NCBI RefSeq assembly: GCF_000296835.1
Contig: NZ_CAKE01000035.1
Span: forward strand, 1 to 64,000
Direction of reading: 5' to 3'
Length of the DNA: 64,000 bases
Source of the DNA: Lactobacillus hominis DSM 23910 = CRBIP 24.179
Lineage (GTDB): Bacteria; Bacillota; Bacilli; Lactobacillales; Lactobacillaceae
The notes beneath the pieces are model-generated. The model was not told the DNA's origin, made no database searches, and was given only the letters and a program-made list of their open reading frames with translations. This document shows, one piece after another, positions 1 through 64,000 of this stretch (positions are counted from its first letter, which is position 1; each line of letters opens with the position of its first letter). A program made the position numbers and the translations under genes.

Positions 1-362
1 CCTGATTTTTCTGCAGCTTGAATAATCGCCTTTTGTTCAATTGAAGTTACACCAGTTGGTGCACAAACTAAAATATTAGGCTTAGACATAAAGCCCTTTA
101 CATTTAACTTCTCAATAAAGTAACTGAGCATTGCCTCAGTGATATCAAAATCCGCAATGACACCGTTTTTCAAAGGTCTAATAACTCGAATATTGCCAGG
201 GGTACGACCTACCATTTTATATGCTTCTGTACCAACAGCAACCACTTTATCTGTATCTGTATCTACAGCTACAACAGAAGGTTCGTTTAAAACGATCCCC
301 TTACCTGATACATTGATCAAGACGTTAGCTGTACCTAAATCGATTCCTATATCTCTTGCCAA
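1..362 (-). CDS. Rod-shape determining protein, MreB/Mbl family (3' end cut by window)
   Basis: Bacterial actin homologue that organises lateral wall synthesis on the inner face of the membrane. Only the N-terminal 120 or so residues are present; the gene runs off the left edge. It opens MARDIGIDLGTANV, the actin phosphate-1 loop with the DLGTAN motif, and continues with the family stretch VVAVGTEAYKMVGRTP and the CAPTGVT segment. The start is a TTG at 362-360, preceded seven bases away by GGAGG; no ATG fits. It lies downstream of the ATP synthase operon and a DUF1146 gene, the usual lactobacillus order. I cannot tell MreB from Mbl with this fragment. Confidence 0.93.
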   Translation of the reverse strand, partial: MARDIGIDLGTANVLINVSGKGIVLNEPSVVAVDTDTDKVVAVGTEAYKMVGRTPGNIRVIRPLKNGVIADFDITEAMLSYFIEKLNVKGFMSKPNILVCAPTGVTSIEQKAIIQAAEKS

Positions 363-468
363 GATTGTGCCTCCAGTATTTAATCATTAAAAATTGTAAC
401 ACAAAACGCCCTTTACTTTAAGAAATACTATGAACTTAACCATTCCTAAACAATTTATTGTCAAAAAA

Positions 469-702
469 TTATGAAAATAGCATCCTAATAGCTAAAGATT
501 GATCAATTAAGGCTAACAAAAATTGTCCTACTAAATATCCCAACGCAATTGCTGCAAACAAGATAAAAAGTTGAATTTCAAAAGTATGACCTTTTCTAAA
601 GAATTTTTCTAGACGTAAACCTTGTAGCGATCTAAAAGAAAGAGCGATCATTAATAAATAGGTAATGATACTGACGATTGCATGAATTCCGATTTGTTTC
701 AT
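469..702 (-). CDS. DUF1146 (YwzB-like) small membrane protein
   Basis: A 77-residue protein with two hydrophobic segments, roughly residues 5-25 and 40-70, fitting the two-helix DUF1146/YwzB family found between atpC and mreB/mbl in Bacilli. Its biochemical role is unknown. I chose the ATG at 702 because a GAGG sits six bases upstream; a GTG four codons earlier overlaps that ribosome site. The terminator of the atp operon ends just upstream, so expression probably depends on read-through or a weak promoter I cannot define. Confidence 0.8.
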   Translation of the reverse strand: MKQIGIHAIVSIITYLLMIALSFRSLQGLRLEKFFRKGHTFEIQLFILFAAIALGYLVGQFLLALIDQSLAIRMLFS

Positions 703-713
703 AAATTTCCTCA

Positions 714-741
714 CAAAAAAAGAGACGCATAACGTCTCTTC
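714..741 (-). terminator. Rho-independent terminator of the atp operon
   Basis: On the minus strand AAGAGACG and CGTCTCTT form a stem with a five-base loop, followed by a run of seven T. It lies directly after the atpC stop and ends about a dozen bases before the start of the DUF1146 gene. Confidence 0.85.
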
Positions 742-748
742 TTAATCA

Positions 749-1189
749 TTATTTACCATATTTTGAACGAACATTCAAACGGTTGATTGCTCGACGAAGA
801 GCAATATCCGCTTCGAGTACTTCACGTTCATTATGTTTAGCTTTTGCTTCTTGAATATGCTTTTCAGCACGCTCCTTAGCTGATTGAGCACGTTTAACAT
901 CAATGTTGCGGGCTCTTTCAGCACTATCGGCAATAATTGTTGCAACGTTGTCAGAAAATTCAATATAGCCACCGTTCACAGCAATGTGATCGGTTCTATT
1001 TTGCATGTCTTCACCACGTACAACTCTAACTTCGCCAATAGTCAAAGGTGTAACAAGCGGCAAGTGATCGTATAAGATAGTTCTTTCACCATCAATAGCA
1101 CGCATTGCTACAGCTTGAGCACGATGAGAATAAATTATTCCATCTGGAGTTACTACAGTTACTGTTAAAAGTTTTTCTGGTTCTGCCAT
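749..1189 (-). CDS. atpC: F1Fo ATP synthase epsilon subunit
   Basis: Central-stalk subunit that couples rotor and catalytic head and can inhibit ATP hydrolysis. At 146 residues it has normal length. It carries the N-terminal beta-sandwich ([33 protein letters not shown]) and a C-terminal helical hairpin rich in Ala, Glu, Lys and Arg. It is the last gene of the atpBEFHAGDC operon, 11 bases after atpD, and is followed by a strong terminator. Starts at ATG. Confidence 0.97.
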
Positions 1190-1200
1190 AATGCATCACC

Positions 1201-3623
<2,423 letters not shown>

Positions 3624-3637
3624 TGAAAAAACCTCCT

Positions 3638-5711
<2,074 letters not shown>

Positions 5712-5712
<1 letters not shown>

Positions 5713-6212
5713 TAGTCATTCAGCCCCTTGATGAAACTATCTACTAAGTCTTTTTGATCAGCAGCAGTTAAATTCTTGCTAATCACTTTTTCAGCGATTG
5801 CTACAGAAATGTCTGCTACTTGATCACGTGCTTCGTTTAAAGCATCAGCCTTAGCTTGTGCAGCATCTTTGGAAGCTTGTTTTCTAATTGCGGCAGCCTC
5901 ACTATCAGCTTGACTAACAATTTCATTTTTAGTCTTTTCCGCATTGCTCTTTGCAGTAGAAAGAATTTGTGTAGCTTCTTGTTTAGAATCTTTTAATGCA
6001 GCTTGTCTTTGATTTGCAAGAAGTTCAGCTTTCTTACGATCGCTTTCTGCTTGTTCTAGGTCATTAATTACCTTTTGACGGCGCTTTTCCATCATTTCAG
6101 TAACAGGACCCCAAGCAAAATGCTTAACAAGGATTAAAAGTAAAGCAAAAATCAAAAGATAGTATAAAGTATCTCCTAATTCAAGCTTTAAGGCGGCAAA
6201 CATTAATTGCAT
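5712..6212 (-). CDS. atpF: F1Fo ATP synthase b subunit
   Basis: Stator subunit of 166 residues with one N-terminal membrane helix (LYYLLIFALLLILVKHFAWG) followed by a long Ala/Lys/Glu/Gln-rich coiled coil starting at about residue 40. The start ATG is preceded by AAGAAGGG. Between atpE and atpH; downstream overlap of one base with atpH. Confidence 0.97.
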
Positions 6213-6251
6213 GTTTTCCCTTCTTTCTAGTAATTACAATTCTTAATGAAA

Positions 6252-7201
<950 letters not shown>

Positions 7202-7246
7202 TTCGTGACCTCCCTTCTTGTGCTGAATACCTCAAACACATTAAAA

Positions 7247-7275
7247 ATCATAACACCTTAAATTCCCAAATTCAA
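7247..7275 (-). promoter_or_regulatory. Promoter of the atp operon
   Basis: Read on the minus strand: -35 TTGAAT at 7275-7270, a 17-base spacer, and -10 TATGAT at 7252-7247 preceded by TG one base upstream (extended -10). It lies about 45 bases before the atpB start, leaving a short leader. Confidence 0.7.
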
Positions 7276-7304
7276 AACTATATTTTTAAAAAAATGGGGT
7301 TATT

Positions 7305-7934
7305 TTACTTAGTTCCGAATAATCTATCGCCTGCATCTCCAAGTCCTGGATAGATGTAACCGTTATCCATTAATTTTTCATCTTCTGCTGCAGCATAGAT
7401 GTCAACATCTGGATTTTCTTCTTGAACTTTTCTTACACCTTCAGGAGCAGCAACTAAAACTGCTAGTCTGATATTTTTAGCTCCACGCTTTTTCAAAGCT
7501 TCGATGGCCATATTTGCTGAACCACCAGTTGCAAGCATTGGATCAACGATAATGCATTCTCTTTCTTCAATATCTGGCGGCATCTTGAAGAAATATTCAT
7601 GTGGCTTTAATGTTTCTTCATCACGATACATTCCAATATGTCCGACTCTGGCAGATGGGATCATTTGTAAAACTCCGTCAACCATTCCTAAGCCCGCACG
7701 TAAAATTGGAACAATAACTGGCTTTTTACCAGCCAATTGCTTTTGAGTGGTTTTACCAATTGGAGTTTCGATTTCGACATTCTCCAATGGCAAGTCACGA
7801 GTCATTTCGTAAACCATTAAACCAGCAATTTCACCCACAATTTGACGAAATTCATTCGTACTTGTATCTTTACGACGAATAATCGTCAATTTGTGTTGAA
7901 TCAACGGGTGATTTAAAACAGTAAATTTACCCAT
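7305..7934 (-). CDS. upp: Uracil phosphoribosyltransferase
   Basis: Converts uracil and PRPP to UMP in pyrimidine salvage. At 209 residues it has the family length. The PRPP-binding loop [17 protein letters not shown] and the uracil-binding [18 protein letters not shown] tail are intact. AGGAGG precedes the ATG. It lies between the Sua5 gene, from which it is separated by a terminator, and the atp operon, the usual Bacilli order. Confidence 0.98.
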
Positions 7935-8007
7935 AGTAACCTCCTAAAAAAGAATTAATACTTCGATGCTTATTTTAACAAACTATTGGCATTAAGTTCC
8001 TAAAAAT

Positions 8008-8042
8008 ACAAAAAAAGTAAGCACTAATGCTTACTTTTTTAC
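8008..8042 (-). terminator. Terminator after the sua5 gene, containing its stop codon
   Basis: AAAAAAGTAAGCA pairs with TGCTTACTTTTTT around a four-base loop. The TAA stop of the sua5 gene (8033-8031) is inside the stem, so the last codons of the gene double as one arm of the terminator. It ends the tdk-prfA-prmC-sua5 transcript before upp. Confidence 0.85.
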
Positions 8043-9029
8043 AAAATGGTGTCCTGCAGCCGATTTATTCAAACGATTCATGTAAGCTGCACTAATATTT
8101 CCTTTTGAAAATCCTTGGACATAAATTTCTTTAATGTTTGGTTCATTGTCAAAATATCTTAAAGCGCCAAATAAATTATGTGCAGCTTCGTCAATCGTTT
8201 TACCCAAACTAAATTTATTTTTGTTTTCTACTCCAGCTAAAACCTCATCTAAGGCAGCAACTGCGCTAGCATCATCATGTGGAATCGATTGAAAGTCTTC
8301 TTCTTTATCCACAATATAAACAGGTGCACTAGGTGCATAGTGGCGGTATTTCATCCCCGGTGCTTTTGGCACTCCCTTAGTTTGCGTAGTGCCTTTATTC
8401 ATCAAAACTTCTTGGCCTAAGACTTGGGAAATTTCTTGTGGCGTAACTTCGCCTGGACGCAAAACAATCGGCTTATCTACTGAAAGATCGACGATAGTTG
8501 ATTCTAGACCAATAGCAGTTGGTCCATTATCAATAATTCCTGCAATTTTGCCTTTTAAATCATGATAAACATGCTCAGCTGTTGTTGGCGATGGCTTAGT
8601 TGAGGTATTGGCTGAAGGACCAACAATCGGATTGTCTAATTTTGCAATTAATTCATGAGTCAAATCATCTTTAGGACATCTAAATGCAGCAGTTGGAAGT
8701 CCTCCTGTGACTGCATCAGGAAGCGTACCCTTTTTGACATTCAAAATAATGGTCAAAGGACCTGGCCAAAAATGTTTAATTAACTTTTTAGCGCGCTCAG
8801 GTACTTCACTCACAAAGCGACTCATCATCTCTTCATCGCTAACTGTAACAATCAAGGGATTGTCGCTAGGACGTCCTTTAGCTTGATAGACGCCTTTTAC
8901 GGCCTTTTCATTAGTGGCTAATGCTCCTAAGCCATAAACTGTTTCTGTTGGAAAGGCAACTAGTTCGCCCTTTTTTAATAATTCAACTGCCTCTGGAATT
9001 TGGTCCTTGTTAAAAATCTTTGTTTCCAA
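8031..9029 (-). CDS. L-threonylcarbamoyladenylate synthase, Sua5 type
   Basis: Makes threonylcarbamoyl-AMP from threonine, bicarbonate and ATP, the first step of tRNA t6A37 synthesis. The 332 residues fit the longer Sua5 form: a YrdC/TsaC domain (about 1-205) with KGRPSDNPL and the PSAN nucleotide-site motif, then a linker and a C-terminal Sua5 domain. The gene starts one base after the prmC stop, as part of the tdk-prfA-prmC-sua5 operon. TsaE, another t6A protein, lies at 52.3 kb. The symbol ywlC is also used. Confidence 0.95.
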   Translation of the reverse strand: METKIFNKDQIPEAVELLKKGELVAFPTETVYGLGALATNEKAVKGVYQAKGRPSDNPLIVTVSDEEMMSRFVSEVPERAKKLIKHFWPGPLTIILNVKKGTLPDAVTGGLPTAAFRCPKDDLTHELIAKLDNPIVGPSANTSTKPSPTTAEHVYHDLKGKIAGIIDNGPTAIGLESTIVDLSVDKPIVLRPGEVTPQEISQVLGQEVLMNKGTTQTKGVPKAPGMKYRHYAPSAPVYIVDKEEDFQSIPHDDASAVAALDEVLAGVENKNKFSLGKTIDEAAHNLFGALRYFDNEPNIKEIYVQGFSKGNISAAYMNRLNKSAAGHHFVKK

Positions 9030-9872
9030 TTATTTTTCCCACTTTCCATGAACCATTCTTGGTTTTTGCGCCATATCATCCCTAAATTCAATCTCAAAAT
9101 CTGGCAATTCTTTAGCAAATAACTTAGCTAAGTCTTGCTTTTCATCAAAACCAAACTCTAAGAAAAATTCACCACCAGAATTTAAATGATCACGAACTTG
9201 TTTAGCAAACTTGCGATAAAAATCTAAACCATCTTCTCCACCAAATAAGGCTTCTTCTGGCTCATTTTTAAGAACATTTTCGTCCATTAAATCTTTTTCG
9301 CTAGTTTTAATATAAGGTGGATTTGAAACGATAATATCAAATTTTTCTAATCCCACTAAAACGTTTGCTTTGCGTGTAGTTACGTCAATATTATGTACTA
9401 AAAAATTTTCTTCGCTTTCTAGCAAAGCTGAATCAGTAATATCGCTAGCATAAAACTTAAGATCAGCCATACCTTTTTCTTGCGCTTTTTTGGCTAAAGC
9501 AACTGTAATTGCACCAGATCCAGTTCCTAAATCCAAAATCTTATCGCCGTCTTTGACAGAATCTAGCGCCCATTTAACTAACTCTTCCGTTTCAAAGCGC
9601 GGAATCAACACGCCACGTTTGACTAAAATCTTGTAGCCATAAAACCAGCTGTAACCCAAGATATATTGTGGAGAAACTCCACGACGCAGCTTTTTCATAT
9701 CTAAATTAGCTTGCTTTTCTTGCTCTTTATTCAATTCATCATCTTTATGCATTTGATACTGACTTGGAGTATAAGAAAGGCGCTCTGCTAGAACATATTC
9801 GATATCTTGACTGCGCAAGTTCGGATTATCTTTCAAAGTTTTATCTTTTATTTCTTGTAAAGTCTTAGGCAT
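9030..9872 (-). CDS. prmC: Peptide chain release factor N5-glutamine methyltransferase
   Basis: Methylates the glutamine of the GGQ motif in release factors using S-adenosylmethionine. Its 280 residues show an N-terminal helical domain, the SAM-binding loop [15 protein letters not shown] and the catalytic SNPPYI motif. It overlaps the end of prfA, its substrate gene, by 8 bases, indicating coupled translation. Confidence 0.97.
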
Positions 9873-10953
9873 TTTCTTCGGCCATCTTCTCTAATTGTTG
9901 AGTTTGGTAGTAAAGAACTAAAGCGTTGATAATTTCATCAAGTTCGCCGTTCATTACTCGATCAAGCTTGTTCAAAGTTAAACCAATACGGTGGTCAGTA
10001 ACTCTGTTTTGTGGGTAGTTATAAGTTCTAATTCTTTCAGAACGATCCCCAGTACCAACCGCATTTTTTCTCTTTTCATCATAAGAATCGCGGTTTTGAC
10101 TTTCATAGTAATCATAAACACGTGATTTCAAAATTTGCATAGCCTTTTCACGGTTTTGCTGCTGACTACGTTGATCTTGCATAGCAACAACAATTCCAGT
10201 AGGAAGGTGCGTCATACGTACAGCAGAAGAGGTCTTGTTAATGTGCTGACCGCCGGCACCAGATGAACGGTAAACATCCACACGGATATCTTTTGGATCA
10301 ATATCAATATCTACTTGTTCATATTCTGGCATAACAGCAACTGTAGCTGTTGAAGTATGAACACGACCTTGTGATTCAGTAACTGGCACACGCTGAACGC
10401 GGTGAGCTCCGTTTTCATATTTTAATTTAGAATAAACCTTATCACCCGTAATCATAATAGCAACGCGCTTATAGCCACCGACTTCAGTTGGTTCTGAATC
10501 AATCATTGAAACATTCCAGCCCTGAGTTTCGGCATATTTTTCATACATTCTAAGCAAATCACCGGCAAATAATGAAGCTTCATCCCCACCAGCAGCTCCT
10601 CTAATTTCCATAATGATATCTTTATCATCGTTAGGATCTTTAGGAAGCATGAGAATCTTAATTTGATCTTCTAATTCAGTAACTTCTTTTTCTAAATCAG
10701 AATTTTCTTCTTTAGCCATTTCAACTAAATCGTTATCTGATTCGTTAGAAATAATTTCTTTATTATCGGCAATTTCTTTTTGATCAGCCTTATATTTACG
10801 ATATTTTTGTACAACTTCGCGCATATCGGCTTCTTCTTTAGAAATTTCCATGTAGCGCTTGGTATCGTTAATAACTTCAGGATCAGCCATCATTTCTTGC
10901 AGTTCTTCATAATGAGCTACTAATCCTTCCAATTGAGCCATTACTTTATCCAT
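9865..10953 (-). CDS. prfA: Peptide chain release factor 1
   Basis: Terminates translation at UAA and UAG. In its 362 residues the RF1-specific codon-reading tripeptide appears as PVT (190-192) in [12 protein letters not shown], and the catalytic GGQ is at 234-236 in [10 protein letters not shown]. Starts at ATG with AAGGAAAG upstream. Followed by its own methyltransferase gene. Confidence 0.98.
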
Positions 10954-10980
10954 AAATAACTTCTTTCCTTTCTTAGATAA

Positions 10981-11583
10981 TTAATTTCTTGTTTTATCTG
11001 GAGCAAAATAATGAAAACGACAAACTGGATAGTAACTTTCGTCGCCGCCAATTTGCACTTGCTCACCTTCATAAACTGGCTTGCCATTATTAATTCGTAA
11101 ATTCATTGTCGCTTTGTGTCCGCAATAATGACAAATAGTTTTCATTTCTTCTATTTTATCAGCATAGATCAATAAATTCTTGCTTCCTTCAAATAAATGA
11201 TTCTGAAAATCATTTTTCAAACCAAAAGCCATTACTGGAATTTTTAATTCATCTACGATCTTGGCACATTCTAATACATGGTGTTTTTTCAAAAATTGCG
11301 CCTCATCAATTAAAACACAAGCAACCTTACCGTCGCCATCAGCAACGTCTTTTTTATTTAAATTAGCAACATAATCAAAAAGATTCATCTCATCGCTAAT
11401 TGGCGTGGCACTGCGGTGCAAACCGATTCTAGAAGCAACCGTTCCTACACCACTACGATTATCAAGGCCACTTGTCATCAAGGCAATTTTTCTTTTTTGA
11501 GCTTCATAATTGTGAGCAACTTTTAAAATTTCAATTGTTTTTCCCGAGCTCATTGCGCCATATCGAAAAAATAATTGTGCCAT
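10981..11583 (-). CDS. tdk: Thymidine kinase
   Basis: Phosphorylates thymidine to dTMP in salvage. It has 200 residues from the ATG at 11583, chosen because AAAAGGGG lies seven bases upstream; an in-frame TTG six codons earlier lies inside that site. P-loop [12 protein letters not shown], Walker B-like DEAQF, and zinc ligands in CHYCG and the late VCRFHY all match type II thymidine kinases. First gene of the tdk-prfA-prmC-sua5 operon. Confidence 0.96.
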
Positions 11584-11713
11584 ATTTTGTCCCCTTTTCA
11601 ATGTTATCTGCCTTATAAGTATAGATGAAAATTTAAATTTGTGCAGTGAAAATATCGTTTTCTCCTTATTCCTATGCTATAGTAAAAACTAGTTTTAAAG
11701 TGAGGTACAAAAT

Positions 11714-13066
11714 ATGAGTTTTAAAGCAAATGTTGCCAAAGTTGCCGGTAAGTCTTCTTACTGGTTCTTACATAACGTACTTAAAGGTGGTACAAGTTTT
11801 CCAGGAAAATTTGCCATGAAAATTGATCCCAATGTCTTATCAACTTTAGCTAAGGGATACGAAACAATTATTGTTACTGGTACCAACGGAAAAACAATGA
11901 CCACCGCTTTAATTGTCGAAGCTTTAAAGAAAAAATACGGCGATATTTTAACCAATCCATCCGGCTCAAACATGCAGCAAGGTATTGTCACCGCCTTTTT
12001 AGCCCACAAAAATAAAAAAGTTAAACGTAAGATTGCTGTTTTGGAAGTTGATGAAGCCAACGTCAAAATGGTAACTGAATTATTGCATCCCAGCGTTTTC
12101 GTTTTAACTAATATTTTCCGCGATCAAATGGATCGTTACGGCGAAATCTATACTACTTACGATAAGATCGTTAGCGGAATTAAATTAGCGCCCAATGCAA
12201 CAATTATTGCTAACGGTGATGCCAGCATCTTTTCTTCAGTAGAATTGCCAAATAACAAAGTCTTTTACGGCTTTAAACTGGCTGACGATAAAGAAGACGT
12301 TGATCTTAAAGCTCCTGTTAACACCGACGGCGTTTTATGTCCTAAGTGCGATCATATCTTGCATTTTCACGAAAGAATCTATGCTAACTTGGGAGACTTC
12401 TTCTGTCCTAACTGTGGCTACCATCGCCCAGAACTTAAGTATCAAGTAAACAGAATCATTGATCAAACGCCAAATAGTCTTGCCTTTCAAATGGGGCAAA
12501 AAGATTACAGCATCAATATTGGTGGTACTTACAACATCTATAATGCTTTAGCTGCTTATTCTGTAGCGCGTGAATTTGGCTTAAGCGAGGATGAAGTTGC
12601 TCAAAGTTTTGCTGAAAATAAACGTATTTTTGGTCGGCAAGAAATTATTAAATACAAGGGTAAAGAAATTGATCTAATCTTAGTTAAAAATCCAGTTGGT
12701 CTTGATGAAGTGCTCCACATGCTCAACACCGAAAAAGATAATTATTCTTTAGTTACCTTGCTTAATGCTAACCATGCTGATGGAATTGATACGTCTTGGA
12801 TTTGGGACGCTGATTATGAAGGGCTAGACAAGTCTAAGATTAAAAAAGTTATTGTTGGTGGCCACCGCTGGCACGATATGGGCTTTAGATTGGAAGTTTC
12901 AGGCTTTGATCCAGGTCTGATGACAACAGTAACTAATGACAATGAATTAATCGACGAACTTGATAAATTGCCAACTAAGAAGGTTTATATTTTATCCACT
13001 TATACTGCAATGCTTGCACTACGTAAGTCGATGGCAGAACACAAGATAATTAAAGCCGGTATGTAA
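11714..13066 (+). CDS. MurT-type Mur ligase (lipid II isoglutaminyl synthase subunit, probable)
   Basis: A 450-residue Mur ligase family protein. It has the ATP loop TGTNGKTMTTALIVEALKK near residue 56, a four-cysteine zinc ribbon (CPKCDH and CPNCGY) inserted in the central domain, and a C-terminal DUF1727 domain with NPVGLDEVL. This architecture is that of MurT, which with the amidotransferase GatD amidates the D-glutamate of lipid II. The usual gatD partner is not adjacent: a terminator follows and the next gene is convergent. It is the only rightward gene for several kb, with a TATAGT -10 candidate about 35 bases before the start. Confidence 0.87.
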   Translation: MSFKANVAKVAGKSSYWFLHNVLKGGTSFPGKFAMKIDPNVLSTLAKGYETIIVTGTNGKTMTTALIVEALKKKYGDILTNPSGSNMQQGIVTAFLAHKNKKVKRKIAVLEVDEANVKMVTELLHPSVFVLTNIFRDQMDRYGEIYTTYDKIVSGIKLAPNATIIANGDASIFSSVELPNNKVFYGFKLADDKEDVDLKAPVNTDGVLCPKCDHILHFHERIYANLGDFFCPNCGYHRPELKYQVNRIIDQTPNSLAFQMGQKDYSINIGGTYNIYNALAAYSVAREFGLSEDEVAQSFAENKRIFGRQEIIKYKGKEIDLILVKNPVGLDEVLHMLNTEKDNYSLVTLLNANHADGIDTSWIWDADYEGLDKSKIKKVIVGGHRWHDMGFRLEVSGFDPGLMTTVTNDNELIDELDKLPTKKVYILSTYTAMLALRKSMAEHKIIKAGM

Positions 13067-13109
13067 AAAAGCATCTTGATTGATTTTTCTATCAATTGAG
13101 ATGCTTTTT
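13065..13109. terminator. Bidirectional terminator between the murT-like and serine hydrolase genes
   Basis: AAAAAAGCATCTTGATTGAT pairs imperfectly with ATCAATTGAGATGCTTTTT, with T runs in both orientations. It overlaps the stop codons of both convergent genes. Confidence 0.85.
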
Positions 13110-14127
13110 ATGATTTATAAACATTTTCTTGCAGAAAAGTATTAATAATATGTTCGCGCATTGCTAAAAATATGTGATTATGACCACTTGGGTGAATTCG
13201 GTTGGTCAACACAATTAACCCCGATTGATTAAGTCGATCTAGGATCATAAAAGTACCAGTAAAGCCCGTATGATAAATTAAAGGGTGCCGGTCAACTGGA
13301 TCAAACCGTAAGTCCCATCCCCAAGAGCGCGGATGGACATTTTTAGGAGTTTTAACATCAAACAAATCTGCAATTGTTTCTTCATTTAAACCTAAAATAT
13401 TTGAATTTAATCCTAAATACCCCTTAGCCATTTCAATTAGGGCTGGTAGAGATGCAAACATCCCCGCAGAGCCACAATCTTTACCTAAGATGCGAGCTTT
13501 AGGATCATGAACAACTCCTTGCAAAACTTGACCATCTGGCATTAAAGCAGTTGGTACGCATTTATCTGGATCTGGTGAAAAAGTGATCTCATTTAGATGC
13601 GTTGGTTTTAAAACTTGATCAATAATTACATCTTGCACCGACTGGTTAAATAATTTTTCTAATACTAAGCCTAGTAAAATAAAATTCGTGTCGGCGTAAC
13701 GCATTTTTGTCTCAAATTCATCAGTTACTGGCAAATGTTGAATAGCAAGCAATAATTCCTTTGCAGGCAGCTGATCGCGATTTTCGATCCAGCCGCGAAT
13801 GCCGCTTGTATGCGTGAGCAAGTGAAATAGTCTAATTCGATCATCTTTAAATTCAGGCAAAAACTCTGACAACGGTTCAGAAAAGTTCAACTGCCCTTTT
13901 TGTTTTAATTTCAAAAAAACATTGGTCGTACCCAAGACCTTGGTTAAACTGGCTAAATCATACAAGGCAAATGGATTCAGCTGCGTTAAATCTGGCAACA
14001 AACTGGCAAAGCCGACTGTAGAAGAAAAGACTTGCTCGTTTTTGATAAAAGCATAGTTTATTCCTGGAACAATCCGATCGCTAATCATCTCTTCTATCAG
14101 ATGCTGCGTTTTAAAATACTCTATCAT
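13108..14127 (-). CDS. Serine hydrolase of the class C beta-lactamase/penicillin-binding fold
   Basis: A 339-residue cytoplasmic-looking protein without a signal peptide. The three active-site boxes are visible: SLTK (about 60-63), YADTN (Tyr general base) and HTG (in YHTGFTG). Members of this family include esterases, D-aminopeptidases and beta-lactamase-like enzymes; the substrate cannot be read from the sequence. Start is the ATG at 14127 with GGAGAG seven bases upstream. Stands alone, convergent with the murT-like gene. Confidence 0.88.
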   Translation of the reverse strand: MIEYFKTQHLIEEMISDRIVPGINYAFIKNEQVFSSTVGFASLLPDLTQLNPFALYDLASLTKVLGTTNVFLKLKQKGQLNFSEPLSEFLPEFKDDRIRLFHLLTHTSGIRGWIENRDQLPAKELLLAIQHLPVTDEFETKMRYADTNFILLGLVLEKLFNQSVQDVIIDQVLKPTHLNEITFSPDPDKCVPTALMPDGQVLQGVVHDPKARILGKDCGSAGMFASLPALIEMAKGYLGLNSNILGLNEETIADLFDVKTPKNVHPRSWGWDLRFDPVDRHPLIYHTGFTGTFMILDRLNQSGLIVLTNRIHPSGHNHIFLAMREHIINTFLQENVYKS

Positions 14128-14187
14128 AATTAATCTCTCCATTTACATGATACCCTATGAAATCAAAGTAAAAAAGTATGATAGAAC

Positions 14188-14216
14188 TTGACACAAACAA
14201 ATTAATCAATTATATT
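14188..14216 (+). promoter_or_regulatory. Promoter of the tRNA pair
   Basis: Consensus TTGACA at 14188-14193, a 17-base spacer and TATATT at 14211-14216. The predicted transcription start falls about eight bases before the first tRNA. Confidence 0.85.
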
Positions 14217-14231
14217 TACATATGTTGAATT

Positions 14232-14303
14232 TGCCCGTTGGTCAAATGGTTAAGACGCCACCCTCTCAAGGTGGAGTTACGAGTTCAATTCTCGTACGGG
14301 TGA
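14232..14303 (+). tRNA. tRNA-Glu, anticodon CTC
   Basis: A 72-base cloverleaf: acceptor 5' arm TGCCCGT, D arm GTC/GAC, anticodon stem CCACC/GGTGG with loop CTCTCAA, variable AGTT, T arm ACGAG/CTCGT with loop TTCAATT. The anticodon CTC reads only GAG. The first two acceptor pairs are U-G and G-U, unlike the G-C start typical of bacterial tRNA-Glu. CCA is not encoded. Confidence 0.88.
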
Positions 14304-14308
14304 TTTAC

Positions 14309-14381
14309 TGAGATATAGCCAAATTGGTAAGGCACAGGATTCTGGTTCCTGGATGTTTCGGTTCGAGCCCGAATATCTCAA
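14309..14381 (+). tRNA. tRNA-Gln, anticodon CTG
   Basis: A 73-base cloverleaf with perfect seven-pair acceptor TGAGATA/TATCTCA, D arm GCC/GGC, anticodon stem CAGGA/TCCTG with loop TTCTGGT, and T arm TTCGG/CCGAA. The anticodon CTG reads only CAG. U1-A72 fits glutamine tRNAs; G at position 37 differs from the A that is usual there. CCA is not encoded. Five bases after tRNA-Glu. Confidence 0.9.
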
Positions 14382-14389
14382 TATTCGTG

Positions 14390-14440
14390 AAAGTCTTTAA
14401 TGTCAATTGTTTCTAAGCATTGATATTAAAGGCTTTTTGT
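14390..14440 (+). terminator. Terminator after the tRNA pair
   Basis: A long stem with AAAGTCTTTAAT and CAAT on one side and ATTG and ATTAAAGGCTTT on the other, followed by TTTTTG. It begins about nine bases after tRNA-Gln. Confidence 0.8.
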
Positions 14441-14512
14441 TTTCAGAAATTATTTCAAATTAATAAAATATTGCACTTTTCGGTGACAAGATTTTTAAAC
14501 GGTTAGTTTTCA

Positions 14513-14709
14513 TTAAATGATTTCAATTGATTTTATTTCTGATTCTGAAATTTCTAAAACACCAAAACCTTGAATTTCAACATCTAAATACCAATAACTG
14601 TCTTCTGAATCACCTGGCGAATCACAACCAATTCCTCTTCCTTGCCATTTTTATTATTAATATCAACAATATTAATTTTTTTACCAACATATTTGCTTAG
14701 ATTAGACAT
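14513..14709 (-). pseudogene. Small unknown protein gene broken by a one-base deletion
   Basis: The ATG at 14709 opens MSNLSKYVGKKINIVDINNK, then the frame goes off. Shifting by one base after the AATAATAAAAA run restores WQGRGIGCDSPGDSEDSYWY and a continuous frame down to a TAA at 14513. With one inserted base the gene would be exactly 66 codons, 65 residues. The restored product is acidic, with many Ser, Asp and Glu residues and a regular beta-like pattern; I do not recognise the family. A sequencing error is an alternative. Confidence 0.6.
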
Positions 14710-14748
14710 AACTCGCATCCCCTTTATATTTTTTCGAATAATAATGGG

Positions 14749-14829
14749 TTATTTTTCTTTGCCAAACGCATTCCTAAACTCATTACATTTACGGCTACCA
14801 AGTAATTTTAACCCTATATTTACACTTTC
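14749..14829 (-). pseudogene. Possible C-terminal gene remnant
   Basis: A stop-free stretch reading ESVNIGLKLLGSRKCNEFR and ending in GKEK then TAA. It has no start codon or ribosome site and an in-frame stop directly upstream. It looks like coding sequence rather than spacer, just upstream of the broken small gene and on the same strand. I cannot name the parent gene. Confidence 0.3.
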
Positions 14830-14867
14830 TTAAATTCTAAAACTAGATTTGCATCTTACATTTTTAG

Positions 14868-14873
14868 TATAAT
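14868..14873 (+). promoter_or_regulatory. -10 element for the sugar permease gene
   Basis: A perfect TATAAT 32 bases before the start codon and about 20 before the ribosome site AAAAGGAG. No convincing -35 lies at the right distance. Confidence 0.5.
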
Positions 14874-14904
14874 GAAAGCACTTTATCTAGAAAAGGAGTT
14901 AATA

Positions 14905-15747
14905 ATGAATATACTTATCGCTTTAATTCCCGCACTTGGTTGGGGAATTTTTCCTTTAATTGCAGGGAAAATAAAAAACAGTAAGCCAAGTAACGAAATA
15001 TTCGGCTTAGCCATCGGCGCTTTAATTATCGGCATAATTACTGCAATAATTAATCCTTCCTCTGTAAGTCCGAAGATCTTTCTCTTATCTCTTTTATCGG
15101 GAATGTTTTGGACAATGGGGCAAGCTGGGCAATTTATCTCAATGAGTAAAGTCGGAATCAGTAAGACCATGCCGCTTTCAACTGGCTTGCAGTTAATCGG
15201 AAATACCTTAATCGGCGTTATCATGTTCAACGAATGGTCTGGCCTTCGCCAATATGTAGTCGGAATTATCTCTTTGATCCTAATCATTATTGGTGTAAGT
15301 TTAACTGCAATTAGTCGCGGGGATGAATCTAAAATTACTGGTAAAGATTTCTTGCTCTTGCTATTTACTTCAATTGGTTACTGGATCTACTCAACTTTTC
15401 CTAAAACCATCACTGCGGATGCTCAATCTTTATTCTTCCCGCAAATGTTTGGAATTTTCATTGGAAGTATCATTTATTTATTAATTACCCGTCAAACCGT
15501 CGCTTTTAAACAAAAAGCTACTTATTTGAACATCTTTTCTGGTTTTTCATTTGGTATCGCCGCTTTAGCCTACATTTTCTCTGCTAAAATGAACGGGGTT
15601 ATCAACGCTTTTGTTTACAGCCAACTTTGTGTAATTATTTCTACCTTGGGTGGAATCTTTATTGTTGGTGAAAGAAAGCCTAAATTTGAATTTATTGCTA
15701 CTTTAATCGGATTAGTATTAATCATTATTGGGGCTGCAATTCATTAA
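14905..15747 (+). CDS. GRP-family sugar uptake permease (RbsU/GlcU-like)
   Basis: A 280-residue integral membrane protein with about ten hydrophobic segments in two similar halves, matching the glucose/ribose porter (GRP) family. Typical motifs are IPALGWGIFPL at the N terminus and TMGQAGQFISMSKVGISKTMPLSTG (cited in part: SKVGISKTMPLSTG). Such proteins import glucose or ribose by proton symport; the substrate is not decided by the sequence. I chose the ATG at 14905, with AAAAGGAG six bases upstream, over an ATG 11 codons earlier that lies on the -10 box. Confidence 0.88.
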   Translation: MNILIALIPALGWGIFPLIAGKIKNSKPSNEIFGLAIGALIIGIITAIINPSSVSPKIFLLSLLSGMFWTMGQAGQFISMSKVGISKTMPLSTGLQLIGNTLIGVIMFNEWSGLRQYVVGIISLILIIIGVSLTAISRGDESKITGKDFLLLLFTSIGYWIYSTFPKTITADAQSLFFPQMFGIFIGSIIYLLITRQTVAFKQKATYLNIFSGFSFGIAALAYIFSAKMNGVINAFVYSQLCVIISTLGGIFIVGERKPKFEFIATLIGLVLIIIGAAIH

Positions 15748-15757
15748 ATATAAAAAA

Positions 15758-15800
15758 ATCAAAAAAAGCGTCTAGGTAAAATCCTAAACGCTTTTTTTAG
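15758..15800. terminator. Bidirectional terminator between permease and MFS genes
   Basis: AAAAAAAGCGTCTAGG pairs with CCTAAACGCTTTTTTT, with A/T runs on both sides serving the two convergent genes. Confidence 0.85.
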
Positions 15801-15801
15801 C

Positions 15802-17205
15802 TTATTTATTCTTCTTTTCTTTTTCAATACTAAACAATCTGGTGTAGCTGAACAAAATCAAGCCACCTAAAACCGTTGTCACAATGAATGCTACTTGACT
15901 TCCTTGTGCGGTCAAAACTGAATATGGTGCATTATGCTTATTTTGCCAAATAGCCATAATTGCCGCTAAGATCGTCGTTCCAATTGACCCAGCTAATTGC
16001 TGAGCTGTTTGACAAACTGCCGTTGCATCGGCTCTTAAGTCGCTAGACTGCAATTTTAAAGTTTCAGCCAGGGTATTTGAAAATGCCATTCGATGTCCCA
16101 ACATCAAAATTCCATAAAATAAAACTAGTATTAAAACACTCAAATGCATCCCAAAAACTGCAAATAATAACCCACTAAGAGTTACTAAAGATCCACCTAA
16201 ATACAGCGGAAATTTTGCTCCCATACGATCATATAACCGACCAAAGTAAGGATTAAGCAATCCAGCTAAAATACTTCCAGGTAGCAAAATTAGCCCTCCT
16301 ACTAAAGATGTCTGACCATTCACAATCTGCACATAATTTGGTAAGACAAAACTTGTTCCAATATTAACAAATTGCAACAAAAAATAAGCCAAACTGCCAT
16401 AAATAAAACCTTTTTGCTCAAAAACTTTTAGATCAATAATATTGTTTTCAGTCTTTTTGGATAAATGAATAAAGATTTCAAACAGTAATATTGCAATAAC
16501 CAATAAAGTCCAAAATAGCCAATTACCTAAACCATGACTAATTTGATTAAGTCCAATTGTTAAGCTAATTAATGCTAAAGACAAAATAATAAAATTTAAC
16601 CAGAGAAATTTTTCTTTTTGGATCTCGTGATATTTTCTAATCACAATTAGTCCACATAAAAAGACAATAAAAGCAAAAACTGTAACAATAATAAAAATCC
16701 AGCGCCAATTAAAATAATAATTGATTACGCCACCAAATGCCGGACCAAGTGTAGGCGCCATGGCAACTACTAGGCCAGCAATTCCCATATAAAAGCCCCA
16801 CTTAGGACGTGGCATAATTTCTACAATTAGATTAAACATCAATGGCGTAGACAGCCCTGCTCCAAATGCCGAAATTAATCTTCCTAACAATAAGATTGTA
16901 AAACCAGGCGCAGCAGCTGAAATAAGACTCCCAATCATAAAAGCTAAACAAGCACAGGCAAATTGCTGACGAGCAGTAAAACGTTTGTTTAAATACGATG
17001 ATGCCAGCATAATAATGGCAATCATTAACAAATAACCAGTCGTGGTCCATTGAATAATATCTAAACTAACATTAAATTGCTTCATCATCGTTGGAAAAGT
17101 AACATTCAAGCTGGTTTCAGTTAAAATTCCAACAAATGACATAAAAGCTAGTGCTAAAATAGCAAAAACATTTTTCAAATTACTCTTTTTTGATCTCATG
17201 TCCAC
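15802..17205 (-). CDS. MFS transporter, DHA2 (EmrB/QacA-like) drug exporter family
   Basis: A 467-residue membrane protein with 12 to 14 predicted helices. MKQFNVSLDIIQWTTTGYLL and GRLISAFGAGLSTPLMFNL correspond to the helix 1-2 region and motif of 14-helix DHA2 exporters, and the NFKRW-like NYYFNWRWIF segment is also typical. It probably extrudes hydrophobic drugs or toxic metabolites by proton antiport. The start could be GTG at 17205 or ATG two codons later. It follows the pgi terminator on the same strand; no regulator is adjacent. Confidence 0.85.
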   Translation of the reverse strand: MDMRSKKSNLKNVFAILALAFMSFVGILTETSLNVTFPTMMKQFNVSLDIIQWTTTGYLLMIAIIMLASSYLNKRFTARQQFACACLAFMIGSLISAAAPGFTILLLGRLISAFGAGLSTPLMFNLIVEIMPRPKWGFYMGIAGLVVAMAPTLGPAFGGVINYYFNWRWIFIIVTVFAFIVFLCGLIVIRKYHEIQKEKFLWLNFIILSLALISLTIGLNQISHGLGNWLFWTLLVIAILLFEIFIHLSKKTENNIIDLKVFEQKGFIYGSLAYFLLQFVNIGTSFVLPNYVQIVNGQTSLVGGLILLPGSILAGLLNPYFGRLYDRMGAKFPLYLGGSLVTLSGLLFAVFGMHLSVLILVLFYGILMLGHRMAFSNTLAETLKLQSSDLRADATAVCQTAQQLAGSIGTTILAAIMAIWQNKHNAPYSVLTAQGSQVAFIVTTVLGGLILFSYTRLFSIEKEKKNK

Positions 17206-17222
17206 TTTTCTTCTTTTTCATT

Positions 17223-17253
17223 AAAAAAGGCAGGAGCAAAATCGCTCCTACCC
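17223..17253 (-). terminator. Terminator of pgi
   Basis: GGTAGGAGC pairs with GCTCCTGCC around GATTTT on the minus strand, followed by TTTTTT. It lies some 70 bases after the pgi stop and 18 bases before the MFS start. Confidence 0.88.
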
Positions 17254-17320
17254 TTTCTTTAGTCTTACAACTATATTCATGCGTATAGCCATAAAAACTA
17301 TACTGAGTATGCCTCAATTA

Positions 17321-18661
17321 TTAAAGACGTTTAGTTAAATCGTCGTGTAAATCTTCATATCCAGGCTTGTTCAAAAGACCAAACATATTTCTCTTGTAGC
17401 TTTCAACGCCTGGTTGGTTGAATGGGTTAATACCATTCAAGTAACCTGAAATACCAACAGCTAATTCGAACCAATAAATTAAGTAACCTAAAGTATGTGC
17501 ACTTTGATCCTTAATATCAACAGTCATAACTGGTACACCACCATCAGTATGTGCCAAAACTACACCTTCGTAAGCGCGGTCGTTTACGTAGTTCATAGTC
17601 TTGCCTGACAAGAAGTTCAATTGGTCAAGGTTTTCCTTATCTTCTGGGATAGTTACATCGTGACGAGGATTGTCAACCTTAACAACAGTTTCCATCAAAT
17701 TACGACGACCTTCTTGAATGTATTGACCAAGTGAGTGAAGGTCAGTAGTAAAGTTTGCGCTTGATGGGTAAATACCTTTTTGGTCCTTACCTTCTGATTC
17801 ACCCATTAATTGCTTCCACCATTCGCCAAACATTCTTAAAGTTGGTTCGTAGTTTTCAAGCAATTCAGTAGTGTAACCCTTGCGGTAAAGAATATTTCTC
17901 AAAGCAGCATACTTGTAAGGGTTGTCGCCAGTGTCATCTGGATCAGTGTAAGCTGCACGTGCATCAGCAGCACCCTTCATCAATTCATCAATGTCCCCAC
18001 CGGCAACAGCGATTGGAAGCAAACCAACAGCTGATAATACTGAGAAACGTCCACCAATATCATCTGGAACAACGAATTCTTCGTAACCTTCTGCATCAGC
18101 TTCAGTCTTAAGAGCACCCTTTTGACGATCAGTAGTTGCGTAAATTCTCTTAGCAGCTTCTTCTTTACCATATTTCTTAATTAATTTATCTTTCAAAATA
18201 CGGAATGCAATTGAAGGTTCAGTAGTAGTACCTGACTTAGAAATAATGTTAATAGAAAAGTCTTTATCTCCAAGCCATTCAATTAAATCGTAAAGGTATG
18301 AACCTGATAAAGAGTTACCACAAAATACTACAGTTGGGTAGTCGCTCTTTTGCTTGCCATAAAATGCACCGTTTAAGAACTCAATAGCAGCTTGAGCACC
18401 AAGATATGATCCACCAATACCAATTCCAATTAATACTTCAGAATCGCCTTGGATCTTCCTAGCAGCTTTTTTAATGCGAGCAAATTCTTCTTTATCATAA
18501 TCTACTGGCAAATCAATCCAGCCACGAAAATCACTACCAGCACCAGTGCCGTCGCGTAATTCTTTATCAGCAGCAGTCACCATTGGTTGTAATTCCTTAA
18601 GTTCATTTTCATGAACAAATGGCTTTAATTTACTTGCGTCAAGATGTACAACTTTATCCAT
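17321..18661 (-). CDS. pgi: Glucose-6-phosphate isomerase
   Basis: Interconverts glucose 6-phosphate and fructose 6-phosphate. The 446 residues match the short Firmicute form. Sugar-phosphate binding motifs [14 protein letters not shown] and [15 protein letters not shown], the family signature [16 protein letters not shown], and the late [17 protein letters not shown] are intact. The ATG is preceded by AGGAAG. A single-gene transcript ending at the hairpin near 17.24 kb. Confidence 0.98.
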
Positions 18662-18718
18662 TTATTTTACTTCCTTTTTTTATTACATTTGATACATTTT
18701 TATTTTAACAGAAATCGC

Positions 18719-19345
18719 TTAGAAAACTAGTCCATTTACATTCTTTGTTTTTAAAATTAAAAGATAGATTCCATAGCCTGCTATTGCACCGCAGACATTG
18801 AAAAAGACATCGTCGATATCGCTAACCCCAGTTGCCAAGACAAATTGCAGGCTTTCGATAATAATTGAAAAAATTAAACTTACCAGCAGAGTAATTTTAA
18901 AGCAGCTTTTTTTCATAATTATTACCGGAAACAGCAAACCAAATGGAATAAACCACAAGATATTTCCTAATGAATTATAGAAAAAGTCCAGCAAACTTGC
19001 TCCTTGTGTTAACTTAAGCGTTTCTTTCATAAAGATCAAATTTACATCGCTGAGCGGCCTATTAAAGTTAAACGAAAGCTGCCATGGGAAATACGTATCG
19101 CGAAATGTCGTCAGCATCAAAAGCAAAATCACATAAAAGGCAAAGACCCAGACGCATACCTCAGACAAAAGATGCCGGCGGTGTCTAACAAATAAAAGCC
19201 AGCATAGGCGCAAAATGGCAAAAATTATAAAATAAAAAATGGTTTTATCTAGACTATAAAAAATCAGTTTAATCAGGGCAAAGTGATTTATTTTACCTGC
19301 AAGATTATGACTTAAAATATCATAAAACGGTTGTAAAAAAAGCAT
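18719..19345 (-). CDS. VanZ-like membrane protein
   Basis: A 208-residue protein with about five hydrophobic helices. The VanZ pattern is seen in GNILWFIPFGLLFPVI and in SLIFSIIIESLQFVLATGVSDIDDVFFNVCGAIAGYGIY (cited motifs SIIIESLQFV and DIDDVFFNVCG). VanZ domains are linked to glycopeptide tolerance in some species, but here the role is unknown. I start at ATG 19345, with an AAAGG site upstream; an earlier in-frame ATG overlaps a TATAAT box. Divergent from the LtaS-like gene. A second VanZ protein is at 38.1 kb. Confidence 0.85.
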   Translation of the reverse strand: MLFLQPFYDILSHNLAGKINHFALIKLIFYSLDKTIFYFIIFAILRLCWLLFVRHRRHLLSEVCVWVFAFYVILLLMLTTFRDTYFPWQLSFNFNRPLSDVNLIFMKETLKLTQGASLLDFFYNSLGNILWFIPFGLLFPVIIMKKSCFKITLLVSLIFSIIIESLQFVLATGVSDIDDVFFNVCGAIAGYGIYLLILKTKNVNGLVF

Positions 19346-19483
19346 GAAATCCGACCTTTTTGAGTTTAATACCATTATATATTAGTTAGCATCAAGATGC
19401 CTTTTCAAAGCAAAATATTAAAAAAATTAAAACCTTTTATACAAATTTGGCGTTTTCAAAAAATACCAGTAAAATGGACTTTA

Positions 19484-19489
19484 TATAAT
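19484..19489 (+). promoter_or_regulatory. -10-like TATAAT before the LtaS-like gene
   Basis: TATAAT lies 16 bases before the TTG start. It is close to the ribosome site, so either the leader is very short or the true promoter is further upstream. It is an observation only. Confidence 0.3.
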
Positions 19490-19504
19490 ACGAGGAGAAA
19501 AATT

Positions 19505-21682
19505 TTGAATAAAAGAAATTTTTGGCAAACAAGAATTGGATTCTTCACTCTTTTAATGCTCTGTTTTTGGGCAAAATACATGTTTGCTTCATACTTCAAC
19601 TTTAAATTAGGATTATCAGATCCTTACCAACATTTTATTATCTGGTTTACGCCACTAGGCAGCGGCATAATTTTGTTAAGTATCGGACTTTATTTCTCTA
19701 AGCCCATAATTTCTTATATTGCCATGCTGGTGCTAGATATTTTAAATACGATCTTGCTTTTTGCAAATGTCATTTATTATCGTCAGTTCAATGACTTTTT
19801 AACATTTAAGACAGTCCAAAATACTGGCAAAGTATCTCAAGGTTTAGGCAAAAGTACTGTTGCCCTGCTTCAGCCTAGCGATATTTTACTCTGGATCGAT
19901 ATCATTGTAATTATTATTTTGCTAGTCATCCATGTAATTAAAATCGATCCGCGTAAGTATGGCTTAAAGCGGCCATTTGCAGTTACTTCTTTTGGTGTTT
20001 TTATTTTAACTTTAAACATGATGTTAGCTGAAACTTCACGGCCACATTTGCTGCGTAACACTTTTGACCGTTCTTATGTAGTTAAGTATCTAGGAATTGA
20101 TACTTATTCGGTTTATGATATTGCGAAAAGCGCCCAGTCTAACCAGATTAAAAAGAATGCTAACGCTGATGATATCAATAAAATTCTCGCTTTTGTCCGA
20201 AAAAATTATACTTCCCCTAACCCGAAGTATTTTGGCAAAGCCAAGGGCAAAAATGTAATTGTAATTCACCTAGAAAGTTTCCAGCAATTCTTAATTGGCT
20301 TAAAAGTCAATGGTCAAGAAGTAACGCCGTTTCTAAATTCAATTTACCACAATAAAAATACGATTTCTTTTGACAATTTTTACCACCAAGTTGGCCTAGG
20401 TCGAACTAGTGATGCCGAAAATATGCTAGAAACGGGAACATTCGGTATTTCTGACGGCTCGTTATTTTCTTCTTTAGGATCAGAAAATACCTTCCAAGCA
20501 GCACCACAGATTCTGCGTCAAAAAGGTTATACTTCCGCTGTCTTTCATGGAAACACAGGTACTTTTTGGAATCGTAATGAAGTTTACAAAAATTTGGGCT
20601 ATAACTATTTCTTTGATTCTAATTACTTTTCTCAAAATAAAGAAGATAAAATTGGCTACGGTCTAAAAGACAAATTGCTGTTTTCTCAAAGTATTAAATA
20701 TCTTGAGCAAATGCAGCAGCCGTTTTATGTTAAATATTTAACAGTTACTAACCACATCCCATTCAATATGGATGAACAAGATAAAGACAAAAACTTTACA
20801 ACAACTGATACGCCGAATACGACAATTAACAATTATTTTGAAACTGCCCACTATCTTGATCAATCAATAAAAGAATTCTTCGATTATCTTAAAAAGAGCG
20901 GACTTGATAAAAACACTATGGTTGTCATCTATGGCGATCACTACGGCGTCGGGAGTTCTGATAGTGAAACTTCAGCCTTAGCCCCCGTTTTAGGAATTAA
21001 GAGTTCGCAATGGAATGAATACGATAATGTTCAAATTCAAAAAGTTCCATTCATGATTCATATGCCAGGACTGAAAGGAAAAATTGATTCAACTTACGGC
21101 GGTGAAATTGATGTCTTACCAACTTTATTACATTTGCTAGGTGTCAACACCAAAGACTACATCCAATTCGGTAATGACTTACTATCTGCACACAGACGAC
21201 AAGTAGTAGTCTTTAGAAACGGAACTATTGTTACGCCTGATTATGTCATTATTGGTAATAAAGGAATCAAAGGCACTATTTATGACAATCATAATGGTGA
21301 AAAAATGACCACTTTCACCGATAAACAGCGTCAGCAAATTAAAGAGTTAGCTAATTATGCTAAACAATTGCTCCATGATTCAGATTTGCTAAATAATCGT
21401 AACTTGTTACGTTTCTATACACCAAACGGCTTTATTCCGGTTGATCCAGGCCAGTTCAATTACAGTTTGAATTATCAAAAGATGCTGCAAATTAGTAAAG
21501 AACTGGGCAATAAGTCAACCTCACTATTCAGTCAGCACAAGTCATCAACGACCAATTTATATAATACTGATGCGGTTGAAAGCAACCGTGATGAAATTGA
21601 TACCGTGCCAGATAATATTTTAGAAAGCAAAGATAAAGAATCAGATAACTCTACTAAAGTTCAAAAAGAACCAGCTAATTAG
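19505..21682 (+). CDS. LtaS-family lipoteichoic acid synthase or sulfatase-like phosphotransferase
   Basis: A 725-residue membrane enzyme. About five N-terminal helices (to about residue 180) precede an extracellular sulfatase-fold domain. It has the metal-binding HLES (Glu257), the nucleophile threonine in GRTSDAE (Thr301, one off Staphylococcus LtaS Thr300), FWNR in the glycerol-phosphate site and YGDHYG near the end of the domain. The C-terminal 60 residues are polar and Ser/Asp/Lys-rich. The family transfers glycerol phosphate from phosphatidylglycerol to lipoteichoic acid. The start is TTG with GAGGAG seven bases upstream; a longer frame from 19397 lacks a ribosome site. Confidence 0.9.
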   Translation: MNKRNFWQTRIGFFTLLMLCFWAKYMFASYFNFKLGLSDPYQHFIIWFTPLGSGIILLSIGLYFSKPIISYIAMLVLDILNTILLFANVIYYRQFNDFLTFKTVQNTGKVSQGLGKSTVALLQPSDILLWIDIIVIIILLVIHVIKIDPRKYGLKRPFAVTSFGVFILTLNMMLAETSRPHLLRNTFDRSYVVKYLGIDTYSVYDIAKSAQSNQIKKNANADDINKILAFVRKNYTSPNPKYFGKAKGKNVIVIHLESFQQFLIGLKVNGQEVTPFLNSIYHNKNTISFDNFYHQVGLGRTSDAENMLETGTFGISDGSLFSSLGSENTFQAAPQILRQKGYTSAVFHGNTGTFWNRNEVYKNLGYNYFFDSNYFSQNKEDKIGYGLKDKLLFSQSIKYLEQMQQPFYVKYLTVTNHIPFNMDEQDKDKNFTTTDTPNTTINNYFETAHYLDQSIKEFFDYLKKSGLDKNTMVVIYGDHYGVGSSDSETSALAPVLGIKSSQWNEYDNVQIQKVPFMIHMPGLKGKIDSTYGGEIDVLPTLLHLLGVNTKDYIQFGNDLLSAHRRQVVVFRNGTIVTPDYVIIGNKGIKGTIYDNHNGEKMTTFTDKQRQQIKELANYAKQLLHDSDLLNNRNLLRFYTPNGFIPVDPGQFNYSLNYQKMLQISKELGNKSTSLFSQHKSSTTNLYNTDAVESNRDEIDTVPDNILESKDKESDNSTKVQKEPAN

Positions 21683-21689
21683 TCAATAA

Positions 21690-21731
21690 TAAAAAACGGG
21701 AAGGATTTAATTTTAATCCTTCCCGTTTTTA
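21690..21731. terminator. Bidirectional terminator between LtaS-like and histidine kinase genes
   Basis: AAAAAACGGGAAGGATTAA-type arm pairs with its complement ending TCCTTCCCGTTTTT, a long GC-containing stem with T runs both ways. Confidence 0.9.
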
Positions 21732-21738
21732 TAGTTAA

Positions 21739-23193
21739 TTATTTATCTTTATCAGTAAACTTTTCAAAACCTTTATCATAAATAGTAACAGTGAATGTAG
21801 AACCTATGCCTAATTCAGAATCTACTGTAATTTCACCTCCATGCTGCTTTATGAGCGACATTACGATAGCAAGACCTAACCCTGATTCTCCAGAGCCTAA
21901 TTTAGCTCTTGAAGGGTCGGCCTTATAAAAGCGATCAAAGATGAATTTTCTTTGCTTGTCATTCATACCGATTCCTGTATCGGTAACTTTAAATTGACTA
22001 GCATGCTCTAATCGCTTGCCACTAATTGTAATTGTTCCATTTTCGGTAAATTGCAATGCATTTTGAACTAGGTTTACCATAATTTGAGTAAAGCGGTCTT
22101 TATCAGCATAAGTTTCAAGCTCTTTTGGACAATCAATTTTCAAAGTATCGCCCTTATCTTTAGCCTTTTGCTTCATTTGTGTAGTCAAGTTCTCTAAAAC
22201 TTTAGCTGCGTTAAACTTAGTTTTGACTAGCATAATTTGATTGCTACGGATCTTTTCAAAGTCCAGGTTTTCATTAACCAAACGAATCAAACGTTTAGTT
22301 TCGCTTTGCATCAAAGCAATCGACTTTGGCTTAGCTTCTTCAGGAATTGCATCGTATTGTAAACCCTCCAAAATGCCATTAATTGTCGTTAGCGGTGTTC
22401 TCATTTCATGGGCTGCATCAGCCATAAACTGATCTCGTCTTTGCTCTTGAGCCTTAATTTCTTCAGATGATTTCTTTAAAGCGACAACCATTTGATTAAA
22501 ATCACGGGCTAAGTCGTCAATTTCATCGGTATCGCCGTGCGGAATCTCAACATTAAAATTGCCCGCAGCAACTTTTTTTGTAGCCTTTGATAAACGCGCA
22601 ATTCGTTTTGAAATAAAATAAGACAAAATAAAACTCAGAATAAATGCAACAATTACCGTAATTAATAAAGCATTCAGGATATTATGCTTTTCACGAACAA
22701 TAACTGATTCAACATTTTGGGCACGCGAGCCAATCCAGATAATCCCAATTAATTTTCCTGTATTGAACCAAGGCACTAAAACACTAGTATATGGTTCTTT
22801 GCTTGAAAAAGTCAACTGACTAGATTGGTGATCATTGCGAATCTGGATAGTTTCGCCTTTTTTCATCTTCTTAAAATAGCTTTCAGGCAAACTCCACTTC
22901 ATTGGTGAATGCGGATAAATCATTTGATTATCTTTAGAAAAAATACGCAAGGTAGTGTCTTCGCCTTGCATGACAACTTGTAAATTATCTAAAAATTTTG
23001 GATCTATTTTACCATCAGGATTTTTCTTTGATAAAGCAAGCTGCTCTAATGAATGGGCATAACCTTCCAAACGGCTATAGCTTTGTTCATAGGCTTGATT
23101 AGTTGCAAAATTAATTGATGCATAGCCGATAATTGCCACACTAGTAAAAATAATGAGCAAAAATCCTAACATCTGCTGATAAAAAAGTTTCAA
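21739..23193 (-). CDS. Sensor histidine kinase
   Basis: A 484-residue membrane kinase. Helix 1 is at about 8-28, an extracellular sensor follows to about 170, helix 2 is at about 173-195, then HAMP (about 195-245), HisKA with the phospho-accepting His262 in DAAHEMRTPL, and HATPase_c with the N box NLVQNALQF and G boxes DTGIGM and GLGLAI. It phosphorylates the response regulator encoded six bases upstream. The signal is not deducible. The family is EnvZ/PhoR-like. Confidence 0.95.
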   Translation of the reverse strand: MKLFYQQMLGFLLIIFTSVAIIGYASINFATNQAYEQSYSRLEGYAHSLEQLALSKKNPDGKIDPKFLDNLQVVMQGEDTTLRIFSKDNQMIYPHSPMKWSLPESYFKKMKKGETIQIRNDHQSSQLTFSSKEPYTSVLVPWFNTGKLIGIIWIGSRAQNVESVIVREKHNILNALLITVIVAFILSFILSYFISKRIARLSKATKKVAAGNFNVEIPHGDTDEIDDLARDFNQMVVALKKSSEEIKAQEQRRDQFMADAAHEMRTPLTTINGILEGLQYDAIPEEAKPKSIALMQSETKRLIRLVNENLDFEKIRSNQIMLVKTKFNAAKVLENLTTQMKQKAKDKGDTLKIDCPKELETYADKDRFTQIMVNLVQNALQFTENGTITISGKRLEHASQFKVTDTGIGMNDKQRKFIFDRFYKADPSRAKLGSGESGLGLAIVMSLIKQHGGEITVDSELGIGSTFTVTIYDKGFEKFTDKDK

Positions 23194-23199
23194 AAGCTA

Positions 23200-23904
23200 T
23201 TACACCTCAGAATCATCAAACTTATAGCCAACGCCCCAAACAGTTTGGATAACTTGAGGACCTGCTTTTTCTAACTTTTGACGTAATTTTTTAATATGGG
23301 CATCAACAGTACGCTCTTCGCCAAAATACTCATAACCCCATACTAATTCCAAAAGTTTATCTCGTGAAAAGACTTGCTTAGGATTCTTAGCCATTGTTAA
23401 AAGTAAATCAAATTCTTTTGGAGTTAAGCCCTCAACTGGATGGTCATCAAATAAAACTTCGCGACGATCTTTCGAAATCTTCAAATGGTTAGTGACAACA
23501 TCATAGTTTTTGCTCGTAGCAGCTTTAGGACTATCCAAATGGCTACGACGATATAAAGCTTTAATTCTGGCAATCAAAGCTAATGGACTAAATGGCTTAG
23601 TCACATATTCATCCGCTCCAATTCCTAAGCCTAGAATCTGGTCAGATTCTGAATCACGTGCCGTCAACATGATAATCGGAATTTGTTTAGAAATTTCTCT
23701 AATTTCTTTAGCAACTTGCATCCCGTCTTTTTTAGGCAGGTTTAAATCCAAAGTAATAATATCGTACTTTTTACTATCTTGTTTAAATTTTTCAATTGCC
23801 TGTACTCCGTCTTCAGCAATTTCAACATTCCAATCTTCTTTAGCAAAAAACATCTTCATCATTTCTGCTACAGAATTATCATCTTCAACCATTAAAATAT
23901 TCAT
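23200..23904 (-). CDS. OmpR-family response regulator
   Basis: A 234-residue transcription factor. The receiver domain has acidic residues EDD at 7-9, phospho-acceptor Asp53 (LDLNLPKKDG), and the conserved Thr and Lys in MLTARD and VTKPFSPLA. A winged-helix DNA-binding domain follows (LTPKEFDLLLTMAKNP, RTVDAHIKKLRQKLE). It precedes the kinase gene and overlaps the small membrane gene upstream by four bases (ATGA). Confidence 0.96.
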   Translation of the reverse strand: MNILMVEDDNSVAEMMKMFFAKEDWNVEIAEDGVQAIEKFKQDSKKYDIITLDLNLPKKDGMQVAKEIREISKQIPIIMLTARDSESDQILGLGIGADEYVTKPFSPLALIARIKALYRRSHLDSPKAATSKNYDVVTNHLKISKDRREVLFDDHPVEGLTPKEFDLLLTMAKNPKQVFSRDKLLELVWGYEYFGEERTVDAHIKKLRQKLEKAGPQVIQTVWGVGYKFDDSEV

Positions 23905-24296
23905 TTTTTATCTCTAAATCCCTTTACTTTTTGATGCTTAATCTTATCTGGTTCAACATAATCATGTGGCAATTCACCACGTTTTTTTAGAAAATCTTGC
24001 AGTTTTTTTTCTGTTAAAATAATTGGCGCCAATATAAACAGATAAAAAGTTAACAACCACAAAATGAAAAATTTATCCCAGTTGAGAAGATGAATAATAA
24101 TTCCCAGAATTATTTGAATAGCGCCAAACAAAATAAAGTAATTCCGGGCCCATTTCTGAGCATAAGCAAAACTATCCTTATTAACGCTGGCTAAATAGGA
24201 TAAATAGCCATACATTCTATTTGGAGTCTTAGCAGGCGAAAAAAGCCAGATGACTCCTATTGCAAGCATTATTGCACCACAAGCTAGATAAATCAT
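23901..24296 (-). CDS. SdpI-like small membrane protein
   Basis: A 131-residue protein with three or four hydrophobic helices and the SdpI/YhfL-type segment around SPAKTPNRMYGYLSYLAS followed by AQKWARNYF. SdpI of Bacillus gives immunity to the SdpC toxin, but most relatives have no known role. First gene of an operon with the two-component system (ATGA overlap with the regulator), which suggests it may act as part of or accessory to that sensor. Confidence 0.78.
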   Translation of the reverse strand: MIYLACGAIMLAIGVIWLFSPAKTPNRMYGYLSYLASVNKDSFAYAQKWARNYFILFGAIQIILGIIIHLLNWDKFFILWLLTFYLFILAPIILTEKKLQDFLKKRGELPHDYVEPDKIKHQKVKGFRDKK

Positions 24297-24322
24297 TTGG
24301 CTTCCTTTCTAATTATTCAAAT

Positions 24323-25291
24323 TTATTCTTTACCTGGGGCAGAAATAACCAATCTCAAGTTATCTCCACTGAAGCTAAAGTTCTTCATTTCATTTGGAAT
24401 GATAAAGTTAGTTCCTAACTTAATATCATAGTCCTTTCCATCTGCTGTGAACTTACCATTTCCTTTAATTACAGAAACTAAAAGATATGGATGATCATCT
24501 AGTGTCCAATTAAATATACCATTTACATCGATTTGCCACAAATAAAAATGAGGAGAAACTGGAGGTTGAGCTAAGGTAGTAATCTTAGCATCTCCAACTT
24601 GCTCATGGGTTATGTTCAACTTAGGATCTTTGTGTGGAACTTGAATAGTATCTAAAGATTGCTTAATGTGAAGTTCACGCTTTTTACCAGTCTTTTGATC
24701 TACACGATCCCAGTCATAAAGACGGTAAGTAACATCACTTGATTGTTGGGTTTCAATTACCATGATTCCCTTTGTCAAAGCATGAACTGTACCTGCTGGT
24801 ACATACAAAAAGTCCCCTTCTTTAACAGGAACATATCTAAATAATTTGTCCCACTTGCCATTCTTAATCCAGTCTTCTAATTCTTCTTTAGACTTAGCAT
24901 TGTGTCCGTAGATTAATTTTGCGCCAGGTTCTGCATGAAGAACGTACCAACTTTCAGTTTTACCAGAATCATTTTCATGTACGCGTGCATAATCGTCATC
25001 TGGGTGCACTTGCACTGACAAGTTATCGTTAGCATCTAAGAATTTTACTAACAATGGGAATTCTTTAGCCTTTGGATTACCAAAAAGTTCTGGATGCTTT
25101 AAGTAAAGATCACGTAAAGTCATTCCTTTATAAGGACCTTCAGTAACAGTAGATGCATCATCTTTATAACCTGAAATAACCCAAGCTTCGCCGACTTTTC
25201 CATCAGGAATCTTATATCCAAGTTCAGTATTTAATTTACGTCCACCCCAAATCTTAGGACGAAAATAAGGAGTTAAAAATATTGGTTCCAT
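24323..25291 (-). CDS. manA: Mannose-6-phosphate isomerase, class I
   Basis: Zinc-dependent isomerase interconverting mannose 6-phosphate and fructose 6-phosphate. Its 322 residues match the short Firmicute type. The cupin metal ligands are seen in VQVHPDDDYA, TESWYVL and VPAGTVHAL. GAGGTG precedes the ATG. Just upstream is a 14-base palindrome and then the aminotransferase remnant. It is 26 bases from the SdpI-like gene downstream. Confidence 0.96.
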   Translation of the reverse strand: MEPIFLTPYFRPKIWGGRKLNTELGYKIPDGKVGEAWVISGYKDDASTVTEGPYKGMTLRDLYLKHPELFGNPKAKEFPLLVKFLDANDNLSVQVHPDDDYARVHENDSGKTESWYVLHAEPGAKLIYGHNAKSKEELEDWIKNGKWDKLFRYVPVKEGDFLYVPAGTVHALTKGIMVIETQQSSDVTYRLYDWDRVDQKTGKKRELHIKQSLDTIQVPHKDPKLNITHEQVGDAKITTLAQPPVSPHFYLWQIDVNGIFNWTLDDHPYLLVSVIKGNGKFTADGKDYDIKLGTNFIIPNEMKNFSFSGDNLRLVISAPGKE

Positions 25292-25308
25292 AAAAAATCA
25301 CCTCAAGT

Positions 25309-25322
25309 AAAGTATATACTTT
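25309..25322. promoter_or_regulatory. Perfect 14-base palindrome before manA
   Basis: AAAGTATATACTTT is a perfect inverted repeat 18 bases upstream of the manA start. On the minus strand it contains TATACT, a plausible -10, so it may be promoter, operator or both. Short AT-only palindromes occur by chance in such DNA. Confidence 0.3.
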
Positions 25323-25323
25323 T

Positions 25324-25499
25324 TCAGTTAGTTTTTCGATATAATTCAACACCTTTTTGCAAGCGCTTCATACCGTCTTTTATCAGCTTCATTGGACAAG
25401 CCAGATTTATACGCAAGAATTGCTGTCCATATCGATATTCCATTTGATTGAATCTGTTTTTGTGCGATCCGGCACAGTTTCAAAATCGAAATCTTCCAT
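25324..25499 (-). pseudogene. Collapsed MalY/PatB-type aminotransferase (only both ends left)
   Basis: The ATG at 25499, with AAAGGA upstream, opens MEDFDFETVPDRTKTDSIKW, the N terminus of MalY/PatB PLP-dependent C-S lyases. Immediately after, in another frame, comes the family's C terminus: YGQQFLRINLACPMKLIKDG then MKRLQKGVELYRKTN and a stop. The intact enzyme has about 390 residues, so roughly 1 kb between these ends has been deleted and the join is out of frame. No catalytic lysine remains. It lies directly after the DUF3737 gene. Confidence 0.85.
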
Positions 25500-25502
25500 C
25501 TT

Positions 25503-26382
25503 TTAGTCCTTTGCTTGCTGATTATTATCAGAACTATCTAATCTCTGTTCGATCTTTGGACAAATAATCGTCGTTTTTACTGGATCGATTTTTTCAGGAT
25601 CAATGATTAACGAACCAATTTGAGGCGCTTCGATTTTGCCAGAAATCGGATTTTTGACACTATCAATCATATTATTTACTTCTACGTCCATATTTGAAAC
25701 ATATTCAAAAGTTAAATCGATTCTTAAAAAGTCACAGTTTTTAATAACAAGGTTATCTATATAATTTAGCCCCTGATCACTTTCGATTTTACAATTAATT
25801 AAAGTTAAGTTTTTAGTATTCCAAGCTAAATACTCTCCATCAATTGTCGAATCATAAATAGTTACGTTATCGCAGTTCCAAAAAGCATCTTTAGAAATAA
25901 ACGTACAATTATGAGCTTCAATATTTTTGCCACCATCAAAGACATAATTTCCGATAACGCTCACATTATCTAAGTAGATATTTTGACTATCTTTGCCAAA
26001 ATAATCACCATTAATTTGAGTATTAGTGATCTTAATGTCTTTACAAGTCCACATAGTTTCTTGAGCGTCCCTAAAATGTACATTGTCTAAAGTAATGTCT
26101 TGGCTTCTTCTAAAAAGCTTTGGAGCTTGCAACGCTGAATCAGTGATTGAAATATGCTTGGTGTACCAAATACCGCTACGTGACATTGTCTCTGTGCAAC
26201 TTTTACATTTTCGTCATACCAGAGAGGATATTTCCAGTTAAAAATTGAATTCTTAATTTCAATATTTGAAGCTTCCTCAAAGGAGATTCACCATGGCCAA
26301 AAGTTATGCCATCTAAACTCGCATCTTTTAAACCATAAAGAATTCTTTCTCCTTCGAAATATTTATCTTTAATTGTTTTCAT
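25503..26382 (-). pseudogene. DUF3737 (right-handed beta-helix) gene with two frameshifts
   Basis: The ATG at 26382, with AGGAGT upstream, opens MKTIKDKYFEGERILYGLKD and continues to GESPL. One base is missing near 26285: shifting frame gives EASNIEIKNSIFNWKYPLWY. A second shift near 26205 leads into SCTETMSRSGIWYT and then the remaining 225 residues run open to 25503. Repeats such as ITDS, IDNL and NCT are the beta-helix coils of the DUF3737 family, whose function is unknown. Translation from the internal ATG at 26186 would lack about 65 N-terminal residues. Assembly error is an alternative. Confidence 0.8.
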
Positions 26383-26496
26383 TTAAGACTCCTAGATTTT
26401 AATATTCTTAAATATGTTGGCATATTCTAGTTTAGTCTTATGATTCATTATGTCGAATACTTATTTAGTTGATGTAGCTATAGCTAGAAGCTATGA

Positions 26497-27213
26497 CTAA
26501 TGATTAGCTCCTTCTGATTTTTCAATTCCTTCTTTAACAGAAGCTAAATCTACGTGAGAGTCGCGAAAATCAAGATCATTAACTGGAAAATGTTGCATTA
26601 AATTATCAAATATTTCCAAATTTCCACTTAATTTTTCCGCTTTAAAATCTAAAACGTGTCCTGCAATCTGACGATCATCACTAATAAAGTGCAAATGCCA
26701 GCCGCTTGCCGTCACACTGCCAAAAATAGCTGGAGCATAATAGCCAATAATGGTTCCTGAAATATTTTCATAGTTAAATTCAGGCTGTTTTTGAGCTACT
26801 TCTAACAAGCTAGGATACGGCTTTTCTTGTTTAGGCGCAATTCTAGTATGCAAAAATGAAAATGCTCCTTTTAATTGAATTGCAGCAAAGACATTTTGTA
26901 ATTTCTTTTCTTCTACTAATTTCTTATTTACATAATTAAAGTCCACATTTTCTGAGTTCAATTCTTGTAAGTTATCTGGAAAATGGACTGATGCAAAGGG
27001 CAGTTTAGTACTCATATCAGTAATATGATTTACCTTGCCACTAGAAGTTGCTTGATAGACTTCATTGTTTAAGATAATTACTTCACCATCTAAGCCAGTA
27101 AAAGTGCCTAAACCGTAAGATCCGTGCGTAAGTAACTCTTTTAAGGTTATCGTTCCATCAAAATTCCCCGCCATTAGCGAAGCTAAAGTACTATGTTCAT
27201 AAAGTGTTGTCAT
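26497..27213 (-). CDS. alsD: Alpha-acetolactate decarboxylase
   Basis: Converts acetolactate to acetoin, a neutral pyruvate overflow product. The 238 residues show the metal and substrate motifs: STLASLMAGNFDGT near the N terminus, GLGTFTGLDGEVIILN, ISGTIIGYYAP and the GWHLHFISDDRQIAGHV histidine cluster. It follows alsS by eight bases in a two-gene operon. The symbol budA is also used. Confidence 0.96.
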   Translation of the reverse strand: MTTLYEHSTLASLMAGNFDGTITLKELLTHGSYGLGTFTGLDGEVIILNNEVYQATSSGKVNHITDMSTKLPFASVHFPDNLQELNSENVDFNYVNKKLVEEKKLQNVFAAIQLKGAFSFLHTRIAPKQEKPYPSLLEVAQKQPEFNYENISGTIIGYYAPAIFGSVTASGWHLHFISDDRQIAGHVLDFKAEKLSGNLEIFDNLMQHFPVNDLDFRDSHVDLASVKEGIEKSEGANH

Positions 27214-27221
27214 CTTTGTTC

Positions 27222-28901
27222 CTATCCTAATTGTGAATCTATTAAATGAGTTGCTAAATCCTGGTTATGTGAATAATCAACTGGAACATCCACAACAACC
27301 GGTCCTTGAATACTAAATGCTTTTTTCATAATCTTGTTTAAGTTTTCAGGCTTCTCTACTCTTAATCCAGTTGCACCAAAACTTTCAGCAAATTTTACTA
27401 AATCTACTTGACCAAAGTTTACGCCGGCATTGTCTTGATACTTCATTTCTTCTTGGAAACGTACCATATCGTAATGACCACCATCGTTCCAAACTACGAT
27501 GACAATGTTTAGATTATGTTCCACTGCCGTTGATAATTCAGCTGCAGAAAACATAAAGCCACCATCACCACAAACAGCTACAGATTTAGTTTCAGGTTTT
27601 AGCAAAGCAGCAGTAATAGCCCAAGGCAAGCCGACTCCCAATGTCTGCATCCCGTTACTAATTAATAAATGGTGCGGCTGGTATGAACGAAAATGTCTAG
27701 CCATCCAAATATAGTGCGAGCCCACATCTAAAGCCACAGTCATGTCATCAGTCACGTTTTCTTGAATTGCATGCACAATTGCCAAAGGATGGTTTAAATT
27801 GCCCTTTGGCTCCATTGGATGGGTCCTATCTTTATCTAATTCAGCCTTGAATTCTCCCAGCAAAGCAGCTGACTTTTTAGGATAAGTAAAACCTTCTAGA
27901 CGTTTGCTTAACTGCTTTAAGCTAGATGCCAAATTACCAACTAACTGCATAATTGGCGTAAAGTTATTATCAATTTGAGCAGGAACAGTATCTAAGTTAA
28001 CAATTCTTAACTTATCTTCTTTATTCCAGTTTCTAGGCTCATATTCGATTGGATCATAACCTAACGTGATGACCAAATCACTTTCAGCTAGTAAACGGTC
28101 GCCGACTTGATTTCTAAACAGTCCTACTCTGCCAAAGTAAGATTGCTTTTCTAATTCACGAGAAATTACGCCCGCTGCTTGATAAGTTTCAACTACTGGG
28201 AAAGCATATTTATCAAGTAAATCGCGCAAAGCTTGAGTTGTCTTTTCATCGCCTGCTCTTTGACCAACCAAAATTACTGGTAAATTGCTTTCTTTAATTA
28301 AATCAGCTAATTTTGTTAAATCAGCTAAATCAGCTGGCCCCATTTTAGGCTTAGAATAAACCGGCAATGGCTTTTCGGTAACAACTGCATCGTCAATATC
28401 TTGAGGCAGACTAATAAAAGCAGCTCCTTTTCTTGCACCTTGCGTAGCTTCAATGGCATTAGACATTGTCTCAGAAATATTATTTGGATCCTGAATTTCT
28501 GCACTAAAACGCGTAATTGGAGCCATCAATCGCTTAGAAGGCGTGCTTTGGTGAGTTGCACGGTATAAGTCTTTTCTTTGCACTTGTCCACCAATTGCAA
28601 GTAATGGATCGCCTTCAGCATTGGCAGTCATAATACCTGTAGTTAAATTGCCGACTCCTGGACCAGAAGTTGCGATTGCAACACCAGTTTTTCCAGTTAA
28701 ACGACCATATGCTTGAGCCATGAAAGTCGCATTTTGTTCATGGCGAGTAATAATTAACTTAGGTGCATCTTGGCTATCTTTTCCGTCTAAACCTTCGAAA
28801 AGTCTGTCAATCTTAGCACCTGGAATTCCAAATACTAAATCAATTTTGTGTTTTTTCAGACTATCAATAATTATGTCTGAACCATACATTTTTTTCTTCA
28901 T
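27222..28901 (-). CDS. alsS: Acetolactate synthase, catabolic
   Basis: Thiamine-diphosphate enzyme joining two pyruvates to acetolactate. The 559 residues fit the FAD-independent catabolic type: N-terminal PYR domain with the essential glutamate region (GIPGAKIDRLFEGL, RHEQNATFMAQAYGRLTGK), and C-terminal TPP motif GDGGFMFSAAEL ending in WNDGGHYD. No regulatory subunit gene is adjacent; alsD follows instead, which points to acetoin rather than branched amino acid synthesis. Confidence 0.96.
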   Translation of the reverse strand: MKKKMYGSDIIIDSLKKHKIDLVFGIPGAKIDRLFEGLDGKDSQDAPKLIITRHEQNATFMAQAYGRLTGKTGVAIATSGPGVGNLTTGIMTANAEGDPLLAIGGQVQRKDLYRATHQSTPSKRLMAPITRFSAEIQDPNNISETMSNAIEATQGARKGAAFISLPQDIDDAVVTEKPLPVYSKPKMGPADLADLTKLADLIKESNLPVILVGQRAGDEKTTQALRDLLDKYAFPVVETYQAAGVISRELEKQSYFGRVGLFRNQVGDRLLAESDLVITLGYDPIEYEPRNWNKEDKLRIVNLDTVPAQIDNNFTPIMQLVGNLASSLKQLSKRLEGFTYPKKSAALLGEFKAELDKDRTHPMEPKGNLNHPLAIVHAIQENVTDDMTVALDVGSHYIWMARHFRSYQPHHLLISNGMQTLGVGLPWAITAALLKPETKSVAVCGDGGFMFSAAELSTAVEHNLNIVIVVWNDGGHYDMVRFQEEMKYQDNAGVNFGQVDLVKFAESFGATGLRVEKPENLNKIMKKAFSIQGPVVVDVPVDYSHNQDLATHLIDSQLG

Positions 28902-28934
28902 AATAAACTCTCCATTTTTCTACTGTACTATTCT

Positions 28935-28963
28935 AGAATAGAAAGTTTTTGAGATTTTCTCAA
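28935..28963 (-). promoter_or_regulatory. Promoter of alsSD with an overlapping palindrome
   Basis: Minus strand: -35 TTGAGA (28963-28958), 17-base spacer, -10 TATTCT (28940-28935). The -35 is one arm of a perfect inverted repeat, TTGAGA-N3-TCTCAA at 28949-28963, which could be an operator. Confidence 0.5.
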
Positions 28964-29068
28964 CCATAAAGTTTGATGACTGGGAAGAAAAAAGGATTCA
29001 ACTTTATAATTCAGGTATAATATTGTAAATAGTTTATTTATTAACAATTAGGGAAAAAGGCAAAAATA

Positions 29069-29272
29069 ATGAAATTAAGATATGTTGGTCCAAGCTTTTA
29101 TGTAGAAGGTTTAACTAATGGAAAAGAATATGAAATTTTAAGCGAAGAAGGCCCTTATTACCGTGTAATTGATGACAGTGGAGAAGATTATTTGTATTCT
29201 AAAGAGCATCCAGCTCCTATGGATGGAAGTTCTAAAGGTGGTCGTTGGGAAAAGATCCAAATTAAATACTAA
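29069..29272 (+). CDS. Small unknown protein, 67 residues
   Basis: Reads MKLRYVGPSFYVEGLTNGKE followed by YYRVIDDSGEDYLYS and a Gly/Ser-rich end. The pattern (LTNGKEYEI, VIDDSGEDYLY) resembles short SH3-like proteins common in Firmicutes, without known function. AAAAAGG lies seven or eight bases upstream of the ATG, and TATAAT at about 29027 is a plausible -10. The frame has clear codon structure. It heads a short rightward pair with the gene at 29326. Confidence 0.7.
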   Translation: MKLRYVGPSFYVEGLTNGKEYEILSEEGPYYRVIDDSGEDYLYSKEHPAPMDGSSKGGRWEKIQIKY

Positions 29273-29325
29273 ATGGCTAAAATATTCAATTTATACTAGA
29301 GCTACAGTACAAATGATAAAATCTT

Positions 29326-29568
29326 ATGAAAATAAACGAATTAAAACGAAAATTAACAGACTATACATTAAATTTCTCATTTATAGTGAATGGTAAACCA
29401 TCAGGCATTACTACATATGAAGTAAATAATGGGGTTCCTACCTTAACAATGTGGTACGGGGATAAGGAAAAGCAATATCACGACCCTAAAAATCTATTAA
29501 ATGATTCTTTTTTTGATGGTAAAAGCCTAGCTGAATTATCAACAAATTTAAATATCGAAATAAATTAA
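29326..29568 (+). CDS. Small unknown protein, 80 residues
   Basis: A soluble 80-residue protein, acidic at its C-terminal end, starting MKINELKRKLTDYTLNFSF and containing YGDKEKQYHD and SFFDGKSLAELS. I do not recognise the family; it has no membrane segment or signal peptide. The ribosome site is weak (ATAAAATCTT before the ATG), so the start is less certain. It follows the 67-residue gene by 53 bases on the same strand and is followed by a terminator. Confidence 0.6.
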   Translation: MKINELKRKLTDYTLNFSFIVNGKPSGITTYEVNNGVPTLTMWYGDKEKQYHDPKNLLNDSFFDGKSLAELSTNLNIEIN

Positions 29569-29640
29569 TCTAATTATTGATAAAGTGTTCAAAAGATCAC
29601 TAACTTGAAACGCTTAATCATTTTTAGATTTATCTATAAA

Positions 29641-29676
29641 ATAAAAACACCTTTTATTAGCCAAAAGGTGTTTTTT
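29641..29676. terminator. Bidirectional terminator between the small genes and ssrA
   Basis: AAAACACCTTTT pairs with AAAAGGTGTTTT around an eight-base loop, with T and A runs at the ends. It can end both the rightward small-gene transcript and the leftward tmRNA. Confidence 0.85.
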
Positions 29677-29719
29677 CAATACAGAAATACTGATATATCA
29701 ACATTTTTTACTCATATAG

Positions 29720-30080
29720 TGGAGATGAGGGGAATTGAACCCCTGTCCAAACGCATTTCGTCATTAACCTCTACAATCATAGTTATATTATTTAATCTCG
29801 TCAAAACATTGCGCCATATAACAGGGCAAACATATTAAGACATACCTGAGATTCTTCTTTTTAACTATTCAGATGAGGTAGTTAAACGTAGCTCATTAAA
29901 GGTAAAACCCGATAACAGCCATGAGCAAACCGTCATCAGATCACACAGGCTGACTAAGCAGCTACTGCGTAAGAATTTTCGTTATTTGCAGTTATATTTA
30001 ACTGTGACGTTTTTACGTAGACGTGACCTACGAATTGCAGTCAATGCGAATCTACGCCTGTCGAATCCCAAAACATCCCC
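29720..30080 (-). ncRNA. ssrA: Transfer-messenger RNA (tmRNA)
   Basis: About 361 bases. The 5' end GGGGATGTTTTGGGATTCGA and 3' end GGTTCAATTCCCCTCATCTCC form the tRNA-like domain, with acceptor GGGGATG pairing to CATCTCC. The tag frame starts with resume codon GCA at 29989 and encodes ANNENSYAVAA then TAG (29954), so with the charged alanine the tag is AANNENSYAVAA. CCA is not encoded. It rescues stalled ribosomes with SmpB (57.2 kb); RNase R at 57.7 kb degrades the released mRNA. Confidence 0.97.
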
Positions 30081-30125
30081 AAAAAAGAAGACATAACTAT
30101 TATACAACCAAAATAGTTATGTCCT
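30081..30125 (-). terminator. Terminator of ackA
   Basis: Minus strand: ACATAACTAT and ATAGTTATGT form a perfect ten-pair stem (30122-30113 and 30100-30091) with a 12-base loop, followed by CTTCTTTTTT. The T run abuts the tmRNA 5' end. Confidence 0.85.
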
Positions 30126-30128
30126 CAA
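30099..30128 (-). promoter_or_regulatory. Promoter of ssrA inside the ackA terminator
   Basis: Minus strand: TTGAGG (30128-30123), 18-base spacer, TATAAT (30104-30099). The -10 covers the loop and one arm of the ackA terminator hairpin. Transcription would start around 30092, leaving about ten bases to be trimmed from the tmRNA precursor. Confidence 0.65.
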
Positions 30129-30139
30129 CTATAACATAA

Positions 30140-31324
30140 TTAATCCAAATGTGCCAAACGAACTACGTCTCTTTCAATCATAAGTTCTTCGTCAGTTGGA
30201 ATAATCATAACTTTAATCTTCGAATCAGGCTTAGTAATGAACTTTTGACCATTAGTTTCGTTAGCATCAAAGTCTGGATCAATACCTAAAAATTCTAAGT
30301 CTCTCATAACAGCTTTACGTACACGCTTATCGTGTTCACCAATACCAGCTGTAAATACAATACCATCTACTCCGCCCATTTCTGCAGTGTATGCACCAAT
30401 GAAACGAACAATGCGGTTAATAAACATTTCACGAGCTAATTGTGCACGCTTATCTGGATTATGCTTTAAATCGCGCATATCTGGTGAAATACCTGAAACT
30501 CCCAATAAACCTGACTTTTTATTAAGGATTTCGATCATTTCATCCATACTCAAGTTTTCTTTCTTCATTACATACTGAAGAAGAGAGGGATCTACATCGC
30601 CTGACCGAGTAGCCATCATAATTCCAGCCAATGGAGTAAAGCCCATTGAAGTATCATATGACTTGCCATCTTTAACTGCGGTAATTGATGCACCAGAGCC
30701 TAAGTGACAAACAATTAACTTAAGTTCATCTAAAGGCTTTTTCATCATTTCAGCCGCTTGAGCAGATACATAACGTACGGAAGTTCCATGAGCACCATAC
30801 TTACGTGCACGATATTTTTCATAATATTCATAAGGAATTGGGTAAAGATAATGAACAGCATCCAAAGTTTCGTGGAATGAAGTGTCAAATACGCCAACTT
30901 CTGGAACACCAGGAAGCAACTTCATAAATGCCCTGATTCCTTCTCCTTCTGCAGGATTGTGCAAAGGCGCATATTCTTTCAAAGCAAAAACTTTTTCAAG
31001 TTTATCTTCATCAATAATTGCTGAATCTTTGAAATATTCCCCACCGGCCACAATACGGTGTCCAACGCCAGCAATTTCTGAAAGATCGGTAACAACGTTA
31101 TATTTTTGTAACCAATCTAATAGTTTTTGAACAGCAGCTTCTTGATCTGGAATATTTTCTTTTTCTTCATATTTCTTGCCATCAGCAAGTTTCATATCAA
31201 AAGTAGAATCAGGTAATCCTACTCTATCGGCCATCCCTTCAGCGATTACCTTTTCATCAGGTAAAGAAAACAACTTATACTTAAAAGATGAACTACCAGA
31301 ATTAATTGCTAAAACTTTTTTCAT
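30140..31324 (-). CDS. ackA: Acetate kinase
   Basis: Converts acetyl phosphate and ADP to acetate and ATP, the ATP-yielding step after Pta (52.8 kb). It has 394 residues with the ASKHA-fold motifs: INSGSSSFKYKLF at the N terminus, VGHRIVAGGE, FDTSFHETL, the catalytic HLGSGASITAV and VFTAGIGEHD near the end. It follows the YtxK-like methyltransferase by 18 bases, as in Bacillus. Confidence 0.98.
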   Translation of the reverse strand: MKKVLAINSGSSSFKYKLFSLPDEKVIAEGMADRVGLPDSTFDMKLADGKKYEEKENIPDQEAAVQKLLDWLQKYNVVTDLSEIAGVGHRIVAGGEYFKDSAIIDEDKLEKVFALKEYAPLHNPAEGEGIRAFMKLLPGVPEVGVFDTSFHETLDAVHYLYPIPYEYYEKYRARKYGAHGTSVRYVSAQAAEMMKKPLDELKLIVCHLGSGASITAVKDGKSYDTSMGFTPLAGIMMATRSGDVDPSLLQYVMKKENLSMDEMIEILNKKSGLLGVSGISPDMRDLKHNPDKRAQLAREMFINRIVRFIGAYTAEMGGVDGIVFTAGIGEHDKRVRKAVMRDLEFLGIDPDFDANETNGQKFITKPDSKIKVMIIPTDEELMIERDVVRLAHLD

Positions 31325-31342
31325 ATAGATCCTCCTAAATAA

Positions 31343-32347
31343 TTATTTATGTTGCATGTTTTCAAACCAATCATTTAGCTTAATGTTAAATTCAACTAAA
31401 GACTTTGGATCTTTCAAAGAATCTAACTTAGCTACTAAAACATCCCCAGGGGCTGATTTATCTCCATGGTTTTGGAACACTAAAATCGATTTCTGTTGCA
31501 TTTGACTGGCAAACATTTCAGAAGGTAAATCAACGATTGCACGTAAGTTTACCTTTTTTGTTAGCCATTGCATGAAACCGCTAACACTCTCACTCGTAAA
31601 TAATAACCTAGGAACAACTAAAAATGCAAATCCATTTTTCTTTAGGTTGTTAACAATCTGTTCTATAAACAAAACATGTGCAAATGAATGTCCTTCTTTT
31701 GCCCTATTTTCGAATTTTTGCGCGTTATTATCCAAAGGATAATAGCCTACAGGCAAATCGCTGACAATCACATCCGCAGGCCCAACCATCCATGGATCTA
31801 GTGCATCTTGACGATACAAGTTAATCTTTAAACCATCTAAATGAGCACCGACATCAGCTAAGTCCAAAAGACTCTCATCATTATCAATTCCGTATAATTC
31901 ATAATTGTTTTTTGAATGATTTTCTTGAACTAATTGTCTGATAACTGAATAAAGCAGATTTCCAGTTCCAATAGCTGGATCGATGACAACTTGTGCATCA
32001 GATGACACTAATTTTTGCCACATTAAAGCAATTACTGTCGCAATAATCGTAGGAGTTGGCATTTGAGTGTAATTACGACCATCATCATTTATTGCCTTTA
32101 AAGTTAGCAAAGTAAAAATTTCTACTTTTTCTTTTTTTGAAGCATGATCATAGTCCAATTTACGATAAATATCTGTTAATTGAGCAACAGTATCTTTATC
32201 AGGAACGCCTTGTTCTACTTTTATTTTTTCATTTTCAAGATTATCAAAAGTTTCTGTTAAAGCTGATGCAAAAGAAACATTTAATGCTTTTTGCAAAACC
32301 TCAACAGCTGATTGATACTTGGCATACAATTCTTCTATATTTTTCAT
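31343..32347 (-). CDS. YtxK-like class I SAM-dependent methyltransferase
   Basis: A 334-residue N6-adenine-type methyltransferase fold. The SAM loop is VIDPAIGTGNLLYSV and the catalytic motif is SDLPVGYYPLD, which resembles the NPPY-type DLPxGYYP variant of the YtxK family. The substrate is not known. It sits between the comG operon and ackA as in many Bacilli; no clear terminator separates it from comG, so it may be the tail of that operon. Confidence 0.88.
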   Translation of the reverse strand: MKNIEELYAKYQSAVEVLQKALNVSFASALTETFDNLENEKIKVEQGVPDKDTVAQLTDIYRKLDYDHASKKEKVEIFTLLTLKAINDDGRNYTQMPTPTIIATVIALMWQKLVSSDAQVVIDPAIGTGNLLYSVIRQLVQENHSKNNYELYGIDNDESLLDLADVGAHLDGLKINLYRQDALDPWMVGPADVIVSDLPVGYYPLDNNAQKFENRAKEGHSFAHVLFIEQIVNNLKKNGFAFLVVPRLLFTSESVSGFMQWLTKKVNLRAIVDLPSEMFASQMQQKSILVFQNHGDKSAPGDVLVAKLDSLKDPKSLVEFNIKLNDWFENMQHK

Positions 32348-32406
32348 ATGAATAACCTCTTCATATATATTTTATAGATATGTCTGCCGGCTCGCAAGAA
32401 AAGCTT

Positions 32407-32544
32407 TTAAGAAAAATATTGTATCAGCAGCTGATTATTTTTTATGTTCATTAAAAAGGCTTGCTGATAATAAGTTACAAATAAAATGCAAAAAATTAAG
32501 ATTAGCATTGCGCTTAAAAACGCACTAGCTTTTAGTTTTTTCAT
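32407..32544 (-). CDS. ComGG-position small membrane protein, 45 residues
   Basis: A short protein with a basic N terminus (MKKLKASAF) and a single hydrophobic helix LSAMLILIFCILFVTYYQ, ending ...QLLIQYFS. The ATG overlaps the end of the comGF frame by 20 bases. Position as last gene of the comG operon fits ComGG, but it is much shorter than ComGG of Bacillus and has no visible pilin processing site, so assignment rests on location. Confidence 0.6.
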   Translation of the reverse strand: MKKLKASAFLSAMLILIFCILFVTYYQQAFLMNIKNNQLLIQYFS

Positions 32545-33142
32545 TTTTTTCAGTTTTGATCTCATCTTCATTTTTATGCTTTTCATGATTTTTATTTTCT
32601 TTAGAAGTCTTATCTTTTTTCTTATTTTTATCTTTATTGTCATCTTTTTTCTTTTTCGGCAACGGCTTTTCAGTCTTAAAAGTTAGCGTACTTTTCCTTT
32701 TATCAGTTTCAGTTAAATGAATTCTGAAATAATCTTCTCCATGACTAAAACTCGCTTTACTAATATTTAAAACTAACGGCATGTGTCCTCCAGAACCAGC
32801 TCCAGATTTTCGCATGCGAATCATATTTTTATAATGCTCTAAATAATAGCTATCGCCATAAACAGGTTCGCCATCTTTTTCACCAGTACGATGTTTTAGC
32901 ATCACCTGTTTTGAAGCTGAATTTTTAAGATCAACTTCAAATGGACCATCATCTTTTAAAAATCGTTCCAATTGCACATATGACATTGCCACATTATTTA
33001 TCGGATCATGGCGCTTATCAGCGCTTTTGACATTACCAAGCAAATTCACCAGTAAGTTGATGCATAAGATAGTGACAAAGACGGCCAATACTGCTTCTGC
33101 AACACTGAAAGCACGAATTTTTTTATTTATAAACTTGATCAT
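32525..33142 (-). CDS. comGF: ComGF-like minor pseudopilin with lysine-rich tail
   Basis: A 205-residue protein of the competence pseudopilus. N-terminal prepilin-like segment INKKIRAFSVAEAVLAVFVT (cleavage likely before Phe), then the ComGF region with YVQLERFLKD and the repeated acidic/basic core. Residues from about 159 to 205 form a low-complexity tail rich in Lys, Asp, Asn and Glu, which is longer than usual. The start overlaps the comGE stop region by 20 bases; comGG overlaps its end. Confidence 0.82.
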   Translation of the reverse strand: MIKFINKKIRAFSVAEAVLAVFVTILCINLLVNLLGNVKSADKRHDPINNVAMSYVQLERFLKDDGPFEVDLKNSASKQVMLKHRTGEKDGEPVYGDSYYLEHYKNMIRMRKSGAGSGGHMPLVLNISKASFSHGEDYFRIHLTETDKRKSTLTFKTEKPLPKKKKDDNKDKNKKKDKTSKENKNHEKHKNEDEIKTEKNEKTKS

Positions 33143-33332
33143 GAATTAAAACTTCGCTTTCTCCAGTTTTGCGCATAATATAATACGCCATTTTTTCGTC
33201 GACTTTCTTTTCCATCTTGCGTTCAACTTCTTTACCCTGTCCAACGGTTAAAGATAACAATGTGATCCCTAAGCAAACGATAAATAGGCCAATCATACTC
33301 TCCCAGAGCAAAAATCCTTTAATCTTTCGCAT
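33123..33332 (-). CDS. comGE: ComGE-like minor pseudopilin
   Basis: A 69-residue prepilin-like protein. The motif KIKGFLLWESMIGLFIV, with Gly before Phe and Glu at +5, is a type IV prepilin site followed by a hydrophobic helix. I start at ATG 33332, with GGAAGG seven bases upstream, rather than the TTG one codon earlier. It overlaps comGD by 14 bases and comGF by 20. Name by operon position. Confidence 0.75.
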   Translation of the reverse strand: MRKIKGFLLWESMIGLFIVCLGITLLSLTVGQGKEVERKMEKKVDEKMAYYIMRKTGESEVLIHDQVYK

Positions 33333-33738
33333 CAATCATCCTTCCCCACATCATTTGCACATTAACTACCTCTTTTTTGTTGTGACAAACAAAAGAGATC
33401 CAAGTTGGTGCAAAGTGTCCCTTATCAGAAACCTTAATCCTATTTCCATTAGGTATTCTGACATCGACATCTTTATCTAAATTAAAAACCTTTCCTTCAT
33501 TTCCATAAGATACTCTAATTTGATGTTCTAATGGACGGTTTTGAATAATGTACGTCCGATTCTTCAAAATTGCATAGCGCGAATAATTTTCAATAATCGA
33601 TTTAACTTGTCGTCGAGTATTGTGGACCTTAATAGCGTTTTGATAATCTTTGAAATTAATAGTTGGTATAGTGAAAATTAAACAGAAAATAAATAAGGTA
33701 ATGCATGTTTCAACTAAAGTGAAAGCCTTACTTTTCAT
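33319..33738 (-). CDS. comGD: ComGD-like minor pseudopilin
   Basis: About 139 residues from ATG 33738: MKSKAFTLVETCITLFIF, a prepilin leader with cleavage before Phe and Glu at +5. A longer start at 33765 lacks a ribosome site. The rest is a globular domain with WISFVCHNKKEVV. It overlaps comGC by 11 bases. Confidence 0.82.
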   Translation of the reverse strand: MKSKAFTLVETCITLFIFCLIFTIPTINFKDYQNAIKVHNTRRQVKSIIENYSRYAILKNRTYIIQNRPLEHQIRVSYGNEGKVFNLDKDVDVRIPNGNRIKVSDKGHFAPTWISFVCHNKKEVVNVQMMWGRMIDAKD

Positions 33739-34051
33739 CTTTCTTAATTTTGGTAACTTGACCATCTACAATTTTATATTCCTTATTTGCTTTTTCTAAT
33801 TGTTGTTTAGAAAGTGAGTCTGATTCTAATTTATCAAATGAAGTAATACTCTTAGGGTCATCTTGCAAATCTACCTGCGTTTGCAAAGTTGTTCTAAAAG
33901 CATCGCTAGTTCTATCGCCGGCCTTATCTTTTTGCTTAGTCAAGTTAGGCAATACTAACAAAATCAAAATTGCAATAATTGCAATTACAATAACCATTTC
34001 CATCAAAGTAAAGCCTTTAGCTTTCTTTTTTAACATATTTAGTTTTTTCAT
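33728..34051 (-). CDS. comGC: Major pseudopilin ComGC
   Basis: Main subunit of the competence pseudopilus used to bring DNA across the wall. It has 107 residues: basic leader MKKLNMLKKKAKG, cleavage site before FTLMEMVIVIAIIAILILLVLP, and a short globular part. AAGGAG precedes the ATG. A prepilin peptidase (ComC/PilD) is required and is not in this window. Confidence 0.93.
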   Translation of the reverse strand: MKKLNMLKKKAKGFTLMEMVIVIAIIAILILLVLPNLTKQKDKAGDRTSDAFRTTLQTQVDLQDDPKSITSFDKLESDSLSKQQLEKANKEYKIVDGQVTKIKKDEK

Positions 34052-34060
34052 TTTTTCTCC

Positions 34061-35062
34061 TTAAATTGTCTGCATCATCGAATACATTGGCATTAAAATC
34101 TTGAGATACATCCCTAAAATACATGCTCCAATAAATAAAAAACAAACAGGTTGGACATTTACAACTAATTTATTCAATTTCAAATTCAGTTCATAATATA
34201 AAGTTTTGCCTAACACTAAACTGCGCTTACCGATTTCTTTTCTATCAGATCCTGTTGTCGTGAGCAGCACTAAGCTATTGGGCAGAAAAATTTCATTGTT
34301 AATCAAGTCATCAATTGACTTACCCTTTTGCAGCTCTTGGCTTATCTTAGTACCTATTACTTCTTGCAGAGAGCCTTCTTCTTGCTTAGATGTTAGTTTA
34401 CACATTTGCTGAAGCGAAAAGCCGTTAGACAGCAAAATAGACACATCATAGACCAACAAATACTGCACATAAAGCAAAATAGTCTGGCCAATAATTGGAT
34501 ACTTGCTTAGTTTGGCAAGCGAATTATAATCTTGCTTTCTTAACAAATAAACAATGCGAATACTATAGAAAACCAAACTAGCAATCACTACAACTAACAA
34601 AGTAAAAACCAAATCACTCGACCAGTCGCTAGCCTGCGTTTCAGTTTTCAAAAAAGTCTGCATCGCGATCAATAAAAAGATCATCATAATAATTAATAAA
34701 ATCGGATAAGCTAATTCTGCTCTTAATTTTTTAAGTTGCTTATTCTTAAGCCTGATTAGTTGCGTAAGCTGCTTTAGACATTCAATTAATCCACCTTGTA
34801 AAAGCGCCATATTAAGCTGCACCGCAATATTTTTAGAAAAACCTAGTTCAAGCAAAATATCACCCAAATTAGCACCATTTTCGATCTTTTTATCTAAGTT
34901 TTGAATGCAATTTTTTCCATCCGACCAAATAACAGGCATCAATTTCAAACTGGTATTTAAAGAAAAACCATTTTTTAGGCACTGATATAAATAATCTAGA
35001 AATATCAGTTGCTGACCAGAATTTAATTTATCCTTGTTGAAATAAGTAGAAATCAGTTTCAC
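34061..35062 (-). CDS. comGB: Competence pseudopilus membrane platform protein ComGB
   Basis: A 333-residue PilC/GspF-family protein with three or more membrane helices (near 110-130, 150-170 and 305-330 residues). Two similar cytoplasmic helical domains surround them. It is the inner-membrane platform for pilus assembly. The start is GTG at 35062 with AGGAGG nine bases upstream, inside the end of comGA (35-base overlap). Confidence 0.93.
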   Translation of the reverse strand: MKLISTYFNKDKLNSGQQLIFLDYLYQCLKNGFSLNTSLKLMPVIWSDGKNCIQNLDKKIENGANLGDILLELGFSKNIAVQLNMALLQGGLIECLKQLTQLIRLKNKQLKKLRAELAYPILLIIMMIFLLIAMQTFLKTETQASDWSSDLVFTLLVVVIASLVFYSIRIVYLLRKQDYNSLAKLSKYPIIGQTILLYVQYLLVYDVSILLSNGFSLQQMCKLTSKQEEGSLQEVIGTKISQELQKGKSIDDLINNEIFLPNSLVLLTTTGSDRKEIGKRSLVLGKTLYYELNLKLNKLVVNVQPVCFLFIGACILGMYLKILMPMYSMMQTI

Positions 35063-36008
35063 TAATCTTGTCCTCCTTTCTTAAAGATTGAAGACTATCT
35101 TGCCAATCAACAAAATCTGCGCGTTCATCTTGATTTAGAGCCTGGGTTAATTTGCTTCCATAAGCTAAATCAAATAAGCAGGCTGGAGCTTGTAATTTTT
35201 GGTTAAAAATTAGTCTCTGATATGACACGGCAGTCAAACTATTGGCTAATTCACTTTTATTAATTCCTAAACCTTGCAGACGGCTTATTGTTTGAAGAGA
35301 ACTCTTAGCATGAACTGTAGCCAGCACTAAGTGCCCACTCAAAGCAGCATTAACTGCAACTTTAGCTGTTTCGGGATCGCGAATTTCTCCAATAATCAAA
35401 ATATCTGGACGATTTCTCAGTGCGGCTTTCATAAGATCCAAATACTTAATACCAGCAACTGCATTAATCTGGGTTTGCAAAAATCTTGGTTCATAAATTT
35501 CTACTGGGTCTTCAATTGTCATTACGACCTTATTTACCCCTACTTGACGTGCTAATTCATACATCGTTGAAGTCTTACCAGAACCAGTAGGACCACTAGT
35601 GATGATTAGTCCGCGTAAGTAACACAGATTTTTAAGTTGCTCAAATTGTGAAGAATAAAAATAGTTGTTTTCCTTATTCTCATAAATAATTCGCATAACA
35701 AGCGCTTCACGATTTAAAAAATCTCCAGTAGTTGAAAATCTTAAAAAGACCTGCGACTTTTGCGCCATCTGATCTACAGATCCCACCTGCGGTCTGCGAT
35801 GTTCGGCAATATCCATCTGTCCAATATACTTAAAATATGAAATTAATTCTTGCGCCTTTTGGTTTTCAATTTCTTGCCACTCAATTAAACCTTTTTGCGT
35901 TCGCAAATTGATCTGATATTTATCTGCCCTAGGAAAAATAAAAATATCGCTGGCCCAATTGCTTATTGCATAATCAATAACATTTTTAGCTAAAGTTTTA
36001 ATTTCCAT
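35028..36008 (-). CDS. comGA: Competence pilus assembly ATPase ComGA
   Basis: A 326-residue secretion-type ATPase (GspE/PilB family). Walker A GPTGSGKT at about 139-146, Asp box MTIEDPVEI, Walker B ILIIGEIRDPETA and the His box with VLATVHAKSS are all intact. It powers pseudopilus assembly. First gene of the comG operon; upstream 118 bases hold the yebC terminator and a possible promoter I cannot assign to a competence sigma factor. Confidence 0.95.
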   Translation of the reverse strand: MEIKTLAKNVIDYAISNWASDIFIFPRADKYQINLRTQKGLIEWQEIENQKAQELISYFKYIGQMDIAEHRRPQVGSVDQMAQKSQVFLRFSTTGDFLNREALVMRIIYENKENNYFYSSQFEQLKNLCYLRGLIITSGPTGSGKTSTMYELARQVGVNKVVMTIEDPVEIYEPRFLQTQINAVAGIKYLDLMKAALRNRPDILIIGEIRDPETAKVAVNAALSGHLVLATVHAKSSLQTISRLQGLGINKSELANSLTAVSYQRLIFNQKLQAPACLFDLAYGSKLTQALNQDERADFVDWQDSLQSLRKEDKISETDFYLFQQG

Positions 36009-36075
36009 ATAAACTCCTTAAAAATAGTCTTCAATATTAATTACACGAAAACAGCAAAAATATATTTTTTATTTC

Positions 36076-36114
36076 AAAAAAAATAATCCTTAGGAACATG
36101 TCCTAAGGATTATC
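36076..36114 (-). terminator. Terminator of yebC
   Basis: Minus strand: TAATCCTTAGGA pairs with TCCTAAGGATTA around CATGT, followed by TTTTTTTT. Confidence 0.9.
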
Positions 36115-36126
36115 TAAGATTTATGA

Positions 36127-36858
36127 TTATTCGTCGTCATCAGCAGCTGCAGTGTAAACATTTGAAACATCGTCATTGTCTTCAAGAGCATCAATTAAAT
36201 GTTCAAATTGTTCTTTCTTATCAGCAGGAACTGGAGTTGTGTTTTGAGGAATCATAGTTAATTCAGCATCAGCAATCTTGTAGCCAGCCTTTTCCAATGC
36301 ATCGCGTACTGCGGTGAATTGTTTAGGATCAGTATAAATTTCAAATGCTTCATCGCTAGTTTCCAAATCATCGCCGCCAGCATCCATTACATCAAGTAAA
36401 ACTTGATCTTCGTCAGCATCGGTAGTTGAACGGTCAATTGCAATGTAGCCACGCCGGTCAAACATGTAAGCAACAGAGCCTGTTGCTCCTAGTGAACCGC
36501 CATTACGAGTGAATGCTACACGAACATCTGAAGCAGTACGGTTTTTGTTATCAGTCAAAGCTTCAACTAAAACTGCAACACCACCTGGTGCGTAGCCTTC
36601 ATAAGTAATTTCATCGTAATGTTCTTCTGAGTTACCTTCAGCTTTTTTAATAGCACGTTCAATGTTAGTCTTTGGCATGTTAGCTGCGCGTGCTTTATCC
36701 ATAACTAAACGTAAGCTTGGATTCCCTGAAGGGTCAGGACCACCACTCTTTGCAGCCATATATATTTCACGAGATAACTTTTGGAATACTTTACCTCTTT
36801 TAGCGTCTTGTGCATTCTTGCGGCCTTGAATATTGTGCCATTTTGAATGTCCTGACAT
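36127..36858 (-). CDS. YebC/PmpR-family protein (TACO1 type)
   Basis: A 243-residue protein that begins [19 protein letters not shown], the family's invariant N terminus, and includes [16 protein letters not shown] and [18 protein letters not shown]. Members were named transcription regulators, but recent work on this family points to a role in translation of difficult sequences; both are family knowledge. Single gene with own terminator. Confidence 0.95.
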
Positions 36859-36937
36859 AAGAATCCTTCTTTCTTTTTTCTAATATAGTTAACCTTGTCA
36901 ATAATACCGCAGTCAAGGTTTAAATTCAATGGATTTT

Positions 36938-38047
36938 CTAGCGGATAACGACAGCTTTCTTATCACGATAGTTATAAATTCTCATAAATTTATTCATATC
37001 TACCCAAAATACCTTACCTGATTCATTAGCATAACGATAAGGATCAGCAATTAAAAATGCGCCTGGGCGATAGCCAACAATCGTTGAAACGTGATATGAA
37101 CTAGAATCTTGCATGTGCAAATTGCATGCGACAATTATTGGATTGCCAGCCTTAATTTCATTAATTAATGCTTGCTCAGAAGCTCCAGAAATATTAAAAG
37201 CATTAGCACCTAATGATCTTGCATAGGCGGCTAACGGTTCAGGATAAATCGTAATAAACTTGCCACCAGCAAATTTATATGGGTCACCATTAAATCCTTT
37301 ATCTGGAGTTGAAGCCCGCGGCATTTTATCAATTACATCTTTAACTGATAAATTGTTACCGATTCCTTTAACAGACATCGCAATCTTTAAACTAGCTGCT
37401 TCACAAGCACTAGGTGCAAAAGTTGGCGTTAATTGGCTGTAATAAGTATATGGCAAAATATATTCTTGATTTTCAGTAATATATTGACCATCTACCCATT
37501 GATTGCCACCCAAGTTATACCAAGTCTTATTATCACCAGTGGCGATCTTAAAATAATGCCAATTCGTGTTATTAGCCAAATATTTGCCGGTTATTTTACG
37601 TGAATTATCATAGTTATTCCAGACAGCTACTCCGCCACCACCAGAATAGGTAATATGCGCAGTTCCTTTAGTCTCTTTTACTTGGTATTGGGAATTATCA
37701 CTAGCTGGCGCATTATTTGCTTGCGAATTAGTCGAAACATATTGACCATCTATCCACTGCTGGCCACCAAGGTTATACCACTTTCTTTGATTGTCTAAGG
37801 TAGCGACCTTGAAAGATTTCCAATTAGTATTATTAGCTAAATATTTACCAGTTACATGCTGAGGAGCTTGATAATTATTCCATACGGCTACCCCGCCACC
37901 ACCAGAATAATTAATTTTTACAGTTTGCTTTTGATCAGTTACTGTTGCTGCGTAAACAGTACGATTGTTTTTCAAAGAAAAATTTGTCAAAACAAGTCCA
38001 CTTAATAAAAGAGCACTTGAAAACGTTAGTCTCGTTTTAAAATTCAT
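36938..38047 (-). CDS. Secreted C39-like cysteine peptidase with two tandem surface repeats
   Basis: A 369-residue exported protein. Signal peptide about 1-34 (SSALLLSGLVLTNF, ending VYAA). Two near-identical repeats at about 41-104 and 129-190 share INYSGGGGVAVWNNY, ITGKYLANNTNW, WYNLGG and WIDGQY. A Ser/Asn/Ala linker joins them. The C39-like domain (about 196-369) has Cys215 in SACEAA, His319 in YHVSTIVGY and Asp335 in IADPY, the likely catalytic set. The repeats are probably wall-binding, which is inference. Substrate unknown. Monocistronic. Confidence 0.85.
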   Translation of the reverse strand: MNFKTRLTFSSALLLSGLVLTNFSLKNNRTVYAATVTDQKQTVKINYSGGGGVAVWNNYQAPQHVTGKYLANNTNWKSFKVATLDNQRKWYNLGGQQWIDGQYVSTNSQANNAPASDNSQYQVKETKGTAHITYSGGGGVAVWNNYDNSRKITGKYLANNTNWHYFKIATGDNKTWYNLGGNQWVDGQYITENQEYILPYTYYSQLTPTFAPSACEAASLKIAMSVKGIGNNLSVKDVIDKMPRASTPDKGFNGDPYKFAGGKFITIYPEPLAAYARSLGANAFNISGASEQALINEIKAGNPIIVACNLHMQDSSSYHVSTIVGYRPGAFLIADPYRYANESGKVFWVDMNKFMRIYNYRDKKAVVIR

Positions 38048-38106
38048 TATCTTTTAGCCTCCAAAAAACTATTTTAAAATATTTTTTAAGTACTGAAAAG
38101 ACCTAT

Positions 38107-38625
38107 TTAGCTTTGCTTCGTCCTTTTAACGGCATAGATTATTAACTGAATAATCACTACTAATAAAATTCCAACTAATGCTCCACTAGCATCTAACATC
38201 ACGTCATGCACGCTTGGGGTACGATCGCCAGTCAAATATTGGTGGTACTCGTCTAAAGCAGCTAATCCCACAATCATTAACCAACTATTAATTGGACTAA
38301 CTATTTTCAAGCGATAAACGGGTTTTGAAGCTAAATACAAAGTAACGCCAAGTAAAAAATACGTTGCAAAATGAGCAAATTTTCTAATTACAAATTCTGT
38401 AAAGGCAGCGCTACCGTTAAGACTAGCACTGTGCATTTTTCCGCCATAATTAATCTGCAATCCAGAAAGATAATGCTCTAAAAAAGCAAAATGCCGATTC
38501 AAAAATCCTGGTTGAATTTTTTGCTCATGATAAGTCATCGAACTAGAAATAAATAGCCCAACTAAAATAATAATGGCGGCGATGATCCAAAATAATTCCC
38601 ATTTTGATAATTTATAATTTTTCAT
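38107..38625 (-). CDS. VanZ-like membrane protein
   Basis: A 172-residue protein with four hydrophobic helices. The VanZ core is seen in FVIRKFAHFATYFLLGVTLY and ALDEYHQYLTGDRTPSVHDVMLDASGALVG (cited motifs HFATYFLLG, DEYHQ, DVMLDASG). This one is closer to the classical VanZ type than the gene at 18.7 kb. I start at ATG 38625, with AAGGAAAG upstream; the frame is open nine codons further. Divergent from the DUF4097 gene. Role unknown. Confidence 0.88.
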   Translation of the reverse strand: MKNYKLSKWELFWIIAAIIILVGLFISSSMTYHEQKIQPGFLNRHFAFLEHYLSGLQINYGGKMHSASLNGSAAFTEFVIRKFAHFATYFLLGVTLYLASKPVYRLKIVSPINSWLMIVGLAALDEYHQYLTGDRTPSVHDVMLDASGALVGILLVVIIQLIIYAVKRTKQS

Positions 38626-38693
38626 ACTTTCCTTACCTATATTCCAAAACATTTTTGTTTTATACTACAATTAATAATTATAAGGAGCAAACT

Positions 38694-39932
38694 ATGTTTG
38701 AAGACAAAATTAAAAAACTTTTAACTAAAATTCCCCATTCTCCGGAAACTCCAAATTTAACAAACAAATTTTTAGAACGTGTAGATGAGCAGATTCAATT
38801 TGATATTAGCCAAGGAATCAATGCCGAAACTGCACAAAATAATATTTCTATTCTACTCAAAGAACTAGAAAATTTAATCAATCAAGCAGCCGATAGTCAA
38901 AATTCTGCGGTCATGCTCAAACAACTCGAAAAGAGCATTATTCAAATTTTAGAATTAAAATCAGTTAATGAATTTACGGTTAACTTAGCCAATATCACAG
39001 AGCTGCACTTTAATTACCGAATCGGAGACTTAATTATTTTACCGACAAAAGGCGATCAATTAATTGTTAAAGACCTCATGTCACGCGATATTCCTAAGCT
39101 TTATTCAACAATCGAAAAAGTTGGTAATGTGGTCAAAATTACCCAGGGACCACGTAAATTAGTTGGTCTTTTTAAAAATAAAATTTTATTGTTTGTTCCA
39201 GACAATTATGCCAGCTTTTTAACTGTCCGCAGCCAGTCAGGAAAAGTCACTTTAATCGGCTTAAGCTCACACTGCATGCTAGATTTGACTAATATTTCTG
39301 GACGAGTTTTGTTAAGTAATTTAAAAGTCAAACGATTCCAAGCAGATTTGAAATCTAGTAACTTGTTAATGACTAACTGTTTTAGTCAAAATTGGCACAT
39401 CAACAGCCAGTCAGGAAAAATTAAAGCCGAAGCAATTAATTGCTCGAATACCGAACAAGCAATGCTTATTACCACAAGTAGCGGCAGTATCGATTTAACT
39501 AACATCACTGGTCAAGCCATTCAAATCAATAATAAAAGCGGAAATTTGCATCTTGATCAAATTAATTCGAATACAGAAATTACTACTAACAGTGGAAATA
39601 TTAAATTTGCAAATATCATTAAAAAAACTGATATTGTGACGCATTCTGGTAACTGCAAATTAAGCCTAAATTCTAAATTTCAAGACACTATCAACGTTAA
39701 AAACATTAGCGGAAATATCCATTTAAAACTTGCATCAGAATCATTTCCGATGCGCTTCAACGCAGAAACAAATCTAGGTCGTATCAACTTACCGATGGAT
39801 ACAATTATCTATGCTAGCGACAATTTTAACATCATGAAGGGCTATTTAAACCAAGAAGATGCACCAGCATTAGCTGTTTTAAAAAGCGATGTCGGACATA
39901 TTGATGTGACTACCCTTATAACAAAAAAATGA
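38694..39932 (+). CDS. DUF4097-family beta-strand repeat protein
   Basis: A 412-residue cytoplasmic-looking protein without signal peptide or membrane helix. Residues 1-100 are helical (an oligomerising region, ANNxS-type repeats of coiled coil). From about 130 it turns into short beta-strand repeats with SGKVTLIGLS, SGRVLLSNL, SGKIKAEAINC, SGSIDLTNITG, SGNLHLDQI and SGNIKFANI, the typical Ser-Gly turns of DUF4097. Function is unknown. AAGGAG precedes the ATG; I reject an in-frame start 30 codons earlier for lack of a ribosome site. Confidence 0.82.
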   Translation: MFEDKIKKLLTKIPHSPETPNLTNKFLERVDEQIQFDISQGINAETAQNNISILLKELENLINQAADSQNSAVMLKQLEKSIIQILELKSVNEFTVNLANITELHFNYRIGDLIILPTKGDQLIVKDLMSRDIPKLYSTIEKVGNVVKITQGPRKLVGLFKNKILLFVPDNYASFLTVRSQSGKVTLIGLSSHCMLDLTNISGRVLLSNLKVKRFQADLKSSNLLMTNCFSQNWHINSQSGKIKAEAINCSNTEQAMLITTSSGSIDLTNITGQAIQINNKSGNLHLDQINSNTEITTNSGNIKFANIIKKTDIVTHSGNCKLSLNSKFQDTINVKNISGNIHLKLASESFPMRFNAETNLGRINLPMDTIIYASDNFNIMKGYLNQEDAPALAVLKSDVGHIDVTTLITKK

Positions 39933-39959
39933 GTTTAGCAGAACTAAACTCATTTTTAT
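39923..39959. terminator. Bidirectional terminator between DUF4097 and fluC genes
   Basis: AAAAAATGAGTTTA pairs with TAAACTCATTTTT around a seven-base loop. It contains the TGA stop of the DUF4097 gene. Confidence 0.85.
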
Positions 39960-39964
39960 ATGCA

Positions 39965-40318
39965 CTATTTTCCTAAAAAATAACCTGCAAAAACTAAAAT
40001 CAATCCACCCGCATAAGACAAGATCAAATAAAGTAAAAACCGTCTTATCTTTTTATCTTTTAATTGGCCAATTAATTCTGTATTTAAAGTTGAAAATGTT
40101 GTATAGCCACCCAAAATTCCAGTTCCTAAAAACGCATAGATGACTGGTGAAACTTGTTTAGCAAACAAAAACCCTAAGATAAATGCTCCAGAAAGATTAA
40201 TTAATAAAGTAGCAAATGGGAACACATGCGAAAAATGCTTTTTGCCAAAATTTGTAATTGCATAACGACTAATGGCACCTAAACTAGCACCTAGCCCAAT
40301 ATATAACGCTGTTATCAT
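39965..40318 (-). CDS. Fluoride channel subunit FluC/CrcB (second of pair)
   Basis: A 117-residue membrane protein with four helices. Family motifs LGASLGAISRYAI, the polar-track Asn in LINLSGAFILGF, and GILGGYTTFSTLNTE. It exports fluoride as a dimer. The ATG directly abuts the stop of the other crcB copy at 40319, so they are translated together, and the pair probably forms a heterodimer (inference from family knowledge). Confidence 0.92.
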   Translation of the reverse strand: MITALYIGLGASLGAISRYAITNFGKKHFSHVFPFATLLINLSGAFILGFLFAKQVSPVIYAFLGTGILGGYTTFSTLNTELIGQLKDKKIRRFLLYLILSYAGGLILVFAGYFLGK

Positions 40319-40708
40319 TTATGCTTTTTCACCTAATTTCTTGCCTAATCTGTCGCCAAGTATCATCCCTAAGAACGCAAACAATAATCCAACTATTAAC
40401 GATCCAAAAAAATACAATAAACTAACTTTGACTTGACCGTTTTCAATCTGCTTTAAAGTCTCAAGTTGAAAAGTTGAAAATGTCGTAAAGGCTCCGACAA
40501 ATCCGGTAGATAGTCCTGTCGCCAGCCAATCGCGCCCTTCTCGATAATTAATAAAAAAGTAAGTTAAAAACGCTAATAAAAAGCAGCCCACAACATTTAC
40601 CAGCATCGTGCCTTTAAAAGCCCACAAACTATTGAGCCACGCACGTAAAATTCCTCCAAAAAAGGCAAAAAATGCCACACTTAGATAGTTTTCCCACTTT
40701 TTAGACAT
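40319..40708 (-). CDS. Fluoride channel subunit FluC/CrcB (first of pair)
   Basis: A 129-residue four-helix membrane protein. Motifs FGGILRAWLN, VNVVGCFLLAF and TGFVGAFTTFSTFQLE match the family. Compared with its neighbour it has Val-Asn-Val-Val in place of Ile-Asn-Leu-Ser in the polar track. The ATG abuts the stop of the HAD phosphatase upstream. No fluoride riboswitch is visible in the short leader of this operon. Confidence 0.92.
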   Translation of the reverse strand: MSKKWENYLSVAFFAFFGGILRAWLNSLWAFKGTMLVNVVGCFLLAFLTYFFINYREGRDWLATGLSTGFVGAFTTFSTFQLETLKQIENGQVKVSLLYFFGSLIVGLLFAFLGMILGDRLGKKLGEKA

Positions 40709-41518
40709 TTAAAATACCAGCTCTCCTAAAGCATATGCAATTCCATCTTCATCATTAGTTTTTGTAACGAAATCAGCTTTTTGTTTAATTTCATCAATTG
40801 CATTACCCATTGCCACTTTATGAAATCCCGACTCATTAAACATCGAAAGATCATTTCTTTGATCGCCAAAAATCATAATTTGTTCTGAGGCAATTCCTAA
40901 AGTTTGGCCTAATTCCTTAAGAGCATTTCCTTTAGAAGCTGTCAAACTATTGATTTCAACTAAAGTCGGATCAGAAGTAGAAACATTATATTTTTCAAAA
41001 AGTTCTTGTGGCAACTGCTTCAAAAATTCCACTATTCTATCTGGTGAACCACTAAACATTCCTTTAGTAAAAGCAATGTTTTGATCAATTTTTTCAAAAT
41101 TAGTTACTTCAATTGGCATTCTAGTAAGCCAACTTTCGCGTGACATGAAATAATTCAAGAAATGTTCGCTAGTCACAAAACGATCTTCTAATTCAAAATG
41201 AAATTGCATATCATATTTTTGACCAAGATCATAAAAATATTTTAAATCAGTATAATTAAGCAACTCCTTGACAAGGACCTTACCACTCAAATTAAAAACA
41301 AGCGCACCATTAAAAGTAACAGCATATTGATTTTTATCTGCTAAATTTAATTCTTCTAAATATTCTTTGACCCCTGGAAATGGACGACCCGAACAAGGTA
41401 CAACTTTAATTCCCATAGCTGCAGCTTTTTGCAAAGCTTCTTTAGTTAGCGTAGTAATTTTTTGCTCAGAATTTAATAAGGTTCCGTCTAAATCAACAGC
41501 AATTAATTTTATCAACAT
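40709..41518 (-). CDS. Cof-type HAD-IIB phosphatase
   Basis: A 269-residue hydrolase of the haloacid dehalogenase superfamily. Motif I DLDGTLLNS at about 9, motif II SGRPFPGV, motif III around TASKGNALKEL and motif IV FGDQRNDLSMF. It probably dephosphorylates a sugar phosphate or similar metabolite. First gene of a three-gene operon with the two fluoride channels, joined by adjacent stop and start codons, an unusual pairing. Confidence 0.92.
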   Translation of the reverse strand: MLIKLIAVDLDGTLLNSEQKITTLTKEALQKAAAMGIKVVPCSGRPFPGVKEYLEELNLADKNQYAVTFNGALVFNLSGKVLVKELLNYTDLKYFYDLGQKYDMQFHFELEDRFVTSEHFLNYFMSRESWLTRMPIEVTNFEKIDQNIAFTKGMFSGSPDRIVEFLKQLPQELFEKYNVSTSDPTLVEINSLTASKGNALKELGQTLGIASEQIMIFGDQRNDLSMFNESGFHKVAMGNAIDEIKQKADFVTKTNDEDGIAYALGELVF

Positions 41519-41550
41519 ATGATCCCCCTTTATATCTATTTTTAATTATA

Positions 41551-41584
41551 GAAAAAAAGATGCCTTTTAAAAAGGCATCTTTTC
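41551..41584 (-). terminator. Terminator of glmS
   Basis: AAAAGATGCCTTTT pairs with AAAAGGCATCTTTT, with a T run on the minus strand. It begins just after the glmS stop. Confidence 0.88.
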
Positions 41585-41587
41585 TGA

Positions 41588-43399
41588 TTATTCAACAGTA
41601 ACTGATTTTGCTAAGTTTCTTGGCTTATCTACATCTAAACCTTTATTCTTAGATGCATAGTAAGCAAGCAATTGTGCAGGTACTGCAGTTAATAATGGTG
41701 ACATGTAGTAATCAACTTGAGGTAAGATAACATCGTCATCTTTACGTGCAAAGTCCTTACCAACAAAGGTCATTACATTTGCTCCACGTGATTCAACTTC
41801 TTGAATATTACCACGAGTCAAATCTGCAGTTGCAGGATCATTGATCAAAGCAATAACTGGAGTACCATCTTCAATTAGGGCAATTGTTCCGTGCTTTAAT
41901 TCAGCTGCAGCAAAACCTTCAGTTTCAATGTAAGAAACTTCCTTAAGCTTCAAAGCACCTTCCAATGCAACTGCGTAATCTACTCCACGCCCAATGTAAA
42001 ATGCATTGCGAGTATTAGCTAAGTACTTCTTAGCAAGTTCATCGATCTTTTCTTTACCATCAACTAATTCTTGCATACCTTCAGCAACTAAGGCTAATTG
42101 GTTCTTCAAATCGAAATCTTTAGCGTCTTGAAGCCCCTTCTTTTCACCAACTGCTTTAGCTAAAATTGCTTGAACTGCAATTTGAGCAGTATATGCCTTA
42201 GTAGAGGCTACGGCAATTTCAGGACCAGCTTCCAAAAGCATAGTGTAAGTTGCTTCACGAGATAAAGTAGAGCCTTCAACATTAGTCATAGTTAAACTTG
42301 GAAGGTTTCTTTCGTTAACTTGCTTTAAGACTACACGTGAATCTGCAGTTTCACCAGATTGCGATAAGAAGATGAAGAAAGGCTTTTTAGATAACTTAGG
42401 GAAATGGTAACCAAATTCCGAAGCCAAACCTACTTCAACTGGAATGTCAGCATACTTTTCAATAATATTCTTACCAACTAAGCCAGCGTGGTAACTAGTA
42501 CCAGCAGCTAAAATATAAATTCGATCACTTTCAGCTACTGCATCAACAATACTTTGTTCAACACGCACATCGCCATCAGCGCCAAAATAAGTTTGAGATA
42601 AACGCCGCATTACTGCAGGTTGTTCATCGATTTCTTTGAGCATGTAGAATTCGTAAGTACCCTTGGAGGCAGCATTTGGATCGATATCTAAAGTATGAGG
42701 TTTTCTTTCAACCTTTTCGCCATCGAGGTTTTCGATAACTACTTCTTCCTTAGTTACATCAGCAACATCACCATCTTGCAAGTCAATAAAAGTCTTAGTT
42801 TGATCTAAAACTGAAATCGCGTCAGAGGCAATAATGTTAAAACCATCGCCCAAACCAAGCATCATTGGACTCTTGTTCTTAGCAATGAAAATATGAGATG
42901 GTTCAGTATCATCAACCAATAAGAAAGCGTAAGAACCCTTAACTAACTTCAAAGCCTCTTTAAATGCTGAAAAACCATCAAGATCTTTTTCACGAGCAAT
43001 CTTAGCTACTAATTGAACAACAACTTCAGTATCAGTAGTAGATTTAAAGTTAACATCTGAAAGATATTTCTCTTTTAATTCAGCGTAATTTTCAATAACG
43101 CCGTTATGTACTAAGTAAAAACGACCATCTTCTGATACGTGAGGGTGGGCATTATCAACAGTTGGCTTACCGTGCGTAGCCCAACGTGTATGTCCAATTC
43201 CCACTAAACCTTGTTCATCAGGAGTTAGCTTATCTTCCAAGTTGCTAATTCTTCCGACTGCCTTAGTTAGATATTCATGCCCATTTAAATCATTTAAATA
43301 AATACCTGCTGAATCATAGCCACGGTATTCCAAATTCTTTAAACCATTTAATACAATATCACGAGCAGGCTTTCCGACTACTCCAACAATACCACACAT
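41588..43399 (-). CDS. glmS: Glutamine-fructose-6-phosphate aminotransferase (isomerising)
   Basis: First enzyme of UDP-GlcNAc synthesis: makes glucosamine 6-phosphate from fructose 6-phosphate and glutamine. The 603 residues include catalytic Cys2 (MCGIVGVVG), the glutaminase domain to about residue 240, and two SIS domains with SQSGETADSR and AASTKAYTAQ. Ends with KSVTVE, the family C terminus. Its leader has no glmS ribozyme; instead two GntR-type operators flank the promoter. Confidence 0.98.
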   Translation of the reverse strand: MCGIVGVVGKPARDIVLNGLKNLEYRGYDSAGIYLNDLNGHEYLTKAVGRISNLEDKLTPDEQGLVGIGHTRWATHGKPTVDNAHPHVSEDGRFYLVHNGVIENYAELKEKYLSDVNFKSTTDTEVVVQLVAKIAREKDLDGFSAFKEALKLVKGSYAFLLVDDTEPSHIFIAKNKSPMMLGLGDGFNIIASDAISVLDQTKTFIDLQDGDVADVTKEEVVIENLDGEKVERKPHTLDIDPNAASKGTYEFYMLKEIDEQPAVMRRLSQTYFGADGDVRVEQSIVDAVAESDRIYILAAGTSYHAGLVGKNIIEKYADIPVEVGLASEFGYHFPKLSKKPFFIFLSQSGETADSRVVLKQVNERNLPSLTMTNVEGSTLSREATYTMLLEAGPEIAVASTKAYTAQIAVQAILAKAVGEKKGLQDAKDFDLKNQLALVAEGMQELVDGKEKIDELAKKYLANTRNAFYIGRGVDYAVALEGALKLKEVSYIETEGFAAAELKHGTIALIEDGTPVIALINDPATADLTRGNIQEVESRGANVMTFVGKDFARKDDDVILPQVDYYMSPLLTAVPAQLLAYYASKNKGLDVDKPRNLAKSVTVE

Positions 43400-43434
43400 A
43401 TTTTTATCTCCTTTTATCCAACCACTTGAGTAAG

Positions 43435-43446
43435 TGGTCTAGACTG
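43435..43446. promoter_or_regulatory. Candidate GntR/NagR (dre-like) operator in the glmS leader
   Basis: TGGTCTAGACTG contains the perfect palindrome GTCTAGAC, matching the HutC-subfamily consensus GTMTAKAC. It is about 36 bases before the glmS start, downstream of the predicted transcription start, where a bound repressor would block elongation. An amino-sugar sensing regulator is inferred. Confidence 0.55.
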
Positions 43447-43480
43447 TGTTTTTGCTTTTAAAAAAGCTATCGCAATTGAT

Positions 43481-43509
43481 ATAATAGTAAACTTTCTTTC
43501 TAAGGTCAA
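43481..43509 (-). promoter_or_regulatory. Promoter of glmS
   Basis: Minus strand: -35 TTGACC (43509-43504), 17-base spacer, -10 TATTAT (43486-43481). Predicted start about 43474, giving a leader of about 75 bases. Confidence 0.75.
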
Positions 43510-43524
43510 GCATTTATCTGTAAA

Positions 43525-43535
43525 TGGTCTACTTT
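43525..43535. promoter_or_regulatory. Second candidate dre-like half-site upstream of the glmS promoter
   Basis: TGGTCTACTTT shares the seven bases TGGTCTA with the leader operator but has a degenerate second half. It lies 16 bases upstream of the -35 box, about 90 bases from the first site. Confidence 0.4.
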
Positions 43536-43597
43536 GCTTTTAAGGTACATACCAATTCATATTTTTTTGCTTTTGCATTAATACAAAAGCAAAAAAA

Positions 43598-43632
43598 ATA
43601 AGGCTTTAGGATTTCTCCTAAAGCTTTATTTT
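43598..43632 (-). terminator. Terminator of glmM
   Basis: Minus strand: AAGCTTTAGG pairs with CCTAAAGCCTT around AGAAAT, followed by an extended T run. A second A/T-only hairpin follows at 43563-43596. Confidence 0.85.
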
Positions 43633-43637
43633 ATCGA

Positions 43638-44996
43638 TTAATCTTTGCTACCCATTTCTTGCTTAACAATATCTGCAACTTGTTCACAATATTTATCAGC
43701 TAATTCTTGAGTTGGGGCTTCAGTCATCACACGAAGTAAATCTTGCGTTCCAGAAGGTCTTACAAAGATTCTTCCTTCATCGCCCAATTCTTTTTCGACA
43801 GTATCAATTGCATCAGTAATTGCTGCATGTTCTTTCCAAGATTTCTTATCTTTTACAGGAACGTTGATTAAGCGTTGTGGGTATTCTTTAAAGTCTTCTA
43901 GCAATTCGCTTAATGACTTACCAGTATCCTTCATTACGTAAAGCAAATGTAAACCAGTAAGCATTCCGTCACCAGTATTGTGGTAATCACTAATAATAAC
44001 GTGCCCAGATTGTTCTCCACCCAAGTTATAACCGTTAGCTCTCATTTTTTCTGAAACGTAACGGTCACCAACTTGAGTTCTAACATTCTTCAAACCGCGT
44101 CTTTCCAAAGCTTTAGTAAAGCCAAGATTACTCATAACAGTAGTTACGATAGTATCTTTCTTCAAACGGCCATGATCAGCTAAATATGAGCCGATAACAT
44201 ACATAATGTGGTCGCCATCTACTTCATTACCATTTTCATCAACAGCAATACAGCGGTCAGCATCCCCATCAAAGGCCAAACCTAATTGAGCACCTTGCTT
44301 AACGACTTCTTCTTGAAGTTTTTCAGTGTGAGTAGCACCAACATGATCGTTAATGTTTAAACCATTTGGATGAGTAGCAATAGTAGTGAAGTCTACTCCC
44401 ATATCTGCAAATAAGCGTGAAATTAAAGCACTAGATGCACCATTAGCGCCATCTACTACAACTTTAATACCGCCTAATTCTTCTGGTAAGGTATTTTCAA
44501 TGAATTGAAGATACTTAGAAGCACCTTCGTGATAATTAGTTACAGTACCTAAACCTTCAGCAGATGGACGAGGAAGTTTATCTTCTGGTGCATCGATTAA
44601 TTTTTCAATTTCTTCCTCTTTAGCATCAGATAACTTCAAACCATCGCTACCAAAGAACTTAATTCCGTTATCTTGAACTGGATTATGAGATGCAGAAATT
44701 TGTACACCAGCATCAGCGCCTTGAGCTCTTACTAAGTAAGAAAGACCTGGAGTAGTAATAACGCCAAGTTCTAACACTTCAATACCTACTGACAATAAAC
44801 CAGCTATTAAAGCATATTCAAGCATTTGACCAGAAATACGAGTATCTCTAGAAACTAAAACTTTTGCCTTTTCTCCATCTTTCTTATCTTTGGTTAAAAC
44901 ATAACCTCCATCACGACCTAATTTAAATGCCATTTCAGGAGTTAAACCTGCGTTAGCAACACCACGCACACCATCGGTACCAAAGTACTTAAGCAT
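43638..44996 (-). CDS. glmM: Phosphoglucosamine mutase
   Basis: Converts glucosamine 6-phosphate to glucosamine 1-phosphate. It has 452 residues with [12 protein letters not shown] at the start, the phospho-serine loop ISASHNP (about 100-106), the metal loop DGDADR and the phosphate-binding [12 protein letters not shown] near the end. I use the ATG at 44996; a TTG four codons earlier overlaps the possible ribosome site. Third gene of the cdaA-cdaR-glmM operon. Confidence 0.97.
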
Positions 44997-45033
44997 TTTT
45001 ATAAACAACCTTTCTTAATTTTTGTTTCTAAAT

Positions 45034-46008
45034 TTATTCTTTCTTCACAGAATTCATGCTTTCAGATACACGAATTTTTACTGTAAATTCTGAGGGATCG
45101 GCCTTTACGATACCTTTAGGTAATACAAGATTTACTTTTTTTGTAGTAGTTGAACTTATATTATCTAAATTTACATCTAACGAAACTTCATTTAACTTTT
45201 TCAAAACGCTCGCTTTGCCATAAAGCCGAACGCTCGAATGATTGGCAGTTAAGGAATAAATCCTATTCTGACTTTCATTATGAGAAGTTACATTTACTTT
45301 CACCTTTTTACTAGGAAGATGAATTGGTACATGCACATGCGTTGTAGCAGGATCCATAACGACATTTAATTGTCGGCCATCTCTGTCTTCTGCTATTAGC
45401 ATTACTTCTCGATTATAAGTTTCAGTCTGTCCCTTAGGAAGAATGACGCGTGCAACGATGCGATCAATTTGGTTAACTTCGCTCTTAGAACCCGTCACAT
45501 TAATGACTGAAGGATCGCTAGTTGCAGTTCCAATTTGATAACCATCAGGCACAGCACCCTTATTATACTCTATTTGAACAGGAAAAGACTTAGATTTTCT
45601 ATCTTGAATTGTAACTCTTACCGTTTTGGGTTTTATAGAATAGGCGAGTTGATTGCTCAAACCATTGATTTTAACAGGTACTTTATGAGTGCCAGTTTTT
45701 AAACGACTTAAATCAATAAATGCTCTAAAATTTTGAGTATTCATTGTCGAGGTTACCAAAGCACTTGAACCAGAAATTGTCAGTGAAACTTTTTCAGGGT
45801 AGCCAGTAACATAATATTTATCAGTATTAACCGAAACTTGTAAAGGAACCTTCAATGTTTCTTTACGAGTAGCTGTTTTAATCGTTTGATTACGTTGTCC
45901 TTTTGGGGCAAAGCCTTGCTGATTATTATTAATATAAATAGCCAATAAAATTGCTAACAATAAAGCAAGAATTTTATAAAACCAGGGTTTATCAAAAAAA
46001 CGTTTCAT
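45034..46008 (-). CDS. cdaR: CdaA regulatory protein CdaR (YbbR domains)
   Basis: A 324-residue membrane-anchored protein: one helix at about 13-28 then extracellular YbbR repeats (about four), each with KVSLTISGSSALV-like beta strands. It controls the diadenylate cyclase CdaA. The start overlaps the cdaA stop by four bases. Confidence 0.93.
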   Translation of the reverse strand: MKRFFDKPWFYKILALLLAILLAIYINNNQQGFAPKGQRNQTIKTATRKETLKVPLQVSVNTDKYYVTGYPEKVSLTISGSSALVTSTMNTQNFRAFIDLSRLKTGTHKVPVKINGLSNQLAYSIKPKTVRVTIQDRKSKSFPVQIEYNKGAVPDGYQIGTATSDPSVINVTGSKSEVNQIDRIVARVILPKGQTETYNREVMLIAEDRDGRQLNVVMDPATTHVHVPIHLPSKKVKVNVTSHNESQNRIYSLTANHSSVRLYGKASVLKKLNEVSLDVNLDNISSTTTKKVNLVLPKGIVKADPSEFTVKIRVSESMNSVKKE

Positions 46009-46850
46009 TTTTTATTTGACCCCCAATTCCATAACTTATTTACAATTCTTTGATACCAATTTGGTTTTTCATCTTCTGGCGGTACTAATTGTGCAGTCAA
46101 ATATTTCATATATTCAGCTCTCGTTAAATCAAGCATGAATTGACTATTACGCGTAATAGTTACGCCACCAGTTTCTTCTGAAACAACAATCGTAATGGCA
46201 TCAGTAACTTCAGAAATCCCGACAGCTGCCCTGTGGCGCGTTCCTAATTTTTTGGGAATTGTACTGTTATCAGATAGTGGTAAATATGCTGCAGCTACTG
46301 CAATCTTATTATCTCGGATGATAACAGCCCCATCATGAAGCGGAGTATTCGGAATAAAAATATTAATCAATAATTCTCCAGAAATATCAGCATCTAGCGG
46401 AATTCCAGTTTCAATGTAATCCTCTAAACCAGTGCTTTGCTGAATAGTGATCAAGGCACCAATTCTTCGTTTAGACATATATTGAATGGCCTTATCAAGC
46501 TCATGGACCATTCTTTCAGAGGTCTTTTTCTCACTAACAGGATTGCCACCAAAAATTGGAGACCGCCCCAAATGCTCTAATCCACGACGAATTTCAGGCT
46601 GGAAAATCACTATGATTCCAATTACTGACCAAGAAAGAATTTGATCCACAAAATAAGTTAAAGTATGTAAATTTAAAAATCCTGCGATTATTCGCACGAT
46701 AATAATTAAAGAAATTCCTTTAACTAATTGGACCGCCTTAGTTCCTCGAACCAGCATAATTAGTCGATAAATGATATACCAAACGATCAGTATATCTAGT
46801 ACATTCATTAAATTTTGCCAAGTTAAAATGCTCTGTAGATCAAACTTCAT
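46005..46850 (-). CDS. cdaA: Diadenylate cyclase CdaA
   Basis: Makes cyclic di-AMP from two ATP. Of its 281 residues, three N-terminal helices (about 15-35, 45-60, 70-85) are followed by the DAC (DisA_N) domain with the catalytic DGA at 173-175 and RHR at 205-207. c-di-AMP controls potassium and osmolyte transport and wall stress in Firmicutes (family knowledge). First gene of the operon with cdaR and glmM. Confidence 0.96.
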   Translation of the reverse strand: MKFDLQSILTWQNLMNVLDILIVWYIIYRLIMLVRGTKAVQLVKGISLIIIVRIIAGFLNLHTLTYFVDQILSWSVIGIIVIFQPEIRRGLEHLGRSPIFGGNPVSEKKTSERMVHELDKAIQYMSKRRIGALITIQQSTGLEDYIETGIPLDADISGELLINIFIPNTPLHDGAVIIRDNKIAVAAAYLPLSDNSTIPKKLGTRHRAAVGISEVTDAITIVVSEETGGVTITRNSQFMLDLTRAEYMKYLTAQLVPPEDEKPNWYQRIVNKLWNWGSNKK

Positions 46851-46892
46851 ATGCCCCTCCTTTTACTAACTAATTATACCTAACACTTTGAT

Positions 46893-47966
46893 TTAACGGG
46901 CATACATTTTAAATTCTAAGAATAAATCATTGTATTCTTGAATTTTCTTTGGACCTAAGTCTTCATATACCTGCAAATTCTTCATAGTTTGCTCAGATGG
47001 ATAAAATTGCTTATCGTTTCTTAATTTAGCAGGCAGCTGTTTTTTCGCTAAGCTATTTGGCGTTGAATAACCGATATATTCCGCATTTTGGGCTGCATTT
47101 TTAGGATCAAGCATAAAATTAATGAATTTATATGCACCTGTCTTATTTTTCACAGTTTTTGGTATTACAAAATTATCAAACCACAAATTTGATCCTTCGC
47201 TTGGCACAACATAATGCAAATGCGGATTCTGATCTAACATTGTCCGCGCTTCGCCTGACCAAGTAACGCCAATTGGAGCTTCATTTTGAATCATATACAT
47301 TTTTAACTCATCAGAAATAATAGCTTTTACATTTGGACCTAAGCCATCTAGCTTAGTTTTTGCTAATTTTAATTCCAAAGAATTTTTGGTATTCATCGAA
47401 TAATTCATTGAAGCTAAAGACATCCCCATAATATCGCGCGCTGAGTCAACGAGTAAAATATCATGACGATAATTATTTTTCCATAAATCATTCCAATGCT
47501 GGATGGAACCTTTTTTAATATATTTATCGTTATAAACAATTCCTAAAGTGCCCCAAAAATATGGAATTGAATATTCATTTTCTTTATCAAATGATTGATG
47601 TAAAAATTGCTTGCCGATGTTTTTATAATTAGGAATCTCTTTTTTGTTAATTTTCTCTAATAAATTAGCCTTGCGCATCTTCGAAATCATGTAATCAGAT
47701 GGAACGCAGATATCATAAGAAGTGCCACCTTGCTTGATTTTGGTATACATTGCTTCATTTGAATCGAATGTTTCATAAATAACATGATAGCCAGTCTGTT
47801 TTTCAAACTTTTTAATTAACTTAGGGTCAATATAATCGCCCCAATTGTAGATAACTAAATTCTTGCTATTTGAAGAAACATCGTGATTGTTTAAATCATG
47901 CGCCCAAAATTCCAAACCGCAGCAGACGATAATAATTGATAAGATGCTGATAATAATCTTTTTCAT
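46893..47966 (-). CDS. potD: Spermidine/putrescine ABC transporter, substrate-binding protein
   Basis: A 357-residue extracellular receptor. Hydrophobic N terminus (about 2-20) with Cys-Cys at the end, possibly an atypical lipobox. Typical PotD segments: NLVIYNWGDYIDPKLIKKFEKQTG, TSYDICVPSDYMISKM and GYSTPNSLAKKQLP (shortened to under 20 residues here). The ATG overlaps the potC stop by four bases. Last gene of potABCD. Confidence 0.94.
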   Translation of the reverse strand: MKKIIISILSIIIVCCGLEFWAHDLNNHDVSSNSKNLVIYNWGDYIDPKLIKKFEKQTGYHVIYETFDSNEAMYTKIKQGGTSYDICVPSDYMISKMRKANLLEKINKKEIPNYKNIGKQFLHQSFDKENEYSIPYFWGTLGIVYNDKYIKKGSIQHWNDLWKNNYRHDILLVDSARDIMGMSLASMNYSMNTKNSLELKLAKTKLDGLGPNVKAIISDELKMYMIQNEAPIGVTWSGEARTMLDQNPHLHYVVPSEGSNLWFDNFVIPKTVKNKTGAYKFINFMLDPKNAAQNAEYIGYSTPNSLAKKQLPAKLRNDKQFYPSEQTMKNLQVYEDLGPKKIQEYNDLFLEFKMYAR

Positions 47967-48757
47967 AGTATCGTCCTCCGATTGCGTGACTTTTTATTAG
48001 TTATAAAGTAATAAATAATTACCAAAATTAACACAAAAATAAACATCAAAGTACTCAGAGCATTTATTTCTAAGTTAATTCCTTGGCGTGCTCTAGAATA
48101 AATTTCTACTGACAATGTTGTAAAACCATTCCCTGTTACAAAAAATGTAACTGCAAAATCATCCAATGAATAAGTTAGAGCCATAAAAAAGCCAGCTAGA
48201 ATTCCTGGAGTTATTGCAGGTAAAGTGATTTTAGTAAAAGTTTGCCAGCTATTAGCCCCCAAATCAGAAGCTGCATCGATTAAAGAATGATCAAATTCCT
48301 TTAAACGTGGAAGCACCATTAACACTACAATTGGAATCGAAAAAGCAATATGACTTAATAAAACTGATCCAAATCCCAAGCCAAATCCTAAAGCAGTAAA
48401 AAAGATCAAAAAACTTGCCCCAATAATTACATCAGGAGAAACCATTAAAACATTATTTAAGGCTAAAAAACTCTTTTTTACCTTTTTTGATTTAGTTTCA
48501 TCAATTGCGATCGCGCCAAAAGTACCAACAGCAGTTGCAATTAAACTTGATAATAAAGCTAAAACAATAGTTTCTAAAAATATTGCTAGTAGTCGATTAT
48601 CGTTGAATAAGTCCTGATAATGAGACCAAGTAAAATGCTCAAAGTGGTCCATATTCTGCCCACTCGAAAAAGAGTAATAGATCAAGTAAAAGATTGGCAA
48701 ATATAGCAAAAATAAAACTATTGCTAGATAAATATGAGAAATTTTTATTCGCTTCAT
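47963..48757 (-). CDS. potC: Spermidine/putrescine ABC transporter, permease PotC
   Basis: A 264-residue permease with six helices and the cytoplasmic coupling loop DAASDLGANSWQTFTKITLP, the EAA motif of importers. Its start overlaps the potB stop by four bases, and its end overlaps the potD start. Confidence 0.94.
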   Translation of the reverse strand: MKRIKISHIYLAIVLFLLYLPIFYLIYYSFSSGQNMDHFEHFTWSHYQDLFNDNRLLAIFLETIVLALLSSLIATAVGTFGAIAIDETKSKKVKKSFLALNNVLMVSPDVIIGASFLIFFTALGFGLGFGSVLLSHIAFSIPIVVLMVLPRLKEFDHSLIDAASDLGANSWQTFTKITLPAITPGILAGFFMALTYSLDDFAVTFFVTGNGFTTLSVEIYSRARQGINLEINALSTLMFIFVLILVIIYYFITNKKSRNRRTIL

Positions 48758-49593
48758 AGTTCTATCCTCTTTTTATGATGACTATCTGAAGATGTCGTAA
48801 TTAACATCACAACAACCATTAAGAAAATTAAAATAACTCCAATTGCCGACCCCATCGGCCAGTTCATCGTAGTCATAAAATATTCTTCAATTGCAGTACC
48901 TAAAGTAATAACGCGATTTCCCCCAATTAGACGCGTAAGCATAAACAAAGATAGTGAAGGAATAAAAACTGCTTGAACTCCTGCTTCTACACCGCTTTTA
49001 GAAAGAGGCCATAATACTTTGATAAAGGTTTGCCATTTATTAGCGCCCAAATCCCGCGCGGCTTGAATTACAGCTGGATCAATATCAGTAATAGCATTGT
49101 AAATTGGCAAAATCATAAATGGAATTTCAATATAGGCTGCCACAAAAATAAAAGCAAAATTTGTAAAAAGAATATTTTGCGGTCCAATACCAAATAAGTG
49201 TAAGAAATTATTGACTAGGCCGTGCTGGCCGAAGATTCCAATAAAAGCATAGGCCTTTAATAATAAATTGATCCAAGTAGGCAAAATGATCAATAAGAGC
49301 CAGAATTGTTGATTCTTTAACTGACTCAAAATATAAGCTACTGGATAAGAGATAATTAAAGTGAATAACGTAATTAAAAATGCATACCAAAATGAATTTA
49401 GCGTCATTCTCAAAAAAGTGCCATCAACAAAAAATCTTCTAAAATTATCTAATGTAAAACCATGACCATCAGAAAATGCATTGATCGTAATTAAAACAAT
49501 TGGTGCAATTACAAATAAAATCAGCCATAACACATAGGGAATTACAAATATTAGCTTACTTTTTTTCATTACGTTATTCTTCATCTCCTTCAT
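48754..49593 (-). CDS. potB: Spermidine/putrescine ABC transporter, permease PotB
   Basis: A permease of up to 279 residues with six helices and the EAA loop [20 protein letters not shown]. It overlaps the end of potA. There are three in-frame ATGs near the start (49593, 49584, 49569); the GGAG that serves them makes the exact choice uncertain. Confidence 0.93.
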
Positions 49594-50668
49594 ATGCTTC
49601 TAACCGCTTATCAAACTCGGCTTCACTTTCACCAAAACGCATAACATGAATATCTTCTGGATCAAAGTAAAGTCCAATTTGCTTACCTATTTCAGTAGAA
49701 TTTGTAGAATGAATTAGCCATTCGTTTTCATCGCTATCTTTAGCCTTAATTTCAAAGTGATCGCCTAAAAATAGCTGACTTTCTACTTGTACTCTTAACT
49801 TACCTTTTTCTAAGTCAACAATATCTAAATCTTCAGGTCTTAAAACTACTTCAACTTTTTCTCCCGGCTTAATTCCTGCATCGGCGCATTCGAAACGATG
49901 ATTACCAAATTCCACTTCGTAATCTTTAATCATCCGCCCAGTTAAAATATTAGAATCGCCAATAAAACGCGCTACAAAGTCATTCACCGGTTCATCGTAA
50001 ATATCGACGGGGCTGCCGCTTTGCTGGATTTTTCCCTCATTTAAGACAAAAATTTCATCGCTCATCGCTAGAGCTTCTTCTTGATCGTGAGTAACAAAAA
50101 TGAAAGTGATTCCCAGCTTTTTTTGAATTTCACGTAATTCAAACTGCATATCTTTACGCAATCTTTTATCAAGCGCAGATAGCGACTCATCTAACAGCAA
50201 TACTTTGGGTTCGTTAACTAGCGCACGAGCAATGGCCACACGTTGCTGCTGGCCTCCAGAAAGTTCAGAAATTTCACGTCCTGCAAAACCATCTAATTGG
50301 ACCATGTGTAAGGCTTCTTTGACAGCCATCTTTATTTCTTTTTTATCTTTTTTCTTTAGTTGCAAGCCAAAAGCGACATTTTCATAAACGTTCATATGAG
50401 GAAACAAAGCATAATTTTGAAAAACGGTATTGATTTGACGCTTTGAGGCATCTAAATGTGTAATATCTTGACCATCAAAAAGGACTTTTCCTTGCGTAGG
50501 TTCGCTAAAACCAGCAATTATTCTAAGAATCGTAGTTTTTCCAGAGCCAGATGGACCCAGTAAAGAATAAAATTTTCCTGACTCAATTTTTAAATTGATA
50601 TTCTTTAAAGCTACAAAGCCGTCATCATATTCTTTTCTCACATGTTCTAGTCTAATAATATCTGCCAT
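49574..50668 (-). CDS. potA: Spermidine/putrescine ABC transporter, ATPase PotA
   Basis: A 364-residue ATP-binding protein that energises polyamine import. Walker A GPSGSGKT (38-45), signature LSGGQQQR, Walker [13 protein letters not shown] and switch [10 protein letters not shown], followed by a C-terminal TOBE-like domain from about 235. First gene of potABCD, which has its own promoter region after the murB terminator. Confidence 0.96.
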
Positions 50669-50682
50669 CCCGAATCCCCCTA

Positions 50683-50718
50683 TAAAAAAAGCTGCAAGTC
50701 TCGATACTTGTAGCTTTA
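50683..50718 (-). terminator. Terminator of murB
   Basis: Minus strand: AAAGCTACAAGT pairs with ACTTGCAGCTTT, followed by TTTT. It separates murB from potA, only about 15 bases before the potA start. Confidence 0.85.
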
Positions 50719-50734
50719 ATAGCTTTAAGACTCT

Positions 50735-51640
50735 TTAGTCCTTTTCTTTTCCAATAATTCTAACTTCAGTTTCTAAAGTCACGCCAAATTTCTTCAAAAT
50801 TTCTTTTTGGATTAAATGAATTAAGTTTAAATAATCCGTTGCAGTTGCACCACCAACATTAATGATAAAACCGGCATGCTTCATTGAGTCTTCTGCTCCA
50901 CCAATTCTTTTACCTTGCAGACCAGCTTTAATGATCATTGGACCCACGTAATGACCCTTAGGGCGCTTAAATACACTACCGCAAGAAGGATACTCTAACG
51001 GCTGCTTTGCTCTTCTTAAGCCATTGAAATATTCCATCTTATCTTTAATTGCGAGCTTATCTCCGGGTTCCAGACCAAAAGTTGCACTTACTACAACATC
51101 ACCAGTATCTTGAACAAGAGAATAACGATAGCCAAAATTCATTTCATCGTGGGTATAAGTTTTAAATTCTCCGTTACGCGTCAAAACATCAACTGACTTA
51201 ATAACAAATTCAGTTTCGCCACCATAAGCGCCTGCATTCATAAATACTGCACCGCCTACACTGCCTGGAATGCCAGCAGCAAATTCTAACCCCGTTAAGC
51301 CTGCCTGACAAGCAGCTTCAGAAGTATCAATAATTCGCGCACCGGCTTGAGCTGTAACAGTATGATTTTTTTCATCAGCAGTAATTTCATCCATCTTGGT
51401 TAAAATTAAAACTAAACCTTCAATTCCACCGTCGCGAATAATCAGATTAGACGCATTACCAATCACTGTAAGTGGAATGCTTAATTGCTTCGCAGTTTCT
51501 ACTAATTGCTTTAATTCAGTTAAATTTTTTGGAAAAGCTAAAAATTCAGCAGGACCACCAGTTTGAGTAAAAGTAAATCGACTAAGTGGAACATTTTCTT
51601 GAATATCAATCCCTTGATCTTTTAAATCCATTAACTTCAT
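50735..51640 (-). CDS. murB: UDP-N-acetylenolpyruvoylglucosamine reductase
   Basis: FAD- and NADPH-dependent second step of muramic acid synthesis. It has 301 residues from ATG 51640 (AAAGGAG nine bases upstream; an in-frame start 15 codons earlier lacks a site). FAD-binding IGNASNLIIRDGG, EFAAGIPGSVGGAVFMNAG and YSLVQDTGDVVV are present, and the Ser and Glu of PSCGSVFKRP and LETEVRIIG serve catalysis. The short type IIb form is typical for Firmicutes. Confidence 0.96.
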   Translation of the reverse strand: MKLMDLKDQGIDIQENVPLSRFTFTQTGGPAEFLAFPKNLTELKQLVETAKQLSIPLTVIGNASNLIIRDGGIEGLVLILTKMDEITADEKNHTVTAQAGARIIDTSEAACQAGLTGLEFAAGIPGSVGGAVFMNAGAYGGETEFVIKSVDVLTRNGEFKTYTHDEMNFGYRYSLVQDTGDVVVSATFGLEPGDKLAIKDKMEYFNGLRRAKQPLEYPSCGSVFKRPKGHYVGPMIIKAGLQGKRIGGAEDSMKHAGFIINVGGATATDYLNLIHLIQKEILKKFGVTLETEVRIIGKEKD

Positions 51641-51743
51641 TTTTAGCGACTCCTTTGTTCTATTATCCTTATAATGATAACGCAAAAAAGGTGTATTTAT
51701 CTACCATGTGCTATACTAAAAATAAAATAAAAAGGAGTAAATT

Positions 51744-52277
51744 ATGAATTTTACAGCGATGGACTTCGAAACGGCTAATCATTATCCTGAAAGTGCCTGC
51801 TCATTAGCTCTTGTTTTAGTTCGCAACAACAAAATAATCGATCAATTTTATACCGTGATTAATCCACAAATGCCATTTGACGCTCAAAATATCAAAGTCC
51901 ACGGCATTACCGCGAACGATGTAAAAAATGCTCCTACTATGGCAGAGGTTTGGCCTAAAATTAAAAAGCTCTTTCAGCCAGGGATGATGGTAGCTGCCCA
52001 TAATGCTCGCTTTGACTGCAATGTAATGGAAAAATCACTTGCTCGTTATGATATTGCAGCTCCGCATTATATGGCAATCGATACCTTGGCTACCAGCAAA
52101 TTGTTTGAACCTGATCTTAAAAATCATAAACTAGATACCATGTCGGAAGCCTTAGATATCGATTTATGGCATCATCATAATGCATTAAGCGATAGTCAAG
52201 CCTGTGCGGAAATTTTAATTAAACAAAATCAGCGATTCGGCGATGAACCAATAAAAAAACTAGTTAAGCTCGTTTAA
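51744..52277 (+). CDS. DnaQ-like 3'-5' exonuclease
   Basis: A 177-residue protein with the DEDDh set: DFETAN (Asp and Glu), AHNARFDCNVM, and HNALSDSQACAEIL with the His-Asp end. Similar to the epsilon proofreading subunit but not fused to a polymerase. The target is not known. AAAAAGGAG precedes the ATG, and TATACT lies about 30 bases upstream. Convergent with tsaE across a terminator. Confidence 0.88.
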   Translation: MNFTAMDFETANHYPESACSLALVLVRNNKIIDQFYTVINPQMPFDAQNIKVHGITANDVKNAPTMAEVWPKIKKLFQPGMMVAAHNARFDCNVMEKSLARYDIAAPHYMAIDTLATSKLFEPDLKNHKLDTMSEALDIDLWHHHNALSDSQACAEILIKQNQRFGDEPIKKLVKLV

Positions 52278-52295
52278 AAACTTAACTAGTTTTTT
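52251..52295. terminator. Bidirectional terminator between exonuclease and tsaE
   Basis: AAAAAACTAGTTAAG pairs with CTTAACTAGTTTTTT. The TAA stop of the exonuclease is in the loop. Confidence 0.88.
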
Positions 52296-52297
52296 CT

Positions 52298-52780
52298 TTA
52301 CTTCTCTAAATTCTTGGCAACTCCTTGCCACCAATCTTGATTTCTTTTACCTTCTGCTTCAACTTCAATTTTTCTTTTAGTTGAATCCCAAGAATCATCT
52401 ATTCGCTTGATTGTTAGCTGTAAATAATCATCTGGTAAAGAATCAATGATAAATTCTGGCCATTCAATGACAACTAACCCATTTTCAGCCAAATAGCTCG
52501 GCATATCAATGCTGGACAAGTCCCCATCTTCCAAACGATACATATCCATATGAAATAATGGCATAGAGCCTTCGCGATACTCTCTAACTATGGTAAAGGT
52601 TGGACTTTTAACTGGTCTTTTAATGCCTAATGCCTTTGCAATTCCTTTAGTCAGAGTAGTTTTTCCAGCTCCTAAATCTCCATTTAATAATAAAAGATCA
52701 TGTCCTTGAGCAGTCTTACCTAAAAGCTGACCCAAATTTTGCATCTCTTCATCTGAATTAATTTCTATACTAATTGTCAT
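52298..52780 (-). CDS. tsaE: tRNA t6A synthesis ATPase TsaE
   Basis: A 160-residue P-loop protein with GDLGAGKTTLTKGIAKALG (Walker A), TFTIVREYREG and HMDMYRL, and the family's VVIEWPEF. It works with TsaB and TsaD to add threonylcarbamoyl to tRNA; Sua5 is at 8-9 kb. It starts seven bases after the pta stop and probably shares its transcript. Confidence 0.94.
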   Translation of the reverse strand: MTISIEINSDEEMQNLGQLLGKTAQGHDLLLLNGDLGAGKTTLTKGIAKALGIKRPVKSPTFTIVREYREGSMPLFHMDMYRLEDGDLSSIDMPSYLAENGLVVIEWPEFIIDSLPDDYLQLTIKRIDDSWDSTKRKIEVEAEGKRNQDWWQGVAKNLEK

Positions 52781-52786
52781 TAGTCA

Positions 52787-53761
52787 TTACTCCATATTTG
52801 CTTGAGCTGCAGTTAAAATTCCTAATAAAAATACATCCTCGCTGCTAGCACCTCTAGATAAATCATTAATTGGAGCAGCTAAGCCTTGCAAAACTGGACC
52901 AACTGCTTGATAATTACCCATTCTTTGGGCAACTTTGTAAGCAATATTACCTGATTGCAATTCTGGGAAAATAAAGACATTTGCGTGACCTGCAACTTTA
53001 GAGTTTGGAGCTTTGGCTTGACCAACCGATGGTACAAAAGCTGCGTCAAATTGCAATTCTCCGTCGCAAGCAATTTCAGGATGCTTTTCATGCATAATTT
53101 CAGTTGCTTTAACGACTTTTTCAACCATTGGACCTTGAGCTGACCCCTTAGTTGAGAAACTGAGCATCGCAACCTTAGGATCAATATCAAGCATCTTAGC
53201 AGTTTGTGCTGATTGATATGCAATTTCAGCTAATGTTTCACTATCTGGATCAATGTTAATGGCGCAATCAGCGAAGATATATTTTTCATTATCCTTTTCC
53301 ATAATCATTGCACCAGAAACACGTTTCATGTTTTTCTTGGTCTTAATAATTTGTAAAGCTGGACGAACTGTATCTGCAGTGGAATGAGTGGCTCCTGATA
53401 CCATACCATCAGCAATTTTTTCATAAACAAGCATCGTACCAAAATATGATGGTTGCGTAAGCATCTTACGACATTCATCTGTAGTATTTTTGCCATTTCT
53501 CAAAGTTTCTAGATCAGCTAGCATCTTATCGAAATGTTCATAATTATCCATATCAATAATTTCAATTGAACCAAGATCAATATGTTCTTTTTGAGCCGCT
53601 GCTGTTACTTGTTCAGGCTTTCCTAAAAGAATAGGTTCGACAAAACCACCAGCGTTTAATTTTGATGCAGCTTCTAAAATTCTGCTATCCGTACCTTCTG
53701 GAAACACAATAGTCTTTTTGTTTTCAAGTGCTTTATTTTTTAATAATTCAAATACTTTCAT
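52787..53761 (-). CDS. pta: Phosphate acetyltransferase
   Basis: Converts acetyl-CoA and phosphate to acetyl phosphate, feeding AckA. It has 324 residues from ATG 53761 (GTGAGGA upstream). The family segments PEGTDSRILEAASKLN, YEKIADGMVSGATHSTADTV, DGELQFDAAFVPSV and AKAPNSKVAGHANVFIFP are intact. The pta-tsaE order is common in lactobacilli. Confidence 0.97.
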   Translation of the reverse strand: MKVFELLKNKALENKKTIVFPEGTDSRILEAASKLNAGGFVEPILLGKPEQVTAAAQKEHIDLGSIEIIDMDNYEHFDKMLADLETLRNGKNTTDECRKMLTQPSYFGTMLVYEKIADGMVSGATHSTADTVRPALQIIKTKKNMKRVSGAMIMEKDNEKYIFADCAINIDPDSETLAEIAYQSAQTAKMLDIDPKVAMLSFSTKGSAQGPMVEKVVKATEIMHEKHPEIACDGELQFDAAFVPSVGQAKAPNSKVAGHANVFIFPELQSGNIAYKVAQRMGNYQAVGPVLQGLAAPINDLSRGASSEDVFLLGILTAAQANME

Positions 53762-53819
53762 TAGAGACGTCCTCACTTTTTCTTTTTATTTTACCTTAAT
53801 TCATCGTACAGATAAAATA

Positions 53820-54515
53820 TTAAACTACTTCATCTTGACTAACTTCACTTGGCAATTGCCAATCAATTGGATTTTCTCCATAAGATAAAAGCGCTTTGTT
53901 GCATTTAGAAAATGGGCGCGAGCCAAAAAAGCCACGGTTAGCTGAAAAAGGACTAGGATGAGGCGATTTGATAATTGTATTTTTGTTGGTATCAATTAGT
54001 GGAATCTTATTTTGAGCAAACCGTCCCCATAAGATAAAGACCACTTTACCACGTGCACTTAGCGCTTTAATTGCTTGATCTGTTAAAAGTTCCCATCCTT
54101 TACCTTGATGGCCATTAGCATGCCCATATGGCACCGTTAAAACTGCATTTAATAAAAGCACGCCTTGATCAGCCCACTTTTTTAAATAACCATGCTTGAC
54201 TGGAACTGCCCCGACATCATCGTATAATTCTTTATAAATATTTTGCAGCGATGGCGGCAGCGCTATTCCAGGATTAACGCTAAAACTCATCCCTGTAGCT
54301 TGACCAGGATTATGATAAGGATCTTGACCTAGAATTACTACTTTTGTATCGGCAAAAGACGTTAACTTAAATGCCGTAAAAATATGATACATATCTGGAT
54401 AAATCTTTTTTGTGGCATATTCATTTTTTAAAAAATTGTGCAATTGTTGATATTGTTGACTTTCAAAGACTGGAGCTAAAATTTCATCCCAGTCATTTCC
54501 AATTAATTTTTTCAT
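53820..54515 (-). CDS. ung: Uracil-DNA glycosylase, family 1
   Basis: Removes uracil from DNA to start base excision repair. It has 231 residues. The catalytic motif [18 protein letters not shown] (Asp near residue 65) and the DNA-intercalating [13 protein letters not shown] are complete. I chose ATG 54515; a TTG immediately before it is the alternative. Confidence 0.97.
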
Positions 54516-54590
54516 CAATACCTACCTCAATATATTTGTGAATCTGGTTTCATGATATTATAAACATATAAATATGTTGGAGGCAAAGTC

Positions 54591-55457
54591 ATGATTAAAT
54601 TAATTGCTAGCGATATGGACGGAACCTTATTAAACTCCAAAATGCAAATTTCTCAAAAAAATATCGAGGCGATCAAAAAAGCACAAGCCAATGGCATTGA
54701 ATTTTTAATTGCTACTGGCCGTGCTCCCGCTGAATCTAAAAAATTAGTTCAAGGTGCAGGTATTAAAACTGGGTTTATCAATCTTAATGGAGCGATGGTT
54801 TTTAATACTCAAGGTAAGTTAATGGTCAAAGAACCTATAAAACGCGATAAAGCACTTGAAATTATTCATCTTTTAGAAAAAACAGACTATTATTTTGAAA
54901 TAATTACCGCTGAACATGTATATTCCAATTCGAAGATGCGACGGATTGCTAATTTTGCTCATCTAGTTACTGGTTTAAATAAAAATATCAGTTTTAAAAA
55001 AGCAGTTTCTGTTGCAGCAGGATCTGATCAAGTGTTAAAAGTTAACTTTGTTAAAGACTATCGTGAACTTATTTCTCAGCCCAACTTTGAAGTGATGAAA
55101 TTAATTGCTTTCAATAATCGAGGCGAAGAAGCTTTTAAATCTATTAAAAAAGACCTTGCTAATTTAGGCAATATTGTCGTTACTGCTAGTGGCGCTAATA
55201 ATATTGAAATCAATAGTATCAAAGCTCAAAAAGGAATTGCTTTAATGGATTATGCAAAACTACAGGGGTATAAAACAGAAGAAGTTGCAGCTATCGGCGA
55301 CAACTTAAATGACGAATCCATGATCTCAATGGCTGGAGTCGGCGTTGCAATGGCTAATGCAATACCTAAAATCAAACAATTAGCTTCATTTGTTACTAAA
55401 ATTAATAATGAAGATGGAGTTGCCTTTGCTATTGAACATTTTTTAAGTGAGAATTAA
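54591..55457 (+). CDS. Cof-type HAD-IIB phosphatase
   Basis: A 288-residue hydrolase. Motif I SDMDGTLLNS, motif II TGRAPAE, the Lys in KAQKGIALMDYAKLQ and motif IV IGDNLNDESMI. It is similar to the phosphatase at 40.7 kb, but longer. GGAGG lies upstream of the ATG. Followed two bases later by a gene of unknown function on the same strand. Confidence 0.92.
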   Translation: MIKLIASDMDGTLLNSKMQISQKNIEAIKKAQANGIEFLIATGRAPAESKKLVQGAGIKTGFINLNGAMVFNTQGKLMVKEPIKRDKALEIIHLLEKTDYYFEIITAEHVYSNSKMRRIANFAHLVTGLNKNISFKKAVSVAAGSDQVLKVNFVKDYRELISQPNFEVMKLIAFNNRGEEAFKSIKKDLANLGNIVVTASGANNIEINSIKAQKGIALMDYAKLQGYKTEEVAAIGDNLNDESMISMAGVGVAMANAIPKIKQLASFVTKINNEDGVAFAIEHFLSEN

Positions 55458-55459
55458 CC

Positions 55460-55972
55460 ATGAAATATTATATTTTATTAAATAAGACTAATACATTAGG
55501 TCAAATTCCCGTTGAAAAAAAGCATAAGACTGATTTCTTCATTTGTGGAAATTTAGACAATGTAAATCATACGATTATCTTATATAATAGTTTCCATGAA
55601 GAAATTGGTCGCTTATATCTTGATAAATCTTCTAAACTAATTCGCTCATATACAATCGATGTTGTTCACCACTCGTTAGTTAAAGTCAAAAAAGTTAACA
55701 GTCATTTAACTAATCTGTTTTATGTTACCCGACTAAATTACTGGGTAAGTGGCAACATCAAAAAAGGCAACTATTCATTTTATTCTGGCATAAAAAAAGT
55801 GGCTAGCGTTGAAACACTAGTCACTTTCGATGGGACGGGGTTATGTTGTTCAATTGCACGGCCAGAAGATGTTCCTTTCATTTTATTAATTAGTATTTTA
55901 TTCACTCAATGGCATACTACACCATTGAAGTTACCTCAGCTTAATTTAATAAAAAAACCAGCTTCAGCCTAA
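55460..55972 (+). CDS. Unknown protein, possible LURP-one/Tubby-like fold
   Basis: A 170-residue protein of alternating short beta strands (HTIILYNSFHEEIGRLYLD, SYTIDVVHH, YWVSGNIKKGNYSFYSG) with a late hydrophobic helix FILLISILFTQW. The pattern of strands followed by a C-terminal helix is reminiscent of the LURP-one-related/scramblase fold, but this is a weak visual comparison. Its start lies two bases after the HAD phosphatase stop, so co-expression is likely. Its stop overlaps that of the convergent TetR-like gene by four bases. Confidence 0.55.
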   Translation: MKYYILLNKTNTLGQIPVEKKHKTDFFICGNLDNVNHTIILYNSFHEEIGRLYLDKSSKLIRSYTIDVVHHSLVKVKKVNSHLTNLFYVTRLNYWVSGNIKKGNYSFYSGIKKVASVETLVTFDGTGLCCSIARPEDVPFILLISILFTQWHTTPLKLPQLNLIKKPASA

Positions 55973-56559
55973 CTTAAATTATCAGAAGAAGTCTGCCAAT
56001 ATTTATTTTCAAAATTAATCAAAATTTCTGAATTACGCAGTTTCGAATCGCATAAGTATTCTACGTGAGACATACTTGTTCCTAATTCATTGTAGATTTG
56101 CTTTACTTCTTCATAACAATTATGAGAAACCCAATGATATATACGTTTATATATCGCATCGGTTTCTTTTTTTAATACTCCTTTTGAGAAAATGATATCG
56201 TTTTTCTGTTTTTCCTTAACGAAATCATGTAAATGATCTTGTAATTGATCACAAATACAGGCATTTCTTACCAAAGAATAGACATTCGTATAAAATCTTT
56301 CTTCACGTTTTATATGATGAAGTAACACATAAAAGTTATCTTTTAACTTGGGGTGATTATGAAACGCTAATTCGTCTCGAACAATCGCATTGATACAAAC
56401 TCCTAAGAAATAAAATTTATTATGATATTGCTTGTAAAAAGCTTGTCTATTAAATCCTGGAACTTGTTCTAGCAATTTCGAAATAGATAGCGACGTTACC
56501 TCTTTCTCTGATAAATGACTATAAATTACCTTTTGTGCATGTCGAAAATTGATTGGCAT
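55969..56559 (-). CDS. Atypical TetR-like regulator
   Basis: A 196-residue protein. Residues about 20-60 (SISKLLEQVPGFNRQAFYKQ followed by YHNKFYFLGV) match the TetR helix-turn-helix pattern of recognition helix plus FYxxYxxK; the remainder is helical, His- and Cys-containing, and does not resemble known TetR ligand domains. A palindrome lies 32 bases upstream of the start. It is likely an autoregulated repressor (inference). Target genes unknown. Confidence 0.6.
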   Translation of the reverse strand: MPINFRHAQKVIYSHLSEKEVTSLSISKLLEQVPGFNRQAFYKQYHNKFYFLGVCINAIVRDELAFHNHPKLKDNFYVLLHHIKREERFYTNVYSLVRNACICDQLQDHLHDFVKEKQKNDIIFSKGVLKKETDAIYKRIYHWVSHNCYEEVKQIYNELGTSMSHVEYLCDSKLRNSEILINFENKYWQTSSDNLS

Positions 56560-56590
56560 ACACTGCTCCTTTCATCTTCTTAATATTTTA

Positions 56591-56610
56591 GCTTTATTAA
56601 TATATAAAGC
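56591..56610. promoter_or_regulatory. Inverted repeat upstream of the TetR-like gene
   Basis: GCTTTAT-N6-ATAAAGC is a perfect seven-base inverted repeat. It overlaps TATA-rich sequence suitable for a promoter -10 and lies 32 bases before the start codon, a common location for TetR autoregulation sites. Confidence 0.45.
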
Positions 56611-56652
56611 ACTTTAAGATACCAGATTCTATCAAATAAAGCAACATAAAAA

Positions 56653-56685
56653 TAAAAAAGAGTATAGAATTTATACTCTTTTTAT
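56653..56685 (-). terminator. Terminator of the GNAT gene, containing its stop codon
   Basis: AAAAAGAGTATA pairs with TATACTCTTTTT around a short loop, and the TAA stop of the GNAT gene (56673-56671) is within the stem. Confidence 0.8.
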
Positions 56686-57237
56686 CATATGGTCATATTT
56701 TCGATCGCCAATTTTCATTGTCGACACTGTTTCAAAACCTTTATACTCATATAAGCGTTGTGCACGTGGGTTATCTTGATCAACATTTAAGCTAACCACT
56801 TTATAATCTTTTTCCTTAGCGACTTTTGGGGCGACTGCTAATAAAGAAGAAGCAATCCCTTCTCCCCAATGATTGGGATTTACAGCCAAGGCATCAATAT
56901 ACCATTCTCCTGGAAGTGCCTCTTTATCAGTAAAAATTTTTGTTTCTAAAGGCAATAAAGTCTTGGCTAAACTAGGCCTTAAAGACATATCGATTATGCT
57001 TTGATCTTCATAGCCATACATATCAATTAAACCTGTTGGGCGATCATCTTCATCAGTTGCAACCCAAATTCGATTTAAAGAATAACGATAATGATCTGAA
57101 TAAAATGCTTGTTTCATCAGATCATAGAATTGGCCTTCAGGCAAAGCTTTAATTGTCTTCATATCCATTTCTTCAAATATTTGATTTAATATAGGAAAAA
57201 TAAAAGGGAAATCTTTCCGTTCAGCCTTTCTGATCAT
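56671..57237 (-). CDS. GNAT-family N-acetyltransferase
   Basis: A 188-residue acetyltransferase. The acetyl-CoA loop is seen in DALAVNPNHWGEGIASSLL, and the C-terminal VSLNVDQDNPRAQRLYEYKGF is typical. The target substrate is not deducible. It starts three bases after the smpB stop and so is part of the rnr-smpB transcript. Confidence 0.9.
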   Translation of the reverse strand: MIRKAERKDFPFIFPILNQIFEEMDMKTIKALPEGQFYDLMKQAFYSDHYRYSLNRIWVATDEDDRPTGLIDMYGYEDQSIIDMSLRPSLAKTLLPLETKIFTDKEALPGEWYIDALAVNPNHWGEGIASSLLAVAPKVAKEKDYKVVSLNVDQDNPRAQRLYEYKGFETVSTMKIGDRKYDHMIKRV

Positions 57238-57240
57238 TTT

Positions 57241-57699
57241 TTACCTCACACGATACTTACGACGCAATTCTCGATCTTGATCTCGCTTTTTAATAGTTTG
57301 ACGCTTATCGTATTGCTTTTTACCTTGTCCTACACCAATTAAAACTTTAGCAAAGCCATGTTTAATATAAACTTTTAATGGAATTATCGTCATCCCTTGT
57401 TGACTTTGGATACCCGCTAAACGAGTAATTTGCTTTTTATGCAGCAATAATTGGCGTTTTCTTAAAGGATCATGATTAAAAATATTTCCTTGCTTATATT
57501 CACTAATATGAACGTTTTCTAAATAAGCATTACCATTAATTATCTGGACGTAACCATCACGCAAGTTAATTCTTCTAGCTCTGATGGACTTTATTTCTGT
57601 CCCAGTTAAAGCGATCCCTGCTTCCAAGGTTTCTTTTATAAAATAATCATGACCTGCTTTTTTATTTTGAGCAATTAAGTTATCTGTTTTTTCTTTCAT
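57241..57699 (-). CDS. smpB: SsrA-binding protein SmpB
   Basis: A 152-residue RNA-binding protein that brings tmRNA to stalled ribosomes. The OB-fold core ([39 protein letters not shown]) and the basic C-terminal tail [16 protein letters not shown] are intact. It follows rnr by nine bases. tmRNA is at 29.7 kb. Confidence 0.97.
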
Positions 57700-57708
57700 A
57701 GCTATATA

Positions 57709-60033
57709 TTATTTACGTTTTGCACGAGCGGCGGCATTAGTCCGCTTTCTAATTGTAAATCCGTTATTTCGATTATTAGAGAAGCGATTATTTGAACGAC
57801 GCTTTTTATTAAAGCTACGCTTACCTCTATTTCCTCTAGATTGCGCTTTTTTAGGTGCATCAGGGTCATAAATTTCAAAGTCAATTTGATGTTGTTCAAC
57901 ATCAGCTCTAATTAACTTAACTTTGATTGGCATACCAATCTTAAACTGCTTATGTGAATTACGGCCGGTTAAAGTTAATGATTTTTCATCAAAATTATAG
58001 TAATCATCATTCAAATTAGAGATGTGAATTAAACCTTCAACAGTATTTGGCAATTGAATAAACATTCCAAAGCTGATTACTGATGAAACAATAGCATCAA
58101 ATGTTTGTCCAACCTTGTCAGCCATAAATTCTGTCATCTTCAAATCATTTACGCTACGTTCAGTGTCAATTGAACGTCTTTCTTGAGTTGAGGTTTGTTC
58201 AGCAACTTCAGGTAATTTTGACTTAAAGTGAGCTTGCACTTCTTTACCGTGACCTTGATCAGCATATTGATGAATCATTCTGTGCACCATGAGGTCTGAA
58301 TAACGTCTGATTGGTGAAGTAAAGTGAGTGTAATATTCAGCTGCTAAACCAAAGTGACCTAGTGGATCTGGAGAATAGTGAGCTTGCTTTAAACTACGAA
58401 GCATCATCATCTGGACTACTGCTTCTTCAGGAGTACCTTCAGTCTTGGAAACAATCTTTTGTAAGTCTTTAGGCTTCACATCACTTGGATCAGCCTTCAC
58501 ATTTAAGCCAAATGCACTGACGAATTCAAAGAATGATTGCATTTTTTCTTGATCTGGAGTTTCGTGGACACGGTATAAGAACGGCAAATTCTTCTTATAG
58601 TAATCTTCTGCGACTGTTTCATTAGCCATTAACATAAATGACTCAATCATTTTTTCAGCTGTGCCACGTTCATGAAGGACAATATCAGTTGGCTTGCCTT
58701 TGTCGTCAACAATAATCTTTGCTTCTGGTTCTTCAAAGTCAATTGCTCCACGCTTATGACGATTCTTGTACAAAATATTGTGCAGTTCAGCCATATCTTC
58801 AAGCATTGGCTTTAATTTATGATATTTTTCCTCTTCAGGATCATCACGATTTGGATCCAAAGTTTGATTTACCTTGTTATAAGTCAAACGTCCATGAGAT
58901 TTCATTACTGAAGGATAAATCTTGTAGCCCACTCTTTTTCCTTCAGGAGTAATTTCCATATCACAGGATAAAACTAATCTTTCAACGCCTTCATTCAAAG
59001 AACAGATTCCGTTTGAAAGTCTAAATGGTAACATTGGAATTACTCGATCCACTAAATAAGTACTGTTGCCACGCGCAAATGCTTCTTTATCTAAAGGGGT
59101 GCCTTCTTTAACATAATGAGAAACATCAGCTATATGAACACCTAATTTATAGTTGCCATTAGGTAATTTTTCAACAACTACTGCATCGTCAAAGTCCTTA
59201 GAATCATCCCCGTCAATTGTTACTGCTGGTTGATCTGTGATATCAACGCGTCCTTTTTTATCTTCTGGCGTTACATGATCAGGGATGCTATTAGCTTGAT
59301 CCATGGCTTCTTTAGGCCATTCAGTTCGAATATCATTATCCACAACAATAGACATAATATCGACGCCAGGATCATTTTTGTTACCAATAGTTTGCAAAGC
59401 TACTGCTTGCATTTCTTCGGGGTTATCTTCGTCAGGATACTTCTTAATTGAAATTTGGATCATATCGCCCATTTGTGGCTTAACTCCAGTGTCAGCGATA
59501 TTGATCTTATATTTCTTTAGCTTTCGGTTTTCACTGGTTACATAACCGATAAAACCTGATTTTTGAGCAGTTTCATCTGAATAAGGATGAAACTCTCCTA
59601 CTAAAGTTTCTACGCCGCGCTCAACGATTTTTTCAACTTTGCCTTCTGGACCTTTCCCATTCCAAGGATTAGCTCCAGCAACAATTTTCACTTGAACACG
59701 GTCGCCATCTATAGCAAATTGAGTGTTATGTTTATCAATGAATACATCTTCAGCTTGTTCGTCATCCAATTTAACAAAGCCAAAACCCTTATCATTTGCC
59801 TTAAAAACACCTTCGACAACGATATTTTCTTGGTTTAATTGATATTTTCCTTTGCCATCTGTGATAATTTTCTTCTCATGCTCTAAAAAAGTTAAAGCTT
59901 TTACCAATTCAGAAAACTCAAATCTTTGATCGCGACTAAGATTTCTTTCTAATTCATCTACATCAAATTGAGCTTGAGGATTATGGCGGAAGTTTTCATA
60001 TACTCCAGCCAATAAACGTTCATTTTGTGTCAT
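57709..60033 (-). CDS. rnr: Ribonuclease R
   Basis: A 774-residue 3'-5' exoribonuclease for structured RNA and tmRNA-tagged transcripts. N-terminal helix-turn-helix and cold-shock domains (about 1-210), the RNB domain with DDSKDFDDAVVV (metal-binding aspartates) and the family end SPIRRYSDLMVHR, an S1 domain near 630-710, and a Lys/Arg-rich tail. Upstream of smpB, an arrangement common in Firmicutes. Confidence 0.97.
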   Translation of the reverse strand: MTQNERLLAGVYENFRHNPQAQFDVDELERNLSRDQRFEFSELVKALTFLEHEKKIITDGKGKYQLNQENIVVEGVFKANDKGFGFVKLDDEQAEDVFIDKHNTQFAIDGDRVQVKIVAGANPWNGKGPEGKVEKIVERGVETLVGEFHPYSDETAQKSGFIGYVTSENRKLKKYKINIADTGVKPQMGDMIQISIKKYPDEDNPEEMQAVALQTIGNKNDPGVDIMSIVVDNDIRTEWPKEAMDQANSIPDHVTPEDKKGRVDITDQPAVTIDGDDSKDFDDAVVVEKLPNGNYKLGVHIADVSHYVKEGTPLDKEAFARGNSTYLVDRVIPMLPFRLSNGICSLNEGVERLVLSCDMEITPEGKRVGYKIYPSVMKSHGRLTYNKVNQTLDPNRDDPEEEKYHKLKPMLEDMAELHNILYKNRHKRGAIDFEEPEAKIIVDDKGKPTDIVLHERGTAEKMIESFMLMANETVAEDYYKKNLPFLYRVHETPDQEKMQSFFEFVSAFGLNVKADPSDVKPKDLQKIVSKTEGTPEEAVVQMMMLRSLKQAHYSPDPLGHFGLAAEYYTHFTSPIRRYSDLMVHRMIHQYADQGHGKEVQAHFKSKLPEVAEQTSTQERRSIDTERSVNDLKMTEFMADKVGQTFDAIVSSVISFGMFIQLPNTVEGLIHISNLNDDYYNFDEKSLTLTGRNSHKQFKIGMPIKVKLIRADVEQHQIDFEIYDPDAPKKAQSRGNRGKRSFNKKRRSNNRFSNNRNNGFTIRKRTNAAARAKRK

Positions 60034-60067
60034 TTCAACACCTCATTATAAAAATTTTTAAGCAAAA

Positions 60068-60102
60068 AAGAAAAAAGCCGTCCTAACAGGCGGCCTTTTT
60101 AT
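60068..60102 (-). terminator. Terminator of secG
   Basis: Minus strand: AAAAAGGCCGCC pairs with GACGGCTTTTTT around TGTTAG. It separates secG from rnr. Confidence 0.85.
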
Positions 60103-60336
60103 TTACTTTGATGATAATATTGCCAAAATAATTGCGAAAATGAAGAAGAGCACCAATAATACTCCAGTGATTTTCTCCATTAAAGCCTCAAAACCGCGCT
60201 TTTTGGTTTGGCCGCTAAATACTGCACCACCCGATAAAGCGTTTAAGGCGTCTTGTTGCTTCTGCGGCTGCATCAACGTTGCAATAATAATTAAAAAGCT
60301 AACGATGATCAGTAGCGTCATGACTAAGTTATACAA
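60103..60336 (-). CDS. secG: Preprotein translocase subunit SecG
   Basis: A 77-residue protein with two helices and the SecG loop MQPQKQQDALNALSGGAV followed by FGQ-like VFSGQTKKRG. It stimulates SecYE/SecA export. I start at TTG (60336), eight bases after GGAGG, giving MYNLVMTLLIIVS; an ATG five codons earlier contains that ribosome site. Confidence 0.92.
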   Translation of the reverse strand: MYNLVMTLLIIVSFLIIIATLMQPQKQQDALNALSGGAVFSGQTKKRGFEALMEKITGVLLVLFFIFAIILAILSSK

Positions 60337-60444
60337 AAGCGCTGCCTCCATTGCCTAAATATTAACTACTATACGATTTTAACATAAATTAAATTAGAAT
60401 GCGAAAAATACTAGTCCCAATTAAAATATTATTTTTGAGCAAAA

Positions 60445-60470
60445 GAAAAAGGCCTCAATGAGACCTTTTT
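60445..60470 (-). terminator. Terminator of eno
   Basis: Minus strand: AAAAAGGTCTCA pairs with TGAGGCCTTTTT, a compact stem followed by T-rich sequence. It lies just after the eno stop. Confidence 0.85.
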
Positions 60471-60484
60471 CATATAACAAGCAA

Positions 60485-61795
<1,311 letters not shown>

Positions 61796-61834
61796 TTATA
61801 ATCCGTTAAAATAAATTGTTTACAATATTAAAAA

Positions 61835-62590
61835 TTAATCTTGGTAGTTAACTAAAGCTAAGAATGATTCTGGATCAAGTGAAGCTCCACCAACTAAACC
61901 ACCATCAATATCAGGTTTAGACATTAATTCTTTTACGTTAGCTGGCTTTACTGAACCACCGTATTGAATACGAACGTTTTCAGCAGTTTCTTCGTTGTAC
62001 AAGTCTTTTACAGTTTCACGAATAGTCTTACACATTTCTTCTGCTTGATCAGCAGAAGCAGTTTTACCAGTACCAATAGCCCAAATTGGTTCGTAAGCAA
62101 TGACAAGTTTAGAAACTTGATCTGCACTTAAACCTTCTAAAGCAGCTTTAATTTGAGCAACTACCCATTCTTCTTGCTTGTTAGCTTCACGAGTTTCAAG
62201 TGATTCACCACAGCAAATGATTGGAGTAACGCCATTAGCAAACAAAGCCTTAGCTTTCTTGTTAATGTCTTCGTCAGTTTCGTGGAAGTAACCACGACGT
62301 TCTGAGTGACCAATAATACAATAGTCAATACCCATTTCGTTTAAAACTTTAGGTGAAGTTTCACCAGTAAATGCACCTTCAACTTCAAAGTATGCATTTT
62401 CTGCACCAGTATGTAAATTTGAGCCTTCAGCAGTCTTCTTTAAAACATAAAGGTCAACTGCAGGTGCAGCGATAACTGATTCAACTTTACTTGGATCAGG
62501 TAACTTACCCTTAACTGCATTAACAAATTCAACTGTTTGTTCAGGGTTCATATGTAACTTCCAGTTACCGGCAATAATTGGTGTACGCAT
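61835..62590 (-). CDS. tpiA: Triosephosphate isomerase
   Basis: Interconverts dihydroxyacetone phosphate and glyceraldehyde 3-phosphate. It has 251 residues with catalytic Lys (AGNWKLHMN), His (IIGHSERR) and Glu ([12 protein letters not shown]), and the phosphate loop YGGSVKP. It follows pgk by 19 bases in the same operon. Confidence 0.98.
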
Positions 62591-62609
62591 TTAAAAATTC
62601 CTCCTAATA

Positions 62610-63824
62610 TTACTTGTCAGAAACGCAAGCGATTCCTGGTAATTCCTTACCTTCAAGGTAGTTAAGTGAAGCACCACCACCAGTAGAAATGTGGCTAATC
62701 TTAGGAGCGATACCCAATTGCTTAGCAGCTGCAGTTGAGTCACCACCACCGATAATAGTTACAGCGTCTTTCAAGTCAGCTAATGCACGACCAACTTCCA
62801 AAGTACCTTCAGCGTAGTTTGGCATTTCGAATGCACCCATTGGTCCATTCCAAACAACAGTCTTTGCATCTTTTAAGATTTCTCTGAATTTTTCAACAGT
62901 CTTTGGACCGATATCAAGACCCATTTCGTTATCAGGAATATCATCACCAACAACTTCGTGAGGAGCATCGTTTGAGAATTCAGTTGCTGCAACATTATCT
63001 ACAGGCAATACAATCTTGTCGCCTGCTTTTTCTAATAATTCTTTAGCAAGATCAACTTTGTCAGCTTCAAATAATGATTTACCAATCTTGTGACCTTGAG
63101 CAGCTAAGAAAGTATAAGCCATACCACCACCGATTAAAATGTGATCTGACTTAGGAATTAAGTTTTCGATAACACCAATCTTGTCTGAAACCTTTGCCCC
63201 ACCAAGAATAGTTACAAATGGGTGAACTGGGTTTTCAACAGCATCCCCTAAGAACTTGATTTCCTTTTCAAGTAAGTAGCCAGCTGCTGCAGGCTTACCA
63301 GCCTTCTTCATAGCAGTTGCGATACCAACATTTGAAGCGTGGCTTCTGTGCGCAGTACCAAATGCATCGTTCACAAAGACATCGCCCAAGCTTGCCCAGT
63401 ATTCACCAAGTTTAGGATCGTTCTTTGATTCGCGCTTACCAAAGTCGTTATCAATATCTTGGAATCTAGTGTTTTCAAGAACGATTACATCGCCATCTTT
63501 CATGTTATCGATGGTTTCTTCAACTTCTTTACCTTCATTTTCAGGTACGAAAGTTACAGGTTTGTCTAATAATTCACTTAAACGTTCTGCAACTGGACGT
63601 AAAGATAATTCCTTCTTGTCAGCATCTGACTTAACACGTCCCAAGTGACTAAGCAAAATTGCTTTACCGCCATGTTCAATGATGTACTTGATAGTTGGCA
63701 ATGCAGCAACGATACGGTTGTCATCACCAATAACACCATTTTTAATTGGAACATTAAAATCTACACGAACTAATACTTTTTTACCTTTAAGATCTTTAAG
63801 ATCTGAAACAATTAATTTAGCCAT
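62610..63824 (-). CDS. pgk: Phosphoglycerate kinase
   Basis: Transfers the acyl phosphate of 1,3-bisphosphoglycerate to ADP. It has 404 residues, [20 protein letters not shown] at the start with the substrate motif RVDFNVP, then [21 protein letters not shown] and the nucleotide motif [10 protein letters not shown] with GGGDSTAA. The ATG at 63824 is preceded by GGAGG twelve bases away. A strong terminator hairpin lies between it and gapA, so it may be expressed below gapA. Confidence 0.97.
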
Positions 63825-63855
63825 TAAACTAATAAACCTCCATGATGGACTCTTT

Positions 63856-63890
63856 GAAAAAAGGCGGAGGAAGCAATTCCCTCCGCCTTC
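63856..63890 (-). terminator. Terminator-like hairpin between gapA and pgk
   Basis: Minus strand: AAGGCGGAGG and CCTCCGCCTT form a perfect ten-pair GC-rich stem with a nine-base loop, followed by TTTTTT. It lies 42 bases after the gapA stop and about 30 before pgk. Confidence 0.9.
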
Positions 63891-63931
63891 TCTCTGCAAA
63901 ACTAATAATCAAATAATTAATAAATTAATGA

Positions 63932-64000
63932 TTAAAGAGTAGCAAATTTCAATAAAGTACGAACCATTTGGCAAGTGAATGAGTATTCGTTGTCGTACCA
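63932..64000 (-). CDS. gapA: Glyceraldehyde-3-phosphate dehydrogenase, C-terminal end (cut by window)
   Basis: The last 22 residues, WYDNEYSFTCQMVRTLLKF then ATL and TAA. The WYDNE(Y)S motif is the strongly conserved NAD-site region of the C terminus, with Asn and Tyr stacking residues. The 5' part lies right of the window. First gene of the glycolytic cluster with pgk, tpiA and eno; a cggR regulator would be expected upstream. Confidence 0.92.
   Translation of the reverse strand, partial: WYDNEYSFTCQMVRTLLKFATL

Follow-up and report, generated by a model that had tools for sequence, protein, structure and literature searches.

Predicted NagR operators and an RNA leader hairpin at the glmS promoter of Lactobacillus hominis

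glmS encodes the entry to cell-wall amino-sugar synthesis. In the L. hominis DNA analyzed here (a stretch of 64,000 nucleotides, hereafter the window), two candidate sites, U and D, flank the promoter of this gene. These are in all probability operators of the NagR protein (GntR/HutC) encoded in the same genome, through which glmS transcription would be lowered as part of a single regulon with nagB and nagR. In the mechanism we propose, NagR dimers would bind U, just before the -35 box, and D, in the transcribed leader, hindering polymerase at both places and so reducing glmS transcription. The transcribed operator D would double as an arm of a hairpin beside the ribosome-binding site (RBS), which probably acts on translation or mRNA stability. 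Because NagR/dre control of glmS has been published in streptococci, the core finding belongs to a known type of regulation; the covarying hairpin sharing sequence with the leader operator is a new element.

RESULTS AND DISCUSSION

Paired dre-like sites bracket the glmS promoter

The GlmS protein encoded in the window is 98% identical to that of an uncultured Lactobacillus and 92% identical to that of L. rodentium; the genome comprises 1.93 Mb in 36 contigs. The features of the locus are as follows.

41588-43399, minus strand: glmS (glutamine-fructose-6-phosphate aminotransferase), 603 aa, from its open reading frame and GlmS identity to relatives
43408-43414, minus strand: Shine-Dalgarno sequence (SD) AAAGGAG of glmS, from sequence
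43416-43444, minus strand: RNA hairpin (GUCUAG-A-CCACUU-ACUC-AAGUGG-UUGGAU) abutting the SD, from its predicted fold and arm covariation
43432-43449, minus strand: candidate leader operator D, dre-like, ACACAGTCTAGACCACTT, 11.0 bits, centered at -41 from the ATG
43481-43486, minus strand: -10 box TATTAT of the glmS promoter, by consensus only
43504-43509, minus strand: -35 box TTGACC of the glmS promoter, by consensus only
43522-43539, minus strand: candidate upstream operator U, AAGCAAAGTAGACCATTT, 11.7 bits, centered 21 bp before -35
43540-43557, minus strand: weak third operator-like site, upstream, AATTGGTATGTACCTTAA, 6.2 bits
43562-43597, no strand assigned: long inverted repeat containing T/A tracts, located between a glmM-like gene and the glmS promoter, a probable terminator

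A first-pass annotation had proposed that two GntR/NagR-like operators bracket this promoter, citing TGGTCTAGACTG in the leader (its first site, our D) and a recurrence of TGGTCTA about 90 bases upstream (its second, our U), on either side of a TTGACC-N17-TATTAT promoter. Each element is where it was claimed to be: TGGTCTAGACTG at 43435-43446 on the plus strand, with the inner GTCTAGAC at 43437-43444; TGGTCTA at 43525-43531, with a spacing of exactly 90 bp; and the promoter at 43481-43509 on the minus strand, between the two. We scored the sites with a palindromic matrix, AATTGGTCTAGACCAATT, trained on 75 nagB and nagR upstreams of other genomes of the genus, with the L. hominis genome (G000) withheld. 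Their scores and their recurrent positions identify U and D as putative NagR/dre-like sites. The weak third site, AATTGGTATGTACCTTAA, is mostly preserved in the nearest relative, L316.

A chance origin in AT-rich DNA would be the simplest alternative. The window contains 13 matches of at least 9 bits, 11 of them away from glmS, and an identical copy of the 12-mer, just under 9 bits, lies in a terminator before murA. Genome-wide, short-pattern counts show no enrichment (376 and 357 vs 425 and 453 for the control) and long-pattern counts a mild one (118 vs 82 per strand). Since single sites are not unusual in the window, the credibility of those at glmS rests on pairing, position and conservation. 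When the 200-nt upstream was simulated 10,000 times with a Markov model, no version had two matches of at least 11.0 bits, and 0.8% had one or more. Across the genus, sites of at least 9 bits were found within 200 nt in all 38 glmS upstreams, in none of 38 murA upstreams and in 4.2% of 1000 Markov sequences; at a threshold of 8 bits, murA upstreams with a site rose to 3 of 38. With this conservation, we regard coincidence as a very remote prospect. The upstream sets came from 41 genus genomes (38 each for glmS, murA and nagB; 39 for nagR), leaving aside genomes with no match and G023, in which the glmS start is missing. The training sets themselves gave 38 of 38 for nagB and 20 of 39 for nagR at 9 bits, the matrix here being scored on its own training sequences.

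The arrangement also recurs. Counting matches of at least 6 bits, a U-type site is centered 21-23 bp before -35 in 23 of the 38 genus genomes (10 of the 38 lack an upstream match at this threshold), a D-type site lies at -41 to -46 in 21, and a site at -18 to -22, absent from the window, is found in 29. The pattern of an RBS-overlapping operator (TAGACCAAAGGAG and similar) was detected in 35 of 38 genus genomes and in 44 of 51 loci in a contig scan of relatives; it is missing from the window and from G001 and G007, the latter by one letter. In the genome scan of relatives, which left out L356 (no start), 50 of 51 have a site, the sole miss being a Woesebacteria protein of 38% identity. DNA looping between U and D, floated in the first-pass annotation, would favor spacings in helical phase; a phase test over 32 collapsed spacings (90 bp in the window) gave P 0.10 for a period of 10.5 bp and P 0.055 for one of 11 bp, short of significance. 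The sites at glmS are thus very likely to be NagR operators, judged by their sequence and placement, and to have partly decayed in L. hominis. Counting against this assignment are the modest scores in the window (11-12 bits vs 19.7 for the best nagB site), the genomes lacking an upstream match and the missing RBS operator.

NagR and its other predicted targets

The first-pass annotation had expected a GntR/NagR homologue, together with the same motif near nagA, nagB or a GntR gene. Such a homologue is present at C22:27077-27790, and similar sites precede nagB and nagR, so the grounds on which its reading would have been withdrawn do not apply. Along its whole extent the protein aligns with YvoA/NagR of B. 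subtilis (2wv0, E 2e-38), and in its effector domain with 3ddv. Arg38, Arg48 and Gly69, reported as DNA contacts (PMC4333415), fall on R, R and G in the L. hominis protein by hand count along the structure alignment. Orthologues with at least 70% identity occur in 39 of 41 genus genomes (L. hominis included; two have internal stops), and the next matches listed reach only about 25-35% identity. NagR was described as universal among the lactic acid bacteria studied in an earlier survey (PMC3616900).

The expectation of shared sites was borne out at nagB (C15:105128-105847), where the upstream sites score 19.7 and 14.9 bits, and to a lesser degree at nagR (8.8 bits); it failed at nagA. The nagB sites sit between -35 and -10 and, in some genomes, also just past -10. 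nagA (C22:10981-12135) belongs to an apparent operon of a GntR gene, a sugar-isomerase gene that we take for agaS, nagA and then PTS-like genes (C22:9052-12135; L208:4053-7136); we found no match of at least 5 bits before the opening GntR gene, the next gene or nagA, which also counts against NagR operators. In place of a NagR site, the operon is preceded by what we take to be a repeated TGGTACTAACCA, along with a cre-like stretch. Taken together, the nagR gene and the sites at glmS, nagB and nagR support the proposal of protein-based, NagR-type control of glmS.

The genome encodes eight UTRA-type GntR proteins, and NagR is not the only one to resemble YvoA: the product of the first gene of the nagA operon does so as well (E 2e-30), which leaves more than one candidate binder. 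Another paralogue, such as this AgaR-like one, might bind the glmS sites. There is precedent for overlapping specificity: in Lacticaseibacillus paracasei, ChbR shares its in silico motif with NagR and shows weak binding to nagB (PMC12791066). Against such a substitution, the nagA operon has no match and carries a different-looking repeat, and nagR, kept in nearly all genomes of the genus, is in most cases preceded by a similar site of its own (at 6 bits or more in 32 of 39 upstreams and at 9 or more in 20 of 39, all except that of L. hominis being training sequences). We consider a paralogue improbable as the regulator and retain NagR.

Two further candidates for the regulon were rejected. The TGGTCTAGACTG copy before murA sits in the loop of the apparent pyrG-murA terminator and is unique to L. 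hominis (1 of 38 murA upstreams), pointing to chance. A histidine-phosphatase (phosphoglycerate-mutase-like) gene at C22:7271 has an 18.5-bit NagR-like site in its promoter region (C22:7169-7186; L208:2170-2187). A site was present in 2 of the 20 upstreams scanned, that of L. hominis included, out of 30 loci; it is not conserved and is lineage-specific or due to chance.

Precedents and the direction of control

The glmS promoter region of Streptococcus pneumoniae carries three dre sites; mutating site 1 or 3 raises expression from PglmS (PMC5110562). In S. mutans, NagR binds DNA upstream of glmS, and loss of nagR leads to constitutively high glmS expression (PMC5295006). By analogy with these streptococci, we infer that NagR binding at the L. 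hominis gene would repress it. The systems share a GntR/HutC-type NagR, several dre sites at the glmS promoter and sites at nagB, and S. mutans glmS is likewise reported without a ribozyme. They differ in that the leader operator of Lactobacillus also builds a covarying RNA hairpin, and in that L. hominis lacks the RBS-overlapping operator and has no site preceding nagA. For S. mutans, a review describes it as unclear how nagB and glmS can both be governed by a single repressor when no ribozyme is present (PMC5295006); Lactobacillus offers a simple leader, with two operators and a small hairpin, for this question. NagR of L. paracasei BL23 represses nagB and binds nagA and nagB, with palindromic sites predicted (PMC12791066). 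Its place at the nagB promoter matches the picture here; the word glmS is absent from the main text of that report. Our literature search, which covered titles and the starts of abstracts and few subscription papers, showed no study of glmS control by NagR in Lactobacillus among the papers listed.

In E. coli, the amino-sugar regulator NagC activates glmUS. A comparable scheme, with NagR activating glmS from U while repressing nagB from in-promoter sites, would explain opposite responses of the two genes to amino sugar. The geometry is compatible with it, in that U lies upstream of -35 without overlap at a distance held at 21-23 bp in many genus genomes, nagB sites instead lie between and just after the promoter boxes, and 5 of 16 ribozyme-bearing upstreams with a site (see below) have a single one, 28-30 bp before -35. 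The streptococcal results argue the other way: mutation of dre1 in S. pneumoniae raised expression (PMC5110562), and in S. mutans it was loss of nagR that left glmS high (PMC5295006). Activation is accordingly unlikely in our judgment, and repression remains the preferred reading.

The probable leader operator forms one arm of a hairpin

The 5' arm of the leader hairpin overlaps operator D, and an inverted repeat of D directly precedes the SD. In the window, the 40-nt stretch folds at -12.0 kcal/mol, a value reached by none of 200 shuffles; the SD stays outside the predicted pairing, and once it is included, in a 41-nt stretch, the fold stands out less, with 9 of 200 shuffles doing as well. 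Over 60 of 61 distinct leaders (L363, with no recognized SD, was left out), the median fold z is -2.6. L316 retains the stem through a compensatory change from C-G to U-A, and both it and L. hominis keep the hairpin although the RBS operator is missing.

Neighboring palindromic operators pair trivially, so adaptation of arm to arm was tested with chimeras, which combine the 5' half of one species with the 3' half of another in alignment A1 (51 leaders, 49 with an intact GlmS frame). For 22 representatives below 90% GlmS identity, own pairs gave -5.33 kcal/mol and chimeras -3.45 (sd 0.36); own arms were thus 1.9 kcal/mol better (z -5.2, 0 of 5000 as low). The outcome was the same with 38 and 25 representatives, and removing the four hairpins stronger than -9 kcal/mol left z at -3.4 (P 0.0004). 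Controls with reversed arms, neighboring segments and nagB tandem operators (the last in 22 genomes, not thinned) were null (z -0.7, 0.2, 1.8, 1.0 and -0.1). Hairpin cells were paired in 79.6% of cases vs 25.7-38.1% when slid, and covariation was 0.216 vs 0.045-0.082. The arms are mutually adapted across Lactobacillus beyond composition and operator likeness, and the hairpin appears to be kept by selection. If functional, it would add a post-transcriptional layer of control to a gene that lacks the ribozyme.

These data raise the question of whether the leader element is chiefly an RNA, with the hairpin setting glmS translation or mRNA stability and the operator likeness of D a by-product of dre ancestry. 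The arm adaptation with its null controls, the low fold energies across leaders and the survival of the hairpin in two leaders without the RBS operator all favor this idea. It leaves site U unaccounted for, however, and other results count against it. RNAalifold predicts no consensus pairs, 4 of 22 representatives have no hairpin (0 kcal/mol), double-change pairs do not exceed shuffles (4 vs 4.5) and pair types are not clearly raised. Too few events fall on each pair for tree-aware tests of single pairs, the window fold loses distinction once the SD is included, and quasi-palindrome correction by template switching could mimic the covariation. We therefore see a chiefly RNA role as a serious minority view, and favor NagR operators at both U and D, with the hairpin as an addition.

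A leader hairpin near the RBS is also found in E. coli, where that of glmS is controlled by GlmZ. The two arrangements are alike in combining an amino-sugar regulator with such a hairpin; they differ in that NagC is from an unrelated regulator family and the SD in L. hominis is predicted to be unpaired.

Several leaders stand out individually. L058, L342, L365, L338 and L343 carry G-C, A-U or U-A where the hairpin usually has a C-A mismatch, and L327 has another strong version. The leaders of L061, L354 and L355 (L. bombicola), a group that is presumably bee-associated, have no predicted hairpin (0 kcal/mol).

Operators and the glmS ribozyme across Lactobacillales

The glmS ribozyme (RF00234) is likewise a leader element controlling glmS. 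The first-pass annotation had noted its absence from this locus, and both cmscan of the 64 kb window and an Rfam search of 43380-43640 agree. The cmscan matches in the window were a tmRNA, an emrB-Lactobacillus RNA and two tRNAs; at E of at most 1, the interval 43380-43640 gave 14 matches, none reaching its own gathering score. The emrB-Lactobacillus RNA (RF02971, 17248-17309) is barely above its gathering score (61.7 vs 60.8).

RF00234 is present in 147 of 295 Lactobacillales genomes, none of them from the genus Lactobacillus, which contributed at least 14 genomes to the survey. Mapped onto a 43-row GlmS tree, the ribozyme label must change 7 times, with well-supported branches forcing 4 of these changes, and a single clade of ribozyme-bearing rows is rejected (p-AU 6e-7). 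Only the ribozyme (R) label counts are used here; the D and N labels and an independent-pair result were dropped, as they were based on a 200-nt scan. As this is a gene tree, transfer of glmS itself remains compatible with the pattern.

We scanned 66 glmS upstreams from 65 other Lactobacillales genomes, leaving out G000 and G014 (already counted), G076 and G100 (no match) and G054 (weak match). Within 440 nt, a dre-like site was found in 33 of 35 ribozyme-less and 16 of 31 ribozyme-bearing upstreams, with Markov expectations of 5.6% and 4.5%, respectively. Column-permuted matrices found an average of 1.5 of the 31 ribozyme-bearing cases and reached 16 in 0 of 300 trials. Mutual exclusion of ribozyme and dre, suggested by a 200-nt scan (1 of 31 vs 31 of 35), was an artefact that vanished at 440 nt, because the ribozyme pushes the promoter beyond the shorter scan. 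A loose search for the -35 box put the first site of the 16 ribozyme cases 28-30 bp ahead of it five times, 34 bp twice and 42 bp three times; in the remaining 6 it lies at other or unclear places, some perhaps off the promoter. These predicted sites make it likely that NagR and the ribozyme exert layered control in part of the Lactobacillales, which none of the papers listed in our literature searches describes for glmS.

A broader synthesis can be offered tentatively, at slightly less than an even chance of being right in full. The Lactobacillus glmS leader may be a composite switch, in which the same ~30 bases serve as a NagR operator in DNA and as the selected 5' arm of a hairpin in RNA, packed against the RBS. 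Across the order, NagR operators would underlie a ribozyme that has repeatedly come and gone, with protein and RNA control layered rather than alternative. Genomes in which operator and ribozyme co-occur would then be natural experiments on how RNA and protein control are layered and replace one another. As a separate observation, G099 has two glmS-like genes (L304 and L305), each adjoining its own glmS ribozyme match.
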